From Flavobacterium acetivorans (lineage in GTDB: Bacteria > Bacteroidota > Bacteroidia > Flavobacteriales > Flavobacteriaceae): a stretch of DNA of 64,000 nucleotides. The notes below the pieces were generated by a model. That model searched no databases, was not told where the DNA came from, and saw only the letters and a program-made list of their open reading frames with translations. The position numbers and the translations under genes were made by a program. Below, one piece after another: positions 1-64,000 of this stretch. Location of the stretch: contig NZ_CP087132.1 in assembly GCF_020911885.1 (NCBI RefSeq), positions 1,922,001-1,986,000 on the forward strand, given 5' to 3'. Numbering within the stretch: position 1 is the stretch's first letter; each line of letters opens with the position of its first letter.

Positions 1-1007
1 CCAATAGGTTTAAGTTGTCTTTTGGCGGGGATTATTTCGTCACTGTTTTTGATGAAAAATTTAATGAAAATTCAGGGGCAAAATATGTAAATACATATAA
101 TTCCAGAATTGCAGCGGTTTATTCAGAAGCGGATGTTTTCTTTTCAAAAAAGTTTGCAGCCAAAATTGGTTTGCAGGTTTCAAATAATGAATTGTTGAAA
201 GAAACCGCCATTTCTCCCAGAATATCATTGGCTTATAAAATGGCTAAGAACAGCCAGTTTTCGGCAGCTTACGGAGATTTTTCCCAAACGCCAAGTGCAG
301 ATTATATTAAATATTCAAAATACCATCAATTTGAAAGCGAGAGAGCTTCTCATTATATCCTGAATTACCAATTCAATAAAAACGGTAAGACTTTTAGAGC
401 GGAAACCTATTTTAAAGAGTACAGAAATTTGGTAAAATACGATACGCCAATGGTGCAATACAATTCGATATTTGATAATGAAGGATCGGGTTATGCTAAA
501 GGACTGGATTTGTTTTGGCGAGACGGAAAATCATTTAAGAATTTAGAATATTGGATTTCTTATTCTTACATCGACACCGAAAGAAATTATAAAAATTTTC
601 CAAATCAGGCGACGCCTAATTTTGTTGCAGATCATAGCCTGTCTATCGTTGCTAAATATTGGATAAACGATTGGAAATCGCAATTGGGTTTTACCAATAC
701 TTATAGTTCTGGGCGTCCGTACAACAATCCAAATGAAAGCCAATTCATGAATGGAAAGACAAAATCATACCATAATTTGAGTTTTAACTGGGCCTATTTA
801 CTAAGTACCCAAAAGATTCTGTATTTCTCAGTATCCAATGTTTTAGGAAGTCAAAATGTTTTTGGATATGATTATGCCAAAAATCCAAATAGCAGTGGTT
901 TTTATAACAGAAAAGAAGTGACGCCTACAGCGGATCGGTTTTTCTTCGTAGGTTTCTTTTGGACGATTAGTAATGACAAGAAGGACAATCAACTTAAGAA
1001 TCTTTAA
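1..1007 (+). CDS. TonB-dependent receptor, C-terminal part (5' end outside window)
   Basis: The reading frame is open from the first complete codon (base 3) to the stop at 1005-1007, so the gene begins before the window. The roughly 335 visible residues alternate polar and aromatic residues in amphipathic strands, as expected of an outer-membrane beta-barrel. They include a conserved-looking stretch RISLAYKMAKNSQFSAAYGDF and the tail ends in an aromatic strand (FFFVGFFWTI) followed by a short polar extension. Receptors of this family import ligands such as siderophores, cobalamin or oligosaccharides using the TonB system. The plug domain and the ligand cannot be judged because the N-terminal part is missing. 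A secreted protein gene follows after 164 bp on the same strand. Confidence 0.8.
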   Translation, partial: NRFKLSFGGDYFVTVFDEKFNENSGAKYVNTYNSRIAAVYSEADVFFSKKFAAKIGLQVSNNELLKETAISPRISLAYKMAKNSQFSAAYGDFSQTPSADYIKYSKYHQFESERASHYILNYQFNKNGKTFRAETYFKEYRNLVKYDTPMVQYNSIFDNEGSGYAKGLDLFWRDGKSFKNLEYWISYSYIDTERNYKNFPNQATPNFVADHSLSIVAKYWINDWKSQLGFTNTYSSGRPYNNPNESQFMNGKTKSYHNLSFNWAYLLSTQKILYFSVSNVLGSQNVFGYDYAKNPNSSGFYNRKEVTPTADRFFFVGFFWTISNDKKDNQLKNL

Positions 1008-1171
1008 TGCAACGTTCAATTTTATAATTTTCGAATAAATAACAATTCATCCTTTAAAAACGACAGTTGGGTAACTATAAATTTTAAAAGAGAGTAAACT
1101 GAAATACTTTTGAATTGTAATTAAACAGTTTCAATCATCAAAACAATCATCAACTATTAAAACTAATTATT

Positions 1172-1792
1172 ATGACAAAAATGATCACCTCAATTGCATT
1201 ATTTGTGTGCAGCTTATTATCAGCTCAAGGACAATTTGAACAAGGAATGGGAAAAGCTTTCGGACTTTGGAAAGAAGGAAAAACAACTGAAGCCTCTGAT
1301 TTATTCGAAAGAATTGCAGCGGCCGAAAAAAGCAGTTGGCTACCCAATTATTATGTGGCATTAGTAAATACAACGACTGCTTTTGGAACTTCTGACAAAG
1401 AAAAAATCAGTTTATTGCTTTCCAAAGCACAAAATGCCTTGGATGTGGAATTGCTAAAAGACACCAATAATGCCGAATTGTATGTTATGCAAGCCATGAT
1501 AAATACAGCCTGGATTGTTGCTGATCCCATGGTAAACGGAATGAAATTATCTGGAAAAGTAATGGAATTGTATACCAAAGCCGAAGCGCTTGCCCCGGAT
1601 AATCCCAGGGTTGTTTTCTCTAAAGCCGATTTCCAAATCAATGGGGCCAAGTGGACTGGAGCAGATACTAAACCTTTATGCGCGCAACTGGAGAAAGCTA
1701 TTGGACTTTTTGCTACTTTTAAACCAGAAAATGCTTTTTCTCCAAAATGGGGATTAGACAGAGCAACGGCAGCATTAAAAAACTGTAAGTAA
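1172..1792 (+). CDS. secreted TPR-like protein of unknown function
   Basis: The product has 206 residues. It begins with a clear signal peptide (MTKMITSIALFVCSLLSAQG), so it is exported to the periplasm or beyond. The mature part is alpha-helical in composition, with TPR-like segments (for example KAEALAPDNPRVVFSKADFQ near residue 140), and ends without a sorting domain. I recognise it only as a family common in Flavobacteriia. It lies between a TonB-dependent receptor and a sensor kinase gene on the same strand, so it may belong to either group; no specific role can be assigned. Confidence 0.75.
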   Translation: MTKMITSIALFVCSLLSAQGQFEQGMGKAFGLWKEGKTTEASDLFERIAAAEKSSWLPNYYVALVNTTTAFGTSDKEKISLLLSKAQNALDVELLKDTNNAELYVMQAMINTAWIVADPMVNGMKLSGKVMELYTKAEALAPDNPRVVFSKADFQINGAKWTGADTKPLCAQLEKAIGLFATFKPENAFSPKWGLDRATAALKNCK

Positions 1793-1859
1793 AACTAGAA
1801 AAAAAGCAAGATTGTAGAAAGTCTTTACCTAATCTTCAAGTCAATCTAAAAGAAATAAA

Positions 1860-3194
1860 ATGAATAAACTGATAAAAGAATTTCCAAGAGCTTTGTTTAT
1901 TTCGCTGGCGATATTCATCGCTTTAACAATAATTCACGTTATCAATGGAGGACAAATAACTTTTGACAATCATTTAAAGGTAAATTTTGCCTACACCATG
2001 CTGTACAGTTTGTTATTGTATTATGTAAATGCAGCACTTTTTATGTTTTTAGATTCAATATTTAAAAATAACCGCTATGTGCTCAATAGACTGGTGATTG
2101 GTTTTTTTAGTTCATTTGTGCTTTCTTTATTTACAATTTTTTTGCTTAGAATTTTTGAAGATGTACTAATAGAAAAAAACACTTTGGAGGCTTTTTTAAG
2201 AGACGAAAAACCGGCCAATTATCTTGTTCCGTCAATTGTTAGCTTTGTAGTTTTATTAGGAATTCATGCGCTGTTTTTCTATAAGGCGTACAATGAAAAC
2301 AAGGTCAAAGAGCAAAAAATTATTGCGGGAACGGCTTCGGCAAAGTTTGAAAGTTTAAAAAACCAGATTGATCCTCATTTTCTTTTCAATAGTTTGAACG
2401 TGCTGAGTTCCTTAATTGAAGAAAACCCTGATAATGCACAAAAATTTACCACTTCATTATCTAAGATTTATCGCTACGTATTAGAACAAAAAGACAAGGA
2501 ATTAGTTTCGGTTGAAGAAGAATTGGCTTTCGCCAAAACCTATATGAATTTATTAAAAATGCGTTTTGAAAACAGCTTGTTTTATGAACTTCCGGATCAA
2601 ATTCTAAATCCTGAAGCCAAGGTGGTGTCGTTATCATTACAGCTTTTGTTAGAAAACACCGTCAAGCATAACGTAGTTAGCGAACAAAGGCCTTTGCATA
2701 TTAGAATTTTTATAAAAGAAGGCTATCTGGTTGTTGAGAATGATTTTCAAAAGAAAGAAGTCCTGCAAGACCGTCAAGGCGTTGGTCTTCAAAACATCAT
2801 CAATCGTTATGGTATCATTACGAATCGAAAAGTATTGATAGCACAAAACGAAAATACTTTTACAGTCAGAATCCCTATTTTGACCAAACAAATTGCAGTT
2901 ATGGAAACAGTCAATTATAAAGAGAAAAACGCTTATTATAGAGCTCAAAAAAGAGTAGAAGAATTGAAAAAATTTTATATGAGTTTGATTTCTTATTGCT
3001 TTGTCATCCCAATTTTAATTTTTATTAATCTTAAATATTCCCCGCAATTTCAGTGGTTTTGGTTTTCGGCAGCCGGTTGGGGTTTTGGATTAATTATGCA
3101 TGCTTTTAAAGTTTTTGGTTACAGTTCCAATTGGGAGGAAAGAAAAATTAAAGAGATTTTACAGAAAGAAGATCATAAACAAAGTTGGAAATAA
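1860..3194 (+). CDS. LytS/YehU-type sensor histidine kinase with C-terminal 2TM domain
   Basis: The 444-residue product has about four hydrophobic segments in residues 10-145, then a His_kinase domain with the phospho-acceptor in NQIDPHFLFNSLN (His173). An ATPase domain follows, with LLLENTVKHN (Asn266) and the glycine box GVGLQNIINRYGI near residue 308. After residue 360 a 2TM domain is appended (YYRAQKRVEELKKFY, then two membrane spans and SNWEERKIKEILQKE). The same module is encoded twice more by the next two genes. The LytTR regulator at 3930-4685 is the obvious cognate partner. The signal sensed is unknown. The next gene starts 3 bp after the stop codon. Confidence 0.9.
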   Translation: MNKLIKEFPRALFISLAIFIALTIIHVINGGQITFDNHLKVNFAYTMLYSLLLYYVNAALFMFLDSIFKNNRYVLNRLVIGFFSSFVLSLFTIFLLRIFEDVLIEKNTLEAFLRDEKPANYLVPSIVSFVVLLGIHALFFYKAYNENKVKEQKIIAGTASAKFESLKNQIDPHFLFNSLNVLSSLIEENPDNAQKFTTSLSKIYRYVLEQKDKELVSVEEELAFAKTYMNLLKMRFENSLFYELPDQILNPEAKVVSLSLQLLLENTVKHNVVSEQRPLHIRIFIKEGYLVVENDFQKKEVLQDRQGVGLQNIINRYGIITNRKVLIAQNENTFTVRIPILTKQIAVMETVNYKEKNAYYRAQKRVEELKKFYMSLISYCFVIPILIFINLKYSPQFQWFWFSAAGWGFGLIMHAFKVFGYSSNWEERKIKEILQKEDHKQSWK

Positions 3195-3196
3195 TC

Positions 3197-3505
3197 ATGG
3201 AAAATACTAATTATAGAGATGAAGAGCGCTATCAGAAAGCCCAAAAAAGAGTAAATGAAATCAAGGGATTTTATGGGAATTTAATTTCTTATATCGTGGT
3301 GAATTTGGGTTTTTTGGCAATCAATCTGCTGACTTCACCAGGACATTTATGGTTTTATTGGCCTATGTTGGGTTGGGGAATTGGAGTCCTTTTTCATGGG
3401 ATGAAAGTTTTTGATTGCATGCCTTTCTTTGGTAAAGATTGGGAAGAGCAAAAAATAAAAGAGTTTATGGAAAAGGAAAAAAGAAAAAATGAAAATTGGG
3501 AATAA
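3197..3505 (+). CDS. 2TM domain-containing small membrane protein (copy 1)
   Basis: This 102-residue protein is essentially one 2TM domain: a charged N-terminus (YQKAQKRVNEIKGFYGNLI), two transmembrane helices around residues 30-75, and a charged tail (DWEEQKIKEFMEKE). I chose the ATG at 3197. An alternative TTG start at 3185 would overlap the kinase gene. It closely resembles both the C-terminal domain of the upstream kinase and the next gene product. The domain is common beside Bacteroidota LytS/LytTR systems, but its function is not established. It may interact with the kinase in the membrane; this is inference. Confidence 0.85.
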   Translation: MENTNYRDEERYQKAQKRVNEIKGFYGNLISYIVVNLGFLAINLLTSPGHLWFYWPMLGWGIGVLFHGMKVFDCMPFFGKDWEEQKIKEFMEKEKRKNENWE

Positions 3506-3515
3506 TCAAATACCT

Positions 3516-3875
3516 ATGAATATGGAAAATTTTAAAGAAAATAGTTATAATAGAGCTGAAGCAGGGAGGGATAATCCTGATGTAAGATATGAATTAGCCT
3601 ATAAAAGAGTCAAGCGAATTAAAGGGTTTTATGTTCATTTATTGATTTATTTTTTGGTAAATAGTTTTATTATTTTGTCAAGATATAATGAGGATTCTAT
3701 CGGTGATGCTAATTTTTGGGAATGGCAAAATTGGAATACGGTCTTCTTTTGGGGAATAGGTGTATTGGCTCATGGATTATCGGTTTTTGGTGGGAATTTG
3801 TTTTTTGGGACTAATTGGGAGCAAAACAAAATCCAAAAACTAATGGAAAAGGAGCAAAGGGAGAAATGGGAATAA
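3516..3875 (+). CDS. 2TM domain-containing small membrane protein (copy 2)
   Basis: This is a second free-standing 2TM protein of about 119 residues, with the pattern YELAYKRVKRIKGFYVHLL, two hydrophobic spans and TNWEQNKIQKLMEKEQ at the C-terminus. The start is uncertain. ATGs at 3489, 3516 and 3522 are in frame; 3489 would overlap the upstream gene by 17 bp. The MEN start at 3522 mirrors the MEN start of copy 1, so 3516 or 3522 is most likely. The gene lies between copy 1 and the LytTR response regulator, and all four genes read in the same direction. Confidence 0.8.
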   Translation: MNMENFKENSYNRAEAGRDNPDVRYELAYKRVKRIKGFYVHLLIYFLVNSFIILSRYNEDSIGDANFWEWQNWNTVFFWGIGVLAHGLSVFGGNLFFGTNWEQNKIQKLMEKEQREKWE

Positions 3876-3929
3876 AAGAAAAGTGTATTTTAGTTTAAAG
3901 CAATTATCAAATAAACGATTCAACATTAA

Positions 3930-4685
3930 ATGACAACAATAATTATCGAAGACGAAAAACCGGCAGCTAGATTGTTACAACGAAAACTCCAAAAACTAAA
4001 TGTTGAGGTAGGAGTGATGCTTCATTCCGTAGAAGAATCTATTGCTTGGTTTTCTAATAATGCACACCCTGATTTGATATTTCTGGACATTCAGCTGTCT
4101 GATGGCTTGTCATTTGAAATATTTGAGAAAATCGAAATTAGAAGCGCGGTAATTTTTACGACGGCTTACGATGAATATGCTTTGCGCGCTTTCAAACTGA
4201 ACAGTATCGATTATCTTTTGAAACCCATTGACGAAGAAGATTTAGAAGTTTCGGTGGCCAAATTTAAGGCACGTTTACCAAAACAGAATATGGTTCAAAT
4301 GGATTTTGATCAAATCAAGAGAATGCTTTCTAATCCATTTGATAAAAATCACAAAAAACGGTTTACTGTGAAAATTGGACAGCATTTGAAAGTAATTGCT
4401 ATTGATGAAATTGAATGTTTTTTTAGCGAAAATAAAGGAACCTATATTCACACTTTCGACAATAGAAATTATTTGATTGAAAGTACTTTAGAAGTTTTAG
4501 AACAGGAATTAGATCCTGAAAAGTTCTTTCGCGTAAGTCGGAAATTTATCATTGCATTAAGGTCAATTAAGGAAATTTTAATCCACAGTAACTCGCGTCT
4601 AAAAGTGATTTTGCCTTCTTATGCTGAAGATGAGATCATTGTTAGTAGGGAAAAAGTGTCGGACTTTAAAACTTGGATTGGTTAA
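3930..4685 (+). CDS. LytTR-family response regulator
   Basis: The 251-residue product has an N-terminal receiver domain with the acidic pair E7/D8, the phosphorylatable Asp53 (LIFLDIQLSDG), a Thr in FTTAYDEYA and Lys in LLKPID. A linker and a C-terminal LytTR DNA-binding domain follow, from about residue 144 (KRFTVKIGQHLKVIAIDEIE) to the end. Regulators of this type bind imperfect direct repeats as dimers after phosphorylation by LytS-like kinases. The kinase gene at 1860-3194 in the same run of genes is the likely partner. The targets cannot be read from the sequence. Confidence 0.92.
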   Translation: MTTIIIEDEKPAARLLQRKLQKLNVEVGVMLHSVEESIAWFSNNAHPDLIFLDIQLSDGLSFEIFEKIEIRSAVIFTTAYDEYALRAFKLNSIDYLLKPIDEEDLEVSVAKFKARLPKQNMVQMDFDQIKRMLSNPFDKNHKKRFTVKIGQHLKVIAIDEIECFFSENKGTYIHTFDNRNYLIESTLEVLEQELDPEKFFRVSRKFIIALRSIKEILIHSNSRLKVILPSYAEDEIIVSREKVSDFKTWIG

Positions 4686-4718
4686 TTCGATACTTTTAAA
4701 CGAATGAATTAGTAGAAT

Positions 4719-5492
4719 TTATGCTTTTAGCCAGTTTTTTCGAATGCCAATTAAAACAAAAATAAATAACGTATAAAAGATAAAAAACGGGACAATACAG
4801 TCAATAAATCCCAGAGGTAACATCAGGGCAATAATAAGTAATTGAAAGCCGAGGCCATAAATAGAGACAAAGGTCATAAACCAGTTAGGAAAGGTTTTTA
4901 CCTTGTAAGCTTCTTTGTCCATGGCATGAATTATTTTGTCAAAAATTCCATAAACAATAGTGTAAATTTGGAACAAAATATCTACTGATTTTTGACTTTC
5001 TCCCGGTAAAGCTTTTGGCGATTTGTTCTCGAATATTTTACTGGTTTTGTCGCCTCCTTCTGATTTGTTTCTCAGGATAACATAGTAGTAATTGTACAAA
5101 GTTCCTTGTAATTGGATGCAAAAAAAAGCCAAAAAAGCCAGCCAAATTGTAGTTTGCGAAACGTAACAAACGGTCATTAGAAAGAGAAAATTAAGAACAA
5201 TATCGAACACGCTGTCGAGATATCTTCCGGTATAGGAGGGTGTTTTTTTTATTCTTGCCAGTTCACCGTCGGCGGCATCAATAATTGATTTTAAAACAAT
5301 AAAAAAGCCCGCCAAAATGTAATGACCTTGCAGGATAAAGAAAATGGCAATAGCTCCAGAAACCCCAAAAAGCAAAGTGACGTGGATGGGAGTGATTGGA
5401 GTATTTTTTAATTGGTTGGCAAACAGTTTGGCCAATGGTCTGCCATAATCGGACAGATCCAGAAATTTATCCTGAGCAGCAAGTTTAGACAT
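4719..5492 (-). CDS. CDP-alcohol phosphatidyltransferase family membrane protein
   Basis: The 257-residue membrane protein contains the complete CDP-alcohol phosphotransferase signature DxxDGxxARx8Gx3Dx3D, starting at Asp72 and ending at Asp97. The four Asp residues bind two metal ions for transfer of a phospho-alcohol from a CDP-activated donor. About six hydrophobic helices surround it. The acceptor (inositol, glycerol-phosphate, serine or another alcohol) cannot be told from the sequence; the family includes phospholipid and phospho-inositol enzymes. It is downstream of the heme A synthase gene on the same strand with a gap of about 60 bp. It converges with the response regulator gene across 33 bp. 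Confidence 0.85.
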   Translation of the reverse strand: MSKLAAQDKFLDLSDYGRPLAKLFANQLKNTPITPIHVTLLFGVSGAIAIFFILQGHYILAGFFIVLKSIIDAADGELARIKKTPSYTGRYLDSVFDIVLNFLFLMTVCYVSQTTIWLAFLAFFCIQLQGTLYNYYYVILRNKSEGGDKTSKIFENKSPKALPGESQKSVDILFQIYTIVYGIFDKIIHAMDKEAYKVKTFPNWFMTFVSIYGLGFQLLIIALMLPLGFIDCIVPFFIFYTLFIFVLIGIRKNWLKA

Positions 5493-5551
5493 TTAAAATT
5501 TTGAACAAAGAAATGCGACAATATAGTCAGGTATTTAGGTATGCTTTATCA

Positions 5552-6574
5552 TTATTTTGAGAAACGATGTAGGGTGAACGTCATCGCTGTCAGTAAAAAA
5601 AACGCCATTATTTGGTGTGCTAAACCCAACCATAACGGTACGTGGTAAAGCAAGGTGAAAACACCTAAAGCAAATTGTAAAAAAACAACCACTACCAAGG
5701 TGTTGATTCCTTTTTTCTGTGGCAGTGAAAGCGTGTATTTTTTACTTTTGAAATATAAGGCAAGGATTAATCCCACTACAACATAGGCCATGGTTCTGTG
5801 AACAAACTGAACACCACTTTTTCCTTCAACAAGGTTCAGGAAAAGTGTTTTTTGTTCTATAAAAACGCTATCGTGAATCAGTTGGCCATCACTCATTAAA
5901 GGCCAGTGATTGTGTATCAAACCAGCATTTAGACCTGCAACAAATCCTCCGTAGATAATTTGCAACAGCAGAAAAACCAAAGCTATACGAGCCAATTTTC
6001 TTAAAGAAAAATGGATTTGGGTTTTATTTGGGTAAATCAAGTCCAAAGCAACCCAAAGGGTATAAGCAAAGGTGATAAAAGCAAAAGTTAAATGCAGAGA
6101 AAGTCTGAAATGGCTTACATCTGGATTGTCAATCAAACCGCTTTTTACCATGAACCAGCCCAGAAATCCTTGGAAACCTCCCATGAATAATAGGACAATA
6201 CATTTTTTTATGGTCTCGCTTGAAAGTCTTTTTTTAATCAAAAAATAGACAAACGGAATGATAAAAACTAGGCCAATTATCCTTCCTATGAAACGGTGGA
6301 ACCATTCCCAAAAATAAATGAATTTATAATCAGAAAGGGTGAAATCATTATGAATGTTGATTTTTTGGTATTCGGGAAATTGTTTGTAACGCTCAAAAGT
6401 TTCCTCCCATTTTGCTTCGGTAAGCGGAGGAAAAGTATCGGTAACCAAATGCCAATCCGTCATGGATAGTCCTGAATTAGTCAATCGGGTGATTCCCCCT
6501 ACGACAACCATTACAAATAAAAGTACACAACCTGATAATAGCCAAAAGACAACTGATTTATTTTCCTTTTTCAT
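5552..6574 (-). CDS. ctaA: heme A synthase (COX15/CtaA family)
   Basis: The 340-residue polytopic protein matches COX15/CtaA. It begins with the characteristic first helix and GGITRLTNSGLSMTDW. Conserved histidines lie in WEWFHRFIGR, LSLHLTFAF, QFVHRTMAY and LAHQIMAF, which bind heme b/o in the two four-helix halves. The enzyme oxidises the C8 methyl group of heme O to give heme A for aa3-type oxidases. The window also carries a cbb3 oxidase, which does not use heme A, so the genome probably has an aa3-type enzyme elsewhere (inference). The gene is in a - strand series with cca upstream and the CDP-alcohol transferase downstream. Confidence 0.92.
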   Translation of the reverse strand: MKKENKSVVFWLLSGCVLLFVMVVVGGITRLTNSGLSMTDWHLVTDTFPPLTEAKWEETFERYKQFPEYQKINIHNDFTLSDYKFIYFWEWFHRFIGRIIGLVFIIPFVYFLIKKRLSSETIKKCIVLLFMGGFQGFLGWFMVKSGLIDNPDVSHFRLSLHLTFAFITFAYTLWVALDLIYPNKTQIHFSLRKLARIALVFLLLQIIYGGFVAGLNAGLIHNHWPLMSDGQLIHDSVFIEQKTLFLNLVEGKSGVQFVHRTMAYVVVGLILALYFKSKKYTLSLPQKKGINTLVVVVFLQFALGVFTLLYHVPLWLGLAHQIMAFFLLTAMTFTLHRFSK

Positions 6575-6624
6575 TGTTTGAAAGTAATTTTGTAAAGATA
6601 TTTTAAAAACAATTATTTCTTAAT

Positions 6625-8046
6625 TCAACAAGCGTTAATTTTTAACCCTAATTTTTTAGCTCTTTTTAGCATAAAATCATAGGCGGCTTTATAGTCGTTT
6701 GGGATTTCGCCTTCAAGAATTGCCTCTTTTATTGCTTCTTTGAGAATTCCGATTTCTCGGGATGGTTTTAAATTAAAAATTTCCATAATTTCTTCTCCTG
6801 AAATGGGTGGTTGAAAATTGCGAACATGGTCGCGTTCTTCCACTTCCACGATTTTCTTGCGGACAATTTCAAAATTATTATGGTATTTTTTGAACTTGCT
6901 TGGGTTTTTAGTGGTAATATCCGCTTCGCATAAAGTCATTAAATTCTCTACATCTTCACCTGCATCAAAAACTAAACGACGTACGGCTGAATCCGTTACA
7001 GTATCCTGTGACAAAACGATGGGACGAGAACTCATCATAACCATTTTTTGAACAAATTTCATTTTTTGGTTCAACGGCATGTGCAATCTTTCGAAGATTT
7101 TTTTGACCATTTTTCCGCCTAAAAATTCATGTCCGTGGAAAGTCCAACCTTGTTTTTTGTTGAAACGTTTCGTTGGTGCTTTTCCAATATCGTGCAACAA
7201 GGCAGCCCAGCGTAGCCAGACATCATCTGTGTTTGGGCAAATATTATCAACAACTTCCAGTGTGTGATAGAAATTATTTTTATGGGTATGCCCTTCAATC
7301 TCTTCCACCTGATTCAAAGCAGTCAATTCAGGAAGAATGATCTCTAGAAGACCTGTTTTGAATAACAATAAAAATCCAACAGATGGTTTATCAGTCGAAA
7401 GCATCTTGTTTAATTCATCAACAATGCGTTCGCCGGAAATGATTTTAATTCGCTCAGCATTTTTCTTAATAGATTCTAATGATTTTTCTTCAATAGTAAA
7501 GCCCAATTGATTGGCAAAACGAATGCCTCTCAACATGCGCAACGGATCGTCAGAATAGGTAATATCGGGATCAAGAGGTGTTCTTAAAGTTTTGTTTTCG
7601 AGGTCTTCTAATCCGTTAAATGGATCTAAGAGTTCTCCAAAATTTTTGGTATTCAAAGATAAAGCCAGCGCATTAATGGTAAAGTCACGACGGCGTTGAT
7701 CGTCTTCTAAGCTGCCATTTTCAACGATAGGATTTCTGCTGTCTTGGGTGTAAGACTCTTTTCGAGCGCCTACAAATTCGATTTCGGTATCCTCAAAACG
7801 GAGCATTGCCGTTCCGTAGTTTTTAAAAACCTGGACTTTTGGTTTTTTTGGAAGTAAGTCCGAAACTTTTAAAGCCAATTCGATGCCGCTACCTACGGCT
7901 ACGATATCGATGTCTTTTTTGAAGTCTCGTTTCAAAATCAAATCTCTCACAAAACCACCAATAACATAGCTGTCAATATGTAGTTCTTGAGAGGCTTGAG
8001 CGATGACTTCGAATATTTTATTGTTTAATGCTTCTTTGTAATTCAT
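6625..8046 (-). CDS. cca: CCA tRNA nucleotidyltransferase / poly(A) polymerase family with HD domain
   Basis: The 473-residue protein has the N-terminal class II nucleotidyltransferase core: GGFVRDLIL near residue 31 and the metal-binding pair in KKDIDIV near residue 43. The neck domain with [14 protein letters not shown] and the [11 protein letters not shown] motif follow. Then comes an HD phosphohydrolase-like domain ([16 protein letters not shown] near residue 286). It adds or repairs the 3' CCA of tRNAs; bacterial poly(A) polymerases share this fold, so assignment to CCA addition is by family. The start codon lies 5 bp from the left arm of the inverted repeat that frames the GxxExxY gene. 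Confidence 0.9.
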
Positions 8047-8050
8047 AATA

Positions 8051-8073
8051 TTTTACCGCAAATTCACAAATTA
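8051..8073. repeat. left arm of inverted repeat bracketing the GxxExxY gene
   Basis: The sequence TTTTACCGCAAATTCACAAA starts at 8051. It overlaps the stop codon of the GxxExxY gene (8071-8073) and lies just outside the start of cca. In inverted orientation it matches 8461-8479 at 17 of 19 positions, and it resembles the arms of the palindrome at 43679-43740. Confidence 0.75.
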
Positions 8074-8454
8074 TTTTTTTGAATCTATAATGCGTTTGTA
8101 TTCTAATGATGTTAAATTGAAATTTGCTAGAATTGCTAATTTATTACCTGATACTTTTAAATAATTTAAACATTGGTTATAATGACTGTTGTCAAAACAG
8201 GCTACGGTTTTAATTTCTAGAATAATTTTATCATAAACTACAAAGTCAGCATAAAATTTATGTTTCAAAATAGTGTTTTTGTAATTTACAGAAAACTCTT
8301 TTTCTCTTTCATAGGGAATGTTTGAATTTTGCAGCTCAAATTCTAAAGCATCTTTATAAACAATTTCGGAGAAACCTTTGCCTAGATGTTTATGTATTTC
8401 GTAAAGTATTCCGACTATTTTATAGTTTTCATCTTTGTAAATGTACTCATCCAT
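8071..8454 (-). CDS. GxxExxY protein (PD-(D/E)XK nuclease-like), framed by inverted repeats
   Basis: The 127-residue product carries the family signature GFSEIVY (Gly27, Glu30, Tyr33) and a PD-(D/E)XK-like core with Asp70 (YADFVV) and Glu80-x-Lys82 (LEIKTV). It ends with the typical LTSLEYKRII segment. The fold predicts a small nuclease or nuclease-derived protein; to my knowledge the function is not established. The gene lies between tsaC and cca. Its ATG is 5 bp from one repeat arm and its stop codon lies inside the other. The arms are inverted copies of TTTACCGCAAATTYACA. The arrangement suggests that gene and repeats move or amplify as one unit; this part is inference. Confidence 0.9.
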   Translation of the reverse strand: MDEYIYKDENYKIVGILYEIHKHLGKGFSEIVYKDALEFELQNSNIPYEREKEFSVNYKNTILKHKFYADFVVYDKIILEIKTVACFDNSHYNQCLNYLKVSGNKLAILANFNLTSLEYKRIIDSKK

Positions 8455-8457
8455 TTT

Positions 8458-8480
8458 TCTGTGTAAATTTGCGGTAAATT
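8458..8480. repeat. right arm of inverted repeat bracketing the GxxExxY gene
   Basis: The reverse complement reads TTTACCGCAAATTTACACA, matching the left arm at 17 of 19 positions. It fills the spacer between the GxxExxY start codon (8452-8454) and the tsaC stop codon (8485-8487), so the whole repeat-gene-repeat unit is about 430 bp. Confidence 0.75.
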
Positions 8481-8484
8481 AAAA

Positions 8485-9057
8485 TTATTTACGAATCAGC
8501 TTTACCTGAGAATCACTTGTCAATTTTATGATTGTAGACGGTTTTCCGGCAATTTTATCGCGTTGCAAATTTACAACATAGTCAACGCCTTTTATAATTT
8601 CGGGGCTAATTTCTTTGAAACTTTTTGGAGTGGGTTGTCCCGAGATATTAGCCGAGGTTGAAACCAGCGGTTTTTTCATGCGCTCCAGTAATTTAAAACA
8701 AAAGGGTTCTTTTACTAATCGGATTCCTAAAGTATTATCTGTTGCGATTAAGTTTGGAGCTACATTACGTGGTTTGTCCAGTACTAATGTAGTTGGGTTT
8801 TCGGAAAGATCCATAATTTGCCAAGCGACTTCAGGAATTTCTTTGAAAACATTGTACATCATTTTTTCGCCGTTCATCAAGACAATCATGCTTTGGGTTT
8901 CGGCTCTTTTTTTAAGTTTATATATTTTGGCTACGGCTTCCGGATTGGTCGCATCACAACCAATTCCCCAAACAGTGTCAGTAGGATATAGAATAATGCC
9001 GCCTTCTTTTATGATTTCGTAGGCGTTGTGTATTTCGGTGTTGATATCTTGAATCAT
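8485..9057 (-). CDS. tsaC: L-threonylcarbamoyladenylate synthase, Sua5/YciO/YrdC family
   Basis: The 190-residue protein is a single YrdC domain. The N-terminal EGGIILYPTDTVWGIGCDA, the KKRAETQSMIVLM segment and the SANISGQPTPKSF motif are the conserved landmarks. It makes threonylcarbamoyl-AMP from threonine, bicarbonate and ATP, the first step of the t6A modification of ANN-decoding tRNAs. The length fits the short TsaC form without the C-terminal Sua5 domain. It follows the glycan acetyltransferase gene after 9 bp, so it may be partly co-transcribed with the glycan genes. Confidence 0.9.
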   Translation of the reverse strand: MIQDINTEIHNAYEIIKEGGIILYPTDTVWGIGCDATNPEAVAKIYKLKKRAETQSMIVLMNGEKMMYNVFKEIPEVAWQIMDLSENPTTLVLDKPRNVAPNLIATDNTLGIRLVKEPFCFKLLERMKKPLVSTSANISGQPTPKSFKEISPEIIKGVDYVVNLQRDKIAGKPSTIIKLTSDSQVKLIRK

Positions 9058-9066
9058 AATCTCATT

Positions 9067-9702
9067 TTATTGATAAGTAGACACAATTTTTTTTTTAATT
9101 ACAGCAGGGATGCCTGCCACCATACAGTTGTCTGGAACATCTCTTGTAACTACAGCTCCTGCTGCAACAATGACATTAGAACCAATGGTTACCTTTGGCA
9201 GAATTGTAGCGTTTGAGCCTATTGTTGTGAAATCGCCAATTTTGCTATTTCCTAAAATTCTACATCCTGGGGATAGTTCTACAAACTTACCAATTTTACA
9301 ATCATGATGTATACTAACATGAGAATTGATCAAAGATCCATTCCCAATTATAGAACCTGCATTTAGAGTTGAAAATGACATGATATTAAGTCCTTCTCCT
9401 AATTCACAGCAGGTACTGATTTGTGAATTTTTAGCGATTATAGATCTTGGCTTTCCTTTAAGTTTTGTAAAAGTCTTATATAAATTATAGCGGTGAAGGG
9501 CTCCACCTAATCCCAATATAAATTCAGAGTCTTTAGATAATTCTAACTCAACAGCTTCCAAGGATTTTAAAATTTCAATTTTATATAGATGAGAGCCTAT
9601 GTCTTTATTGACGTTATCAAAAAAAAAGAGTGAAGGATGTTTTTCTAAAGCTAAAAGATCATATATTTCTTTTGCGTGACCTTTAGCGCCTATTATAATC
9701 AT
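9067..9702 (-). CDS. sugar O/N-acetyltransferase, NeuD/PglD family
   Basis: The 211-residue protein begins with a Rossmann-like nucleotide-sugar binding part ([17 protein letters not shown]). It continues into a left-handed beta-helix of hexapeptide repeats from about residue 95 ([19 protein letters not shown], then [21 protein letters not shown]). His132/133 in SIHHD are the usual catalytic-base position. PglD-like enzymes acetylate the amino group made by a partner aminotransferase on a nucleotide sugar. Here the aminotransferase gene overlaps it by 4 bp (9699-9702), which strongly suggests that they act in sequence. The exact sugar is unknown. Confidence 0.85.
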
Positions 9703-10772
9703 ATGTTATTATTTATAATTGATACAATCTGCTCAAGCTCACTTGTAGTTAATCCCACATAAAGAGGTAAACATAATATTCGGGATGCTATAGATTCTGA
9801 TATAGACATCTTTTCTCCATTAATATAATTTATCGTATTTAATGAAGGATAGAAGTAGCGTCTTGGGAAAATTTTTTTTTCATTTAACGCTTTTTGAATT
9901 TTTAAAAGTACTTGTTCTGATTCGAAAACGACTGGGAAATAGCTATAATTCCAAGTAGTATTTGCTCTTATTTTTAGCCCGTTAAAATTTTTAAAACTCA
10001 AATTAGCATTATAATAATCAACTACTGTTTTACGTTCAGTAATGATATGATTTATATGTGGAAATACGGTTAAGCCCATTGCGGCTTGTAATTCAGATAT
10101 TTTTGCATTTATACCTAAGCCATGAAAATCTAATGGTCCGTTATGACCAAAATTGTGGCTATAAAATAATTTTTCATTCAATTCTTCATCGTTGCAAAAC
10201 ATAGCTCCACCTTCACCCGTATGAAACAATTTTGTGGCATGAAAACTGCAAGTACTAACATCGCCAAAATTGAAAAGAGATTTCTCGTTATAGTTTACAC
10301 CAAAAGAGTGAGCCGCATCATAAATGACTTTTAGATTGTGTTTTTTGGCAATGTTTTCAATAGCTTCTATATTACAAGGATTTCCAAAAACATGAGTTGC
10401 TAAAATAGCAGTTGTCTTTAGGGTTATTGCGGCTTCTATTTTTGTTTCATCAATGGTTAAGTATTCAGAATGTATATCTACAAATACGGGAGTGCAGTTT
10501 TCCCAGACAATCGCTGCAGATGTAGCTACATAAGAAAATGGGGTTGTAATTATTTCTCCATTTTTTCCTAGTAATTTTAAAGCAATTTGCAAAGGAATTG
10601 TACCATTATTAGTTATAATAATGGAGTTTGTGTTTAGATATTTTTTAAGTTTGGATTCTAGTTCTAAAGTAAGTTCACCTCGATTTGTTAACCAAATTTT
10701 GTCCCAAGCTCTTTTAACTATTTTGTTGTATTCTTCTTGAGGCGGAAGAAATGTTTGCGTTACGTTAATCAA
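9699..10772 (-). CDS. DegT/DnrJ/EryC1/StrS family PLP-dependent sugar aminotransferase
   Basis: The 357-residue product has the fold-type I pattern of sugar aminotransferases: [12 protein letters not shown] (cofactor phosphate binding), [10 protein letters not shown] with Asp152, and the PLP lysine Lys181 in [15 protein letters not shown]. It transfers an amino group to a keto-nucleotide-sugar, usually with glutamate as donor. It overlaps the acetyltransferase gene downstream and the glycosyltransferase-like gene upstream by 4 bp each, a tightly coupled operon. The pair probably produces an N-acetylated amino-deoxy sugar for a surface glycan. The position of the amino group cannot be told from the sequence. 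Confidence 0.9.
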
Positions 10773-11947
10773 TGTATTAATTTTTTAAAATGATTTATTC
10801 TAGGAGTTATTTGCTTGTCATAACTATACAAATGTAATATTTTATTTCTTCCATTGATTGCTATTGTTTTAAGTAGCTCTTTATCATAATGAAGAGTAAT
10901 TATTTTTTGAGTTGTTTCGTTGATATCATTATTTAATTTGACGAAATCCATACCGTCGATGATATCTAAATGTTCACTTTCATTAAAATAATCAGTCATA
11001 AAATTTACATTGCCAAATAAAGAAGCTGTAACACTTGTGGCTAATGGGAACCCATCAAAAGCGCCTTTGTTTAAAATAAAAGGTTTATTAGGTGAAATCA
11101 TAATATGGGTTTCTTTCAATATAGTTTCAAATTCAAATTCATTCATAACGCCTTTGAAAACAATAACATTTTTAATTTTATTTATAGTTATGTCTTTTTC
11201 AGAAAATCCCCCTATTACTATAAAGTTTATTTCATGTTTCAGATGATATAATTGGGAAACTATATTTTGAAATATATCAAAGCCTTTGTCGCTTCCATCA
11301 GTAGTGTATTTATTAGCAAAAAATAAAATGTTTGTATTGCTTAAATCTTTATCATAAACATAGCCAATTATGTTTGTTGAGTTTAAATTAAGAGGAACAC
11401 CCGGGATTAAATTTATTAAAGAAGGGTCACAGATTTGATTTTCAATGAGATATTTTTTTGTAATATTTTGGTTAACAATCACACCTTTAAAGTTTGCTGA
11501 ATTAAAATATTTTTTCAGATTTTCATCGGTTGTTGTATCATTAAAGACAAATCCTCCTCCTGGATATAAAGTGAAGGTAAACGGATTGTTTTTCTTGTTT
11601 AATGCTTCAAAATGTTTTTTGATATTGTTATAAAATAGTAGATAAACTATCTCTCCATTCAAATTGCTGGTGATCGTTAATTTTTTAATTTTATTAGTAA
11701 GTGATGGATAATTTTTAAGGAGTAAATTTAAATTTTCTTGATAACTTTTTCCTTGATTAAAATGTTTAAATGTTGTTTGATCGGTAAGAATTCTTGTATT
11801 TGGGAAGTTTTTACTTAGTTCAGCGTATTCATAACTCCTCCATGGTGAAAGGGTTGATGGTAAAATATCATCAAGTATTGTTAAGTCTATTTTAGTACCT
11901 CTTTTATAGTGCTTTAAATGTTCTATAATTTTTTTTTTCAATTTCAT
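10769..11947 (-). CDS. glycosyltransferase-like protein (GT-B fold, GT4-like)
   Basis: The 392-residue protein has a C-terminal half that resembles a GT4 donor-binding domain: NILFFANKYTTDGSDKGFD, a second strand INFIVIGGFSE, then VIVFKGVMNEFEFETILKET and HIMISPNKPF followed by GAFDGFPLATSVTASL. The N-terminal half looks like an acceptor domain but is not one I recognise. The usual E-x7-E motif is replaced by a diverged segment (GAFDGFPLA), so activity is likely but not certain. It is the first gene of the three overlapping - strand genes ending with the NeuD-like acetyltransferase. Confidence 0.7.
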   Translation of the reverse strand: MKLKKKIIEHLKHYKRGTKIDLTILDDILPSTLSPWRSYEYAELSKNFPNTRILTDQTTFKHFNQGKSYQENLNLLLKNYPSLTNKIKKLTITSNLNGEIVYLLFYNNIKKHFEALNKKNNPFTFTLYPGGGFVFNDTTTDENLKKYFNSANFKGVIVNQNITKKYLIENQICDPSLINLIPGVPLNLNSTNIIGYVYDKDLSNTNILFFANKYTTDGSDKGFDIFQNIVSQLYHLKHEINFIVIGGFSEKDITINKIKNVIVFKGVMNEFEFETILKETHIMISPNKPFILNKGAFDGFPLATSVTASLFGNVNFMTDYFNESEHLDIIDGMDFVKLNNDINETTQKIITLHYDKELLKTIAINGRNKILHLYSYDKQITPRINHFKKLIH

Positions 11948-12068
11948 TAAGATCGTTTTTATTTAGTACATAAATTCAGGGTTGGTGTTGAAACAATTTT
12001 TTCAAGCAGTTGTGATTGAAGCTTTTTTGTTTTGTAAAAAAGGAAGTAGGTTTTTAATAAAAGGAACG

Positions 12069-12893
12069 TTAAAAATATAGATTATATTTTAGTTTGGCTA
12101 GAATCCTTTTTAATCCTTTTTGATTTTTATATTTTATTTTCAAAACTTGTTTTGTAAGTTTTTTTTTAATTTCAACTGTGAAATTTTCTTTTATATTCGT
12201 AATAAAATTGACCAAAATTAATTCTTGTTCAATTTGTTTTTTTGATGACCAATATGAGGTTTCATGGATACGATAAACTCCCATTACTTCATCAATATAT
12301 TTTATCTTTCCATGTCTCGCATTGAGCATGTGAAGGAAATAATCGCCTATGGGAGCTTTTTTGAAATATTCAGGAAATTTAGGAATCAATCCATTTCTGT
12401 AAACTACGCTGAGATTGTGTATGAAATTAGTCTTAGCAAGTTCTTTAATTCCAGAAATTTCAGGAATTGTTTTTTTTATGTTTTCTTCTTTTAAAACACC
12501 TGCACATAATGTGTTTACGTTATGAAAACAAATAGAAAAATCTTCGTTTTTTTCCAGAAAATCTACTTGTTTTTGAAGTTTTAAGGGATCAGTCCAATAA
12601 TCATCACCTTCACAAAGTGCTATGTATTTTCCAGAACCTTGTTTTAATGAAAAAATAAAATTGGGCATCATACCTAAGTTTTTTGGATGACTGATGTATT
12701 TTATTTTATTTCCTTTAGGGTGTTCAGTAATAATTGTGTTGATTATTTCCTCGGTATTGTCAGGGGAAAAATCGTTTGTAATAATTAATTCAAAATCAAA
12801 AGTAGTCTCCTGCATCAGGATACTTTCTATGGCTTGTTTAATATATTTTGAATGATTATATGTGATCATTATTATGCTTAGGATCATTTTCAT
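12069..12893 (-). CDS. glycosyltransferase family 2
   Basis: The 274-residue protein is a GT-A enzyme. It opens with ILSIIMITYNHSKYIKQAIESIL and has TNDFSPDNTEEI for nucleotide binding. The metal-binding stretch CEGDDYWTDPLKLQKQVDFL follows near residue 95. The C-terminal part carries ARHGKIKYIDEVMGVYRIHE, typical of polysaccharide GT2 enzymes. It transfers a sugar from an NDP donor to a growing glycan on the cytoplasmic side. It lies alone, with spacers of 121 and 227 bp on either side. Donor and acceptor are unknown. Confidence 0.88.
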   Translation of the reverse strand: MKMILSIIMITYNHSKYIKQAIESILMQETTFDFELIITNDFSPDNTEEIINTIITEHPKGNKIKYISHPKNLGMMPNFIFSLKQGSGKYIALCEGDDYWTDPLKLQKQVDFLEKNEDFSICFHNVNTLCAGVLKEENIKKTIPEISGIKELAKTNFIHNLSVVYRNGLIPKFPEYFKKAPIGDYFLHMLNARHGKIKYIDEVMGVYRIHETSYWSSKKQIEQELILVNFITNIKENFTVEIKKKLTKQVLKIKYKNQKGLKRILAKLKYNLYF

Positions 12894-13120
12894 TTTATTT
12901 TATTATTTGATAAATCGTTTTAATTAGATTTCAATAAAAATAGATAAGAAGAGGGGGATTTATTTGAAATTTTTCTCACTTTTTTATATTGATGATTTTT
13001 TCTCGATTTAGAAAATTGTAACTAAACCAAAGCATATCAAGTGACTGTTCTTTTTAAGTCTTGCATAGTTCTTCCAGACTGTTATAGTGTACTTTTTAAT
13101 AAATTTGTAAGTTAAAGATG

Positions 13121-14374
13121 TTATGTGTTGTAAATGAATTTTTTTTGTAAAGTAATAAGTAAATCACGGTCATTGTTCATGTTTTGTTTTTTGTGATTTG
13201 CAATAACAACTTCATAATAATCTAACGTTTCATTTATCATTTTTTCGATACTAAAATTATCAATAATCGTTTTTCGAGCTTTAGTTCCTATTTCTAATGC
13301 TTTGTTTGGGTGGGTGAAATTAAATTTTATTTTTTCAACAAAGTCTTTTTCAGTCTGGGCAATATATCCATTGCAGTCATTTTCGACAACTTCTTTATAC
13401 GCGTCTAAATCAGAACAGATAATTGTTTTGGATAGTGACATAGCTTCTAATAGGGCTAAACTGAAATTTTCTCCTTTCGATGGAAAAATAACAGTATTTG
13501 CTTTTGATAAAATTTCTATTACTTTTTCAGTTTGTTGTATCCCATAAAAATGGACTTTGTTTGTTATATTGTTGTCGCTAATTATTTTAAGAATTTCATT
13601 TTTATAAGCAGTTTTTTTTCCTAAAAAATGGAGACTTGTTTCTGGGTTTGATTTATTAATTTCTAAAAAAGAACGAATAGCAACATCTGCACCTTTTTCT
13701 ACAGAAGTATTTCCAAAGTAAAAAATTGATTTGGGTATTATATCACTTTTTGCATCATTCTTAAAAAGCGATGTGTCAATGCCATTGTAAATTAGTTTGA
13801 ATTTTGTTATTCCAAATAATTCATAGTTTACTTTTTCGGAAAACTTCGAAATGGAAATGATGTTTTTAGCTTTTTTAAATGCTTCTTTTTCACAATGAAG
13901 GCGACCTTTTTCAACTTTGTAACCAAAATATTTCCCTAATACAGAATAGGAACCATGGCATCTTATGACGTAAGGGATGTTATCGTTTAGGTATAATGAA
14001 ACGCCTTCGAAATCATGAGTCTCAATAATATCAATCGATAAGTTATTTTTATTGATGTATTGATGTAATTTTTTTGCAATTTCTTTTTTTTCTAGCTCAT
14101 GAATGTAAAAATGTACTTTTTCTAAAAAACGAATTTTTCCAGAAATAGATCGTGCTAAATTAATAAAGTGGTTTCTTTTAAATAAATTTTTCTCAAATTT
14201 TACCTTTACACCCTGATCTTCAAATTCAATTTTGGTTTTTGAAATACCAAATAAGTATACGTTGTGGCCTCTTTTTACAAGCTCTTTTGCTAAAGTCGCA
14301 TTGAATGTCCCTGTGCCGCCACAAGTGGGTAACATTTCGTGTTTGTATTCTCTAGTTAGTATAAGGATATTCAT
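13121..14374 (-). CDS. glycosyltransferase family 4 (GT-B)
   Basis: The 417-residue product starts with the GT4 acceptor-domain signature MNILILTREYKHE...GGTGTFNATLAKELVKRGH. Its donor domain has SIFYFGNTSVEKGADVAIRS near residue 217 and the E-x7-E motif at Glu302/Glu310 (GENFSLALLEAMS). It is a retaining glycosyltransferase using an NDP-sugar. The next upstream gene (14371-15369) overlaps it by 4 bp, so the two are co-transcribed and probably add consecutive sugars. It ends with an unusual polar tail (NNDRDLLITLQKKFI). Confidence 0.88.
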   Translation of the reverse strand: MNILILTREYKHEMLPTCGGTGTFNATLAKELVKRGHNVYLFGISKTKIEFEDQGVKVKFEKNLFKRNHFINLARSISGKIRFLEKVHFYIHELEKKEIAKKLHQYINKNNLSIDIIETHDFEGVSLYLNDNIPYVIRCHGSYSVLGKYFGYKVEKGRLHCEKEAFKKAKNIISISKFSEKVNYELFGITKFKLIYNGIDTSLFKNDAKSDIIPKSIFYFGNTSVEKGADVAIRSFLEINKSNPETSLHFLGKKTAYKNEILKIISDNNITNKVHFYGIQQTEKVIEILSKANTVIFPSKGENFSLALLEAMSLSKTIICSDLDAYKEVVENDCNGYIAQTEKDFVEKIKFNFTHPNKALEIGTKARKTIIDNFSIEKMINETLDYYEVVIANHKKQNMNNDRDLLITLQKKFIYNT

Positions 14375-15369
14375 TCTTTATTTTTTAGTTCAAAAACAGT
14401 ATCAACCCAGCTATCTAATGTATATTTATTGTAAATGGTTTCGGGTATCGGCTGATACGGAGTTGAAAAAAAGGCTTTTTCAAAATTTATATTCTTTTCG
14501 TTTATAACAAGAATGTTGTTTGGATTGTAAAAATCATAATTAACAATCGTTTCATTGTTTGTAATTAGCTTTTTTTGATGGGCCATTGCTTCAAATACTC
14601 TAAAGCTCAGCCCAGTTTGATTGTTTCTAATGAGGTCAAAAATTACATTAGTTTTTACATAGTATTTTTCTATATTCTCTTGCTTTATTCTTTTTTTTTG
14701 GAACTTTAAAAGAGAAGATTTTTTAGAGAATAGAAAAAGAGATTGTAATTTCTTAAATATTCCTTTTTTTCCAACAACAATAAAAAGATAAGAAACATCA
14801 ATTTCGTCAAGTTTCTTTTTTATTTGGTATAAAAAAGCCAATCGATTGTCATAAGAAGCTAAATAAAAAGCTTGGTATTTTGTTTTTTCAGTTAAGGAAA
14901 ACTCTTTTTTTGGAGTATAGATGTAATTTGAAGTTTTAATAAAATTATATTTGTCAACATCATCACTATCAAAGGAGTAAATAGAATCAAATACACCATT
15001 TAGCAAATGCTCAACAGGACATCTGGCAACACTGTCATAGAGATAAGCTATGTATTTTGAGGTGTATTTCTTGATTTCTAAATGACATTCTTTAGAAATA
15101 AGTTCTGGATTTATGACTAATATCTGATCTTGTTTGCCAATATGTAGTAAGGTATCAAGAAGATATTGTTGCCTCTTAATAGTTTTATTGTTTTTATTTA
15201 AAAAAACTTTTGAAAAAGCGTTTTTTGCTTGTTCCCAAAAATTACGATGTTTAAAAGCACCAATATTTATATGTAAGGATTTTATTCCTTTTTTTTGTAA
15301 AGTTTTAACAATATGATTGTCATAGTTCCAGTGATCAAAACTGATTACACATATTTTTTGTTTAGACAT
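14371..15369 (-). CDS. CgeB-like glycosyltransferase (GT1-like, Glyco_trans_1_2)
   Basis: The 332-residue protein begins with KICVISFDHWNYDNHIVKTL. It contains VINPELISKE and IAYLYDSVARCP, with CgeB-type asparagine/aspartate patterns for locating a peer glycan. The C-terminal domain reads NQTGLSFRVFEAMAHQKKLITNN, which matches the end of Glyco_trans_1_2 domains. Such proteins occur in LPS and capsule clusters. It overlaps the GT4 gene by 4 bp and is the first gene of that pair. Its start is about 120 bp from the divergent GT2 gene at 15491, giving a shared promoter region. Confidence 0.75.
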   Translation of the reverse strand: MSKQKICVISFDHWNYDNHIVKTLQKKGIKSLHINIGAFKHRNFWEQAKNAFSKVFLNKNNKTIKRQQYLLDTLLHIGKQDQILVINPELISKECHLEIKKYTSKYIAYLYDSVARCPVEHLLNGVFDSIYSFDSDDVDKYNFIKTSNYIYTPKKEFSLTEKTKYQAFYLASYDNRLAFLYQIKKKLDEIDVSYLFIVVGKKGIFKKLQSLFLFSKKSSLLKFQKKRIKQENIEKYYVKTNVIFDLIRNNQTGLSFRVFEAMAHQKKLITNNETIVNYDFYNPNNILVINEKNINFEKAFFSTPYQPIPETIYNKYTLDSWVDTVFELKNKE

Positions 15370-15465
15370 TGTGTACTTTGTTTTACGAAATACAAATGTA
15401 ATTTTATTTATTCAAATCCAAAAGTATAGTCTACATTAATATGTTTCCTTTGGGAATAATAATCT

Positions 15466-15473
15466 TACCTTTG
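15466..15473 (+). promoter_or_regulatory. -7 promoter element TACCTTTG upstream of the GT2 gene
   Basis: A perfect match to the Bacteroidota consensus TAnnTTTG. It overlaps a possible GTG start at 15473, so translation most likely begins at the ATG at 15491, inside the predicted transcript. Confidence 0.6.
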
Positions 15474-15490
15474 TGAAAATTAATTTTAAA

Positions 15491-16255
15491 ATGAATCAGA
15501 AAATTTCAGTTTTTATAATTGCCTATAATGAGGAAAATATTATTGATAAATGTCTAGATAGATTATCTTGGGCAGATGAAATTATTGTGGTTGATTCAGG
15601 GAGTACTGATTCGACTGTTGTTATTTGCAAACAATTTGGAGCAAAGGTTATTTACAATAAGTTTGAAAATTTTGGTAAGCAAAAACAGTTTGCTTTATTA
15701 CAAACGAGCAATAGATGGGTTTTGTCGCTTGACGCTGATGAAGTTTTATCAGATGACTTGATAGATGAAATCAAAAAAACGGTTTTTACAGAACAATTTT
15801 CTGGATATAAAATACCTAGAACTCATGTTTTTTTAGATAAAATTTTTAAATATGGCAGTGAAAATAAAAAGCCAATTCTGAGACTTTTTGACAAAGAGAA
15901 AGGTTCTTTTGAAGAGAATAAAGTACATGAGAAAATAGTTGTTGACGGCGAAATAGGGAGTTTAAAAAATGAAATGCTCCACTATACTGTTTTTGAAATT
16001 TCCATTGCAGTTCGTAAAATGGTTAATTATGCTATATTAAGTGGTGAATTTCTATATGACAGCGGGAAAACGACAGGTTTGTTAAAACCTATAATTAAAT
16101 TTCCATACGATTTTTTTCGTGTGTATTTGATTCAATTTAATTTTTTAAATGGTTATCAAGGTTTTGTTTGGAGTGTTTTTTGTGCTTTTGGAAGTTTTTT
16201 GAAGTATGCGAAATTATTAGAGCTTCAAAAGATGTCCATAATCAAACCTGAATAA
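15491..16255 (+). CDS. glycosyltransferase family 2, WaaE/KdtX-like
   Basis: The product has 254 residues from the ATG at 15491; an in-frame GTG at 15473 falls inside a -7 promoter element and is rejected. It opens with KISVFIIAYNEENIIDKCLDR and has the WaaE-like WADEIIVVDSGSTDSTVVIC. Then come NKFENFGKQKQFAL and LSLDADEVLSDDL with the metal-binding DAD. The C-terminal region (VHEKIVVDGEIGSLKNEMLHYT) and a hydrophobic end are typical of LPS-core glucosyltransferases of the WaaE/KdtX group. It is one of two similar + strand GT2 genes in this locus. Confidence 0.88.
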   Translation: MNQKISVFIIAYNEENIIDKCLDRLSWADEIIVVDSGSTDSTVVICKQFGAKVIYNKFENFGKQKQFALLQTSNRWVLSLDADEVLSDDLIDEIKKTVFTEQFSGYKIPRTHVFLDKIFKYGSENKKPILRLFDKEKGSFEENKVHEKIVVDGEIGSLKNEMLHYTVFEISIAVRKMVNYAILSGEFLYDSGKTTGLLKPIIKFPYDFFRVYLIQFNFLNGYQGFVWSVFCAFGSFLKYAKLLELQKMSIIKPE

Positions 16256-16331
16256 TGAAAGTGTTTTTTTTTTTGTGTGATTTGGCTTAATTCAATCTTT
16301 TGTTTTCAGTTTTGTATTATTTATATTGTTA

Positions 16332-16339
16332 TATATTTG
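16332..16339 (+). promoter_or_regulatory. -7 promoter element TATATTTG upstream of the second GT2 gene
   Basis: A perfect TAnnTTTG match 26 bp before the ATG at 16366. It supports that start over an upstream in-frame start at 16300. Confidence 0.55.
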
Positions 16340-16365
16340 CGTGTTATAATTTGAAAAGTTTTATT

Positions 16366-17124
16366 ATGGGGATTAGTGGTTTGGTTATAACATTTAATGA
16401 AGAAAAAATGATTGGAGCATGCATAGATGCTCTTTTGAAAGTTTGTGATGAGGTTATAATCGTAGATTCATTCAGTACCGATGGGACTGTTCAAATAGCT
16501 AAGGACAAAGGAGCTTTGGTTGTTCAGCAGAGTTTCTTAGGAGATGGTCCGCAACGAACATTTGGTTTGCCATATTGTAAGAATGATTGGATTCTAAATC
16601 TTGATGCGGACGAGTTTTTAGATCAAGATTCCATTGATTTTGTTGTAGCAAAAAAATATCTAAATACTGAACATGACGCATTTAGTTTTAGAGTTAAAAA
16701 TTTTCTTCAAGATAAAATAATTGATTTTGCAGGATGGTATCCTGATCATAAAATTCGCTTTTTTAATAAAATCTCAGCGCATCCATCAAATGATAAGGTG
16801 CATCAAAAAATTATAGCCAGCAATCCTAAAAAACTTAAAACTCATATACTTCATTATGGGAGTCATTCTTTTTTTCAAATTATTGCCAAAAAAAATCAAT
16901 ACGCAGATTGGAATGCGCAACAATTATTTGATCAAGGAAAAAAAGTAAGTTCGTTTAAGCCAGTTTTAAATGGTTTAATATCTTTTATTAGATGTTATTT
17001 TTTTAAAAAAGGTATTTTTAATGGAATAGATGGACTAACTATTTCTTTGACTCAAGGATATTTTTCTTATGTAAAATATGCTAATCTTATACAGTTGCAT
17101 AAGATAAATAAGAAGATACTATAA
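16366..17124 (+). CDS. glycosyltransferase family 2, WaaE/KdtX-like (second copy)
   Basis: The 252-residue protein resembles the preceding gene product: GISGLVITFNEEKMIGACIDAL, CDEVIIVDSFSTDGTVQIAK, GDGPQRTFGL, and LNLDADEFLDQDS with its DAD metal site. A later HPSNDKVHQKIIAS and a membrane-associated C-terminus (FIRCYFFKKGIFNGIDGL) fit the WaaE-type family. I start it at 16366, where a -7 box lies just upstream. The two genes look like an old duplication that has diverged, presumably with different acceptors. Its 3' end overlaps the convergent GT4 gene by 6 bp. Confidence 0.88.
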   Translation: MGISGLVITFNEEKMIGACIDALLKVCDEVIIVDSFSTDGTVQIAKDKGALVVQQSFLGDGPQRTFGLPYCKNDWILNLDADEFLDQDSIDFVVAKKYLNTEHDAFSFRVKNFLQDKIIDFAGWYPDHKIRFFNKISAHPSNDKVHQKIIASNPKKLKTHILHYGSHSFFQIIAKKNQYADWNAQQLFDQGKKVSSFKPVLNGLISFIRCYFFKKGIFNGIDGLTISLTQGYFSYVKYANLIQLHKINKKIL

Positions 17125-18240
17125 TCTTATAAGATTATTGTAGTTAGTGATTAGTTGTTTTACTACAAATTCATCATTGAATTTTTGCACAAATTCAAAA
17201 CCTTTGCGAGCGATTTCTGTTCTTAATTCAGTATTTTTTAATAAATGGTTGATTGCTTCTTCCATTTGACTTACGCTTGTGGGATCAATATAAATAGAAT
17301 CAGGTCCCCCAGCTTCAGGGAAAACACCGCTATGGGTTGTTATGACGGGAGTTTTTGAATATAAGGCTTCAATGATAGGGATTCCAAAACCTTCGTATAA
17401 GGATGGGTATACAAATACTTTGGCGAGTCTGTATAAAATGGCTAGCTCATTAATACTCAATCCTTTTAGGAATACAACCTTGTGTTCTAGATTATTTTCT
17501 TTGATGTAATTTTTAACTTCGACAGTATAAGGGGTTTCACCGCCAACGATAACTAAAGTGCTATCTGTTTTTTTTATTGCTTTTACCGCTAAGAGAATGT
17601 TTTTTCGGGTCTCGATTGTACCTACGTTTAGAATAAAATTTTCAGGTAAATTGAATTTTTTGCTAACTTCTTTTTGTTCTTTTTCAGAATAATCTTCTTT
17701 AAAAGCCGCATGACACCCTTGATAGATTACTTTTATTTTCGAAGGGTCAATTTTCAAGAATTCAATAATGTCATTTTTTGTTTGCTCGCTAATTGCAATC
17801 ACTAAATCAGCTTGTTGAGCTGCTTTTTTAAATTTATAAAAATGTATTTTTCGATCAAAAAAAGAATATAAATGCGGATATCTAACAAATATTAAATCGT
17901 GAATGGTGACTATACTTTTGATGTTTTTAGATCTTAAACCTGAAGGGAGTTCACCAGAAAGACCATGATAAATTTTCACGCTGTCTTTAGTTAGATCATT
18001 TACCACTCCTTTTTGTCTCCATAAATTATAAAATTTGGAGTAAAAAGAGGTAGATGGTTTTTTTTCGAAAACGTTTTTGCTATTAGCTGTAAATAAAACC
18101 TCTTTTGAATCTTTGGGATTGTATAAATAGTAATTGTTTTCTGGAAAATATTGGCTCAGAAGCCGAATCAAATCACGACTGTAATTACCCAGTCCTGTTT
18201 TATTGTGAAAAACTCTTTTTGCTTCAAAGCCAATATTCAT
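17119..18240 (-). CDS. glycosyltransferase family 4 (GT-B)
   Basis: The 373-residue protein has the full GT4 pattern: NKTGLGNYSRDLIRLL at the N-terminus, IVTIHDLIFVRYP near 110, and ILNVGTIETRKNILLAVKAI with the donor-binding Arg212/Lys213. The E-x7-E motif is YEGFGIPIIEAL with Glu283. This subgroup is related to mannosyltransferases such as WbdB-like enzymes. It is convergent with the second WaaE-like gene (6 bp overlap) and lies 20 bp downstream of dapD on the same strand, so the transcripts may be joined. Confidence 0.9.
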   Translation of the reverse strand: MNIGFEAKRVFHNKTGLGNYSRDLIRLLSQYFPENNYYLYNPKDSKEVLFTANSKNVFEKKPSTSFYSKFYNLWRQKGVVNDLTKDSVKIYHGLSGELPSGLRSKNIKSIVTIHDLIFVRYPHLYSFFDRKIHFYKFKKAAQQADLVIAISEQTKNDIIEFLKIDPSKIKVIYQGCHAAFKEDYSEKEQKEVSKKFNLPENFILNVGTIETRKNILLAVKAIKKTDSTLVIVGGETPYTVEVKNYIKENNLEHKVVFLKGLSINELAILYRLAKVFVYPSLYEGFGIPIIEALYSKTPVITTHSGVFPEAGGPDSIYIDPTSVSQMEEAINHLLKNTELRTEIARKGFEFVQKFNDEFVVKQLITNYNNLIRL

Positions 18241-18260
18241 CTTGTCTATTCTATTTAGTA

Positions 18261-19076
18261 TTAAACTGCTACGTCGTATTCTCTTAACGCATTGTTCAAT
18301 GATGTTTTTAAATCAGTAGATGGTTTACGAGTACCAATGATTAATGCGCAAGGTACTTGGAATTCACCGGCAGCGAATTTTTTAGTATAGCTTCCAGGGA
18401 TTACTACTGAACGAGCAGGAACGTATCCTTTCATTTCTACAGGCTCATCACCAGTTACATCGATAATTTTAGTTGAAGCAGTCAAACATACATTAGCTCC
18501 AAGAACGGCTTCTTTACCCACATGAACACCTTCAACAACAATACAACGAGAACCTATAAAAGCACCATCTTCAATGATTACCGGAGCTGCTTGTAAGGGT
18601 TCGAGAACTCCGCCAATACCAACACCACCACTCAAGTGAACGTTTTTGCCAATTTGAGCACAGCTTCCTACCGTTGCCCAAGTGTCTACCATAGTTCCTT
18701 CATCTACATAAGCACCAATGTTTACATAACTTGGCATCAAAATAACGCCACTAGAAATATATGCTCCGTAACGAGCTACAGCGTTAGGTACTACGCGTAT
18801 TCCTTTTTCGGCATAATTTCTTTTCAGTAGCATTTTATCATGATATTCAAAAATGCCAGATTCCCAAGTTTCCATTTTTTGAATAGGGAAATACATCACT
18901 ACGGCTTTCTTTACCCATTCGTTTACTTGCCATCCTTCACCAACTGGTTCTGCAACGCGAAGTTTTCCTGAGTCCAGTAATTCGATGACTTCTCTAATGG
19001 CAGTAGTGGTTGTTTCTTCTTGTAGTAAGGCTCTGTTTTCCCAGGCTTGCTCTATAATTGTTTGTAGATTGTTCAT
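18261..19076 (-). CDS. dapD: 2,3,4,5-tetrahydropyridine-2,6-dicarboxylate N-succinyltransferase
   Basis: The 271-residue protein is a close match to DapD. It has an N-terminal helical domain, then a left-handed beta-helix from about residue 100 (YISSGVILMPSYVNIGAYVDEGTMVDTWATVGS), GGVGIGGVLEPLQAAPVIIED and a C-terminal GSYTKKFAAGEFQVPCALIIG. It succinylates tetrahydrodipicolinate in the succinylase branch of lysine and diaminopimelate synthesis, so it supplies peptidoglycan. It is a housekeeping gene inside the glycan locus, between a GT4 gene and the OafA-type gene, all on the - strand. Confidence 0.95.
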   Translation of the reverse strand: MNNLQTIIEQAWENRALLQEETTTTAIREVIELLDSGKLRVAEPVGEGWQVNEWVKKAVVMYFPIQKMETWESGIFEYHDKMLLKRNYAEKGIRVVPNAVARYGAYISSGVILMPSYVNIGAYVDEGTMVDTWATVGSCAQIGKNVHLSGGVGIGGVLEPLQAAPVIIEDGAFIGSRCIVVEGVHVGKEAVLGANVCLTASTKIIDVTGDEPVEMKGYVPARSVVIPGSYTKKFAAGEFQVPCALIIGTRKPSTDLKTSLNNALREYDVAV

Positions 19077-19096
19077 TTAATTATTTAGTTTTAAAT

Positions 19097-21004
19097 TTAT
19101 TTTTTTAAAGGATTGTTGTATTTTTTTAAATAGGTTTCTCCTAATAATCTTGCTCCACTAGTATTGAGATGGTCTGGGTTTCTATATACTATTGTATTGC
19201 TTATTTCGATTTCGCAATTTCCATTTTCGCACATCACATCATTGAGATTGATTATGATTATAGAAGGATATTTTCTTTTTATTTCATCTATAATATAATT
19301 GTTTGGTCTTTTGTATTCAGGGAACGAGAAATTCCTTTCGGAAAAATAAACAGGGATTTTTGCTTTGATTAATTTAGCCCTGTGTAAATTCATTTCGGTT
19401 GTCGTTCTTAAAGCTTCAAAAATAATTATTTTTTTTCCAGTTTTCACTAACTCGCCCAAAGTCTTTATTGTCGAACGATAAGTAGCTTCGTTTTTTGAAT
19501 CAGAAAGACTTTCCCAGTTGGCTGCGATATAAATATTTTTAAACTTTTTGGCATAATTTAAACGATCTATAGCATATTGTTCTGGAAAATTTGCCGAACC
19601 ATCTCTATTCAATCCATTCATAAGTGGGTATCCACCAGCTGCGCTATCATGAATATATAATTTAGCGTCTTTTGCTAAAACATCTAAAAAAGCCGCGGTA
19701 TGATTTGCAAAGGAATCTCCTATTAACATACCATCAAGGGTGTCTTTTTTGATTCCTAAAAAACATTCCTCGCAATTTCCAATTTTAAATTTATCAAAAC
19801 ATTGTTTTCTTACCTTATTGGGGTAATTTGTCTTTGGAGTGAATTCACTTAATTGCGGGAATCGCTCAGGAAATCCATCTTTTGAGTCTAAGATGACGTA
19901 GGTCAAAGCAATAACGGCTAATGAGGGTAAGAAAATATACAGAAGGGTTTTTCTTAAATTATATTTGTATTTTTTTCTAAAGGGCTGTTCTATAAAGCGC
20001 CAGGAGAAATAGGAAAGAACAAAAAGCAAAATTAAAGAAAAAATCCTGACAAATCCATCCAGATTCATGCCTAAATATTTGATAAATACAAATATTGGCC
20101 AATGCCATAAATACATAGAGTAAGAGATTAGTCCAATTAAGACCAAGCCCTTGTTTAATAGTACTTTATTGATAATTCCTTTATTCTCGTCCTCTTTTCC
20201 TGTAAAAATAATCAAAGCAGTTCCGATACAAGGTAAGATTGCGTTAAAGCCAGGAAATATGCTTGACTTGTTTAGCAGTACTGCAGGAACTAAAATGATA
20301 ACTATTCCGAGTATAGATAAGATGTTGTTTGTTTTTGTACTAACTACTGGTAATTTTCTCCAAAACATTGCTAAACAAGCTCCAATGGTAAGTTCAAATA
20401 TTCTAGCCGGTAATAAAAAATAGGCAAAATTTGGATTTGTATTTGTTAAGTAAACGGAAAGGATGATTCCTGAGATTAAAAAAAGAACTATAAAAATAAG
20501 CCTCTTTTGCAAACTTAATTTTCGATGTAGAAATAGTAAAAGGAAAGGCCATAAAAAATAAAACTGTTCTTCAACGGATAATGACCAAGTATGTAGAAAA
20601 GGCTTTAAATCTGAGTTACCTGCAAAATAATCTCCATTGTTTATCCATAAATGAATGTTGTTTGTAGATAGAATGGTGTGTATGAGTGTTCTGGCATAAG
20701 ATTCTAAGTCATCTGAAAATAAAATGAAGTAAGCCGGAATTGTTACAACAAGCATTATGAAAACCAACACGGGTATAATACGTCTAATTCGTCTTAAATA
20801 AAACTCTCCAAAGGAAAAAGAATTGTGCTGCATTTCTTTATCAATTCCAAGAGTAATTAAAAAACCTGAAAGAACAAAAAAAACATCAACTCCTATATAT
20901 CCTCCAGTAATAAAGGGAAAGTCGGCGTGGTATAAAACCACTAGTAAAACTGCTATTGCTCGCATTCCGTCAATATCTGGACGATATGAAAAGTTTGATT
21001 TCAT
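19097..21004 (-). CDS. OafA/YrhL-type membrane acyltransferase with SGNH domain
   Basis: The product has 635 residues from the ATG at 21002-21004 (an in-frame start 18 bp further upstream is less likely). The N-terminal acyltransferase-3 domain begins YRPDIDGMRAIAVLLVVLYHADFPF, followed by RRIRRIIPVLVF and a total of about ten transmembrane helices. The C-terminal periplasmic SGNH part has LIGDSFANHTAAFL near residue 430 and the NPDHLNTSGARLLG block with its His. Such proteins O-acetylate surface polysaccharides or peptidoglycan. Here it closes the glycan locus, so it probably modifies that glycan. Confidence 0.9.
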   Translation of the reverse strand: MKSNFSYRPDIDGMRAIAVLLVVLYHADFPFITGGYIGVDVFFVLSGFLITLGIDKEMQHNSFSFGEFYLRRIRRIIPVLVFIMLVVTIPAYFILFSDDLESYARTLIHTILSTNNIHLWINNGDYFAGNSDLKPFLHTWSLSVEEQFYFLWPFLLLFLHRKLSLQKRLIFIVLFLISGIILSVYLTNTNPNFAYFLLPARIFELTIGACLAMFWRKLPVVSTKTNNILSILGIVIILVPAVLLNKSSIFPGFNAILPCIGTALIIFTGKEDENKGIINKVLLNKGLVLIGLISYSMYLWHWPIFVFIKYLGMNLDGFVRIFSLILLFVLSYFSWRFIEQPFRKKYKYNLRKTLLYIFLPSLAVIALTYVILDSKDGFPERFPQLSEFTPKTNYPNKVRKQCFDKFKIGNCEECFLGIKKDTLDGMLIGDSFANHTAAFLDVLAKDAKLYIHDSAAGGYPLMNGLNRDGSANFPEQYAIDRLNYAKKFKNIYIAANWESLSDSKNEATYRSTIKTLGELVKTGKKIIIFEALRTTTEMNLHRAKLIKAKIPVYFSERNFSFPEYKRPNNYIIDEIKRKYPSIIIINLNDVMCENGNCEIEISNTIVYRNPDHLNTSGARLLGETYLKKYNNPLKK

Positions 21005-21145
21005 GAAAAATATTTTCGGCAAATATAATCTGATTTTTTTTGAAAACTAATTTGTTTCCCATTACTATTCTATTTGTTGATTCCGTTTTAGTATTGGTTT
21101 GTTTTTTTTAAAAGAAGCACAGCGTTCATTTAGAATGCTTCTTTC

Positions 21146-21153
21146 TATCTTTG
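21146..21153 (+). promoter_or_regulatory. -7 promoter element TATCTTTG upstream of ruvX
   Basis: A perfect TAnnTTTG match that ends 19 bp before the ruvX ATG at 21173. No convincing -33 TTTG is seen at the usual distance. Confidence 0.5.
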
Positions 21154-21172
21154 TAAAAAAATCAAGGAATAC

Positions 21173-21589
21173 ATGCCTAGAATTCTATCAATAGATTACG
21201 GACAAAAACGCACCGGAATAGCCGTTACTGACGAAATGCAAATTATCGCCTCTGGATTGACAACCATTCCCAGCGCAAGCGCTATTGCTTTTTTAAAAGA
21301 TTATTTTGCTAAAGAAAAAGTCGAAGCGGTTTTAATTGGAGAGCCCAAACAGATGAACGGAGAACCTTCTGAAAGTGCTTCCATTATAAAAGGTTTTGTG
21401 ACTCATTTTACGAATCATTTTCCAGATATGAAAGTGATTCGGGTTGATGAGCGTTTTACTTCAAAAATGGCTTTTCAAACGATGATCGATAGCGGACTTA
21501 ATAAAAAACAGCGTCAAAATAAAGCGCTTATCGATGAGATTTCGGCCACAATAATGCTACAAGATTATTTGAACCGAAAACAGTTTTAG
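21173..21589 (+). CDS. ruvX: Holliday junction resolvase-like RuvX (YqgF family)
   Basis: The 138-residue protein has the RNase H-like YqgF core: ILSIDYGQKRTGIAVTD at the start, the mid-protein AVLIGEPKQMNGEPSESA, RVDERFTSKMA, and DEISATIMLQDYL at the end, with the acidic residues expected for metal binding. It is thought to act in pre-16S rRNA 5' processing, and the resolvase annotation is historic. It stands between the glycan locus and mqo as a single + strand gene with its own -7 promoter element. Confidence 0.92.
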   Translation: MPRILSIDYGQKRTGIAVTDEMQIIASGLTTIPSASAIAFLKDYFAKEKVEAVLIGEPKQMNGEPSESASIIKGFVTHFTNHFPDMKVIRVDERFTSKMAFQTMIDSGLNKKQRQNKALIDEISATIMLQDYLNRKQF

Positions 21590-21684
21590 ACTTTGATATT
21601 TAATCAAGTAAAACAGCTTAAACGTTTTCGTGATTTCTAACTTTTTAGAGACCTTTTTATGTTTTTTTTTGCAATTTTATGAAG

Positions 21685-21692
21685 TACCTTTG
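21685..21692 (+). promoter_or_regulatory. -7 promoter element TACCTTTG upstream of mqo
   Basis: A perfect TAnnTTTG match whose centre lies 21 bp upstream of the mqo ATG. It gives a short leader of about 15 nt. Confidence 0.5.
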
Positions 21693-21709
21693 CACTTTAA
21701 ATTATTGCT

Positions 21710-23206
21710 ATGCCTGATACAACAACAACCCAAACAAATACTGATGTAGTTCTTATTGGAGCCGGAATAATGAGCGCTACTCTTGGCTTAATTCTGAAAG
21801 AATTGCAACCGGATATAAAAATTCAAATTTTCGAAAGATTAGATATCGCAGCTGCTGAGAGTTCTGATGCCTGGAATAATGCCGGTACGGGACATTCTGC
21901 TTTTTGTGAATTGAATTATACTCCTGAGAAAGAAGATGGTAGCATAGATCCGAAAAAAGCAATCAGTATTGCTGAATCTTTTGAAGTTTCCCGTCAATTT
22001 TGGGCTTATTTAGTGGAACAGAAAAAGGTTCCTTCTCCTGAAAATTTTATTAAAAGGGTTCCTCATTTGAGTTTTGTTTGGGGAGATAAAAATGTGGCTT
22101 ATCTTAAGAAAAGATTTGAAACTTTACAGCAAAATAATCTTTTCAAGGAGATGGTGTTTACTACTGATTACTCCCAAATGAAAGAATGGATGCCTCTGGT
22201 TATGGAAGGCAGAAAAGAATCGGATAGTTTTGCAGCAACGACAATGCCTATTGGTACTGATGTTAATTTTGGTGAATTGACCAGAAGTATTTTTAATTAT
22301 TTGGGTACACTGGATGGTGTTAGTCTTCATTTTAATCATGAAGTTAAGAAATTAAAAAAGCAGGATGATAAATCTTGGAGAATAAAAATTACTGATTTAG
22401 CTTCAGGTGAAAAGAAAAAAATAAATACCAAGTTCGTTTTTATTGGAGCAGGAGGAGGTTCGTTACCTTTATTGGAGAAAGCAGATGTTCCTGAAGGAAA
22501 AGGATATGGAGGTTTCCCGGTAAGCGGACAATGGTTAAAATGTATCAATCCGGAAGTAATTGCAAAACACAAAGCGAAGGTTTATGGTAAGGCAAGTGTA
22601 GGAGCTCCGCCAATGTCAGTTCCTCATATCGATTCAAGAATGATTAACGGAGAAAAACAACTTTTGTTTGGGCCTTTTGCTGGTTTTTCTACCCGTTTTT
22701 TGAAAAATGGCTCTTATTCTGATTTGCCTTTATCGATTAAAACAGATAACATTATTCCGATGATTGCTGCCGGAATAAAAAATATTCCTTTGACAAAATA
22801 TTTGATAGAACAAGTGAGACAATCGCCAAAAGATCGAATCAATGCACTACGAGAATACGTTCCTTCTGCCAGATCTAAAGACTGGGTTATAGAAAGAGCG
22901 GGACAAAGGGTTCAGGTGATTAAGAAAGATGAAAAAGAAGGTGGTGTATTAGAGTTTGGTACTGAGGTGATCACCACAGCCGATGGCTCTCTGGCAGTAT
23001 TGCTGGGTGCTTCTCCAGGTGCTTCTACTGCTGTTTCGATAATGGTGGATTTGGTAGGAAGATGTTTTAAAGAAAAACTGGATACGCCAGAATGGCAAGA
23101 GAAAATAAAAGAGATGATTCCTTCTTATGGTCAAACATTAAATGATAAGCCGGAACTCTTGGACGAAATTAGAAATAAGACCGCTTCGGTTTTAAAGCTA
23201 AAATAA
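21710..23206 (+). CDS. mqo: malate:quinone oxidoreductase
   Basis: The 498-residue protein is an FAD-dependent, membrane-associated dehydrogenase. The N-terminal dinucleotide site is VVLIGAGIMSATLGLILKEL. Family blocks include NNAGTGHSAFCELNYTP, VFIGAGGGSLPLLEKA, GFPVSGQWLKC and the C-terminal VLLGASPGASTAVSIM. It oxidises malate to oxaloacetate and passes electrons to quinone, an alternative to NAD-dependent malate dehydrogenase in the TCA cycle. It is followed by a strong bidirectional terminator and then a convergent gene. Confidence 0.95.
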   Translation: MPDTTTTQTNTDVVLIGAGIMSATLGLILKELQPDIKIQIFERLDIAAAESSDAWNNAGTGHSAFCELNYTPEKEDGSIDPKKAISIAESFEVSRQFWAYLVEQKKVPSPENFIKRVPHLSFVWGDKNVAYLKKRFETLQQNNLFKEMVFTTDYSQMKEWMPLVMEGRKESDSFAATTMPIGTDVNFGELTRSIFNYLGTLDGVSLHFNHEVKKLKKQDDKSWRIKITDLASGEKKKINTKFVFIGAGGGSLPLLEKADVPEGKGYGGFPVSGQWLKCINPEVIAKHKAKVYGKASVGAPPMSVPHIDSRMINGEKQLLFGPFAGFSTRFLKNGSYSDLPLSIKTDNIIPMIAAGIKNIPLTKYLIEQVRQSPKDRINALREYVPSARSKDWVIERAGQRVQVIKKDEKEGGVLEFGTEVITTADGSLAVLLGASPGASTAVSIMVDLVGRCFKEKLDTPEWQEKIKEMIPSYGQTLNDKPELLDEIRNKTASVLKLK

Positions 23207-23223
23207 AGATTAAGTTTCTACAG

Positions 23224-23255
23224 AAAATCCCAACATTGTGTTGGGATTTTTTTTG
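23224..23255. terminator. bidirectional rho-independent terminator between mqo and the FUSC gene
   Basis: A perfect 12-bp stem (AAAATCCCAACA with its complement) with a 3-nt loop, followed by T8 on the + strand. It can also serve the convergent FUSC gene on the - strand. Confidence 0.85.
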
Positions 23256-23256
23256 T

Positions 23257-25470
23257 TTAAGATTTCAATAGAAGCGGGGTTGTTTTCAGGATATTTTCGG
23301 ATAAATTAGTGAGCCAAATGAGTTGTTCAATGACCATTTGGGCTTCCTGCATTTTCGTTTGATACATTTCGTCGTTCATGCTATTGGATTTTTTTAGCTC
23401 TTCTGAACGGATATTTTTCAACTCTGTAAATCGTTTGCTTAATTCTTCGCTGACTGTTTGTTCCGCTAATTCTGTTCCGTCTTCTTTTAGAAGAATAATA
23501 GCGCTCTCTAGGTTTTCTATCACTTTATCAAAAACCATATTGAAGGCTTCCGAAGCTTCGGTGGTTTTATGAGATTGGATGTAAGTGCCTAATGAAGCTG
23601 CGGATGATAATAAGGAATGATTGAGAACCGTCAGTTTGTACACTTGTGGTAATTTATTCTGTTTTGACTTTGGTTCTTGAACCATTCTTTGAAAAGAAGC
23701 CATCAGGTTGCCAATTTCAATAAAGGCGTGTTTTCTAGCGAGACGGTATGAGGTGGATACGTCTCCCTTTTTATTGTAGAAAATAGAAATTTGTTTTAAA
23801 TAGTTTTTATTGGCTTCAATTGATTTTTTTAAATGTTGCGGAATGTTTAAAAATTCCCAAGAAGGCCATAGAAAATGGTTTGCCAGAAAAGACAAAGTAG
23901 CTCCAACTAAGGTGTCTATAATTCGATATTGAATAACGTCTTGAATATTGGGCGTTAGAATGCCATATATAAAGATGACATATAAAGTCACAAAAGTAGT
24001 TCCAACTTTATAATTGGTAGGGGTAAATGAAAAACCTAAAAGCATAGAGATCACCGCAAGACAACCAATTATGGTAGTGTTGTGGATTATGGTTAAGATT
24101 CCAAAGGCAATTAGTATCCCTAGAAAGGTTCCAAAAATCCTTTCATAAGTTCGCTGTTTTGTCAGGCCGTATCCTTGACGTAAGATTACCACAATGGTGA
24201 GTACGATCCAATAGGAGTTTTGAAATGGAAGCATTTGCCCAATGAGCAATCCTGCCAAAAGAGTAATTGTTAATCGGATGGAATGCCTGAAAACGGTCGA
24301 GGAAAAACTAAGGTTTTCGATTAGAGTGCTTAAAGGATAATATTGTGGACTTATAAATTTTTCTAAATCTTTGTCTTTTCCTTTAAAGTCTTGTAAATTG
24401 ATAGTTGATGTAAAAGCACGCTCCAGAATTTTGATTTTTTCTACTTGTTTCTCTGCATAGTGCAGCATCGTTGTTAGCATCAAAACCCCTTCGGAAGCTT
24501 CCGTTTTTCCTAAATCATTTTCGTAATGACTTATAGCAAGTTCTAGTTTTTGCAGGTCATTGATCAGGTTGTGTTTTGGAATGTACTGACTTCTTTCTTC
24601 TATGCTTTTTGATATTTTTTTAAGAGTTGAAGCCAGATTGTATGCCAAGTTTTGATAGGTTTTTAACACTTTTGGATGATCATCAAATTTTTGATGTAAT
24701 TTATTGTGATCAAATGAGGTCGATATCGCTAATTCTAATATTTCAACAAGGGAAATAAAAACAATAAGCATCTTTCTGTTTTGATTGGAAGATCCCGAAT
24801 TTGTTCGGTTTCTTATGAGAATCTCTCTTATGTTTTCATGAATGGTATTTAGCTCTACTTGTAGTTCCAGTTGTTTTTTGGTAATGTTTTTTCTGTTAGA
24901 GTTTAGTTCCCATAGATCGCCTCTAAGTTTTAAATATTTAGAGGTTAGTTGGATGGATTCGGCTATTTGTAATTCAATATAACGGTTAGGTCTGATGTAG
25001 AAAAAGATAAGAGAAACCAATAAATAAAATAATCCTCCCGCGAGTATAAGTCCTGAATATTCTAGCATTTCCCAGCCGGTATGTAAGTGTGCAAAAGCCA
25101 GTGAGATGGAGAGTAAGGCCGAAAAGGAAACCATGTTTGCTCTTTGACCATAAACAGAAATCATCGATAATATAAAAATCAGCACTGTTAACAGTGGATA
25201 AAAAAACCAAGGATAAGGATGAATAAGATTGATTATTAAATTGACTCCAGAAACAATAAATACGGTAACGAGTATTCCATTGACTTTATGTTTCAGATTG
25301 CTGGGAATATCACTCGGGTAAGTAAAAAAAGCACCAAGAGCTAAGGTGAAGCCAATGTCGAAATAACCTAAATAAGAAAATACCAATACCGGAATAACTG
25401 CTGAGATCGTTATTTTTAAGGCATTGGTAAAATAGGTACTGTCTGTAAATTTCTGGATAGTAGAAACCAT
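23257..25470 (-). CDS. FUSC/YccS-like integral membrane protein
   Basis: The 737-residue protein has two sets of about six hydrophobic helices (residues 20-165 and 390-530) separated by a long soluble region rich in charged helices. This is the layout of YccS/YhfK and aromatic-acid-exporter-type FUSC proteins. Recognisable blocks are GFTLALGAFFTYPSDIP in the first half and YWIVLTIVVILRQGYGLTKQRTYERIFGTFLG in the second, the latter being the conserved FUSC motif. The substrate is not known; efflux is inferred from the family. The gene is transcribed alone and converges with mqo. Confidence 0.85.
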   Translation of the reverse strand: MVSTIQKFTDSTYFTNALKITISAVIPVLVFSYLGYFDIGFTLALGAFFTYPSDIPSNLKHKVNGILVTVFIVSGVNLIINLIHPYPWFFYPLLTVLIFILSMISVYGQRANMVSFSALLSISLAFAHLHTGWEMLEYSGLILAGGLFYLLVSLIFFYIRPNRYIELQIAESIQLTSKYLKLRGDLWELNSNRKNITKKQLELQVELNTIHENIREILIRNRTNSGSSNQNRKMLIVFISLVEILELAISTSFDHNKLHQKFDDHPKVLKTYQNLAYNLASTLKKISKSIEERSQYIPKHNLINDLQKLELAISHYENDLGKTEASEGVLMLTTMLHYAEKQVEKIKILERAFTSTINLQDFKGKDKDLEKFISPQYYPLSTLIENLSFSSTVFRHSIRLTITLLAGLLIGQMLPFQNSYWIVLTIVVILRQGYGLTKQRTYERIFGTFLGILIAFGILTIIHNTTIIGCLAVISMLLGFSFTPTNYKVGTTFVTLYVIFIYGILTPNIQDVIQYRIIDTLVGATLSFLANHFLWPSWEFLNIPQHLKKSIEANKNYLKQISIFYNKKGDVSTSYRLARKHAFIEIGNLMASFQRMVQEPKSKQNKLPQVYKLTVLNHSLLSSAASLGTYIQSHKTTEASEAFNMVFDKVIENLESAIILLKEDGTELAEQTVSEELSKRFTELKNIRSEELKKSNSMNDEMYQTKMQEAQMVIEQLIWLTNLSENILKTTPLLLKS

Positions 25471-25599
25471 AATTCGTGTGTTACTTACAAAGGTATGAAT
25501 TGTACGATTTATCTATAGTGAAAATAGCTCCGATTTATAATTAAATTATAAAAAAGGACTATTTATCAATTTGGGATTAACCATTGTCTAAATTTTTAC

Positions 25600-25607
25600 T
25601 ATTTTTG
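25600..25607 (+). promoter_or_regulatory. -7 promoter element TATTTTTG upstream of def
   Basis: A perfect TAnnTTTG match 64 bp upstream of the def ATG at 25672. It leaves a leader of about 60 nt. Confidence 0.5.
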
Positions 25608-25671
25608 CCAATCCAAATTTTAGAGGTTTGAAACCCTTGATTTGTGGTGGATAATACTTAATATAACAACA

Positions 25672-26259
25672 ATGATTTTACCAATTATAGGATATGGTGA
25701 TCCGGTTTTGAGAAAAGTAGGTGAGGAATTAGCATCTGATACTCCAAACCTAAAAGAAACGATTGCCAATATGTACGAAACAATGTATAATGCTTGTGGT
25801 GTAGGCCTTGCGGCTCCCCAAGTTGGAATGGCGATTCGTTTATTTGTAATCGACACGACTCCTTTTAGCGAAGATGAGGATCTGGAAGATGCTGAAGTAA
25901 AAGAGTTAAAAGGATTTAAACGTACTTTTATTAATGCTAAAATCGTAAAAGAGGAAGGCGAAGAATGGGTTTTTAACGAAGGCTGTTTGAGTATTCCGGA
26001 TGTTCGTGAAGACGTATCCCGAAAAGAACGCATTACTGTAGAATACTGTGAAGAAGATTTCGTGATGAAAACAGAAGTTTTTGACGGATTAATCGCTAGA
26101 GTGATTCAGCATGAATACGACCATATTGAAGGGATTTTGTTTACAGATAAAATATCATCTCTCAAAAAACGATTGATTCAAAAGAAGTTGAAAAATATTA
26201 TGGAGGGAAAAACATTCCAAGAATATCGCATGAAATTCTTTGGTAAAAAAGGAAGGTAA
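25672..26259 (+). CDS. def: peptide deformylase
   Basis: The product has 195 residues from the ATG at 25672 (MILPIIGYGDPVLRK). All three catalytic motifs are intact: GVGLAAPQVG (motif 1), EGCLSIP with the metal-binding Cys (motif 2), and QHEYDH with the two His and catalytic Glu (motif 3). It removes the formyl group from nascent N-termini using Fe2+ or another divalent metal. An in-frame TTG at 25642 lies upstream but no typical deformylase N-terminus would be gained. DUF5606 and mazG genes follow on the same strand. Confidence 0.95.
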   Translation: MILPIIGYGDPVLRKVGEELASDTPNLKETIANMYETMYNACGVGLAAPQVGMAIRLFVIDTTPFSEDEDLEDAEVKELKGFKRTFINAKIVKEEGEEWVFNEGCLSIPDVREDVSRKERITVEYCEEDFVMKTEVFDGLIARVIQHEYDHIEGILFTDKISSLKKRLIQKKLKNIMEGKTFQEYRMKFFGKKGR

Positions 26260-26347
26260 TTTATTCTTATCTGTTTGCCTTGGTATAGTTTTTGATTTTT
26301 AACAAAAAAATAATACGAATTGATTTCTTAATAATAATTAAAAAAAA

Positions 26348-26833
26348 ATGAATTTAGAAAAAATATTATCCATTTCGGGAAAACCAGGTTTATACATATT
26401 AAAAGTACAAACACGTACTGGATTTGTAGCAGAATCACTAGCTGATGGAAAGAAAATTACAGTAAATTTAAAAAGTAATGTAAGTTTATTGTCTGAAATT
26501 TCTATTTATACTTATGAAGGCGAAAAACCATTAGCAGAAATTATGAAAAGTATTGCTGCCAAAGAAAACAATGGCCCTGCAATTTCTCATAAAGAAGATA
26601 ATGCAACGCTAGCAGCTTATTTTAAAGAAATTTTACCTAATTATGATGAAGAAAGAGTCTATCCTTCAGACATCAAGAAAATTTTAAATTGGTACAATAC
26701 CATCCAAGCTAAAGGATTAGTTGTTGATGAAGCTCCAGAAGCAACTGAAACGGTTGAAGCAACAACAGAAACAACAGAAACAACAGAAGTTGTGGCTGAG
26801 AAACCAAAAAAAGCTAAAAAAGTTAAGGAATAG
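26348..26833 (+). CDS. DUF5606 family protein
   Basis: The 161-residue soluble protein starts MNLEKILSISGKPGLYILKVQTRTGFVAESLADGKK, the typical beginning of DUF5606. It has a mid-region with YFKEILPNYDEERVYPSDIKKILNWYN. The last 35 residues are a Thr/Glu-rich low-complexity stretch ending in a lysine-rich tail (EKPKKAKKVKE). No function is known for the family. The gene lies between def and mazG, the usual order in Flavobacteriia, and ends at its own terminator. Confidence 0.88.
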   Translation: MNLEKILSISGKPGLYILKVQTRTGFVAESLADGKKITVNLKSNVSLLSEISIYTYEGEKPLAEIMKSIAAKENNGPAISHKEDNATLAAYFKEILPNYDEERVYPSDIKKILNWYNTIQAKGLVVDEAPEATETVEATTETTETTEVVAEKPKKAKKVKE

Positions 26834-26853
26834 TTTTTCCTTTTTTAATAAAT

Positions 26854-26895
26854 AAATCCTGCATTCTATATTATTGGACTGCAGGATTTCTTATT
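26854..26895 (+). terminator. terminator after the DUF5606 gene
   Basis: The 10-bp arms AAATCCTGCA (26854-26863) and TGCAGGATTT (26880-26889) form a hairpin with a 16-nt loop followed by a T-rich stretch. It sits just upstream of the mazG start. Confidence 0.65.
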
Positions 26896-26915
26896 TTTAC
26901 ACAAAACCAAATGCA

Positions 26916-27689
26916 ATGAACGCAAGACAAACTCAGCTTAAGGCTTTCGAGAGATTACTAGATATTATGGATGATTTGCGCGAAAAATGTCCTTGGGATA
27001 AAAAGCAAACCATGCAAACATTGCGTCATTTGACTATTGAAGAAACCTATGAATTAGGTGACGCTATCCTAGATAATGATTTGAATGAAGTTAAAAAAGA
27101 GTTGGGTGATTTGTTATTGCACATTGTTTTCTATGCTAAGATAGGGAGCGAAACAAATGATTTTGATATTGCCGACGTTTGCAACGAAATTTGTGATAAA
27201 TTGATTCACCGTCACCCTCATATTTACAGTGATACGGTTGTGAAAGATGAAGAAGAAGTGAAACAAAACTGGGAAAAACTAAAGCTTAAGGAAGGAAAAA
27301 AATCGGTTCTTGAAGGAGTGCCAAGGAGTTTACCGGCATTAGTAAAGGCGAGCAGGATTCAGGATAAGGTGAAAGGTGTTGGCTTTGACTGGGAAGAATC
27401 GCATCAGGTTTGGGATAAGGTTCAGGAAGAATTGCAAGAACTGCAAGATGAGGTGCAAGCCGGTGATCAAGATGCGATTGAAGCTGAGTTTGGCGATGTC
27501 CTTTTCTCGATGATTAATTATGCAAGATTTTTGAATGTAAATCCAGAAGATGCTTTGGAACGAACCAATAAAAAATTTATAAAACGCTTTCAGTATTTAG
27601 AAAGTAAAGCTGGGGAATTAGGCAAACCTTTAATGGATATGACTTTGGCAGAAATGGATGTTTTTTGGGAAGAAGCTAAGAAAATTTAG
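26916..27689 (+). CDS. mazG: nucleoside triphosphate pyrophosphohydrolase MazG
   Basis: The product has 257 residues from the ATG at 26916; an upstream in-frame start at 26874 would lie inside the preceding terminator. It has two tandem MazG domains: the first with CPWDKKQT, EETYELGDAI and ELGDLLLHIVFYAKI, and the second with FGDVLFSMINYARF near residue 195. The EExxE and ExxD residues bind Mg2+. It hydrolyses NTPs or dNTPs to the monophosphate and is thought to clean damaged nucleotides. Its length matches E. coli MazG (263). Confidence 0.94.
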   Translation: MNARQTQLKAFERLLDIMDDLREKCPWDKKQTMQTLRHLTIEETYELGDAILDNDLNEVKKELGDLLLHIVFYAKIGSETNDFDIADVCNEICDKLIHRHPHIYSDTVVKDEEEVKQNWEKLKLKEGKKSVLEGVPRSLPALVKASRIQDKVKGVGFDWEESHQVWDKVQEELQELQDEVQAGDQDAIEAEFGDVLFSMINYARFLNVNPEDALERTNKKFIKRFQYLESKAGELGKPLMDMTLAEMDVFWEEAKKI

Positions 27690-27766
27690 TATTCAGTATT
27701 TAATGAATCGTTTTTGCGTGATTAGAAGTCGAGAACCCAACCTATTATTGAAATTAAATAAATATA

Positions 27767-29215
27767 ATGCCAGAAGATAAAACCGAGTTAAAGCGTTCTT
27801 TAGGTTTAATAGATGCTACCAGTTTAGTTGCCGGTTCCATGATAGGATCCGGGATATTTATTGTAACATCAGCTATGGCCAGAGATATTGGATCTGCAGC
27901 CTGGTTGTTAATTATATGGTTAGTTACAGGTGTTATAACCGTTGCGGCGGCATTGAGTTATGGTGAATTGGCAGGAATGATGCCTAATGCAGGCGGACAA
28001 TTTGTTTATATCCAACGTGCCTACGGACGGTTAGTTTCTTTCCTTTACGGCTGGACTGTTTTTACTGTAATTCAAACGGGAGTTATTGCTGCTATTGCTG
28101 TTACTTTTGCTAATTATGCCGCTATTTTCTTTCCAGTTTTAGATCAAACGCTTTTTACAATAGGTACTGGTTTTGTTTTTTCGTATCAAAAGGTTTTAGC
28201 CATTTTTAGTATTGTACTCCTAACGTATATCAATACTAAAGGGGTTGAAAGTGGAAAAACGGTTCAACTGGTTCTAACTTCGGCTAAATTAATAGCGCTA
28301 TTTGCTTTGATTGTTTTAGGTCTGTATGTCGGTTTACAAACGAATGTTTTGGCAGATAATTTCACAAACATGTGGGAAGCAAGTAAAACGGTTGTGCATC
28401 CTGATGGTTCAATTACGGTTACTAAATTAGCCGGAATGGCACTTTTAGGTGCTGCAGGAGCTACAATAATTAATTCATTGTTTTCTAGTGATGCTTGGAA
28501 TAATGTTACTTTTATTGCTGGAGAAATCAAAGAGCCCAAAAAGAATATTCCTCGTAGTTTGTTTCTAGGAACGCTGATTGTTACCGTAGTTTATGTTTTG
28601 GCAAATCTGGCTTATTTAGCTTTGTTACCCATGCATGGAACACCAAATGCGGTTGATATTGCTAGTAACGGAATCATGTTTGCTAGTAATGATAGAGTAG
28701 GAGCAGCGGCAGCAAGTATGATTATGGGTAATGTTAGTGTTTTTGTAATGGCTGGGTTAATTATGGTTTCGACCTTTGGGTGCAACAGCGGATTGATTCT
28801 ATCGGGGGGAAGATTGTTTTTTGCAATGGCAAAAGACGGCTTGTTTTTTAGACAAGCAACGGAGTTGAATAGTAATCAAGTGCCTGCGAAAGCTTTATGT
28901 GTACAATGCATTTGGGCTTGCGTGCTTTGTATTTCGGGGAAATTTGGGGATTTATTGACCTATGCTACTTTTGCGTCCTTATTGTTTTATATTTTGACGA
29001 TTTTGGGTGTTTTTATTCTTAGAAAAAAAGAGCCCAATGCTGATAGACCCTATAAAGCATTTGGTTACCCGTTTGTACCAGCACTATATATTGTGGTCAC
29101 CTCGGCAATTTGTATGACTTTATTGATTTATGATACGTTCAATACGGGATTGGGATTGAGTATTGTGGCTTTAGGGATTCCGGTTTATTATTTTGTAATG
29201 AACAAGAAAGATTAA
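27767..29215 (+). CDS. APC-superfamily amino acid permease
   Basis: The 482-residue protein has about twelve hydrophobic helices. The N-terminal helix carries the APC substrate-binding motif GSMIGSGIFIV in LVAGSMIGSGIFIVTS. Helices 2-3 have AALSYGELAGMMPNAGGQFVYIQRAYGR, a classic APC block. Near residue 240 comes FSSDAWNNVTFIAGEIKEPKKNIPRSL. It belongs to the APC group of H+-coupled permeases or exchangers that includes LAT-like transporters. The transported amino acid cannot be inferred. The gene converges with the Crp/Fnr gene with only 1 bp between them. Confidence 0.88.
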   Translation: MPEDKTELKRSLGLIDATSLVAGSMIGSGIFIVTSAMARDIGSAAWLLIIWLVTGVITVAAALSYGELAGMMPNAGGQFVYIQRAYGRLVSFLYGWTVFTVIQTGVIAAIAVTFANYAAIFFPVLDQTLFTIGTGFVFSYQKVLAIFSIVLLTYINTKGVESGKTVQLVLTSAKLIALFALIVLGLYVGLQTNVLADNFTNMWEASKTVVHPDGSITVTKLAGMALLGAAGATIINSLFSSDAWNNVTFIAGEIKEPKKNIPRSLFLGTLIVTVVYVLANLAYLALLPMHGTPNAVDIASNGIMFASNDRVGAAAASMIMGNVSVFVMAGLIMVSTFGCNSGLILSGGRLFFAMAKDGLFFRQATELNSNQVPAKALCVQCIWACVLCISGKFGDLLTYATFASLLFYILTILGVFILRKKEPNADRPYKAFGYPFVPALYIVVTSAICMTLLIYDTFNTGLGLSIVALGIPVYYFVMNKKD

Positions 29216-29216
29216 G

Positions 29217-29897
29217 TTATTCGGCTAGTTTTTTTAGTTTGTTAATCTCTTTAAGGGTGATTTTTTTACCCGTTAATTCAATTAACCCTAACTTGTTGAA
29301 ATCAGACAATAAACGGATACAGCTTTCGGTAGCTGTACCTATCATTCCGGCTAATTCTTCTCTTGATAATTGAATATGTAAAGAACCGTCTTCATTTTTG
29401 CCAAAATTCTCTCCCAGATAAATTAAAGTTTGGGCTAAGCGCTCTTTTACTGTTTTTTGAGCCATAGAGACCATATGATCATCAGATTCTTTTAAATCTC
29501 CACAAATGTTTTTCATTACACTCATTGAGAATTGGTTGTTCTTGTCGAAAAACCCCATTATTTCTGTCTTTGGAATAAAACAAACTTCCATATCTTCAAG
29601 AGCAATAGCGCTCAAATTAGCGGGTTCGTCGCTTATCATTGAACGTTGACCTAGCAATTCACCTGATTTAACTAACTTGACAATATGGTCTTTTCCATTT
29701 GCACTCAATTTAGATAATTTGCAAACCCCCTCCTTAATGCAATAAATTCCATTGATGCTTTCGCCTTCGCCAAAAATAGCATCTCCTTTTTTAATCGTAT
29801 AGGAAGTTTTACAGTTGGCTACTTTCAGGAGTTCTTCTTTATTTAGAGCTTTCAGTGAGCTGAATTCTCTAACAATACATTGTTCGCACTTACTCAT
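29217..29897 (-). CDS. Crp/Fnr-family transcription regulator (FNR-like)
   Basis: The product has 226 residues from the ATG at 29895-29897. It has a cyclic-nucleotide-type beta-roll (TIKKGDAIFGEGESINGIYCIKEG) and the C-terminal HTH (SREELAGMIGTATESCIRLLSDFNKLGL). The N-terminal CxxC (Cys4/Cys7) and further Cys at 29 and in the roll could hold a redox-sensitive cluster, as in FNR; this is inferred. The recognition helix keeps the Glu and Arg of the E-x3-R pair that reads the TGA core of Crp/Fnr sites. It is divergent from ccoI with a shared palindrome between them, so it probably controls the cbb3 locus and itself. Confidence 0.88.
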   Translation of the reverse strand: MSKCEQCIVREFSSLKALNKEELLKVANCKTSYTIKKGDAIFGEGESINGIYCIKEGVCKLSKLSANGKDHIVKLVKSGELLGQRSMISDEPANLSAIALEDMEVCFIPKTEIMGFFDKNNQFSMSVMKNICGDLKESDDHMVSMAQKTVKERLAQTLIYLGENFGKNEDGSLHIQLSREELAGMIGTATESCIRLLSDFNKLGLIELTGKKITLKEINKLKKLAE

Positions 29898-29918
29898 TAT
29901 CACAGATATAATTTACTC

Positions 29919-29926
29919 CAAAATTA
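29919..29926 (-). promoter_or_regulatory. -7 promoter element TAATTTTG of the Crp/Fnr gene
   Basis: On the - strand the sequence reads TAATTTTG, a perfect TAnnTTTG, 21 bp before the ATG. The FNR-like box at 29939-29952 lies only 23 bp upstream (centre to centre), where it would overlap the -33 region. Confidence 0.5.
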
Positions 29927-29938
29927 ATAAAAAAATAC

Positions 29939-29952
29939 ATGATAAATGTCAT
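29939..29952. promoter_or_regulatory. FNR-like box between the Crp/Fnr gene and ccoI
   Basis: ATGATAAATGTCAT is a near-palindrome that matches the box upstream of ccoS at 12 of 14 positions. It is centred 33 bp before the centre of the ccoI -7 element (29975-29982). Its position fits activation of ccoI and occlusion of the divergent regulator promoter. Confidence 0.65.
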
Positions 29953-29974
29953 TTTTTAAGATCTTTAAATGAGT

Positions 29975-29982
29975 AACCTTTG
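29975..29982 (+). promoter_or_regulatory. -7 promoter element AACCTTTG of ccoI
   Basis: It matches TAnnTTTG at 7 of 8 positions and lies 33 bp, centre to centre, downstream of an FNR-like box. The element ends 11 bp before the ATG at 29994. Confidence 0.5.
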
Positions 29983-29993
29983 TGCAAGGTATA

Positions 29994-32396
29994 ATGAGCA
30001 AAATAATTATGGATACACAGAACTGTTTCCATTGTGGATTAGATATTGTAAAGCAGGAAGAAATTGTTTTTGATGCGAAGAAATTTTGTTGCAACGGCTG
30101 TAAAACCGTATACGAAATTTTTAGTTTGAATGATTTGGTCTGCTATTATGATTTTGAAAAATCTCCAGGGGCAACACCACAAGAAATTAAAGGGAAGTAC
30201 GATTTTTTGGACAACGAGACTATTGTTTCCAAATTGTTGGAATTTCAAGAGGATACAACAGCAATTGTGTCACTTAGTATTCCGCATATTCATTGCAGTT
30301 CCTGCATTTGGATATTGGAAAATTTACAGCGTTTGCAGAACGGTATCAGTACTTCTCAGGTGAATTTTCCTGAAAAGAAAGTTCGTATTACGTATAATTC
30401 TGAAACAGTTTCTCTAAAGGAAATTGTTTATTTGCTAAGTTCTATTGGCTATGAGCCGTACATCAGCTTAGAGAATTACGAAACGGGAAAAACGAATATC
30501 GACCGAAGTTTGACTTATAAATTGGGAGTTGCTTTCTTTTGTTTTGGAAATATCATGTTGTTGTCATTTCCGGAATATTTTGAAGTCAAAGAGTTTTGGT
30601 TAGATAATTACAAACCCTTTTTTCGCTGGTTAATTTTTGCATTGGCCTTGCCTTCTTTCATCTATTCGGGAAGTGGATATTACGTTTCTGCTTATAAAAG
30701 TATGAAGTCAGGAATGCTGAATATTGATATCCCAATTGCTTTGGGAATTATAATCATGTTTATACGAAGTACGGTAGATATTGTATTTGACTATGGTTCC
30801 GGATTTTTTGACAGTTTAACAGGCTTGATTTTTTTCATGTTATTGGGAAAAATGTTCCAAATTAAAACCTATAGTTTTTTGAGTTTTGAAAGAGATTTTA
30901 AATCCTATTTTCCTATCGCAATTACTCGAATTAACAGCGATACTTCGGAAGAAAGTATTCCTGTGTACGATGTTGAAAAAGGAAACAGATTGCTTATCCG
31001 GAACCAAGAGTTGATTCCTGTTGATGGTATTTTAATCAGCGAAAAAGCATCAGTTGATTATAGTTTTGTAACGGGTGAAGCAATTCCAATTACAAAGAAA
31101 TCAGGGGACAAAATATTTGCTGGAGGAAAGTTAATCGGGAAAGTGATTGAAATGGAAGTGTTGCATTCGGTTTCACAGAGTTATCTTACGCAGTTATGGA
31201 GTAATGATGTTTTTCAGAAAAAAGTAGAACAAAAACACAAAAGTATCACGGATACCATAAGCCGCTATTTTACCCCTATTTTATTATTGATTGCCTTTGT
31301 TTCTTTTGGATATTGGATTTTTATCGATACCAATACCGCTTTTAATGTCTTTACGGCAATATTAATAGTGGCTTGTCCTTGTGCTTTGGCGTTGACTGCT
31401 CCTTTTACGATGGGAAATGTATTGAGAATTTTGGGGAAACAGAAATTTTATCTAAAAAATGCTTTGGTTATCGAGCAGCTTGCCAAGGTAGATACAATAG
31501 TTTTTGATAAAACAGGAACGATTACCACTAATAAAAAATCGAATATTTCTTATGAAGGTAAAACGCTTACAGATGAAAATGTAATATTAGTTAAAAATTT
31601 ACTCCGAGCCTCTAATCATCCTTTGAGTAGAATGTTGTATGACTTTTTACTAGAAGGCAGAAAAGCGCAAACCGCAGATTTTAAGGAAATTACAGGGCAA
31701 GGAATTCAGGCTTTAATAGATGGGAATGAGGTCAAAGTTGGTTCGGCTTTTTTTGTTGGAAAAAAAGAAGGGAATACCATTTTACAAACCGCTGTTCATA
31801 TTCAAATAGGAGAAGTTTACTATGGAAAATATGTTTTTAATAATCAATATAGGGAAGGTTTAGAAGTTCTTTTCAAAAGTTTAAAGGAGAATTATCAAAT
31901 CAAGGTTCTCTCTGGAGATAATGAAGGCGAACGGGCTTCTTTAGAAAAACTTTTGCCTGAAGGAACCGAATTGATTTTTGATCAAAAACCGGAGCAGAAA
32001 CTGGAATTTATCAAGAAATTACAGGAAGAAGGCAAAAATGTAATGATGGTAGGTGACGGACTGAATGATGCCGGAGCCTTGGCTCAAAGTAATGTTGGGA
32101 TCTCAATTTCTGAAAATGTCAATGTTTTTTCACCGGCTTGCGATGCCATTTTGGAAGCTAACGAATTTCAAAAATTGAATTATTTTTTAAAGTTGTCCAA
32201 AAAGGCCATAACAACCATTAAAATGAGTTTTGTCCTGTCGCTACTTTATAATGTTGTAGGCTTGTCATTTGCTATTACGGGGAATTTAAAACCATTGGTA
32301 GCGGCTATTATTATGCCTTTAAGTACCATTACTATTGTCAGCTTTGTGACGGTTATGAGTAATTATTATGCGAGAAAAAATAAGAATTGCAATTAA
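29994..32396 (+). CDS. ccoI: heavy-metal P-type ATPase for cbb3 oxidase (CcoI-like copper transporter)
   Basis: The product has 800 residues from the ATG at 29994; a GTG at 29982 and an ATG at 30009 are alternatives. The N-terminus has CFHCG and FCCNGCKTVYE (metal-binding P-type ATPase leader), then an HMA-like domain with HCSSCIW. The membrane CPC is at residues 461-463, DKTGT phosphorylation at Asp505, and GDGLNDAGAL near residue 685. CcoI-type copper ATPases deliver Cu to the CcoN subunit for CuB assembly. The gene is divergent from the Crp/Fnr gene and immediately upstream of ccoS, with FNR-like boxes before both. Confidence 0.9.
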   Translation: MSKIIMDTQNCFHCGLDIVKQEEIVFDAKKFCCNGCKTVYEIFSLNDLVCYYDFEKSPGATPQEIKGKYDFLDNETIVSKLLEFQEDTTAIVSLSIPHIHCSSCIWILENLQRLQNGISTSQVNFPEKKVRITYNSETVSLKEIVYLLSSIGYEPYISLENYETGKTNIDRSLTYKLGVAFFCFGNIMLLSFPEYFEVKEFWLDNYKPFFRWLIFALALPSFIYSGSGYYVSAYKSMKSGMLNIDIPIALGIIIMFIRSTVDIVFDYGSGFFDSLTGLIFFMLLGKMFQIKTYSFLSFERDFKSYFPIAITRINSDTSEESIPVYDVEKGNRLLIRNQELIPVDGILISEKASVDYSFVTGEAIPITKKSGDKIFAGGKLIGKVIEMEVLHSVSQSYLTQLWSNDVFQKKVEQKHKSITDTISRYFTPILLLIAFVSFGYWIFIDTNTAFNVFTAILIVACPCALALTAPFTMGNVLRILGKQKFYLKNALVIEQLAKVDTIVFDKTGTITTNKKSNISYEGKTLTDENVILVKNLLRASNHPLSRMLYDFLLEGRKAQTADFKEITGQGIQALIDGNEVKVGSAFFVGKKEGNTILQTAVHIQIGEVYYGKYVFNNQYREGLEVLFKSLKENYQIKVLSGDNEGERASLEKLLPEGTELIFDQKPEQKLEFIKKLQEEGKNVMMVGDGLNDAGALAQSNVGISISENVNVFSPACDAILEANEFQKLNYFLKLSKKAITTIKMSFVLSLLYNVVGLSFAITGNLKPLVAAIIMPLSTITIVSFVTVMSNYYARKNKNCN

Positions 32397-32444
32397 ATTA
32401 TGATTATTATTAATTTTCTCGTTAATTTAGTTTAAAAGTATAAG

Positions 32445-32460
32445 TATGACAATTGTCATA
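32445..32460. promoter_or_regulatory. FNR-like palindrome upstream of ccoS
   Basis: TATGACAATTGTCATA is a perfect 16-bp palindrome centred at 32452.5, exactly 33 bp from the centre of the -7 element at 32482-32489. It matches the FNR-type ATGAYAANTRTCAT form. Confidence 0.75.
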
Positions 32461-32481
32461 TTTTTTAAAAAACAAGCAGAT

Positions 32482-32489
32482 TAACTTTG
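32482..32489 (+). promoter_or_regulatory. -7 promoter element TAACTTTG of ccoS-ccoNOQP
   Basis: A perfect TAnnTTTG match that ends 16 bp before the ccoS ATG. The FNR-like palindrome is placed 33 bp upstream of it. Confidence 0.65.
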
Positions 32490-32505
32490 TAAAACAAAAT
32501 TAGGT

Positions 32506-32697
32506 ATGAGTGTCATTTATTTATTAATCTCCATCAGCATATTTGTAGCTGTCGCATTTTTTATTGCTTTTATAACAGCTGTTAAAAGTGGTCAATATGA
32601 CGATGATTATACACCATCGGTCAGAATGCTTTTTGACGACGAAATCAAGATCACATCTAAAAAAGAAAAACAAACAACAGAAGAAAAACAAAATTAA
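32506..32697 (+). CDS. ccoS: cbb3-type cytochrome oxidase assembly protein CcoS
   Basis: This 63-residue protein has one N-terminal membrane helix (VIYLLISISIFVAVAFFIAFI) followed by a short cytoplasmic region with SGQYDDDYTPSVRMLFDDE, the hallmark of CcoS. It assists insertion of heme and copper into the CcoN subunit, acting with the CcoI ATPase. Its stop codon is 2 bp before the ccoNO start, so the two are co-transcribed. The last part is rich in Lys and Glu (KKEKQTTEEKQ). Confidence 0.93.
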   Translation: MSVIYLLISISIFVAVAFFIAFITAVKSGQYDDDYTPSVRMLFDDEIKITSKKEKQTTEEKQN

Positions 32698-32699
32698 TT

Positions 32700-34883
32700 A
32701 TGGAAATGCAGCAGTTTTATTATGACAACAAAATTGTAAAAAAGTTTATTTACGCTACCATTGTTTTTGGGGTAGTGGGCATGGTCGTTGGACTTTTATT
32801 GGCCACACTTTTTTTATTCCCCAATCTTACCGATGGAATCTCTTGGTTGAGTTTTGGTAGATTAAGACCATTGCATACGAATGCGGTAATTTTTGCCTTT
32901 GTAGGAAATGCAATGTTTGCAGGTATTTATTATTCATTGCAACGATTGCTCAAAGCCAGGATGTTTAGTGATTTTCTAAGTAATCTTAACTTTTGGGGAT
33001 GGCAATTAATAATTGTTGCTGCGGCAATTTCGCTTCCCATGGGATACAGTTCGTCAAAAGAGTATGCTGAATTAGAATGGCCTATAGATATTGCTATTGC
33101 TTTAATCTGGGTTGTTTTTGGTATCAATATGATAGGAACGATTTTAAAAAGAAGAGAACGTCATTTATACGTTGCCATTTGGTTTTACTTGGCCACTTTT
33201 GTAACGGTAGCTGTATTGCATATTTTCAATAGTTTGGCTATACCTGTTTCTGGGATGAAAAGTTATTCTGTTTATGCAGGGGTTCAGGATGCCTTGGTAC
33301 AATGGTGGTATGGACATAATGCAGTGGCATTTTTCTTGACGACTCCGTTTTTAGGATTAATGTATTATTTTATTCCAAAAGCGGCTAATCGTCCGGTATA
33401 TTCTTACCGTTTATCCATTGTTCACTTCTGGTCATTAATATTTTTATATATCTGGGCAGGTCCTCACCATTTGTTGTATTCTGCTTTGCCAAACTGGGCT
33501 CAGAATTTAGGTGTTGTTTTCTCAGTGATGTTGATTGCTCCGTCTTGGGGAGGTATGATTAATGGTTTGTTGACTTTGCGTGGTGCTTGGGATAAAGTTC
33601 GTGTTGATCCAGTATTGAAGTTTTTTGTGGTAGCAATTACTGGTTATGGTATGGCTACATTTGAAGGACCGATGTTGTCTTTGAAAAACGTAAACGCAAT
33701 AGCGCACTTTACGGATTGGATTATTGCTCACGTTCACGTAGGTGCGTTAGCTTGGAATGGATTTATGGCTTTTGGTATGATTTATTGGTTGGTTCCAAGA
33801 ATGTCTAAAGGACCTTTGTTCTCTATTAAATTGGCAAATTTTCACTTCTGGATTGGAACTTTAGGAATTATACTTTATACGCTTCCAATGTATGTTGCCG
33901 GATTTTTACAGGCTTCTATGTGGAAACAATTTAATCCTGACGGAACATTAACTTATGGTAATTTCTTGGAAACGGTAACGCAAATTATGCCAATGTACTG
34001 GATGCGTGCCATTGGAGGAACTTTATATATTATCGGGATGTTTGTATTAGTGTATAATATCACTAAAACAATCAGAGCCAATGCTACAATTGAAGACGAA
34101 CTGGCTGAAGCTCCTGAATTACAAAAAATTAGCAGTGGACGAATTAAAGGAGAAAAGTTTCATCCTTGGTTAGAAAGAAAACCAATTCAATTAACCATTC
34201 TGGCTACTGTGGCTATCTTGATTGGAGGAATTATTCAAATTGTTCCTACAATCATGGTAAAATCGAACATTCCTACTATCGCGAGCGTGAAACCCTATTC
34301 TCCTTTAGAATTAGAAGGTCGTGATTTATACATCCGAGAAGGTTGTGTGGGTTGCCACTCTCAAATGGTACGTCCATTTAGAAGTGAAGTAGAACGTTAC
34401 GGACCACAATCAAAAGCGGGTGAGTTTGTTTACGATCATCCATTCCTTTGGGGATCAAAACGTACTGGACCGGATTTATTGAGAGTGGGTGGGAAGTATA
34501 ATGACAACTGGCATTTTAATCATATGTGGAATCCACAAAGTACTTCTTCAGGATCTATTATGCCAGGTTACAAATGGTTGTTTGATAATAGCGCTTTAGA
34601 TATTTCGGATATTGAGGCTAAGATGAAAGTGATGAAAACTCTTGGTGTGCCTTATACTGAGGCTGAAATCGCTAATGCTAAAACAGCAATTAAACAGCAA
34701 TCTCAAAAGATTGAAGAAAATCTTCATGCAGACCCTGATTTTGTGAAAAGTTATGAAGACAGCAAGAAGAAAGCGCAAGCAAAAGGTGAAAAATTTGTGC
34801 CAATGCATGAAAGAGAAATTGTTGCATTAATCGCTTACATACAACGTTTAGGGACTGATATCAAAGTAAAAGACAACAAGTAA
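32700..34883 (+). CDS. ccoNO: cbb3 oxidase CcoN-CcoO fusion subunit
   Basis: The 727-residue polypeptide fuses two subunits that are separate in proteobacteria. Residues 1-480 are the heme-copper oxidase CcoN with about twelve helices, LRPLHTNAVIFAFVGN (low-spin heme His), WWYGHNAVAFFLT (CuB His) and WIIAHVHVGALAWNG (heme His). After a further helix near residue 500, residues 530-727 are the CcoO cytochrome c part with a CVGCH site at Cys549-His553, and Met in IMPGYKWLFD as possible axial ligand. The enzyme reduces O2 with high affinity. The fusion is a normal Bacteroidota arrangement. Confidence 0.95.
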   Translation: MEMQQFYYDNKIVKKFIYATIVFGVVGMVVGLLLATLFLFPNLTDGISWLSFGRLRPLHTNAVIFAFVGNAMFAGIYYSLQRLLKARMFSDFLSNLNFWGWQLIIVAAAISLPMGYSSSKEYAELEWPIDIAIALIWVVFGINMIGTILKRRERHLYVAIWFYLATFVTVAVLHIFNSLAIPVSGMKSYSVYAGVQDALVQWWYGHNAVAFFLTTPFLGLMYYFIPKAANRPVYSYRLSIVHFWSLIFLYIWAGPHHLLYSALPNWAQNLGVVFSVMLIAPSWGGMINGLLTLRGAWDKVRVDPVLKFFVVAITGYGMATFEGPMLSLKNVNAIAHFTDWIIAHVHVGALAWNGFMAFGMIYWLVPRMSKGPLFSIKLANFHFWIGTLGIILYTLPMYVAGFLQASMWKQFNPDGTLTYGNFLETVTQIMPMYWMRAIGGTLYIIGMFVLVYNITKTIRANATIEDELAEAPELQKISSGRIKGEKFHPWLERKPIQLTILATVAILIGGIIQIVPTIMVKSNIPTIASVKPYSPLELEGRDLYIREGCVGCHSQMVRPFRSEVERYGPQSKAGEFVYDHPFLWGSKRTGPDLLRVGGKYNDNWHFNHMWNPQSTSSGSIMPGYKWLFDNSALDISDIEAKMKVMKTLGVPYTEAEIANAKTAIKQQSQKIEENLHADPDFVKSYEDSKKKAQAKGEKFVPMHEREIVALIAYIQRLGTDIKVKDNK

Positions 34884-34895
34884 AAAATAAAAGTC

Positions 34896-35066
34896 ATGTT
34901 CGAACAAATAAAACATAACATGGAAACAATCGCAGGAGTTGCGATTTATCCGATACTGTCATTATTAATTTTCTTTTTTTTCTTCGTAGGACTTGCTCTG
35001 TGGGTTGTGTCCTATAAAAAAGAAAAAATCAATGAGTTGAGTCAAATTCCATTGAACGATAATTAA
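34896..35066 (+). CDS. ccoQ: small cbb3 oxidase subunit CcoQ/FixQ-like
   Basis: This 56-residue gene is too short for most automatic calls but is well supported. It starts with an ATG 12 bp after the ccoNO stop and ends 25 bp before ccoP. The protein has one hydrophobic helix (IYPILSLLIFFFFFVGLALW), then VVSYKKEKINELSQIPL, the common layout of FixQ/CcoQ. CcoQ stabilises the cbb3 complex in other bacteria. Sequence conservation in this family is low, so the name rests on position, size and topology. Confidence 0.85.
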   Translation: MFEQIKHNMETIAGVAIYPILSLLIFFFFFVGLALWVVSYKKEKINELSQIPLNDN

Positions 35067-35091
35067 TTAGTATAATTTCAAAATAATTAAA

Positions 35092-35976
35092 ATGAAAAAA
35101 TTAATTCCAGCATATCTAAGAGTACTAATAATTTTCTTTGTCATATTTGGCGTAACGGAATATTTTGTTGACTCAGGCGATCGTCCGGCGTTTATAAAAT
35201 ACCCAATGGTTTCATTGTTTTTATTTGTATTTCTTTTCCTTTTAATAGCGATAGAAATCACAATAAGTGCTATCGATAATGTGACTTATCAGTTGCTTAC
35301 TGATGACCAAAAGTTGAAATTGGAAAAAGAAAATAGTAAGAGTTTCAGGGAAAAGCAATGGTATAAAAAACTAATGCAAAGCCTTACCAAAACCGAACCT
35401 ATTGAAAACGAAGCAGGTCTGTTATTGAATCATGATTATGATGGCATCAAGGAATTAGACAATAATTTGCCGCCATGGTGGGTTTATTTGTTCTATGCTT
35501 GTATCGTGTTTTCGGCAGTTTATCTGGTTAAATTTGAAATATTAGATGGTGATAATCAGGAAATGGAGCTTAAAAAAGAATTGGCTCAGGCCAAGATTGA
35601 CGTGGCTGAGTACATGAAAAACGCGCCAGACTTAATGGATGAAAAAACAGTTACTCTATTGACAGATCCTGCAGATTTAGCAAAAGGGGAGACATTGTTC
35701 ACAACTAATTGTGCAGCTTGCCACAGAGCAGATGGAGGAGGACAAATTGGTCCAAATCTAACTGATGAGAATTGGATTTTAGGAGGCGGAATTAAAGATA
35801 TTTTCCATACCATTTCAAATGGAGGACGTGACGGTAAAGGGATGATTGCCTGGAAAGGGACTTTAAAACCAAAAGAAATTCAGGCGGTTTCCAGTTATAT
35901 ATTGTCATTGAAAGGAAGTAATCCAAAAGATGCCAAAGAGGCCGAAGGAGAGCTTTGGGTTGAAGAAAATAAATAG
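35092..35976 (+). CDS. ccoP: cbb3 oxidase subunit CcoP, with one visible CXXCH site
   Basis: The 294-residue protein has three membrane segments (near residues 8-26, 40-60 and 129-147). Only one c-type heme site is present, CAACH at Cys207-His211, followed by GGQIGPNLTDENW and GMIAWKGTLKPKEI; the Met there is the likely axial ligand. Many proteobacterial CcoP proteins carry two CXXCH sites. Here I find none in the first 200 residues. The subunit donates electrons to CcoO and CcoN. It is followed 38 bp later by ccoG. Confidence 0.93.
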   Translation: MKKLIPAYLRVLIIFFVIFGVTEYFVDSGDRPAFIKYPMVSLFLFVFLFLLIAIEITISAIDNVTYQLLTDDQKLKLEKENSKSFREKQWYKKLMQSLTKTEPIENEAGLLLNHDYDGIKELDNNLPPWWVYLFYACIVFSAVYLVKFEILDGDNQEMELKKELAQAKIDVAEYMKNAPDLMDEKTVTLLTDPADLAKGETLFTTNCAACHRADGGGQIGPNLTDENWILGGGIKDIFHTISNGGRDGKGMIAWKGTLKPKEIQAVSSYILSLKGSNPKDAKEAEGELWVEENK

Positions 35977-36014
35977 CATACAAAATTGCTTAATAGAAGT
36001 TAAAACATTCAAAA

Positions 36015-37433
36015 ATGTCAAAATTACCAGATCAAGCATTTAGAGATACCATTGGTACAATTGATGGTGAAGGAAAAAGGAAATTTATTTTTCCTAAAAA
36101 ACCTTCGGGGAAATTTTATGAATACAGAAAGTGGGTTAGTTATTTTCTGTTGATTGTTTTAATTGCCAATCCTTTTATAAAAATTAACGGCAATCAATTC
36201 ATGATGTTTAACATTTTGGAGCGTCGTTTTAATATTTTTGGTTTTCCATTCTGGCCGCAGGATTTCTATATTTTTGTTCTTTTTATGATTGTGGGTGTGG
36301 TTTTTGTCATCCTTTTTACGGTGATTTTTGGTAGAATATTTTGCGGTTGGATCTGCCCCCAAACGATCTTTCTAGAAATGGTTTTTCGCCGAATTGAGTA
36401 CTGGATTGAAGGTGACAGAGGAGCACAAATTCGATTATCAAAACAAGAATGGAATGCCGAAAAAATTAGAAAAAAAGGTATTAAGTGGACTATTTTCTTA
36501 TTGATTTCTTTTGGAATAGCTAATGTTTTTTTGGCTTATCTTATCGGTAGCGATACTTTGATAGAAATGATAGAAGAAGGTCCTGCAAGCCATTGGAGTA
36601 CATTGATTGCCTTGTCAATCTTTACAGGTGTTTTCTATTTTGTTTTTGTGTGGTTTAGAGAACAAGTTTGCATTATTGCCTGTCCTTATGGCAGATTACA
36701 AGGTGTACTCTTAGATAATAAATCCATAAATGTAGCCTACGATTTTGTTCGTGGCGAAAAAGAAGCTGGTCGAGCCAAATTCAATAAACAAGAAGACAGG
36801 GCTACAACTGGAAAAGGAGATTGTATTGATTGCAAACAATGCGTCAATGTTTGTCCAACGGGTATAGATATTCGAAACGGAACTCAGTTGGAGTGTGTGA
36901 ACTGTACCGCTTGTATTGACGAATGCGATGTGATAATGGAAAGTGTAGGATTGCCTAAAGGCCTTATACGCTATGCTTCGGAAGATGAAATTGAGAAAAA
37001 AGCAGCATTTAAATTCACACCAAGAATGAAGGGTTATACCGCAATCTTGGCCATCTTAGTGGGGGTTTTGATAGGATTGTTGTTTTTGCGAACAGATGTT
37101 GAAGCAACTATCTTAAGATTACCTGGGCAGCTTTTTCAACATAAAGGGGATAATATTAGCAATGTTTTTACCTATAAAATTATTAATAAGACCAATAATG
37201 ATTTCAAAGAGATTCATTTCAAATTGACAGAATTGAAAGGAACATTAAAGGTGGTAGGAAGTCAGACGCTTAGCGTACCAAAACAAGGGATGAAAAGTGG
37301 CACTTTGTTTATTGAAATTCCGCAGTATTTATTAGAAAGTGATAAAACAAAGTTGAGAATTGAGGTTTATAATGGTGATGAGAAAATTGAAACCAGTACC
37401 ACCACTTTTTTAAGTCCACGAAGTTTTGACTAA
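36015..37433 (+). CDS. ccoG: cbb3 oxidase accessory protein CcoG (FixG/RdxA)
   Basis: The 472-residue protein has five to six membrane helices, with FCGWICPQT at residues 109-117 in the second part. A ferredoxin-like domain carries two Cys clusters: Cys270, 273, 276, 280 and Cys294, 297, 300, 304. The C-terminus has a periplasmic immunoglobulin-like domain (residues 360-472) after a final helix. CcoG has been linked to copper reduction for cbb3 assembly. It is between ccoP and ccoH on the same strand. Confidence 0.93.
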   Translation: MSKLPDQAFRDTIGTIDGEGKRKFIFPKKPSGKFYEYRKWVSYFLLIVLIANPFIKINGNQFMMFNILERRFNIFGFPFWPQDFYIFVLFMIVGVVFVILFTVIFGRIFCGWICPQTIFLEMVFRRIEYWIEGDRGAQIRLSKQEWNAEKIRKKGIKWTIFLLISFGIANVFLAYLIGSDTLIEMIEEGPASHWSTLIALSIFTGVFYFVFVWFREQVCIIACPYGRLQGVLLDNKSINVAYDFVRGEKEAGRAKFNKQEDRATTGKGDCIDCKQCVNVCPTGIDIRNGTQLECVNCTACIDECDVIMESVGLPKGLIRYASEDEIEKKAAFKFTPRMKGYTAILAILVGVLIGLLFLRTDVEATILRLPGQLFQHKGDNISNVFTYKIINKTNNDFKEIHFKLTELKGTLKVVGSQTLSVPKQGMKSGTLFIEIPQYLLESDKTKLRIEVYNGDEKIETSTTTFLSPRSFD

Positions 37434-37571
37434 AAAAAGATTTTGAAGAACTTTCTTCAAACTTTAAACTAAAATTATGAAATCGCCACTAACGTCATGT
37501 TTGCGAAAGCAAACATCAATAAATAAAGAGTCGAGACCATATATGACCACTAACAAATAAATTTCACATAT
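37434..37571. other. ccoG-ccoH spacer with two hairpins and no convincing gene
   Basis: The spacer holds a small stem GAAGAA/TTCTTC (37445-37458) and an 8-bp perfect stem with a GAAA tetraloop (37497-37516, ATGTTTGC and GCAAACAT). An open frame at 37477-37560 (27 residues) contains the hairpin and is most likely a by-product of it. The structure resembles a REP-like intergenic palindrome. Confidence 0.5.
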
Positions 37572-38021
37572 ATGAAAATCAATTGGGGAAAAGGAATTGC
37601 CATTGCTATAGCGTTGTTCATGGGTTTTATTTTATATTTTGTCATTAAAGTGCAATCAGATTCAAAATACGATAATGATTTGGTTGTCGAAGAATATTAC
37701 AAACACGATGCTCGTTTTGATGAAGAAATGATACGCGCACAAAATGCGCAAGATTTAGTTGAAAAACCCACTATAACTAACGCTGAAAACGGAGTTACTA
37801 TCGTGTTTCCAGCTGTTTTTGTACCTAGTAAAATTAAAGGAAAAGTGTCCCTTTATAGACCGTCTAATAAAAAATTTGATTTCGAAATCCCAATTTCGAT
37901 TTCTAATCCATCTTTGCTCATACCTAAATCAAATTTGGTAGGCGGTCAATGGGACCTTAATATGGAATGGGAATATGAAGGGAAACAATACCTGACTAAG
38001 AAAACAATTTATATTAAATAG
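37572..38021 (+). CDS. ccoH: FixH/CcoH family protein
   Basis: The 149-residue protein has one N-terminal membrane helix (AIAIALFMGFILYFVIKV) and a periplasmic beta-rich domain with DLVVEEYYKHDARFDEEMIR, the FixH signature, and a C-terminus of beta strands (QWDLNMEWEYEGKQYLTKK). FixH/CcoH is needed for stable cbb3 assembly and may interact with the CcoI transporter. It follows ccoG and precedes the SafE-like gene. Confidence 0.9.
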   Translation: MKINWGKGIAIAIALFMGFILYFVIKVQSDSKYDNDLVVEEYYKHDARFDEEMIRAQNAQDLVEKPTITNAENGVTIVFPAVFVPSKIKGKVSLYRPSNKKFDFEIPISISNPSLLIPKSNLVGGQWDLNMEWEYEGKQYLTKKTIYIK

Positions 38022-38112
38022 GCATAAAATTAAGAGAGAATAGAGAAAGAGTTCAAACTGAAAATTGATTTTTAATCATGTTCGCTCTAAAATAGGTATT
38101 CTAAAATCCAAA

Positions 38113-38820
38113 ATGGTCATGCTTTATACCGCTTTTATATTCGGCTTAATCAGTAGTTTTCATTGTATTGGAATGTGTGGTCCAATAGCCATGATGTTAC
38201 CAGTAGACAGGACTAATCCTGCCAAGAAAGTAAGTCAGATTCTTACTTATCATCTGGGAAGATTAACCGCTTATGGCTCTATTGGACTCATTTTTGGATT
38301 AGTAGGTAAAGGCTTTTTCATGGCTGGAATGCAGCAAAAATTGTCAATTTTTATTGGTGTAGCCATGATTTTAATTGTTTTAATTCCTGAGAAGATCTTT
38401 GCAAGATATAATTTTTCAAAACCCGTTTTTAAGCTTATCGCTAAAATTAAACAAAGTTTAGGGAGCCAGTTTAAGAACAAGAGTTATAAATCATTGTTCA
38501 TTATAGGCTTACTCAACGGTTATTTGCCTTGTGGTATGGTTTACGTTGCTTTATTTGGAGCTATAGCGATGCAAAGTGTCGGTTTTGGTGTGTTGTATAT
38601 GATTCTTTTTGGATTAGGAACAATACCTATGATGAGTAGTATAGTTTATTTGAATTCTTTCATAACCCTTACAACCCGTAATAAAATTCAAAAGGCAATT
38701 CCTTATGTTGCTGTGATTATTGGAGTTTTATTCATTTTAAGAGGCTTAGGATTGGGGATTCCTTATATTTCTCCATCCAATATGAGTTTGTTTGTTCAGC
38801 AAACTCCTGATTGTCATTAG
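38113..38820 (+). CDS. sulfite exporter TauE/SafE-like family membrane protein in the cbb3 locus
   Basis: The product has about 235 residues starting at the ATG at 38113 (an in-frame TTG at 38065 is weaker). It has six to seven helices, with FHCIGMCGPIAMMLP near residue 16 and a second block (NGYLPCGMVYVALFGAIAMQS), the conserved cysteines of the DsbD_2/SafE group. Proteins of this type sit in Bacteroidota cbb3 loci directly after ccoH. They may handle copper or thiols during oxidase assembly, but the role has not been shown as far as I know. The gene is 91 bp after ccoH. Confidence 0.8.
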   Translation: MVMLYTAFIFGLISSFHCIGMCGPIAMMLPVDRTNPAKKVSQILTYHLGRLTAYGSIGLIFGLVGKGFFMAGMQQKLSIFIGVAMILIVLIPEKIFARYNFSKPVFKLIAKIKQSLGSQFKNKSYKSLFIIGLLNGYLPCGMVYVALFGAIAMQSVGFGVLYMILFGLGTIPMMSSIVYLNSFITLTTRNKIQKAIPYVAVIIGVLFILRGLGLGIPYISPSNMSLFVQQTPDCH

Positions 38821-38858
38821 ATTAATTTTTCTTATATTTAACTTAAATTTTAAGAGCG

Positions 38859-39092
38859 ATGGAAAGACACGATTTATTGCACGAATTTCCTGAATATCAG
38901 GAGAAAATTCATCAACTGAAAGTTAGTAATCCTCATTTTAGAGAATTATTTGATGAATATCATGAATTAGAACATAAAATTCATCGAATAAATGATGGCG
39001 AAGAAGTTGTTATTGATGAATATGCCCATGAATTAAAAGCCAGATTTCTTTTTATGAAAGATGAATTAGTGGCGATGTTGGAGAAAGATTAG
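38859..39092 (+). CDS. YdcH family (DUF465) small protein
   Basis: This 77-residue, strongly charged, helical protein contains the DUF465/YdcH pattern: LHEFPEYQEKIHQLKVSNPHF, FDEYHELEHKIHRI and LKARFLFMKDELVAML. It has no signal peptide or membrane helix, and the family has no established role. It is the last gene of the + strand run, before a strong bidirectional terminator. Confidence 0.85.
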   Translation: MERHDLLHEFPEYQEKIHQLKVSNPHFRELFDEYHELEHKIHRINDGEEVVIDEYAHELKARFLFMKDELVAMLEKD

Positions 39093-39168
39093 TGAGATTT
39101 TTTATGAGATTTGCTCTCTTTGAGCTTAAAAGTTTATGAATAGTTTTAGTATTTTTTTTATTTTAGAT

Positions 39169-39208
39169 AAAACAGCAAAGCACACTTAATAGTGTGCTTT
39201 GCTGTTTT
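39169..39208. terminator. bidirectional rho-independent terminator between the YdcH gene and hemN
   Basis: An 18-bp perfect stem (left arm 39169-39186, right arm 39191-39208) with a TAAT loop and T tracts on both sides. It separates the + strand cbb3 run from the convergent hemN gene. Confidence 0.9.
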
Positions 39209-39226
39209 AAAAGTTCTATATCAGTT

Positions 39227-40594
39227 TTAAATTGTCATAGAGAATAATTTAGTTGCGGGAGCTTTTCTTTTTAAAAGTAAATCAAAAGCCATACAGATAT
39301 TGCGCACATAAGGTTTTCCAGCTTCTGTAACTCTAATTTTATCTTTTTCGATAATAAGGAGTTTATCATTTTCCATTTCTTTCAATTGAGTTAAAATTTC
39401 CGGAATTTCTTCAAAATAGATAGATTCGTCTTTCCAGGAAGTTTCAAATTGACACATTAGATTGAGAATGTGTTTGCGGATAATGAGGTCTTCAGTAGTC
39501 AATAAATGCCCTCTAAATATGGGAAGTTTATTAGCTTCTAGCAATTGGTAATAGTCTTCTATTTTTTTTACATTTTGGGCAAAACTATACCAGCTGTCGC
39601 TTATGGAAGATACACCTAAACCAATCATCAGTTGTGTTTTTGAAGAACTATAACCCATAAAGTTGCGATGTAGTTCTCCATTTTTAAAGGATTCATACAG
39701 GCTGTCTGTCTTTAGGGCAAAGTGATCCATCCCAATTTCATGATAATCATTTTTGAATAATAGTTTCTTCCCTATTTCGTATAACATTCGCTTTTTCTCG
39801 TCTTTTGGAATGTCTTTATCCTTAAAACCGCGCTGTCCGTTCCCTTTGATCCAAGGAACGTGTGCATAGCTGTAAAACGCCAGTCGATCCGGTTGTAATG
39901 ATTTAGTTTTTTCAATGGTGTCTACCACATCTTCTACTTCCTGAAATGGCAATCCAAAAATAATGTCGTGACCAATTGAAGTGTAGCCAATTTCTCTAGC
40001 CCAAAAAGTAACTTTGGCAACATTATGAAAGGGTTGTTCTCTATGAATGGCTTTTTGAACTTTTTCAGAATAGTCTTGCACGCCAAAGCTCACTCTTCTA
40101 AAACCTAAATCATATAGCTTTTGTAAATGCTCTTTAGTAGTATTGTTGGGGTGCCCTTCAAAGCTGAACTCATAGTCATCGGCACGATCTGCCTTAGAAA
40201 AAATACCATTGATCAGATGTTCTAGGTTTTTGGGCGAAAAAAAAGTGGGAGTTCCTCCACCCAGATGGATCTCTTTTATCATGGGTTTTTCGGTCAATAT
40301 CTCGCAATACAACGTCCATTCCTTTAGAACAGCTTCGATATACGGGTTTTCTACCTCGTGGTTCTTTGTAATGCGTTTATTGCACCCACAAAAAGTACAT
40401 AAGCTTTCGCAAAAAGGGAGGTGTATGTAAAGACTGATGCCACCTTCTTTAGAATTGCTTTCTGCAAATGATTTTTTTAAGGTGTCAATCCAGTTCTGAT
40501 ATAAAAAAGCTTCTTCATTCCAGTACGGAACTGTGGGATAACTAGTATATCTTGGACCAGGAACATTGTATTTTTGAATCATTGAATTTTTCAT
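39227..40594 (-). CDS. hemN: oxygen-independent coproporphyrinogen III dehydrogenase
   Basis: The product has 455 residues from the ATG at 40592-40594. This start is preferred to an in-frame ATG at 40685-40687, because the promoter and an FNR-like box lie between them. The radical-SAM cluster motif is FCESLCTFCGC with Cys62, 66, 69 and 71 (CxxxCxxCxC). Other landmarks are IHLGGGTPTFFSP, HPNNTTKEHL and the C-terminal HemN domain. It converts coproporphyrinogen III to protoporphyrinogen IX in the absence of oxygen. Expression under low oxygen is suggested by the promoter. Confidence 0.95.
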   Translation of the reverse strand: MKNSMIQKYNVPGPRYTSYPTVPYWNEEAFLYQNWIDTLKKSFAESNSKEGGISLYIHLPFCESLCTFCGCNKRITKNHEVENPYIEAVLKEWTLYCEILTEKPMIKEIHLGGGTPTFFSPKNLEHLINGIFSKADRADDYEFSFEGHPNNTTKEHLQKLYDLGFRRVSFGVQDYSEKVQKAIHREQPFHNVAKVTFWAREIGYTSIGHDIIFGLPFQEVEDVVDTIEKTKSLQPDRLAFYSYAHVPWIKGNGQRGFKDKDIPKDEKKRMLYEIGKKLLFKNDYHEIGMDHFALKTDSLYESFKNGELHRNFMGYSSSKTQLMIGLGVSSISDSWYSFAQNVKKIEDYYQLLEANKLPIFRGHLLTTEDLIIRKHILNLMCQFETSWKDESIYFEEIPEILTQLKEMENDKLLIIEKDKIRVTEAGKPYVRNICMAFDLLLKRKAPATKLFSMTI

Positions 40595-40615
40595 AGCTAA
40601 GAAATTTTCTATGTT

Positions 40616-40623
40616 CAAAATTA
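40616..40623 (-). promoter_or_regulatory. -7 promoter element TAATTTTG of hemN
   Basis: A perfect TAnnTTTG match on the - strand, its centre exactly 33 bp from the FNR-like palindrome. It ends 21 bp before the hemN ATG, which argues for the short N-terminus. Confidence 0.65.
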
Positions 40624-40645
40624 ATTTGATTTTGGAATAATTAAA

Positions 40646-40659
40646 ATGATAATTATCAT
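40646..40659. promoter_or_regulatory. FNR-like palindrome upstream of hemN
   Basis: ATGATAATTATCAT is a perfect 14-bp palindrome close to the E. coli FNR consensus TTGATN4ATCAA. It is at the same distance from the -7 element as in the ccoS and ccoI promoters. Confidence 0.75.
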
Positions 40660-40672
40660 GCCAATTGGTTTC

Positions 40673-40707
40673 TAAAAAAAACCTCATGCTATTGCTAGGA
40701 TGAGGTT
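40673..40707 (-). terminator. terminator after the DUF349 gene
   Basis: On the - strand an AACCTCAT/ATGAGGTT stem with a 12-nt loop is followed by T7. It lies between the DUF349 stop codon (40731) and the hemN promoter. Confidence 0.8.
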
Positions 40708-40730
40708 AATTCTTTTAGAAAAAAATGGTT

Positions 40731-42743
40731 TTATTCTTGGTTGAGGTTTCTTAGTTGTTTCAGTTTTTCTTTCCAAGTATCTAGGTTTTCTTTATGAATC
40801 GCTATATTCTTGCGAACTTCTAAAACAATTGAATTTTCTTTTTTTGCATTTCTTGTATTTGCAAAAAATTGAATGTTATTTTCTAATTGAAAGATTTCGT
40901 TTTGAACTTCATCAATTTTACGCATGATAAAAATCTTTTCGCTTTCCAGTTTTCGAGTATCATTGCTTTCTGATAAGTTGTCCATTCTATTGGCAAAACG
41001 AATCATGTCCGAATCTTTTTTACTCAAACTTAATTTGTCAAAAAGGGCGTCTAAGATTTTATTAAACTTACCTTCGATATGTCTCCTTGGGAAAGGAACT
41101 TTTCCAAAAGTTTTCCAGTTTTCAATATGCAATTTTATGGCATCCAAATCAGTTTTGTGGTCACCAGTCAGTTGAAATTCCCTTAGAGTTTCCAGATAAG
41201 CTTTCTTTTTGTCAAAAGCTTGCATCTCTTCACTGTTTTCATCATGCTTTTGCTCTTTTAATTTATCAAAATAATGATTACAGGCTTCTTTAAATTCTTT
41301 CCAAATTTTATCAGAATATTTTCTTGGAACATGCCCTATTTTTTTCCACTCCTCTTGAATTTGTTTCATGATTGGTGTAGTTGCCTCAAAATCATCACTG
41401 TCTTTTAATTCTTGTGCTTTGGCAACGAGTGCATTCTTTTTGTTTAAATTTTCGTTTTGGTCTTTTTTGATGTCTTTGTAAAACGAATTTTTAAAAGAAT
41501 TAAAGTTTCTGACTGCCGTTTTAAAGCCGGCCCAAGTTTCTTCATTCACTTCCGAAGGTACTTTTCCTGTTGAGAAAAAAGCAGTTCTTAAAGCTTCTAC
41601 TTTTTCAATCTGCACCAGCCATTGTGAGTGTGAATTGACTCTAATGGTTGCCAAAACTTCAATTTCAGCGATTATTTGTTTTTTCTTTTCTAAATTTTCA
41701 AGTTCGCTACCTCTAAGCTTTTCAAATAAAACTTCACGTTTATCGTGCATTTTTTTTGTCAAATCACTAAATTGATTCCATATTTCATCACGATGTTCTC
41801 TAGAAACGGGACCAATGTCTTCCTTCCAAATTCTATGTAAATCTTGTAATTCTCTGAAGGCTTTGTTAACATCAACTTCATGAAGCAATTCTTCTACACG
41901 GCTAACAATTTTTTGTTTTTGTTCTAAATTGTGTTTGAAATCTAAATCTCTTGCTTCTCGGTCAAGATGCAAATAATCGTAGAAATTCTCCACATGAAAA
42001 TGATAATTATTCCATACGTGATTGTATTTGTCTTTAGGTATCGGTCCCGCATTTTTCCATCGCTCCCTTAATTCATTAAAATGTTTTAAGGTATCCTTGA
42101 TGTTTTCTTGCGGATTGATCAATTCTTTCAATTCCTCAACGATGGCCAATCTGTTTTCTAAATTGGATTTTAAGTTGGTCTGGAGACTCTTAAAATGATT
42201 GTTTTTGTTGTCTCTGTAAAGAGAGTAATATTGGTCAAATTTTACTTTTAGAGGAAAATGATATTGAAATTCCTCTGTAGAATCAGGGTTTTCAGTGTGA
42301 AATTCTTCTTTTTTCTCTTCAATAAAGTGATTGTATTTTGCTAAAAAGGCTTTTTTTAATTCTTCAATATGATCTTTTACAGACATTACCTTTTCAGTAG
42401 AAACTAATTTTTTCAGTTCATCTACTAATATTTCCATAGACAAGGTCTCGTAGTCTTGCATTGGAATTTCATGACGGTCTTTTAAAGTCTCGTCTTCACT
42501 TTCTTCTGCGTTAGTATCAGCTATAGCATCAAGTGCTGTTTGCTTGTCTGAAGGTGTTGTTTTCTCATTATTTGCCACTTCATCCGGAGGCGAAACATTG
42601 TTATCCTCAGCAGCTACAGTGTCATTTTGCTCTGCAAATGCGGCTGTTTCCAATGTTTCAGTATTGGACTGATTTGATTCATTTGAATCTTGGGCTAAAT
42701 TTCCATCTGCTTTTAGCAGGTTATCATTCTTTTCTTCTAACAT
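40731..42743 (-). CDS. DUF349 repeat protein
   Basis: The product has 670 residues from the ATG at 42741-42743; an upstream in-frame start at 42800 is weaker. The N-terminal 90 residues are an acidic low-complexity leader. The rest contains about five DUF349 units with recurrent W-K/P-x-x-Y/F and Lys/Glu-rich helical pieces, for example RWKNAGPIPKDKYNHVW, IWKEDIGPVSREHRDEIW, EWKKIGHVPRKYSDKIWKEF and NWKTFGKVPFPRRHIEG. DUF349 proteins are cytoplasmic helical-bundle proteins with no agreed function. It is convergent with none and ends with its own terminator. Confidence 0.85.
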   Translation of the reverse strand: MLEEKNDNLLKADGNLAQDSNESNQSNTETLETAAFAEQNDTVAAEDNNVSPPDEVANNEKTTPSDKQTALDAIADTNAEESEDETLKDRHEIPMQDYETLSMEILVDELKKLVSTEKVMSVKDHIEELKKAFLAKYNHFIEEKKEEFHTENPDSTEEFQYHFPLKVKFDQYYSLYRDNKNNHFKSLQTNLKSNLENRLAIVEELKELINPQENIKDTLKHFNELRERWKNAGPIPKDKYNHVWNNYHFHVENFYDYLHLDREARDLDFKHNLEQKQKIVSRVEELLHEVDVNKAFRELQDLHRIWKEDIGPVSREHRDEIWNQFSDLTKKMHDKREVLFEKLRGSELENLEKKKQIIAEIEVLATIRVNSHSQWLVQIEKVEALRTAFFSTGKVPSEVNEETWAGFKTAVRNFNSFKNSFYKDIKKDQNENLNKKNALVAKAQELKDSDDFEATTPIMKQIQEEWKKIGHVPRKYSDKIWKEFKEACNHYFDKLKEQKHDENSEEMQAFDKKKAYLETLREFQLTGDHKTDLDAIKLHIENWKTFGKVPFPRRHIEGKFNKILDALFDKLSLSKKDSDMIRFANRMDNLSESNDTRKLESEKIFIMRKIDEVQNEIFQLENNIQFFANTRNAKKENSIVLEVRKNIAIHKENLDTWKEKLKQLRNLNQE

Positions 42744-43199
42744 TTTTTCAATGTTTAAGGTTTTTACTAAAATCGAATGCGAAAGATAGTAAAGGCGCAT
42801 TGAAATTCAAAATAAATCCTTTATTTATAGTTGTATTATGTTAATTTTTTTTTCATTTCGAAGCAATTTCTTGCTATTAGGTTTGATTGCTTTGCTATTC
42901 GAAAAGGAAAATAAAAATAAGATTTTACTGTATTTAAGATTTAGTTTAGTTCTATATAATTGGTTTTTAAAAGTTGTAAGAGTCTTTTGTTTGAGTTTTG
43001 TTTTTTGAACAAATAAAGGTTTTTATGTTACATTTTATTGTTTTTATTGGGTTTGTATTGAAACAGAATGTTTAATTTCTTAATATTTTTATAAGAGAGA
43101 AGGGGATTTTAGTTCAAAGCTCTATTTTTGTCCAGAAGCCCATTTTTGGGGATATTAGAGGTTATTAATCGAGTTTTTTTTAGAATATAATTTTAGATT
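42744..43199. other. AT-rich divergent spacer without recognised genes
   Basis: This 456-bp stretch separates the divergent DUF349 and FdtA-like genes. A possible -7 element for the DUF349 gene (TATCTTTC, one mismatch) lies at 42780-42787 on the - strand. I see no gene, tRNA or convincing hairpin in the rest, only AT-rich DNA with T-runs. Confidence 0.5.
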
Positions 43200-43634
43200 A
43201 TGAGTGAAATAGAAGTGATTAAAGGGGAGATTTTTAATGATCATCGCGGTCAGATTTCCTCCTTGAACAGTTTTAAATTTGGAGAAGTGGAGCGTTATTA
43301 TTTTATTCATCATCCAGATCCAAAGGTTATAAGAGGTTGGCATGCACATCAATTTGAAAAAAAATGGTTTCAATGTGTCAAAGGATCATTTACGATTGCT
43401 TTTGTTAAAATTGATGATTGGGATGCGCCTTCAAAAGATTTAAAGGCTGAAATTTTTGAAATTTCAGAAGAAACAAGTGAAGTTATTTGTTTGCCTATGG
43501 GATATGCTAATTGTATAAAAGCACACGATAAAGACAGCGTTTTGATGGTTTTTTCAGGTAAAAGAATTCCGGAAGCTTATGAGGATTCTTGGCGCTATGA
43601 TGCCAATAATTGGGTTGATTGGTCCCAAATATAG
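43200..43634 (+). CDS. FdtA/RmlC-like cupin sugar isomerase or epimerase
   Basis: The 144-residue protein is a single cupin domain with HHPDPKVIRGWHAHQFEKKWFQCVKGSFTIA, LPMGYANCIKAHDKDSVLMVFSG and IPEAYEDSWRYDANNW. This pattern fits the FdtA/QdtA/WxcM-like dTDP-sugar ketoisomerase family and related RmlC proteins. These rearrange 4-keto sugars before an aminotransferase acts. The gene is isolated here and about 33 kb from the DegT-NeuD pair, so a shared pathway is possible but only speculative. The reaction cannot be fixed from sequence alone. Confidence 0.75.
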   Translation: MSEIEVIKGEIFNDHRGQISSLNSFKFGEVERYYFIHHPDPKVIRGWHAHQFEKKWFQCVKGSFTIAFVKIDDWDAPSKDLKAEIFEISEETSEVICLPMGYANCIKAHDKDSVLMVFSGKRIPEAYEDSWRYDANNWVDWSQI

Positions 43635-43678
43635 TTTAAAAGGATGCGCTTTTAGTGCGTTAGCTTTAGTTCTAAAAG

Positions 43679-43740
43679 ATTTTCACCGCAGATTCGCAAA
43701 TTTTAAAAAGATTTTTAATTTGCGAATCTGCGGTGAAAAT
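43679..43740. repeat. solo palindrome of the GxxExxY-associated repeat family
   Basis: Two 24-bp perfect inverted arms (43679-43702 and 43717-43740) start with ATTTTCACCGCAGATTCGCA and are separated by 14 bp that can themselves pair (AAAAA/TTTTT). The core ACCGCARATTCRCAAATT is the same as that of the 8051-8073 arm. No gene lies between the arms. The element is in the spacer between the FdtA-like and aroE genes, where it may also end transcription from either side. Confidence 0.75.
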
Positions 43741-43779
43741 TTATTATCCAAAGCTGTAAGGCTTTCCGTTTTATGTGAT

Positions 43780-44529
43780 TTATTTATTCCAAATGGACCA
43801 AGCTTTCTCTGCTTGAAAAATAAGCATATCAAGTCCATTTTTGATTTTCGCTCCTTTTTCTTTCGCTTTTTTAAGAAATTGGGTTTCTTCAGGATTGTAT
43901 ATCAAGTCATACGCAATGTGCTTTTGAGTAAAAAATTCGTAAGGAATCAACGGAAAAGCATCAATATTAGGGCTTGTTCCCACTGGCGTCGAGTTGATGA
44001 TTATTTGATATTCATTGAAAGTTTCATCGTTAATTTGACTGTAGTCAATCGCATTTTCTGAAGGAGCCCTGGATACAAAAACATAAGAAATCCCCAATTC
44101 CTCTAAAGCAAAAGCAACTCCTTTTGAAGCGCCTCCTGTCCCTAGAATTAAGGCCTTTTTATGATGGGCTTGCAATAAGGGTTCAAGCGATTTTTGAAAA
44201 CCATAATAATCCGTATTGTAGCCTTTTAATTTGCCTTTTTTGGTGATTTTAATCGTGTTTACAGCGCCTATTTGAGCTGCTTTTTTTGACAATTTATCTA
44301 AAAAAGGAAGAACTGATTCTTTATAAGGGATAGTTACATTCATTCCTTTTAAATTGGGATTGCTCTTTATTAGTTCGGTAAAAGCATTGATTTCTGGTAT
44401 GTCGAAGTTTTCGTAAGAACAATCTTCGGCGTTTTCTTTTTTAAATTTTTCAGTAAAATATCCTTTTGAAAAAGAATAGCTAATGTTGCGTCCTAATAAG
44501 CCAAAGCGTTTTTTTTCTATGTCAACCAT
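43780..44529 (-). CDS. aroE: shikimate dehydrogenase
   Basis: The 249-residue protein has the shikimate-binding part (FGLLGRNISYSFSKGYF, NVTIPYKESVLPFL with the catalytic Lys, NTDYYGFQKSL with the catalytic Asp). The NADP Rossmann site is ALILGTGGASKGVAFAL near residue 125. The end includes YDLIYNPEETQFLKKAKEKGA and a Gln in MLIFQAEKAW. It reduces 3-dehydroshikimate in the aromatic amino-acid pathway. The upstream TPR gene overlaps it by 1 bp, so the two are translationally coupled. Confidence 0.93.
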   Translation of the reverse strand: MVDIEKKRFGLLGRNISYSFSKGYFTEKFKKENAEDCSYENFDIPEINAFTELIKSNPNLKGMNVTIPYKESVLPFLDKLSKKAAQIGAVNTIKITKKGKLKGYNTDYYGFQKSLEPLLQAHHKKALILGTGGASKGVAFALEELGISYVFVSRAPSENAIDYSQINDETFNEYQIIINSTPVGTSPNIDAFPLIPYEFFTQKHIAYDLIYNPEETQFLKKAKEKGAKIKNGLDMLIFQAEKAWSIWNK

Positions 44530-45926
44530 TATTCTTTATTGTGTTTCGCAATATAATTTTGCACCATTTTTTTAGTCCAAACCACAGGGAACAAATCTTC
44601 AAGAAGAATATAATTGTCAAAATTCAATCGCAAAGCATTGCTTAAATGGAATTTTGCTTTGGTATTGTCTTGAATCATAAAGTACAATCCGGCCAAACGG
44701 TATTCCACTTCGTTTTCTTCGGGATAATATTCTGAGGCTTGTAATAAAGTTTGAATAGCGCTTTCAAATTCGCCTAAAAATTGAAGGATATCTACCCAAA
44801 ATAGCCAAGTGTCTAATCCTGTATCACCAAATTCTACTGCTTTTCTATAGCCAAATTCAGCTTCTTCAAAGAAGTTTATTTGTTTGTTTATTGTGGCATA
44901 TCGTTTCCAGTACAAACGGTTTTGATTGTCTATAGCTAAAGCTTTGTTAACATAAAATAAAGCTTTCTCAAAGTTTTTTTGACGTACATAGAAATCGGTA
45001 ATAGCAACCCAACCTTTGTCTAAAAGAGGATCTTCATGTACAGTTTCGTTGTAATATTTTAATGCTAATGCAGTATTGCCTAATTTTTCGTGGCATTTCC
45101 CTATTCGAAGTAAAGCATAAGAAGTCGCGTCATCTAACTCGATGGTACGGTTGTAACTTTCAATTGCTTCTTCGTATTTTTCTAATCTTTCGTAAGCTTT
45201 GGCTCTTTCCATGAAAGCACCTAAGAATTCGTCATCAATCAGCGTGGCATAATCAAAGGCACGGATGGCATTTTCATAGTCTTTTACGCCATAGTACAAA
45301 CGCCCCATCTGATGCCATGCAATTTCGCTATACGGATTTTTGTCGATGTACTTATTTAGATAGGCAATCGCGTCAAGATTTTGATCTAAAAATTCGAAGC
45401 AATATACCACATTGTACAATGCAGATTGGTCTTCGAGATCTTCTTCAAGACATTTAATAAAGCTTTCTTTTGCCAGTTCCAGATTATCCATAAACAGATA
45501 TTCCATACCAATTAAGTTATAGACATCGGCATAATCATCGGTGTACTCTAAAGCCGTTTCTAAGTAGGCAACCGCTTTTTCATGCTGGTCACGTTTAGAG
45601 CAAATATTGGCTTTTTGAATGTAAATTTCTTCATTAGTAGGTTCAAAGGCATATAGCTCGTTGAGTAATTTCTCCGCTATATCCAGTTTGTCGTCAAATA
45701 CAAGCATTTCTACTTGAACCAACTTCAATCCCGTCGATTTTGGGTGTTGATCCAGTGCTAGTTTTAATGCTTTTTTTGCCAAAGCGGGCTTACCCATATC
45801 TAGATAATGAAGTATGATTTCTTCAAATTCTTCAGAGTCAAAAAAGAGCACTTTGTTTGTTTTTAACATTGACTCAAATTTTGACAGAGATAAGCTATAA
45901 TCTTCTTCTTCGTTGCTTAATTGCAT
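44529..45926 (-). CDS. TPR-repeat protein
   Basis: The 465-residue protein consists almost entirely of tetratricopeptide repeats, with recognisable units such as EKAVAYLETALEYTDDYADVY, ELAKESFIKCLEEDLEDQSALY, ENAIRAFDYATLIDDEFLGAF and EEAIESYNRTIELDD. There is no signal peptide or membrane helix, so it is cytoplasmic. Such proteins act as scaffolds and no partner is indicated. It is directly upstream of aroE with a 1-bp overlap. Its own start codon is about 130 bp from the aminotransferase stop codon. Confidence 0.88.
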   Translation of the reverse strand: MQLSNEEEDYSLSLSKFESMLKTNKVLFFDSEEFEEIILHYLDMGKPALAKKALKLALDQHPKSTGLKLVQVEMLVFDDKLDIAEKLLNELYAFEPTNEEIYIQKANICSKRDQHEKAVAYLETALEYTDDYADVYNLIGMEYLFMDNLELAKESFIKCLEEDLEDQSALYNVVYCFEFLDQNLDAIAYLNKYIDKNPYSEIAWHQMGRLYYGVKDYENAIRAFDYATLIDDEFLGAFMERAKAYERLEKYEEAIESYNRTIELDDATSYALLRIGKCHEKLGNTALALKYYNETVHEDPLLDKGWVAITDFYVRQKNFEKALFYVNKALAIDNQNRLYWKRYATINKQINFFEEAEFGYRKAVEFGDTGLDTWLFWVDILQFLGEFESAIQTLLQASEYYPEENEVEYRLAGLYFMIQDNTKAKFHLSNALRLNFDNYILLEDLFPVVWTKKMVQNYIAKHNKE

Positions 45927-46054
45927 ACTTTGTTTTTTTAGAATTTGGCCTATTTAAAATTAGGCATCCTTGCTGTTGTTATGAAGAAAAAGGAGAATTG
46001 TTGTGAACAATTTAATTAACAAATGAAATACAGATTTGTAATTACAGTTTTATG

Positions 46055-47251
46055 TTAATCAATTTTATTTGACAATTGAACTTCATCCATTACTTCTAAC
46101 ATTATTGCGCAACCTTCCCGTATTTCCTGTTCAGAAATCGTAAGCGGCGGCGTAATTCGAATCGCACATCCTTCAAATAGTAACCAGAATAAAATAAGTC
46201 CTTTGTCTTGACATTTTAATATCACTTCATTTGTTATTGCAGCGCTTTTTGTCATAGCCGCAAGCATTAACCCTTTTCCTCTAACTTCTTCTATCAAAGG
46301 ATGTACCAAAAGTGATTTAAATAGTTTTTCTTTATCTAAGGTCTCGGGCATCAGATTAGTTTCGGTCATTTCTTTCAAGGTGGCTAAGCAGGCTGCCGCA
46401 ATGACAGGATGACCACCAAAAGTGGTGATATGTCCTAGTTTTGGATTATCACTCAACAAATCCATCATTGCCGTTGAAGCGGTAAATGCTCCTACGGGCA
46501 TCCCGGATCCCATTCCTTTTCCCATTACAACTACATCAGGAACTACATCGTAATTTTGAAAGCCAAAAAGTTTTCCTGTTCTCCCAAAGCCTGGTTGTAT
46601 TTCATCCAGGATCATCAAAGCGCCCATTTCGGTGCAACGTTTTCGTACTTTTTTTAGAAAATCATTATGCGGCTGAATAAATCCGGCGCCACCTTGAATG
46701 GTTTCTAATACTATTCCAGCTGTTTTGGTTGTTATTTTTTCTAGATCGGCTTCATTGTTAAAAGTGATGAAATCAACATCGGGAATTAATGGGCGGAAAA
46801 TTTGTTTGCGTTCCTCAAATCCCATGATACTCATTGATCCCATAGTATTACCGTGATAGGCATTGTGGCAAGAAATTAATTGGCTTCTGCCGGTAACGCG
46901 TCTCGCTAGTTTTAGAGCACCTTCAATCGCCTCCGTACCTGAATTTACTAAATAAGTTTTGTCCAAAGGTTCGGGGAGGAGCGAGGCCATGAGTTTGCAA
47001 AACTCTACTGCTGGGCTTTGAGAATATTCCCCATAAACCATAACATGAGAATATTTGTCCAATTGCTCTTTGATGGCTTGGTTTACTCTTTCCGGTTGGT
47101 GTCCTAGTGTGCAGGCGGAAACGCCCGCTACAAAATCCAAGTATTTTTTATTGTTAGAATCGTAAATATAAGAGCCTTTTGCGTAGGATACTTCCATACC
47201 CAATGGATGAGGGGAAGTTTGTGCTTGGTATTTAATGAAATCGTTGTTCAT
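46055..47251 (-). CDS. class III PLP-dependent aminotransferase
   Basis: The product has 398 residues from the ATG at 47249-47251. Class III features are YVNSGTEAIEGALKLARR-like text (LVNSGTEAIEGALKLAR), HNAYHGNTMGSMS, LILDEIQPGFGRTG (written MILDEIQPGFGRTG) and the PLP lysine in VVMGKGMGSGMPVGAF. The C-terminal TFGGHPVIAAACLATL is typical of the acetylornithine/ornithine/GABA group. The specific substrate cannot be read from the sequence. A 128-bp spacer separates it from the TPR gene downstream, and ostA-like lies 89 bp upstream. Confidence 0.85.
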   Translation of the reverse strand: MNNDFIKYQAQTSPHPLGMEVSYAKGSYIYDSNNKKYLDFVAGVSACTLGHQPERVNQAIKEQLDKYSHVMVYGEYSQSPAVEFCKLMASLLPEPLDKTYLVNSGTEAIEGALKLARRVTGRSQLISCHNAYHGNTMGSMSIMGFEERKQIFRPLIPDVDFITFNNEADLEKITTKTAGIVLETIQGGAGFIQPHNDFLKKVRKRCTEMGALMILDEIQPGFGRTGKLFGFQNYDVVPDVVVMGKGMGSGMPVGAFTASTAMMDLLSDNPKLGHITTFGGHPVIAAACLATLKEMTETNLMPETLDKEKLFKSLLVHPLIEEVRGKGLMLAAMTKSAAITNEVILKCQDKGLILFWLLFEGCAIRITPPLTISEQEIREGCAIMLEVMDEVQLSNKID

Positions 47252-47340
47252 GTTTGTTTTTTTTAACCGAAAAGATTTTTGCAAAGTTCTCGAAATTTTC
47301 AGGTATTGATTAAAACTGAATACTGCCGATTGATAACTGC

Positions 47341-48972
47341 CTACTTTTTCTTCTTCTTTTTGTCATAGTTCAATGTTTCCTTTCGTATTTTCATCGGAAC
47401 ATTTTCTTTGGCATCTTCGGCTTTTCCTTCTTTAATTAATTTATCATTAAGTTCGTTTTCTTCTAGCGGAAAAATATCCTCTTTGGATTTAATCCTTTCG
47501 TCGCCACGCCAGAGGAGTCCTTTTAATTTTCTACCGTTTTCAGGTAACTCTTCTTCTGGGAAGATATCGCCATCAACTTGATTAAAAAAAGTAATTGTTT
47601 CAACAGCATTATTCTCTATAATTAGATTGATTTTGCTGCTTACATTTTTGTTGATACCAATGAGCTCCTGTGCATCATTTCGCATATAATAAACGACTTC
47701 GGCGTTTTTTACGATGTCTACATCATGGAGTTTTCCTTCTTTGAATTTTCCATAGAGATTGAGTCCTTTTACTTGATTATAGCCGGTTCCCAGAGTATCT
47801 TTCGAGACTAGAAAAGTATTGTTGAGGACTTTTAGGGAATCGAGTTGCTGTGTCGTATTGTTGCCTATAAGATGCATGATGTCTCCCGTAATCTGGTTTT
47901 CGCCATTCCATAATATAGGGTTTCCTATCAATTTGGTCAAGGCTGTTTTTGAACTCGAATGAATAGAATCGCATTTGCCGCTCATATCGGTTTTGAAAAA
48001 GCGAACATTGTTGAAAGCTCGAATAATGCGGTTTCCTTCTTTACCGGTAACCATCAATTTCTTTCCATGAATGTAAACCGAGTCGTTTTGGACAAAATTG
48101 ATGGCTACGGCTCTTTTGGTAACATACATCGAATCTACTTTCTTATAAAGCTCTGCATAATGCCCTTTTACAACTCCACGATTGATGGAATCGGTTATTT
48201 TTACATTGCGTGTGGCTGAAGCAAATTCCCGTCCTCGATCATAATATAAACTGTCGCCTTCAATTAATCGATCTTCATATTTGATATAAGATTTTCGAAG
48301 AAAATGCCCTAGATTTTTTTTGGTGTCGTAAAATCCTTTTTCGGTATAGATATAATTTTTCTTGCTTGTAATGGTCGAGGGACCAAAAAGATAAGAATGG
48401 CCTGAATTGCTAAAGTAATCCAAATGATTGGATTTAATCACATAGGTTGGATTTGTAATGGTAACGGCCGTCAGGAATTGGAACTTTTTTTGTTCGACAT
48501 AGTATTTTCCGGACTTAGAAGTTAAGGTGTTTTCTTTATTGTTAATGACTCCCTTAGTATTGTAATATACTTCTTGTGTGTTTCGGTTAAAGTTGATGGT
48601 ATCTGTGGCCAAAGTAGCATCGGGCGAGCTCATAACGGCGTCTCCGGTGGCAAAGGCTTGCTTTAAGTTACCGTTGTATTCAGCATATCTACTGTTGAGA
48701 TAAAGGGTGTCACCTTGAACTAATTGTACGTTTCCGAAAGCTTTGATGTAATTTTCTTTTTGGAAATAATACGCTTTATTGCAGGTTAGTACAATTCCGT
48801 CATGATTTACAATTACGTTTCCTGTAAGTAAAAAAGCATCGGGAATTTCGATCTGATTTACATCTGCATAATCAGAATGTTCAATGATAATTTTTTTTGG
48901 ACTTTGAGCCCAAATACTTTTTGAACAAAGTATCAGTAAACTGTAACAGATGAAAAATAGTGATTTATTCAA
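47341..48972 (-). CDS. OstA-like protein (LptA/LptD N-terminal domain)
   Basis: The 543-residue protein starts with a signal peptide (MNKSLFFICYSLLILCSKSIWAQ) and contains repeated OstA/LptA-type beta-jellyroll elements such as FLLTGNVIVNHDGIVLTCNKAYYF, IKAFGNVQLVQGDTLYLNS and YAEYNGNLKQAFATGDAVMSS. The C-terminal part has several more (TGDIMHLIGNNTTQQLDSL). It lacks an LptD barrel. It is probably a periplasmic LPS-transport bridge protein of the Bacteroidota type; this is by family. The C-terminus ends in a poly-lysine tail (NYDKKKKKK). It is upstream of the class III aminotransferase on the same strand. Confidence 0.85.
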   Translation of the reverse strand: MNKSLFFICYSLLILCSKSIWAQSPKKIIIEHSDYADVNQIEIPDAFLLTGNVIVNHDGIVLTCNKAYYFQKENYIKAFGNVQLVQGDTLYLNSRYAEYNGNLKQAFATGDAVMSSPDATLATDTINFNRNTQEVYYNTKGVINNKENTLTSKSGKYYVEQKKFQFLTAVTITNPTYVIKSNHLDYFSNSGHSYLFGPSTITSKKNYIYTEKGFYDTKKNLGHFLRKSYIKYEDRLIEGDSLYYDRGREFASATRNVKITDSINRGVVKGHYAELYKKVDSMYVTKRAVAINFVQNDSVYIHGKKLMVTGKEGNRIIRAFNNVRFFKTDMSGKCDSIHSSSKTALTKLIGNPILWNGENQITGDIMHLIGNNTTQQLDSLKVLNNTFLVSKDTLGTGYNQVKGLNLYGKFKEGKLHDVDIVKNAEVVYYMRNDAQELIGINKNVSSKINLIIENNAVETITFFNQVDGDIFPEEELPENGRKLKGLLWRGDERIKSKEDIFPLEENELNDKLIKEGKAEDAKENVPMKIRKETLNYDKKKKKK

Positions 48973-49139
48973 TGGATTTATTTTTCGTCAAATTTATGAA
49001 AAAGGAAACAAACCCAATTCATATTAGCATTTATTTATAAAATAGGAAAAGCGAAGAACTTTTTGTTTTTAGAATGATGAAAAGAAGATTTTTACGGCTT
49101 CAAACAGACATTTCTAAAGGAATGTAAACTTTAATTTTT

Positions 49140-49193
49140 AATAAAATAATGCTGATGCTATAACAAGGTTATCGGCATCAGCATTATTTTATT
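49140..49193. terminator. bidirectional terminator after the sod gene
   Basis: A 19-bp perfect stem (49140-49158 and 49175-49193, beginning AATAAAATAATGCTGATGC) with a 16-nt loop. It lies 15 bp after the sod stop codon on the - strand. Confidence 0.85.
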
Positions 49194-49207
49194 ATAATTG
49201 GAATCTG

Positions 49208-49984
49208 TTAGTATTTCCTTCTTAGGGCGGCTTCGTAATTTTCGCCTACTTTTTTCCAATTGATTACATTAAAAAATGAGTCAATGTAGTTTTTTCGTCT
49301 GTATTGGTATCCTAAATAATAGGCATGTTCCCAGAGATCCAGAGCTAAAATAGGTGTTCCCGGAACGACTGCGTTTCTCATTAAGGGATTGTCTTGATTT
49401 TGTGTGCTGGTAATCTGAAGTTTTTTCGATTTGTCAACAACTAGCCAAACCCAAGCTGAACCAAATTGTTTAGTTGATTCGGCCTTGAAAGCGGAAACGA
49501 AATTTTCATAAGATCCAAAATCTCTGGTGATTGCGGTTGCCAAAGTGTCTTTGGGAGTGCCACCAGCATTAGGAGCCATAGATTTCCAGTATAGAGTGTG
49601 ATTGTAGTATCCTCCAGCATTGTTTCTTAAATCGGCATTGTTAAGATCCATTTTTGCTAAGATATTTTCTATAGTTTCATTCTCTAAAGCAGTTCCTGCT
49701 AATACATTATTAAGATTGTTGGTGTAGGTTAAGTAATGTTTTGAGTAATGCATTTCCAACGTTAAAGGGGAGATTGTTGGTGCCAAAGCATCGTAAGGAT
49801 AAGGCAATTTTTCCAGTTGAAAAGAGCCTTCACTGGCCCTGACATCATCAGGAAATCCAATTGATATTTTTTCTTGGGCGGTAGGTAATGGGACTTCTAC
49901 AACTTCAGTGAATTTTTTGTCGTTACATGAAACTAAAAAACTTAGCAATAATAAGACTGTAAGTATAAAGTTTAATTTTTTCAT
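49208..49984 (-). CDS. exported Fe/Mn superoxide dismutase, predicted lipoprotein
   Basis: The 258-residue protein begins with a lipoprotein-type signal (MKKLNFILTVLLLLSFLVSC, lipobox LVSC) and then a normal Fe/Mn SOD from about residue 55. The metal ligands are expected in EMHYSKHYLTYTNNL, YYNHTLYWKSM and DLWEHAYYLGYQYRR (Asp and His). The SOD domain is of the usual length. It dismutates superoxide; the signal places it in the cell envelope rather than the cytoplasm. It is the last gene of a - strand series with ACBP, psd, cdsA and a LUD-domain gene, and ends at a strong terminator. Confidence 0.9.
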   Translation of the reverse strand: MKKLNFILTVLLLLSFLVSCNDKKFTEVVEVPLPTAQEKISIGFPDDVRASEGSFQLEKLPYPYDALAPTISPLTLEMHYSKHYLTYTNNLNNVLAGTALENETIENILAKMDLNNADLRNNAGGYYNHTLYWKSMAPNAGGTPKDTLATAITRDFGSYENFVSAFKAESTKQFGSAWVWLVVDKSKKLQITSTQNQDNPLMRNAVVPGTPILALDLWEHAYYLGYQYRRKNYIDSFFNVINWKKVGENYEAALRRKY

Positions 49985-49988
49985 TTTA

Positions 49989-50261
49989 CTACTGTTTTTT
50001 CGAAAGAGAATTGATGGTTTCTATATATTGTTCTTTTGCTTCTTCGGCCGAAAGATGACTAATTTGCATCCAAGCATTGATTTTGAAAGCATCTCTCAAG
50101 TGAAAGGAAGCTGTTTGTTTTGGTTCTACTGTTCCAAAAGTCGCCTGTTTGTAATAGGCATAGAGACGCAACTGCACATCTTGCGGTAAAGACGCTTGAG
50201 TCATTTTGGAAGCTGTTTCCACAGCTTCCTGAAATCGAGTATCTAAATCTTTTTCGATCAT
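49989..50261 (-). CDS. acyl-CoA-binding protein (ACBP)
   Basis: The 90-residue protein matches ACBP: FQEAVETASKMTQASLPQDVQLRLYAYYKQATFG, then FHLRDAFKINAWMQ. The conserved Tyr/Lys pair (LYAYYKQATFG) and Lys in the third helix contact acyl-CoA. ACBP binds medium and long acyl-CoA esters in the cytosol. Its start codon overlaps the end of psd by 1 bp and the sod gene follows after 4 bp, so all three are one transcript. Confidence 0.92.
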   Translation of the reverse strand: MIEKDLDTRFQEAVETASKMTQASLPQDVQLRLYAYYKQATFGTVEPKQTASFHLRDAFKINAWMQISHLSAEEAKEQYIETINSLSKKQ

Positions 50262-50914
50262 TATCCTTTGGTTGCAATAACAGTTTTTCCTCCTGTTGCT
50301 GTTTGATTTAATACAACGTTTATAGGCGTGCCTAAAGGTAAGAATACATCTACTCTGGATCCAAATTTAATGAAACCAGCATCTGTTCCTTGTACAACCT
50401 GCATTCCTTCTTGGGCATAATTCACAATTCGTCTGGCTAATGCTCCTGCAATCTGACGGTAAAGAACTGCTCCGAAAGTATTGTTTTCAATAACTACAGT
50501 TGTTCTTTCGTTTTCTTCACTCGCTTTTGGGTGCCATGCTACAAGGAATTTTCCTGGATGGTATTTGCTGAATTTTACGATGCCACTAAGCCCGTAGCGC
50601 GTTACATGCACATTTATTGGCGACATGAAGATGGATACTTGTATGCGTTTATCTTTAAAATATTCTCCCTCATAAACCTCTTCAATCACAACTACTTTTC
50701 CGTCAACAGGAGCCAAAATTTGGTTCTCGTTTAAAATAACGGTTCTTTTTGGATTTCTGAAAAATTGTAAAATAATTACCAATAATAGGAAAGCACTAAT
50801 CTGAATTAGTTTTTTTAGCCAAATTGTGTCAATAAAATTGTCAGATAATAATAGTACAATAGCTGTAAAAATAATACCTAGTAAAATAGTCTTGGTTCCT
50901 TCTTTATGAAACAT
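50261..50914 (-). CDS. psd: phosphatidylserine decarboxylase family protein
   Basis: The 217-residue protein has two N-terminal membrane helices and a PSD core with APVDGKVVVIEEVYEGEYF, QVSIFMSPINVHVTRYGLSG and FGSRVDVFLPLGTP, where the Gly-Ser bond is the predicted self-cleavage site that creates the pyruvoyl group. It makes phosphatidylethanolamine, the main lipid of these bacteria. The short length fits the PSD-A group. It overlaps cdsA by 11 bp and ACBP by 1 bp. Confidence 0.93.
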   Translation of the reverse strand: MFHKEGTKTILLGIIFTAIVLLLSDNFIDTIWLKKLIQISAFLLLVIILQFFRNPKRTVILNENQILAPVDGKVVVIEEVYEGEYFKDKRIQVSIFMSPINVHVTRYGLSGIVKFSKYHPGKFLVAWHPKASEENERTTVVIENNTFGAVLYRQIAGALARRIVNYAQEGMQVVQGTDAGFIKFGSRVDVFLPLGTPINVVLNQTATGGKTVIATKG

Positions 50915-51794
50915 AATTTAAAATTTGATAAAATAAAAATACAATTGGTGCTACAAATATAACACTATCTAGTCGATCTAGAACGCCTCCGTGGCCGGGC
51001 ATTATTTTTCCGCTGTCTTTTACCCCAGCAATACGTTTGAATTTGGATTCGATTAAATCACCGATAGTCCCGAAAATACCAGCTATCAAAGCAATCATAG
51101 TCCAGATTAAAATAGATTTTTCGCTGAAATTAGGATTCGGTTTGATGTATAATTTTGAAATTAAAAAGCCTGCAAAAACGGCAAAAGCCACTCCGCCAAC
51201 AAAGCCTTCAATGGTTTTTTTTGGAGAGATACGCTCCAGTAGCTTATGCTTTCCAATGGATTTTCCTACTAGGTATGCAAAGGTATCATTAGTCCATATA
51301 AGGATGAACAATCCAATAATGATTTTAGGATTATAATCATTTATTCCGAATGAAATTTTGACTATAAAAACAAAAGGAAGTACAATATATCCTAATAAAT
51401 AAATGTATTTGGAGAGTTTGCTCAAGGATTGAATGGTATCATTGAATAAAAAGTCGATGCACTTTATTGATATTAATAAGGTGATGACAAGTAAAATGGT
51501 ATTCAGCTGGGAGATATTAACGATAAGTTTAATGTCGTGTTCTAGGATTCCATTGATGTAGTTTTCGGTTTCTGTTTTATAAAAGCTGATCAAAGCGATT
51601 GTGGTATAAAAGAGGGAACCAAAAATAAGAGGTAAAACTTTATTAATTTGAACTAAATTACAGAATTCATAAATTGCAATAATTAGGAAAACACCAAATA
51701 AGCTAATAAAACTTTCAGTAGAAAATAGGATAGAGGCTAATAATAATAGAATATAGACGGCACCAGATAGGGCTCTCTTAAGTGTTTCATTCAT
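50904..51794 (-). CDS. cdsA: phosphatidate cytidylyltransferase
   Basis: The 296-residue membrane protein has about eight helices and the CdsA signature near the C-terminus: SKFKRIAGVKDSGKIMPGHGGVLDR, with the conserved Lys-Asp and His-Gly-Gly. It forms CDP-diacylglycerol from phosphatidic acid and CTP. Its product is used by CDP-alcohol phosphatidyltransferases (compare 4719-5492). It overlaps psd by 11 bp, so the two successive lipid genes are translationally linked. Confidence 0.94.
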   Translation of the reverse strand: MNETLKRALSGAVYILLLLASILFSTESFISLFGVFLIIAIYEFCNLVQINKVLPLIFGSLFYTTIALISFYKTETENYINGILEHDIKLIVNISQLNTILLVITLLISIKCIDFLFNDTIQSLSKLSKYIYLLGYIVLPFVFIVKISFGINDYNPKIIIGLFILIWTNDTFAYLVGKSIGKHKLLERISPKKTIEGFVGGVAFAVFAGFLISKLYIKPNPNFSEKSILIWTMIALIAGIFGTIGDLIESKFKRIAGVKDSGKIMPGHGGVLDRLDSVIFVAPIVFLFYQILNYVS

Positions 51795-51795
51795 C

Positions 51796-52398
51796 TTAAA
51801 GATCTTCTAAAAGCAATAAATAAAGATTTTTGGCAGAACTGCCATATTGAGTAAAGTCTTCTTCTTTTGCTTTTTCAAAATATTTTATAGCGGTAATGTT
51901 CGTTGGATAATCTCTTTCGTATTTCCTTTTTATAGCGCTAAGGCTATCACTTTTCATGGCAAGAATTTGACTCGTTCTAGCTAGAACAATGATGTCAACA
52001 GGAAGTTCGTGCGGTTTGTGTTGCTTGATTTGTTTTGAAGAGAATAGTATTGATCCTTCTTCGGCAATTAAATTTTCGCAGCTCGCAAAAAGGAATTTTG
52101 GATTTGTAGGTTTATCGTAACTAAGTTTATTTTCTTCTAATAGTTTATGAAGTTGTGGGTCATAACAAAGCACTTCTTTTTCATACCAATCATTTTCTTC
52201 TAGAATATTTTCAAACTGTTCTTTTACTTCATCCAAATTTTCACAGTATAAAAACTTACCTCCATTTTTTTTAAAATTAAAGATAAACTGCTCGTCAATT
52301 GACATGGAATTGTCAATTGGTGATTTGTTATATTCGTTTTCAGTTTCTTCTTCTGAAGCCGGATTAATAGAACCAAAAAATTTTCTAAAAAGACTCAT
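51796..52398 (-). CDS. LUD domain protein (LutC/YkgG-like)
   Basis: The 200-residue protein resembles the LUD family: KFLYCENLDEVKEQFENIL, then CYDPQLHKLLEENKL, IAEEGSILFSSKQIKQHKPHELPVDIIVLARTSQI and a C-terminal GSSAKNLYLLLLEDL. In other systems LutC belongs to an L-lactate oxidation complex. Here the partner proteins LutA and LutB are not in the neighbourhood. It is upstream of cdsA by 1 bp, so it is the leading gene of this lipid operon. A terminator separates it from ftsH. Function unknown. Confidence 0.82.
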   Translation of the reverse strand: MSLFRKFFGSINPASEEETENEYNKSPIDNSMSIDEQFIFNFKKNGGKFLYCENLDEVKEQFENILEENDWYEKEVLCYDPQLHKLLEENKLSYDKPTNPKFLFASCENLIAEEGSILFSSKQIKQHKPHELPVDIIVLARTSQILAMKSDSLSAIKRKYERDYPTNITAIKYFEKAKEEDFTQYGSSAKNLYLLLLEDL

Positions 52399-52443
52399 AT
52401 TTTTATTAAGGTGCTTTATGTATTGTTTGAATAACGTCCAAAG

Positions 52444-52487
52444 ATAAAAAAATCTTAATTCAAAAGTGGCTTTTGAATTAAGATTTT
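52444..52487 (-). terminator. terminator after ftsH
   Basis: An 18-bp perfect stem (52449-52466 and 52470-52487) with a 3-nt loop is followed on the - strand by T7. It separates the rsfS-ftsH unit from the LUD-lipid operon. Confidence 0.9.
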
Positions 52488-52511
52488 AAAAACTATTAAA
52501 AATAAGATGTT

Positions 52512-54437
52512 TTAAGAGACTACTTCATCAAGGTTTTTGTCAAAGGTTCTTTTTCCGAAAATTGCTTCTAGGTCATCTTTAAATATAACTTCTTTTTCGA
52601 TTAAGATATCAGCAAGCTGATTTAACTTGTCTTTGTTTTCTTCTAAGATTTCAATTGCTCTTTGATATTGACCTTCAATAAGTGCTGAAATTTCATTGTC
52701 TATGACTTTAGCAGTTTCGTCTGAATAAGGTTTAGAAAAACTGTATTCACTTTGTCCTGATGAATCATAATAGGTGACATTTCCTATTTTTTCATTCAAT
52801 CCATAGATAGTAACCATCGCACGAGCTTGTTTGGTCACTTTTTCTAAATCACTTAAAGCGCCAGTTGAAATTCGGTTAAAAGTAACTTTTTCAGCAGCTC
52901 TTCCGCCCATAGTAGCACACATTTCGTCTAGCATTTGATCTGGACGAACTATTTGACGTTCTTCGGGTAAATACCAAGCGGCACCTAAACTTTGTCCACG
53001 AGGAACAATAGTTACTTTTATTAATGGTGCGGCGTGTTCTAACATCCAGCTCACAGTAGCATGTCCCGCTTCGTGAATAGCAATGGCTTTTTTCTCCTCT
53101 GGAGTAATAATTTTATTTTTCTTTTCTAAACCACCAACAATTCTATCTACAGCATCCAAGAAATCCTGTTTGTCAACGGCTGTTTTATTGTATCTGGCAG
53201 CGATTAGAGCGGCTTCGTTACATACATTAGCAATATCAGCACCTGAAAAACCAGGAGTTTGTTTAGCAAGGAAATCCAAGTCAAGGCCTTCTACTTTTTT
53301 CAAAGGAGCAAGGTGTACTTGAAAGATTTCGGCGCGTTCGCGAATGTCTGGTAAGTCAACAAAAATTTGTCTGTCAAAACGACCGGCACGCATTAAAGCT
53401 TTGTCTAATACATCGGCTCTGTTTGTTGCTGCTAATACAATTACGTTTGAGTTGGTCCCAAAACCGTCCATCTCAGTAAGTAATTGGTTTAAGGTATTTT
53501 CTCTTTCGTCGTTCCCTCCTGACATATTACTTTTGCCTCTGGCTCTACCTACAGCGTCAATTTCATCAATGAAAATGATAGCTGGAGATTTTTCCTTGGC
53601 TTGTTTAAATAAGTCACGCACACGTGAGGCACCTACACCTACAAACATTTCAACAAAGTCAGAACCTGACAAGGAGAAAAAAGGAACTTGTGCTTCACCG
53701 GCAACGGCTTTGGCTAATAAAGTTTTACCAGTTCCAGGAGGTCCTACAAGTAGGGCTCCTTTTGGAATTTTACCACCAAGATTAGTGTACTTTTCAGGAT
53801 TTTTTAAGAATTCAACAATTTCTTGTATTTCTTCTTTGGCACCTTCTAGTCCTGCAACATCTTTAAAAGTGGTTTTGATATCTGTTTTTTCGTCAAAAAG
53901 TTTGGCTTTTGATTTTCCGATATTAAATATTTGGCCACCGCCTCCAGCGCCACCACCAGACATTTTTCTCATAATAAAAATCCAAACACCTATAATAATG
54001 ATGATAGGAAGTAAACTAATAAGAATGTCAGACCAATTGCTTTTAGCTAAGAAATTAAAGTCTTTTAATTTTCCTTCGGCTACCGCTTTTTCTAGCTTGG
54101 TTTGAAATATTTGATCGTTACCAATTTCAAAAGTATATTGAGGACCTTTGTTAGGTCTGTCAAAAATATCTTTTGCTACTTTTTGGTGTTCTTTGTCTTT
54201 TAAAGCTTCCGTTTTCAAGAAAACTTCAGCTTCGGTTTTATTGTAGACAATTACTTTTTCAATTTGCCCTTTTTCTAAATAGGCGTTGAATTTTGAAGAA
54301 GTTAATTGTGCCGGTTCTTGTAAGCTGGAACTGCCGGTAATAAAGCTGATAAAAAGGAAAATAAGCAAAATGGCAGTGTAAACTAACCAAGGACTTATTT
54401 TAAATTTATTAGGATTAGGATTATTTTCTTTTGCCAT
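52512..54437 (-). CDS. ftsH: ATP-dependent zinc metalloprotease FtsH
   Basis: The 641-residue protein has two membrane helices (residues 16-32 and 135-152). The AAA domain carries the Walker A GPPGTGKTLLAKA near residue 230, Walker B IIFIDEIDAVG and the SRH region. The peptidase motif is HEAGH at His454 with the third zinc ligand in the following helix. It degrades membrane and some cytosolic proteins. The gene is downstream of rsfS by 15 bp, the usual order in Bacteroidota. Confidence 0.96.
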   Translation of the reverse strand: MAKENNPNPNKFKISPWLVYTAILLIFLFISFITGSSSLQEPAQLTSSKFNAYLEKGQIEKVIVYNKTEAEVFLKTEALKDKEHQKVAKDIFDRPNKGPQYTFEIGNDQIFQTKLEKAVAEGKLKDFNFLAKSNWSDILISLLPIIIIIGVWIFIMRKMSGGGAGGGGQIFNIGKSKAKLFDEKTDIKTTFKDVAGLEGAKEEIQEIVEFLKNPEKYTNLGGKIPKGALLVGPPGTGKTLLAKAVAGEAQVPFFSLSGSDFVEMFVGVGASRVRDLFKQAKEKSPAIIFIDEIDAVGRARGKSNMSGGNDERENTLNQLLTEMDGFGTNSNVIVLAATNRADVLDKALMRAGRFDRQIFVDLPDIRERAEIFQVHLAPLKKVEGLDLDFLAKQTPGFSGADIANVCNEAALIAARYNKTAVDKQDFLDAVDRIVGGLEKKNKIITPEEKKAIAIHEAGHATVSWMLEHAAPLIKVTIVPRGQSLGAAWYLPEERQIVRPDQMLDEMCATMGGRAAEKVTFNRISTGALSDLEKVTKQARAMVTIYGLNEKIGNVTYYDSSGQSEYSFSKPYSDETAKVIDNEISALIEGQYQRAIEILEENKDKLNQLADILIEKEVIFKDDLEAIFGKRTFDKNLDEVVS

Positions 54438-54452
54438 TCTGAATGTCTTTCT

Positions 54453-54824
54453 TTAATATTTATTAGCTATTGTAGTTATTTTTGCATCTCCCCACAAACT
54501 TTCGATATTGTAATATTCTCTAATTTGTTTTTGAAATACATGTACTACGATGTGTACATAATCCATAAGTACCCATTCCGCATTACCAGAACCTTCAACG
54601 TGCCAAGGTTTATCTTTTAGTTCTTTTGAAACTACTTTTTGAATAGAGCTAACAATTGCATTTACCTGCGTATTTGAATTACCATTGCAGATAACAAAAT
54701 AGTCACAAACTGCGCTATCAATCTCTCTCAGATCGAGAATCTCAATGTCACTTCCTTTTACTTCTTCGATTCCCGCTATAATGTTGGCTAGTAAAGCATC
54801 ATTATTTATAGTTTTTTTTGTCAT
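54453..54824 (-). CDS. rsfS: ribosome silencing factor RsfS
   Basis: The 123-residue protein has the RsfS/Iojap fold with DLREIDSAVCDYFVICNGNSNTQVNAI and KPWHVEGSGNAEWVLMDYVHIVVHVFQ. It binds ribosomal protein uL14 and blocks subunit joining in stationary phase or low nutrients. The gene is upstream of ftsH in the same direction and divergent from the biotin ligase gene; the shared spacer is about 95 bp. Confidence 0.94.
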   Translation of the reverse strand: MTKKTINNDALLANIIAGIEEVKGSDIEILDLREIDSAVCDYFVICNGNSNTQVNAIVSSIQKVVSKELKDKPWHVEGSGNAEWVLMDYVHIVVHVFQKQIREYYNIESLWGDAKITTIANKY

Positions 54825-54919
54825 GAAATGTTTTTATATAAGTTTGTAAAGTTACCATTTTTTGTGATTATTTTTGAACCTTAACATAATATTAAATTCT
54901 GTTGCACAAATAATAGCTA

Positions 54920-55648
54920 ATGAAACTAATCAAACTCGATGCCATAGATTCAACAAACGAGTTTCTTAAAGGACTATCGAATAAGCAGGAACTCCTAAAC
55001 TTTACTGTTGTTACGGCCGAAAATCAAACTAAAGGTAAGGGGCAAATGGGTTCTGTTTGGGATTCTGAATTAGGTAAGAATTTGATAATGAGTGTTTTTG
55101 TTAAAGACTCGTTGTCAAATATAGATCAAATATACAATCTTAATGTGGCGATTGCAGTAGCTGTAATTCAGTCTTTGGAATCGTTTTGCATACCGGGATT
55201 AAGTATTAAGTGGCCTAACGACATTATGTCATACAATAAGAAAGTTGGTGGCATTTTAATTGAAAACAGTATAAAAAGTGAAGGTCAGGTATCTTCAATT
55301 ATTGGTTTGGGCTTGAATGTGAATCAAATCAATTTTGATAATTTGCCCAAAGCTTCTTCTTTGAGAGTTGTTTGCGGTACTTCATTTGACAAAGAAGAAA
55401 TTCTCTTTCGAATTGTAGAAAAAATGAAAAATAATATTGAAATACTGAAGAAACAGCCAGATTTGTTATGGATGGATTATAGAAACAGGCTTTTTAAGAA
55501 AGCTGTTCCAATGCCTTTTAAAGACAAGAAGGATCAAAATTTTATGGGAATCATTCAAGGCGTTTCTCCGTATGGAAAACTTCAGCTACTCTTGGAAGAT
55601 GATTCTATTGTCGAATATAATATCAAGGAAATTCAAATGTTGTATTAG
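54920..55648 (+). CDS. birA: biotin--[acetyl-CoA-carboxylase] ligase
   Basis: The 242-residue protein has the biotin protein ligase core: DAIDSTNEFLKG, AENQTKGKGQMGSVWDSELGKNL (biotinyl-AMP site), IKWPNDIMSYNKKVGGILIEN with the catalytic Lys, and a small C-terminal domain (FMGIIQGVSPYGKLQLLLEDD). There is no DNA-binding N-terminal domain, so it is the enzyme-only class I form, without repressor function. It attaches biotin to carboxylase carrier domains. Confidence 0.94.
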   Translation: MKLIKLDAIDSTNEFLKGLSNKQELLNFTVVTAENQTKGKGQMGSVWDSELGKNLIMSVFVKDSLSNIDQIYNLNVAIAVAVIQSLESFCIPGLSIKWPNDIMSYNKKVGGILIENSIKSEGQVSSIIGLGLNVNQINFDNLPKASSLRVVCGTSFDKEEILFRIVEKMKNNIEILKKQPDLLWMDYRNRLFKKAVPMPFKDKKDQNFMGIIQGVSPYGKLQLLLEDDSIVEYNIKEIQMLY

Positions 55649-55663
55649 CTTAGAAAATAAAGC

Positions 55664-55709
55664 AAAGAATACAGAGTAAAGAGTAAAGAATAAAGAATAA
55701 AGAGTAAAG
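55664..55709. repeat. 7-bp tandem repeat AAAGARTR
   Basis: Four consecutive heptamers (AAAGAGT, AAAGAAT, AAAGAAT, AAAGAGT, 55678-55705) plus flanking partial copies lie in the birA-SRPBCC spacer. The period is exact and no gene covers it. Confidence 0.7.
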
Positions 55710-55724
55710 AAAATTTGAGGAAAA

Positions 55725-55759
55725 AAAATAGAGAATTGATTAATCCAATTCTCTATTTT
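55725..55759. terminator. bidirectional terminator between birA and the SRPBCC gene
   Basis: A 14-bp perfect stem with arms AAAATAGAGAATTG and its complement and a 7-nt loop, with A8 on one side and T4 on the other. Confidence 0.85.
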
Positions 55760-55777
55760 CTGTATTCTTTTTAAAAG

Positions 55778-56170
55778 CTACAATTTTGTCATGTTGGTAG
55801 CCAAAGTTTCGATAAACTTTCCAATAGGTCCTTTGATCATCATGGCCATCATAGGATTGAAATCACCTTCAAAATCAAGTTTCACAGCGCTTGAATTCTC
55901 GGATACTGAATCTATGTTAGCCACTAAGGTAAACGGAAGCTTGTCGCTTGCAGCGCCCAGAACCACTTTGTTTGGAGCTACTTTTTCTTTCATCTTTAGT
56001 TTTATTTCTGGCATGCCTTTTAATCCAAAAATAAAAGCATCATCTCCAATGACTTCAAACTTGGCAATGTTTTCAGGCATCAATCTTTCGAAATTTTTGA
56101 CGTCAGTTAACAGCTCAAATAATTCTTGAGCCGATTTACCTACATTAACTTTAGGACTTTCTAAATTCAT
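55778..56170 (-). CDS. SRPBCC-fold protein (polyketide cyclase/START-like)
   Basis: The 130-residue protein has the SRPBCC pattern with SAQELFELLTDVKNFERLMPENIAKFEVIGDDAF, then KLKMKEKVAPNKVVLGAASDK, and a last helix KGPIGKFIETLATNMTKL. The fold binds hydrophobic ligands. No substrate can be inferred. It lies between birA and pyrE and is downstream of pyrE in the same direction. Confidence 0.8.
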   Translation of the reverse strand: MNLESPKVNVGKSAQELFELLTDVKNFERLMPENIAKFEVIGDDAFIFGLKGMPEIKLKMKEKVAPNKVVLGAASDKLPFTLVANIDSVSENSSAVKLDFEGDFNPMMAMMIKGPIGKFIETLATNMTKL

Positions 56171-56188
56171 ATTTTCTTTTTTTTATTT

Positions 56189-56833
56189 CTAAATTACGTC
56201 CCAAGTAGAAGGAGTAACGCTCCATTCTCTTAATGTTTGTTCTTCTTTTTCAGTAATATAACTTTTGGCAACAGCTAAATTTAGTAAATTTTGATAATTG
56301 CTCAAAGTGTATAAATCCAGTTTAGCGTTCTTAAAGTTTTGTTCGGCAACATCAAATCCATAAGTAAATATGGCGGCCATCCCTTTTATGTTGGCTCCGG
56401 CGGCACGCAAAGCCTCAACGGCCATCAGGCTGCTGTTTCCGGTACTAATTAAATCTTCAACAACAACAACATTCTGTCCTTTTTGAAGAAAGCCTTCTAC
56501 TTGGTTTTGTCGACCGTGTTTTTTGGCTTCTGGGCGAACATATACAAAAGGAAGCCCCATGCTCTCGGCAACCAGCATACCAATTCCTATTGCTCCGGTT
56601 GCTACACCAGCAATAACATCTGGCTTGCCAAATTGTTTTTCAATGTTTTTAGAAAATTCATCACGCACATAATTTCTTATGGCTGGAAATGAAAGGATTA
56701 ACCTATTGTCACAATAAATAGGTGATTTCCATCCGGAAGCCCATGTAAAAGGATTTCCTGGATTCAATTTAATTGCATTTATTTGTAAAAGCAATTCGGC
56801 TGTTTTTTCGGCTGTATCTTTATTAAAAATCAT
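56189..56833 (-). CDS. pyrE: orotate phosphoribosyltransferase
   Basis: The product has 214 residues from the ATG at 56831-56833. It has the type I PRTase motif VVVVEDLISTGNSS (PRPP-binding loop) near residue 115, and the N-terminal half has FTWASGWKSPIYCDNR, in the orotate and flexible-loop region. It forms OMP from orotate and PRPP in pyrimidine synthesis. The divergent Nudix gene starts 8 bp away. A -7 promoter element lies directly against the start codon. Confidence 0.94.
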   Translation of the reverse strand: MIFNKDTAEKTAELLLQINAIKLNPGNPFTWASGWKSPIYCDNRLILSFPAIRNYVRDEFSKNIEKQFGKPDVIAGVATGAIGIGMLVAESMGLPFVYVRPEAKKHGRQNQVEGFLQKGQNVVVVEDLISTGNSSLMAVEALRAAGANIKGMAAIFTYGFDVAEQNFKNAKLDLYTLSNYQNLLNLAVAKSYITEKEEQTLREWSVTPSTWDVI

Positions 56834-56837
56834 AGTA

Positions 56838-56845
56838 CAAATGTA
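56838..56845 (-). promoter_or_regulatory. -7 promoter element TACATTTG of pyrE, directly at the start codon
   Basis: On the - strand the sequence is a perfect TAnnTTTG with only 4 nt before the pyrE ATG. Placing the start site 7 bp from the centre of the element gives a leaderless or nearly leaderless transcript. The element overlaps the start of the divergent Nudix gene. Confidence 0.5.
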
Positions 56846-57443
56846 TAAAGTTTTTGTGAACGACAAACCACTTTTTTTGACAAATAAAATATCAAAAGAA
56901 ACCGATTTTCAATTGTTTTTATTAGAAAGCGTTGATATAGTTCAGCTTATAATTAAAATTTTTCAAAATAAAATTCAAAAAGCCTATCTCTATCATCCCG
57001 ATGAAAAAGAAATTTTAAAGACTTTAAAGACAAAAATTCCCGTATGCAAGGCAGGAGGTGGCTATGTTTATAATAAAAAGGGAGAGGTTTTATTCATTTT
57101 TAGAAACGGAAAATGGGATTTACCCAAAGGCGGAATAGAAAAAGGGGAAGACATCGAAGATACCGCGATGCGTGAGGTAGAAGAGGAAACAGGAGTCAAT
57201 GGATTAAGAGTTACCAAAAAATTACAAAAAACATATCATGTTTTTAAGCGCAATGGTAAATACAAATTAAAAATTACCCATTGGTTCGAAATGCAATCTA
57301 ATTTTGAAGGTATACCGCAAGGTCAATTAGAAGAAGGAATCGAAAAAGTAGCTTGGTTGAAACCAGAAGAAATTCCCAGTGCATTGAAAAATTCTTATGA
57401 AAATATCAAATTATTGTTTGAAGAAGAAAAACTCCCGAAATAG
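56841..57443 (+). CDS. Nudix hydrolase
   Basis: The 200-residue protein has a complete Nudix box: GGIEKGEDIEDTAMREVEEETGVNG in the middle (Gly, the two RE and EE pairs and the final Gly), flanked by KAGGGYVYNKKGEVLFIFRNGKWDLPKG. An N-terminal domain of about 65 residues (MYKVFVNDKPLFLTNK) precedes it. It hydrolyses a nucleoside diphosphate linked to another group; the substrate is unknown. It is divergent from pyrE with a start-to-start distance of 8 bp. Its stop lies within a terminator. Confidence 0.88.
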   Translation: MYKVFVNDKPLFLTNKISKETDFQLFLLESVDIVQLIIKIFQNKIQKAYLYHPDEKEILKTLKTKIPVCKAGGGYVYNKKGEVLFIFRNGKWDLPKGGIEKGEDIEDTAMREVEEETGVNGLRVTKKLQKTYHVFKRNGKYKLKITHWFEMQSNFEGIPQGQLEEGIEKVAWLKPEEIPSALKNSYENIKLLFEEEKLPK

Positions 57444-57450
57444 GAGTTTT
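57428..57450. terminator. terminator after the Nudix gene
   Basis: Arms AAAACTCC (57428-57435) and GGAGTTTT (57443-57450) with a 7-nt loop cover the Nudix stop codon and are followed by CTTTTT. The same hairpin can end the convergent M14 gene. Confidence 0.7.
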
Positions 57451-57454
57451 CTTT

Positions 57455-59185
57455 TTAGTTTAAAATGCGGTAAACCGGATATTGTAAATGTGCTTTTTCA
57501 TAATAGACAGAATGTTTGTAAATCCAGTCCAGTTGTGCTTCGGGATTTTTGGCAAAAGTAGCATCGGATGTTTTTTTCTGTTCTAATTCTGTTTTGAGTT
57601 TCGGGTTGTCTTTTAAAATTTGGGCGGCCGTGTCCTCAAAAATATAATCGGAGTAGCCTTCTTTTTGTTGGAGCATGGTGTCAAAAAAATTCCAATTAAA
57701 GAAAGAGTCAATTCCTTCCGGTTCTAATGTTTCCAATAAAAATTTCACGCCTTTTTGTTTGGTTGAAAAAACATAATCCCCTTTGGCGAAAGCCAGTTTT
57801 TTCTTTTCAGAGGCAATTTGAGTTTCTCGATGCAAATAATGTCCTTCATAAGCGGAATTCGCCGTTTTGAAATCCACAATTCGATAGCTCTCTACTTCAA
57901 TAAGACTGTCTTTTTCTAGCTGAGTATAAGCGATGTTATTGTTTTTTAGTATGTCGATAACATTCCAAAATGCCTTTGGAATAATATAAGCTTCGGGAAT
58001 TTGAATTTCTTTTAGCGATTTGAATTCCTTTAAATAAGGAATGTCTTTTTTGTAGGGTTTGTTTCTGTCGTAATAGAGTCTGTTTCCTGTGGTGGCCTCA
58101 CTTTTTTTATGTCGGGCTTCAAAACCTAAGAACGAAAATGAACTCACTTTGGTCGTGTCAATTCCCCATTTGATAGTATAGGATTTTTTTGGAGCATATT
58201 GTTCTTCGTTTTTCAAACGCATTTGTTTGATTTTTTGATAATTGCGATCCATAAAATCAAGTGTTGTGCTCATGTATTCGTAGGTTACTTTTACGCGATC
58301 GGCATATTTTTTTAGCATGTGAGTTTCCACGACAAAACCTATCGTATTGAATAGGGAAGTGTAGCCCGTAGAATAGCGCGGACTGTCAAAAAACTGTGCA
58401 AAACCATTATCAGGAGTTTCGCTAAAAGCATTTACGTATGGAGTGGTTTCTATGTTTTTTTGTTGTAAATTAAGAACCAGCGATGGCATCATTTCGGTAC
58501 TCATATAATCGCCTAAAACGGTGCCTAATTTATTTTGTTGGGTCATGATATAGGTCAATTTGTATTGGTAATCGGCGCCATTGCTTACATGATTGTCAAT
58601 AAAAACATCAGGATTCAACTGGTGAAATATTTCTGTGAAGCTTCTCATATTTCGGGTGTCCGATTTGATGAAATCCCGGTTCAAATCATAATTTCGTCCG
58701 TTGCCTCTAAATCTATAGATTTCCGGTCCGTCCTGATTGGCTCTTGAAGTTGAATTTCTGTTTAAGGCGCCTCCAATATTATATACCGGAATAGTTACTA
58801 AAACGGTGTTTTTAGGAGTTTTAATTTTGCCTAGAGCCAAGTCGCGAAACAATTGCATGGTGGCGTCGATTCCGTCCGGCTCTCCGGCATGTATGCCATT
58901 ATTGATTAGAAGGATGGCTTTATTTTTTTGAATTTCTTCAAAATTAAAATTCTTTTCGGGGTTGAAAGTGATAATGTGTAAGGGTTCTCCGCTGTCATTT
59001 GTTCCTTTTTTCTCCATTTTTATCGAAGGAAAATCTTTGGCCAGCAAAGAATAATAAGCAATGGTTTCCTGATAAGTTGCGGTTTGGTTTCCATTTCCTT
59101 TTTCGAAAAAAGTGGCGTATTTGTTGTTTTTTTGAGCAATAATAGTCATTGAAAACAGCAGGAAACTAAAAGTAAGGAATCTCAT
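57455..59185 (-). CDS. M14 family zinc carboxypeptidase, secreted
   Basis: The product has 576 residues from the ATG at 59183-59185. It begins with a signal peptide (MRFLTFSFLLFSMTIIAQK). The M14 catalytic zinc site is in NGIHAGEPDGIDATMQ (HxxE) with the third ligand in FIDNHVSNGADYQY near residue 195. A later catalytic Glu is expected in the VVETHMLKKYADRV segment. The long C-terminal part (residues 350-576) is not recognised. It converges with the Nudix gene. Confidence 0.85.
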   Translation of the reverse strand: MRFLTFSFLLFSMTIIAQKNNKYATFFEKGNGNQTATYQETIAYYSLLAKDFPSIKMEKKGTNDSGEPLHIITFNPEKNFNFEEIQKNKAILLINNGIHAGEPDGIDATMQLFRDLALGKIKTPKNTVLVTIPVYNIGGALNRNSTSRANQDGPEIYRFRGNGRNYDLNRDFIKSDTRNMRSFTEIFHQLNPDVFIDNHVSNGADYQYKLTYIMTQQNKLGTVLGDYMSTEMMPSLVLNLQQKNIETTPYVNAFSETPDNGFAQFFDSPRYSTGYTSLFNTIGFVVETHMLKKYADRVKVTYEYMSTTLDFMDRNYQKIKQMRLKNEEQYAPKKSYTIKWGIDTTKVSSFSFLGFEARHKKSEATTGNRLYYDRNKPYKKDIPYLKEFKSLKEIQIPEAYIIPKAFWNVIDILKNNNIAYTQLEKDSLIEVESYRIVDFKTANSAYEGHYLHRETQIASEKKKLAFAKGDYVFSTKQKGVKFLLETLEPEGIDSFFNWNFFDTMLQQKEGYSDYIFEDTAAQILKDNPKLKTELEQKKTSDATFAKNPEAQLDWIYKHSVYYEKAHLQYPVYRILN

Positions 59186-59320
59186 ATTCAATTTTTTGTA
59201 GTGTAAGTCAAATGTAATATTTTTTTAATTGAATTTTCAGACGAAAATTGTACGAATGTATTTTAAGAACTGAAATTAGGCCTGAATTCTAAAAACTGAA
59301 CAGTGACGACTTTTTTTGAG

Positions 59321-59328
59321 TACTTTTG
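59321..59328 (+). promoter_or_regulatory. -7 promoter element TACTTTTG of the helicase gene
   Basis: A perfect TAnnTTTG match with only 4 nt (CAAA) before the ATG at 59333, the same arrangement as for pyrE. It predicts a near-leaderless mRNA. Confidence 0.5.
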
Positions 59329-59332
59329 CAAA

Positions 59333-60679
59333 ATGAATAAGAAACACCATTCCAATAATATACTTTTGAATTTAGGCATCGAAAGCCTAAACGAAATGCA
59401 AGAAGTGGCCCAAGATGCTATTTTAAATGATAATAATGTTTTATTGCTTTCCCCAACGGGTTCAGGTAAAACTTTGGCTTTTTTACTGCCTGTTTTAGAA
59501 ATGTTACAACCGGAAATCCAGTCGGTTCAATGTTTAATTTTGGTTCCTTCAAGGGAATTGGGATTGCAGATTGAACAGGTTTGGAAAAAAATGGGGACAG
59601 ATTACAAAGTAAACGTCTGCTATGGCGGTCATTCGATCGATACCGAAATCAAGAATTTGAGCAATCCACCAGCCGTTTTAATAGGAACTCCGGGAAGAAT
59701 TGCAGACCATATTGATAGAGGAACTTTTCGTTTGGACAAAATTCAAACCTTAATTTTAGATGAATTTGACAAATCTTTGCAATTGGGTTTTCATGAGCAA
59801 ATGTCTTTTATCATTGGAAAATTAACCAAGTTGAACAAACGTGTTTTGGTTTCGGCGACTTCCGATATTGAAATTCCAAAATATACAAGAGTGGTGAATC
59901 CAACTGTTTTGGATTTTATTCCGGAACAGCAAGAAGAAACGAATCTTTCGACGAAAATGGTCGTTTCGAAAGAAAAAGACAAGATGGGAAGCCTGTTTAA
60001 TTTGATATGCTCTCTGAAATCAGAATCGGCTATTGTTTTTTGCAATCATCGTGATGCCGCCGAACGTATCAGCGACATTTTGAACGAAAAAGGAATTTAT
60101 GCGACCTATTATCATGGCGGCATGGATCAGGAAGAGCGCGAACGCGCTTTGATCCAATTTCGTAACGGAAGCATGAGCTATTTGATTACCACCGATTTAG
60201 CAGCCCGTGGATTGGATATTCCTGAAATGAACCACGTTATCCATTATCATTTGCCATTAAAGGAAGATGAATTTACTCATAGAAACGGACGTACGGCTCG
60301 TATGACGGCTTCGGGAACGGCTTATATCATTGCTCACGAGAGCGAGAAAAAGTTAGATTATATTGATTATGGGATGGAGGTTTTCAATGTGGAAAACGCC
60401 ATTTCATTGCCAAAACCACCACAATTTCAAACAATTTACATCAGTGGTGGAAAGAAAAATAAATTGAATAAAATTGATATCGTAGGTTTCTTTTCCCAAA
60501 AAGGGAAACTGGAAAAAGGCGATTTGGGATTAATTGAAGTGAAAGATTTTATTTCCTTTGCCGCCGTAAAATTCAATAAAGTGAAAGACTTGCTTCACAA
60601 TGTAAGGGACGAAAAAATGAAAGGCAAAAAGTTTAAAATAGAAGTTGCTCGAAAAGTGATTAAAAAGGAAGAGGAGTAA
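59333..60679 (+). CDS. DEAD-box RNA helicase with DbpA C-terminal domain
   Basis: The product has 448 residues from the ATG at 59333. It has LLSPTGSGKTLAFLLP (Walker A), the Q-motif region, LILVPSRELGLQIE, and LILDEFDKSLQLGF where the usual DEAD reads DEFD. Then come SATS, GTPGRIADHI and the helicase-C blocks (IVFCNHRDAAERIS, TDLAARGLDIPEMN, HRNGRTARM). The C-terminal 80 residues (KIDIVGFFSQKGKLEKGDLG) match the DbpA RNA-binding domain, which recognises 23S rRNA hairpin 92 in E. coli DbpA. Function in large-subunit assembly is inferred from this. Confidence 0.9.
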   Translation: MNKKHHSNNILLNLGIESLNEMQEVAQDAILNDNNVLLLSPTGSGKTLAFLLPVLEMLQPEIQSVQCLILVPSRELGLQIEQVWKKMGTDYKVNVCYGGHSIDTEIKNLSNPPAVLIGTPGRIADHIDRGTFRLDKIQTLILDEFDKSLQLGFHEQMSFIIGKLTKLNKRVLVSATSDIEIPKYTRVVNPTVLDFIPEQQEETNLSTKMVVSKEKDKMGSLFNLICSLKSESAIVFCNHRDAAERISDILNEKGIYATYYHGGMDQEERERALIQFRNGSMSYLITTDLAARGLDIPEMNHVIHYHLPLKEDEFTHRNGRTARMTASGTAYIIAHESEKKLDYIDYGMEVFNVENAISLPKPPQFQTIYISGGKKNKLNKIDIVGFFSQKGKLEKGDLGLIEVKDFISFAAVKFNKVKDLLHNVRDEKMKGKKFKIEVARKVIKKEEE

Positions 60680-60750
60680 TTTTTTAGTGTTCGGTAATCA
60701 GTATTCAGTTTTGGGTTGTGATTAAATGAATGCTATCGAAAATCAGCATA

Positions 60751-60788
60751 AAAAAACGTTAGCAGTATATTTTTTGCTAACGTTTTTT
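60751..60788. terminator. bidirectional terminator between the helicase and PhnA genes
   Basis: A 14-bp perfect stem (AAAAAACGTTAGCA and its complement) with a 10-nt loop and T7 at the end. It serves the convergent genes on both strands. Confidence 0.9.
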
Positions 60789-60836
60789 TGTAAAAATGAT
60801 TCACTGACCACTTAACACTGATCACTGCAAACTAAA

Positions 60837-61415
60837 TTATAATTTCTTAACGTATTGTGTAATAATTACAATAGTTTGTCCGTCAACTTTTCCTTCTATA
60901 TATTCGGCATTTTCATGGTCTAAACGGATGTTACGCACTGCAGTTCCCTGTTTGGCCACCATGCTCGATCCTTTTACTTTCAGGTCTTTGATTAAAACAA
61001 CTGAATCTCCATGTTCTAGGATTACGCCGTTACTGTCTCTGTGAATGATTTTATTTTCGTCGTCTTCGCCTTCACCAGTTGCCTGAGCCCATGCCAAGGT
61101 GTCTTCGTCAAAATACATTTGATCAATTAATTCTTGAGGCCAACCTGCAGCACGCAAACGGCTTAACATTCTCCAAGAAACTACTTGCACTGCCGTATGT
61201 TCGCTCCACATACTGTCATTTAAACATCTCCAATGGTTTAGATCTTCGTGACCCGGATTTTCAATTTGGTCTATACAGGTACTACAAGCCATTATTGCTT
61301 CGTCAATTCCGCCTTTTTGTGTAGGTAAAACTTGATACACTTTTAGGTTCTCGGTAGCGCCACATAATTCACATTTTGCTCCACTGCGCTTGTTTAATTC
61401 TCTATCGATACTCAT
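60837..61415 (-). CDS. PhnA-domain zinc-ribbon protein
   Basis: The 192-residue protein has an N-terminal zinc ribbon with two CxxC knuckles (Cys15/18 and Cys44/47), an intermediate region (SWRMLSRLRAAGWPQELIDQMYF), and the PhnA C-terminal domain (VILEHGDSVVLIKDLKVKGSSMVAKQGT). PhnA was named for phosphonate metabolism but the phosphonoacetate hydrolase activity belongs to a different protein; the function of this family is not settled. It is preceded by a long spacer and ends at a terminator. Confidence 0.88.
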   Translation of the reverse strand: MSIDRELNKRSGAKCELCGATENLKVYQVLPTQKGGIDEAIMACSTCIDQIENPGHEDLNHWRCLNDSMWSEHTAVQVVSWRMLSRLRAAGWPQELIDQMYFDEDTLAWAQATGEGEDDENKIIHRDSNGVILEHGDSVVLIKDLKVKGSSMVAKQGTAVRNIRLDHENAEYIEGKVDGQTIVIITQYVKKL

Positions 61416-61562
61416 TATTGAAATTTATTTTTTTTGCGAAAATACGCTTATTCGGCACTCATTGCAAATTTATGGTTCTTATTTAGGTTTTAAAAAAGCT
61501 TAGTTCTTTTTTGCTGTCTTATTCTTTCTGCCTTCTGAATACTGTACACTCTTAACTGAACA

Positions 61563-62018
61563 CTATTTAATTCTCACCGCTTTAGGAACTAGCATTTCAT
61601 ATTCTCCGCCATTTCGGATTACGTCTCTTACAATACTCGAACTGATGTATGAGGTTCTTGCTGCGGTTAACAAGAATACGGTTTCTATTTTAGATAAATG
61701 CCTGTTGGTGTGTGCGATGGCTTTTTCGAATTCAAAGTCGGCGGGATTACGCAAACCACGCAAAATGAAATCGGCTTTCATTTTGTGACATAAGTCGATC
61801 GTCAAACCTTCATAAGTAATTACGCTCACTTTAGGTTCGTTCTTGAAAGTTTCTTCGATGAATCTTTTTCGCTCTTCGAGAGGAAACATGTACTTTTTTT
61901 CGGCATTGACACCAATGGCAATTACAATTTCATCAAATAGAGAAACGCCTCTTTTGATGATGTCTTCATGACCTAAGGTAATGGGATCAAAAGATCCGGG
62001 AAATATGGCTTTTCTCAT
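61563..62018 (-). CDS. coaD: pantetheine-phosphate adenylyltransferase
   Basis: The 151-residue protein has the nucleotidyltransferase start AIFPGSFDPITLGHEDII with the (H/T)xGH motif, LRNPADFEFEKAIAHTNRHL and SYISSSIVRDVIRNGG. It forms dephospho-CoA from 4'-phosphopantetheine and ATP, the penultimate step of CoA synthesis. It is downstream of ddl with an 11-bp gap, so they form one unit. Confidence 0.95.
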   Translation of the reverse strand: MRKAIFPGSFDPITLGHEDIIKRGVSLFDEIVIAIGVNAEKKYMFPLEERKRFIEETFKNEPKVSVITYEGLTIDLCHKMKADFILRGLRNPADFEFEKAIAHTNRHLSKIETVFLLTAARTSYISSSIVRDVIRNGGEYEMLVPKAVRIK

Positions 62019-62029
62019 TTGGTGTTTAT

Positions 62030-63001
62030 TTATGCCAAGGCAAGTTCAATAGCATTAGTGAATAAATCTTCCAATGTAATGCCTGCTGCGGCAGCTTGTT
62101 GCGGAATCAAACTTTCGGAGGTTAATCCCGGAATGGTGTTCATCTCCAGCATGTATGGTTCGTCATTTACGATGATGAATTCAGTTCTGGAGAAGCCTTT
62201 CATTTTTAGTAACTCATAAGCACGTTTGGCGATAGCGCCTACTTTTTGGGTCATTTCGTCAGAAATTCTCGCAGGCGTTATTTCCTGTGATTTTCCTTGG
62301 TATTTGGCTTCATAATCAAAAAAATCATTGTCCGAAACGATTTCGGTGATGGGTAAGACAGTAATTTTTCCTTTGTAATTAATGACTCCCACGGTCACTT
62401 CGGTACCGTCTAGGAAACTTTCTATGATGATTTCGTTGTCTTCTTTGTAAGCGACTTCGATGGCAATAGGCAATTCGGATGCAGTTTTTACTTTTGAAAT
62501 TCCAAAGCTGGAACCCGCCTTATTGGGTTTTACAAAGCAAGGCAATCCTACTTTTTTAATGATTTCGTCAGCATTGATTTCATCGCCTTTGTTTAAATAA
62601 TAAGAAGTAGCGCTTTTGATGCCATAAGGTTTTAAAACCGAAAGAAAGTCTCTTTTATTGAAAGTCAGTGCCGATTGGTAATAATCGCAGGAGGTTTGTG
62701 GGATTTCCAATAATTGGAAATAGGCTTGCATGAGTCCGTCTTCGCCCGGAGTTCCGTGAATGGCGTTGAAAACACAGTCGAAACTAATTTTGTTGCCGTT
62801 TACCATTACCGAAAAATCATTTTTGTCAATGGGAAACTCAGCATCCGCATCGTCTACATAAACCCATTTTTCTTTGAAAATATGAATGCGAAAGCCGTTG
62901 TATTTTGTTTTGTCCAAATATTGATATACTACGTTTCCGCTAATAAGAGATATTTTATATTCGCTGGAATAGCCGCCCATGATAATGGCAATGTTTTTCA
63001 T
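62030..63001 (-). CDS. ddl: D-alanine--D-alanine ligase
   Basis: The 323-residue ATP-grasp protein starts IAIIMGGYSSEYKISLISG and has NAIHGTPGEDGLMQAYFQLL, GLPCFVKPNKAGSSFGISKV, ESFLDGTEVTVGVI and LEMNTIPGLTSESL, all typical for Ddl. It joins two D-alanines for the peptidoglycan stem peptide. It is upstream of coaD, and the spacer to the divergent PASTA gene holds a structured element. Confidence 0.95.
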   Translation of the reverse strand: MKNIAIIMGGYSSEYKISLISGNVVYQYLDKTKYNGFRIHIFKEKWVYVDDADAEFPIDKNDFSVMVNGNKISFDCVFNAIHGTPGEDGLMQAYFQLLEIPQTSCDYYQSALTFNKRDFLSVLKPYGIKSATSYYLNKGDEINADEIIKKVGLPCFVKPNKAGSSFGISKVKTASELPIAIEVAYKEDNEIIIESFLDGTEVTVGVINYKGKITVLPITEIVSDNDFFDYEAKYQGKSQEITPARISDEMTQKVGAIAKRAYELLKMKGFSRTEFIIVNDEPYMLEMNTIPGLTSESLIPQQAAAAGITLEDLFTNAIELALA

Positions 63002-63102
63002 TCTTTTTTGTTTAAGGTTTCAGGTTTAAAGTTTTTAGGTTTAAACTCCAATTGATGGACTGTAATTATTAAAAAAAGGTTGTTTTGAAAAGAACTGCTT
63101 TT

Positions 63103-63193
63103 TTAGCCCCGATAGCAGCGACATCCTTTTCTTGTGCTCGTTTTTTTGACGAGGACAAGAAAAGATATAGCGGATAGCTGGAAATAGCTCCCA
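63103..63193. ncRNA. conserved structured element, likely Flavo-1-like RNA
   Basis: The 90-bp stretch contains AGCCCCGATAGCAGCGACAT, then a hairpin (CTTTTCTTGT at 63126-63135 with ACAAGAAAAG at 63155-63164, extended inside by CTCGT/ACGAG), and ends with GATATAGCGGATAGCTGG and AGCTCC. I recall this pattern as a repeated structured intergenic element of Flavobacteria, described as the Flavo-1 RNA motif. The strand is not settled: in one direction it precedes the PASTA gene, in the other ddl. The assignment rests on recall, not on a covariance search. Confidence 0.6.
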
Positions 63194-63255
63194 ATCAAAA
63201 AAAGCGATTTTTTTGCTTAAACAAAATTATCATTTTTTTTGAAACGAATTAGCTA

Positions 63256-63263
63256 TATCTTTG
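63256..63263 (+). promoter_or_regulatory. -7 promoter element TATCTTTG of the PASTA gene
   Basis: A perfect TAnnTTTG match that ends 21 bp before the ATG at 63285. It overlaps an alternative TTG start at 63261, which is therefore rejected. Confidence 0.55.
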
Positions 63264-63284
63264 TCCGATTATAAAAATAAATTT

Positions 63285-63902
63285 ATGAGTTTACGTAATT
63301 ATCTTACTAGCCGTGTGTTTCTGTTGCAAGTATTTCTTGCCGTTTTGATTATTGCCGTATTGGGATACCTTTTTATGCATTGGTTAACTTTTACGACGGA
63401 TCATGGGAATGAGATTTCAGTCCCTAATTTGAGTAAGCTGACTGAGGAACAAGTAGAAGAAAAATTAGATGCTTTAGATCTTTCTTATGTGCTGTTAGAT
63501 AGTGTGGATTATAGAAATGATTATCCTAAATATTCTGTTGTACAGCAGGATCCTTTGCCGGGAGCGAAAGTGAAAGTAGGAAGAAAAGTCTATATAAAAA
63601 TTAACAGTTCCGGATTTTCATCGGTGAAAGTGCCTGATTTAATTGAGAAAACCTACCGTGAAGCTGGCCCAACACTTAGAGCTTTGGGACTGGAAGAAGG
63701 CACGATTACTTATATTCCTAATCTGGGAAAAGATATGGTTCTGGAAATGCGTTTCAAAGGAAGAAACATAAAACCTGGAGATAAAGTTTTGAAATCTTCT
63801 AAGATCGATTTGGTTTTAGGCGACGGAAAAGCGAGTTATGAAGAGGAATTACCAACGGATAGCATTGCAAATCCAACACAAGAATTACCAAATGAACAAT
63901 AA
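63285..63902 (+). CDS. PASTA domain-containing membrane protein
   Basis: The product has 205 residues from the ATG at 63285. It has one N-terminal membrane helix (VFLLQVFLAVLIIAVLGYLFM) and two PASTA domains (from ISVPNLSKLTEEQVEEKLDALDL and VKVPDLIEKTYREAGPTLRALGLEEG). PASTA domains bind peptidoglycan or beta-lactam-like ligands and usually sit on Ser/Thr kinases or PBPs; here there is no kinase domain. The gene overlaps the next one by 11 bp. Its position next to ddl fits a role at the cell wall. Confidence 0.9.
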   Translation: MSLRNYLTSRVFLLQVFLAVLIIAVLGYLFMHWLTFTTDHGNEISVPNLSKLTEEQVEEKLDALDLSYVLLDSVDYRNDYPKYSVVQQDPLPGAKVKVGRKVYIKINSSGFSSVKVPDLIEKTYREAGPTLRALGLEEGTITYIPNLGKDMVLEMRFKGRNIKPGDKVLKSSKIDLVLGDGKASYEEELPTDSIANPTQELPNEQ

Positions 63903-64000
63903 TGTAGAGTCGATTGACTTAGAAGAAGAAGAATTATACGAACATTTTAAATTTGAGGTTCCTAAAGGGCAAGCGCCTTTGCGAATTGACAAATATTTGA
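63892..64000 (+). CDS. RluA-family pseudouridine synthase, N-terminal part (3' end outside window)
   Basis: The reading frame starts at the ATG at 63892, overlapping the PASTA stop by 11 bp, and is open to the end of the window (36 codons). The visible part is an acidic leader (NNNVESIDLEEEELYEHF) followed by FEVPKGQAPLRIDKYL, the start of an S4-like domain typical of RluD. Family assignment rests on this short stretch. Confidence 0.7.
   Translation, partial: MNNNVESIDLEEEELYEHFKFEVPKGQAPLRIDKYL

Follow-up and report, generated by a model that had tools for sequence, protein, structure and literature searches.

The locus described here raises the question of what a small nuclease-like gene does between two inverted repeats, and whether it travels with them or acts on them. 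The window is the whole analysed stretch of 64,000 nucleotides from Flavobacterium acetivorans (contig NZ_CP087132.1, positions 1,922,001 to 1,986,000). A first-pass annotation had described positions 8051-8480 as a possible minimal mobile or self-amplifying unit, whose protein may act on its own repeats much as RAYT proteins act on REP sequences.

The arm-flanked GxxExxY gene of the window

The features of the window that bear on this question are the following.

6625..8046, minus strand: cca-like gene, conserved neighbour on one side of the GxxExxY gene
8050..8072, plus strand: 3'-side arm of the GxxExxY gene; as two units it reads ACCGCAAATTCACAAATT (8055-8072) and overlaps the stop codon
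8071..8454, minus strand: GxxExxY protein gene, 127 aa, predicted PD-(D/E)XK fold
8462..8480, minus strand: 5'-side arm of the GxxExxY gene; TTTACCGCAAATTTACA on the minus strand, second unit decayed
8485..9057, minus strand: tsaC-like gene, conserved neighbour on the other side
43680..43739, no strand assigned: gene-less hairpin of the arm unit class of the window gene; ACCGCAGATTCGCAAATT and its reverse complement, between convergent genes

The two neighbours are what we take to be tsaC and cca. The window arms, TTTACCGCAAATTCACA at 8052-8068 and TGTAAATTTGCGGTAAA at 8462-8478, form an inverted repeat matching at 16 of 17 positions, and over the longer stretch 8050-8068/8462-8480 they match at 17 of 19, as first counted. 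Relatives of the window gene showed that one arm consists of two 9-bp units; the left arm therefore extends over 8055-8072 and overlaps the stop codon at 8071-8073, in agreement with the first-pass annotation, which had placed the stop codon inside one arm. The right arm, in which the second unit has decayed, lies 7 bp from the start codon and not 5 bp as annotated. Arms and gene occupy the whole tsaC-cca spacer, as had been noted, with cca starting at 8046 and the tsaC gene ending at 8485. The arm score of the window gene was 23, compared with a maximum of 19 among 450 shuffled flank pairs, and only one of 50 window ORFs of at least 150 aa reached a score of at least 19. The arm-flanked GxxExxY gene in the tsaC-cca spacer is a confirmed, real observation.

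A predicted PD-(D/E)XK nuclease

The window protein scored 129 bits against TIGR04256, for which the cut-off is 35, and matched PF13366 (PDDEXK_3), confirming that the 127-residue gene belongs to this PD-(D/E)XK-like family. The motif residues G27, E30 and Y33 were present in 60 of 60 alignment rows, and E30, D70, E80 and K82 (protein numbering) were invariant in the alignment of 60. With both the predicted fold and the D...ExK active site found and the catalytic residues conserved, the model confidently suggests a PD-(D/E)XK nuclease. Among PDB structures the predicted fold matched SSO0001 best, which we take to be a Cas4, as well as archaeal Hjc nucleases, BpuSI, SwaI and EcoRV. Although the protein resembles SSO0001 and the Hjc nucleases in its predicted fold, it differs from them in having only 127 residues and in being placed between its own repeats. 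A profile search of PDB sequences returned weak matches at most (4ic1, E 0.37). Comparison with family profiles gave no match to a transposase family, all passing families being of the PD-(D/E)XK type, and the fold matches were likewise of this type and not of the HuH Y1 type.

The median dN/dS was 0.138 for 137 pairs of the closest window-gene relatives, indicating purifying selection, and one of the 80 closest relatives carried an internal stop. The family is large, with 5898 proteins found. Passages of two articles name the GxxExxY/PDDEXK_3 family (PMC8934634, PMC12085832), and a third (PMC9756366) contains PF13366 once. Literature searches, which left most subscription journals and all preprints outside, returned no function for the family, and the titles, abstracts and passages covered held no link between GxxExxY or PDDEXK_3 and repeats.

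Inverted arms recur at GxxExxY loci

The genome of the window contains five (protein search) or six (HMM) GxxExxY genes. Among the five examined, the window gene (L001) and L003 passed the arm threshold, set at a score of at least 19. Two others were below it, L002 with CGAATT units on both sides, partly within the coding end, and L004 with CGCAAAG units on both sides; no arm units were seen at L005. The arm letters differed between these copies.

The family was found in 79 of 101 Flavobacterium genomes. Arm scores of at least 19 were obtained for 66 of 90 loci tested in the genus, the remaining 24 being below threshold; 60 of the loci were additional ones taken from the listed, best-scoring matches of the HMM search, and five loci of a set of 30 (L070, L083, L091, L094 and L095; contig ends) were left out beforehand. 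The median score was 22.5 for a locus's own flanks versus 12.0 for flanks paired across different loci, and arms were found at 2 of 20 neighbouring ORFs. Inverted repeats therefore flank GxxExxY genes well beyond the background of 1/50 window ORFs and 2/20 neighbours, which was the check that the first-pass annotation had proposed; in the genus, neither are most of the loci tested armless nor are unrelated window ORFs equally armed, the two outcomes that it had set against its own idea, although one unrelated family, S23, has arms of its own with other units. Across the Bacteroidota the family was present in 152 of 296 genomes, and 19 of 29 loci had arms (one of 30, L204, was left out).

Each arm is built as an array of units 7-8 bp long, with classes that include CGCAAAG, CACAGAG, CGCAGATT, CACGAATT and CATTAAG. 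Counting only units that fit CRCNRAK, 250 of 347 listed spacings were 8-12 bp, and the units mostly pointed inward (388 vs 52 in the genus, 186 vs 52 in the phylum).

No match for GxxExxY was found in phages. Plasmids gave seven GxxExxY records, three of them with both arms clear (L189, L190 and, once the coding end was included, L192); plasmid arms were found in Bernardetia, Bacteroides and Sphingomonas, with empty sites in the relatives L398 and L399. L186 had a single shared unit, and no arms were found at L187 and L191. At L188, on the Fusobacteria plasmid CP102406.1, a repeat of about 22 bp around the gene, CAGATTTAATCCGTGTACCTAT, was by eye direct and not inverted.

Gene-less hairpins accompany the gene

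The window hairpin at 43680-43739 has a fold of -28.4 kcal/mol (z -10). The pattern RCCRCNNATTCRCNNAT occurred 20 times in its own genome and not once when read backwards. Beyond the window locus these sites were intergenic with respect to ORFs of at least 100 aa, except for a doubtful 160-aa ORF overlapping 43685/43718. Head-to-head pairs accounted for 12 of the 19 sites besides the gene's arm, and for 50 of 78 sites in the relative G006. The window hairpin is absent at the orthologous place in the relative G017, and the two genomes have a second hairpin (L333) in common, though in altered form. We rejected a precise insertion of the hairpin at 43680-43739 as a reading of this comparison, since divergence of the G017 spacer hides any ends; a target-site duplication was not found, and the empty sites were likewise too diverged for their ends to be defined. 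Two repetitive patterns were also noted. On contig C10 of G005 (46202-46836) gene-less hairpin sites repeat every 192 bp, as if a hairpin-bearing stretch had been tandemly repeated, and on contig C22 of G007 (178966-179486) three ACCGCGAATTCGCGAAT sites lie in one direction, 336 and 168 bp apart.

The 101 genomes were grouped by their GxxExxY genes, with the subfamily defined as genes at least 60% identical to that of the window. The median number of sites was 24 in the 29 genomes with a subfamily gene, 9 in the 20 with only relatives of 49-58% identity, 6 in the 30 with only other GxxExxY genes and 1 in the 22 with none. With phylogeny ignored, the subfamily differed from all others at p 8e-8 (4e-7 after subtraction of two arms per genome, 2e-7 for intact genes only), and the 49-58% and other-GxxExxY groups differed from genomes with none at p 0.0002 and 0.0009, respectively. 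Since site numbers are above those of gene-free genomes even where only GxxExxY genes outside the subfamily are present, the link to hairpins is graded and not exclusive to the subfamily. Hairpin number correlated with total GxxExxY copies (rho 0.56) but not with copies of S23 genes (rho 0.19, p 0.15), and the subfamily effect among the 61 genomes with S23 counts had p 3.5e-5, again ignoring phylogeny. On a tsaC tree of 24 genomes judged by eye, nearest-relative comparisons favoured the gene in four of five cases (G006 over G015, G000/G017 over G019, G021 over G013, G023 over G012), the surroundings of G003 being mixed.

Several genomes were exceptions to this association. G059 lacks a GxxExxY gene but has 35 sites; in G072, G106, G092 and G046, with 56-112 sites, the listed subfamily match is interrupted by an in-frame stop; and G006 (78 sites) and G105 (22 sites) carry a subfamily gene that is adjacent to neither tsaC nor cca and lacks recognisable arms. 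The gene-free G059, the several many-site genomes with a broken gene and the armless gene of G006 are consistent with another account, in which the hairpins are spread by a RAYT, another transposase or replication slippage and the GxxExxY genes are passengers that landed in hairpins, and so are the unrelated S23/four-helix-bundle genes that lie between inverted short-period arms at 16 of 28 loci. We consider this account rather unlikely, because hairpin number tracks the GxxExxY subfamily and its total copies and not S23 copies, because a motif search of 396 loci found no RAYT-like ORF, and because in 8 of 12 genomes the letters of the hairpins fit the arms of the resident gene.

This fit was measured in 12 of the 29 subfamily genomes, covering three arm classes, with G005 represented by 14 listed of its 97 sites. 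Gene-less sites scored 0.687 against the resident arms and 0.498 against the arms of other genomes, and 7 of 20000 permutations were as good. The resident gene's letters came first, alone or in a tie, in five genomes (G062, G107, G023, G053, G005) and took second or third place in three (G000, G003, G021); for G060 (fifth), G017, G041 and G089 the rank lay between fifth and tenth. The fit was thus good in 8 of 12 genomes. The hairpins are commonest in genomes with a GxxExxY gene, and the protein therefore probably works on its own repeats and helps to spread them. The comparison with RAYT and REP sequences made in the first-pass annotation is supported to this extent, by the enrichment of gene-less hairpins with the gene and by the letter fit; its small moving unit is not supported for the window copy.

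The window copy is resident

Residence was surveyed with the best 80 of 167 window-gene relatives in one-per-species genomes. The tsaC-cca position was shared by 79 of these 80 closest relatives, whose genera include Flavobacterium, Gelidibacter, Confluentibacter, Mariniflexile, Aequorivita, Wocania, Tamlana and others. Among 28 other subfamily genomes, both tsaC and cca were in the locus in 22 and at least one of them in 26. The search for an empty tsaC-cca spacer in relatives, also proposed earlier, covered 30 tsaC loci: 16 had a shorter spacer with the gene absent, nine held the gene or part of it, and five were left out for not reaching cca. With 79 of 80 relatives at one site, a dN/dS of 0.138 and letters that change in place, the window copy is resident and not a recent insertion, and the mobile unit first proposed is unsupported for it. 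It seems to be the hairpin, rather than the window gene, that multiplies.

At the tsaC-cca site of G001 (L043), the GxxExxY gene is reduced to its 3' part, between two intact, matching arms, a state that is a possible route from a gene-bearing element to a solo hairpin. The gene-less spacers of the relatives L038, L039, L042, L047 and L052 hold other short repeats, for example TTTCAGTTT, CTTTAAAC and GATTTGAA. Flavobacterial-type tsaC-GxxExxY-cca loci also appeared in MAGs titled Klebsiella, Limnohabitans, Bdellovibrio, Rhizobium and Bifidobacterium (L228, L244, L270, L293 and L300), which may reflect wrong titles or mixed bins.

When 5' arms were compared with the 3' arms of other loci in a set of 123, the mean score was 24.9 at protein identities of at least 80% and about 11 below 50%, and arm class tracked protein similarity (Mantel r 0.536). 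At close range the difference was small: a gene's own arms scored 23.4 versus 22.0 for those of its nearest protein relative, with the own value higher in 69 of 123 loci. Of 364 pairs with at least 70% protein identity, 188 share both flanks, so the agreement of arm class with protein is in part plain descent. At the same identity, 142 pairs without detectable flank similarity had a mean arm score of 17.2, as if gene and arms had occasionally moved together.

That score, set against about 11 for proteins less than 50% identical, could also be explained by a small insertion element of the ordinary kind, in which gene and arms travel as one, with the window copy being recent; the patchy presence of the family (152/296 genomes) and the pairs of occupied and empty sites (L190/L398 and L192/L399) point the same way. 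The residence of 79 of the best 80 relatives at one site, the purifying selection and the absence of a transposase family match make such an element improbable.

Arm letters change in concert

Of 80 orthologues, 77 have two arms that conform to the scaffold RCCRCNNATNCRCNNATT; L286, L298 and L301 were left out before the arms were compared. The two arms within one locus differed on average at 1.08 of 18 positions, whereas the same arm differed across loci at 5.9 of 18 positions at 60-65% protein identity and at 7.3-7.5 at 55-60%. At two positions all four units agreed in 75 of 77 loci, with A in 40 and G in 35. On the protein tree, the 5' arm accounted for 57 changes and the 3' arm for 44, with 10 coincidences; random placement gave a mean of 4.1 coincidences and reached 10 in 6 of 2000 placements. 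The independent concerted switches are few.

Arms that can pair might instead act in RNA, with pairing in the transcript insulating, terminating or processing the small gene and selection keeping the arms alike, and the window's gene-less hairpin between convergent genes is terminator-like. The mismatches between arms, however, were compatible with G-U pairing in 16 cases and incompatible in 27; they are not G-U-biased, and RNA pairing is therefore unlikely to be the cause of the arm match. An Rfam search of 7900-8600 gave no matches, and a terminator scan did not call the 43680 hairpin, although its loop limit of 8 would exclude that hairpin in any case. As the association with the gene is also left unexplained, we regard a role in RNA as very unlikely.

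Comparison with known systems

MITEs of DNA transposons are gene-less inverted pairs that occur beside a gene-bearing copy. Unlike these, the GxxExxY system has no transposase family match; no target-site duplication was seen either, at empty sites too diverged to show their ends.

S23p intervening sequences are closer in layout: passages of PMC4990558 describe a small gene between inverted repeats, with GACAGAT tandem units before the start codon, and call the intervening sequence a selfish element. They differ in encoding a four-helix-bundle protein, in lying inside 23S rRNA and in being excised from RNA by RNase III, whereas the window gene lies in the tsaC-cca spacer and encodes a TIGR04256 protein. 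S23-family genes were found in 60 of 61 genomes; where the loci inspected (L156-L185; L164 and L184 left out of 30) had arms, their units differed from those of GxxExxY, for example CTAAG, CAAAG and TTAGA.

In REPIN-RAYT systems, as described in passages of PMC8049555, inverted doublets accompany a vertically inherited nuclease gene and are more numerous where the gene is present. The GxxExxY system appears similar in having two inverted short repeats as intergenic, gene-less hairpins and a nuclease gene that has long stayed at one place. Inverted repeat copies flank the gene, gene-less doublets are dispersed, and gene-carrying genomes have more repeats, with the exceptions given above and phylogeny partly controlled. 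RAYTs, on the other hand, are HuH Y1 nucleases, while GxxExxY proteins are of the predicted PD-(D/E)XK type; the GxxExxY arms consist of serial units spaced by about one helical turn; and several GxxExxY paralogues are often present in one genome, in contrast to the single copy described for RAYTs. The title of PMC3733652 names a GTAG tag of REP sequences, and by eye no GTAG/CGTC foot was present in the window arms or the window hairpin. Given the unrelated enzyme and the different build of the arms, the gene is not a RAYT.

Proposed mechanism and significance

A restriction-like defence or toxin nuclease with arms that are only capture hot spots, which the restriction-endonuclease-like fold and the matches to BpuSI, SwaI and EcoRV might suggest, is highly improbable, because the window gene stands alone between its arms and the matched letters and genome-wide hairpins would go unexplained. 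The best reading of our comparisons is a REPIN-RAYT-like partnership that would be run by an unrelated, Cas4-like nuclease. We lean, with some reserve, towards a REPIN-like repeat system whose gene-bearing member is the GxxExxY protein with its arms, and for which we infer binding, cutting and copying. The protein, probably acting as a dimer or a larger assembly, would bind units in pairs, either within a hairpin or cruciform or by spanning two arms, and would nick or cut the DNA at the bound units. Repair or replication restart may then copy hairpins into new intergenic sites, and the same process may convert the arms towards one sequence; together, hairpin copying and arm conversion would account for both the dispersed hairpins and the agreement of the letters. 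Movement of the gene itself would be rare, and it would be kept like a domesticated RAYT.

More tentatively, and with slightly less than even confidence, GxxExxY proteins could be nucleases specific for their repeats and could drive a second kind of REPIN system, independent of RAYTs and present in more than one bacterial phylum, with each lineage reading its own letters, copying its hairpins and converting arms and hairpins to one sequence. This would give a testable job to GxxExxY, a family of thousands. If true, the combination of a resident nuclease and genome-wide hairpins arose at least twice, once with HuH and once with PD-(D/E)XK enzymes, and the arm letters, varying by species and matched within a locus, would form a natural specificity series.
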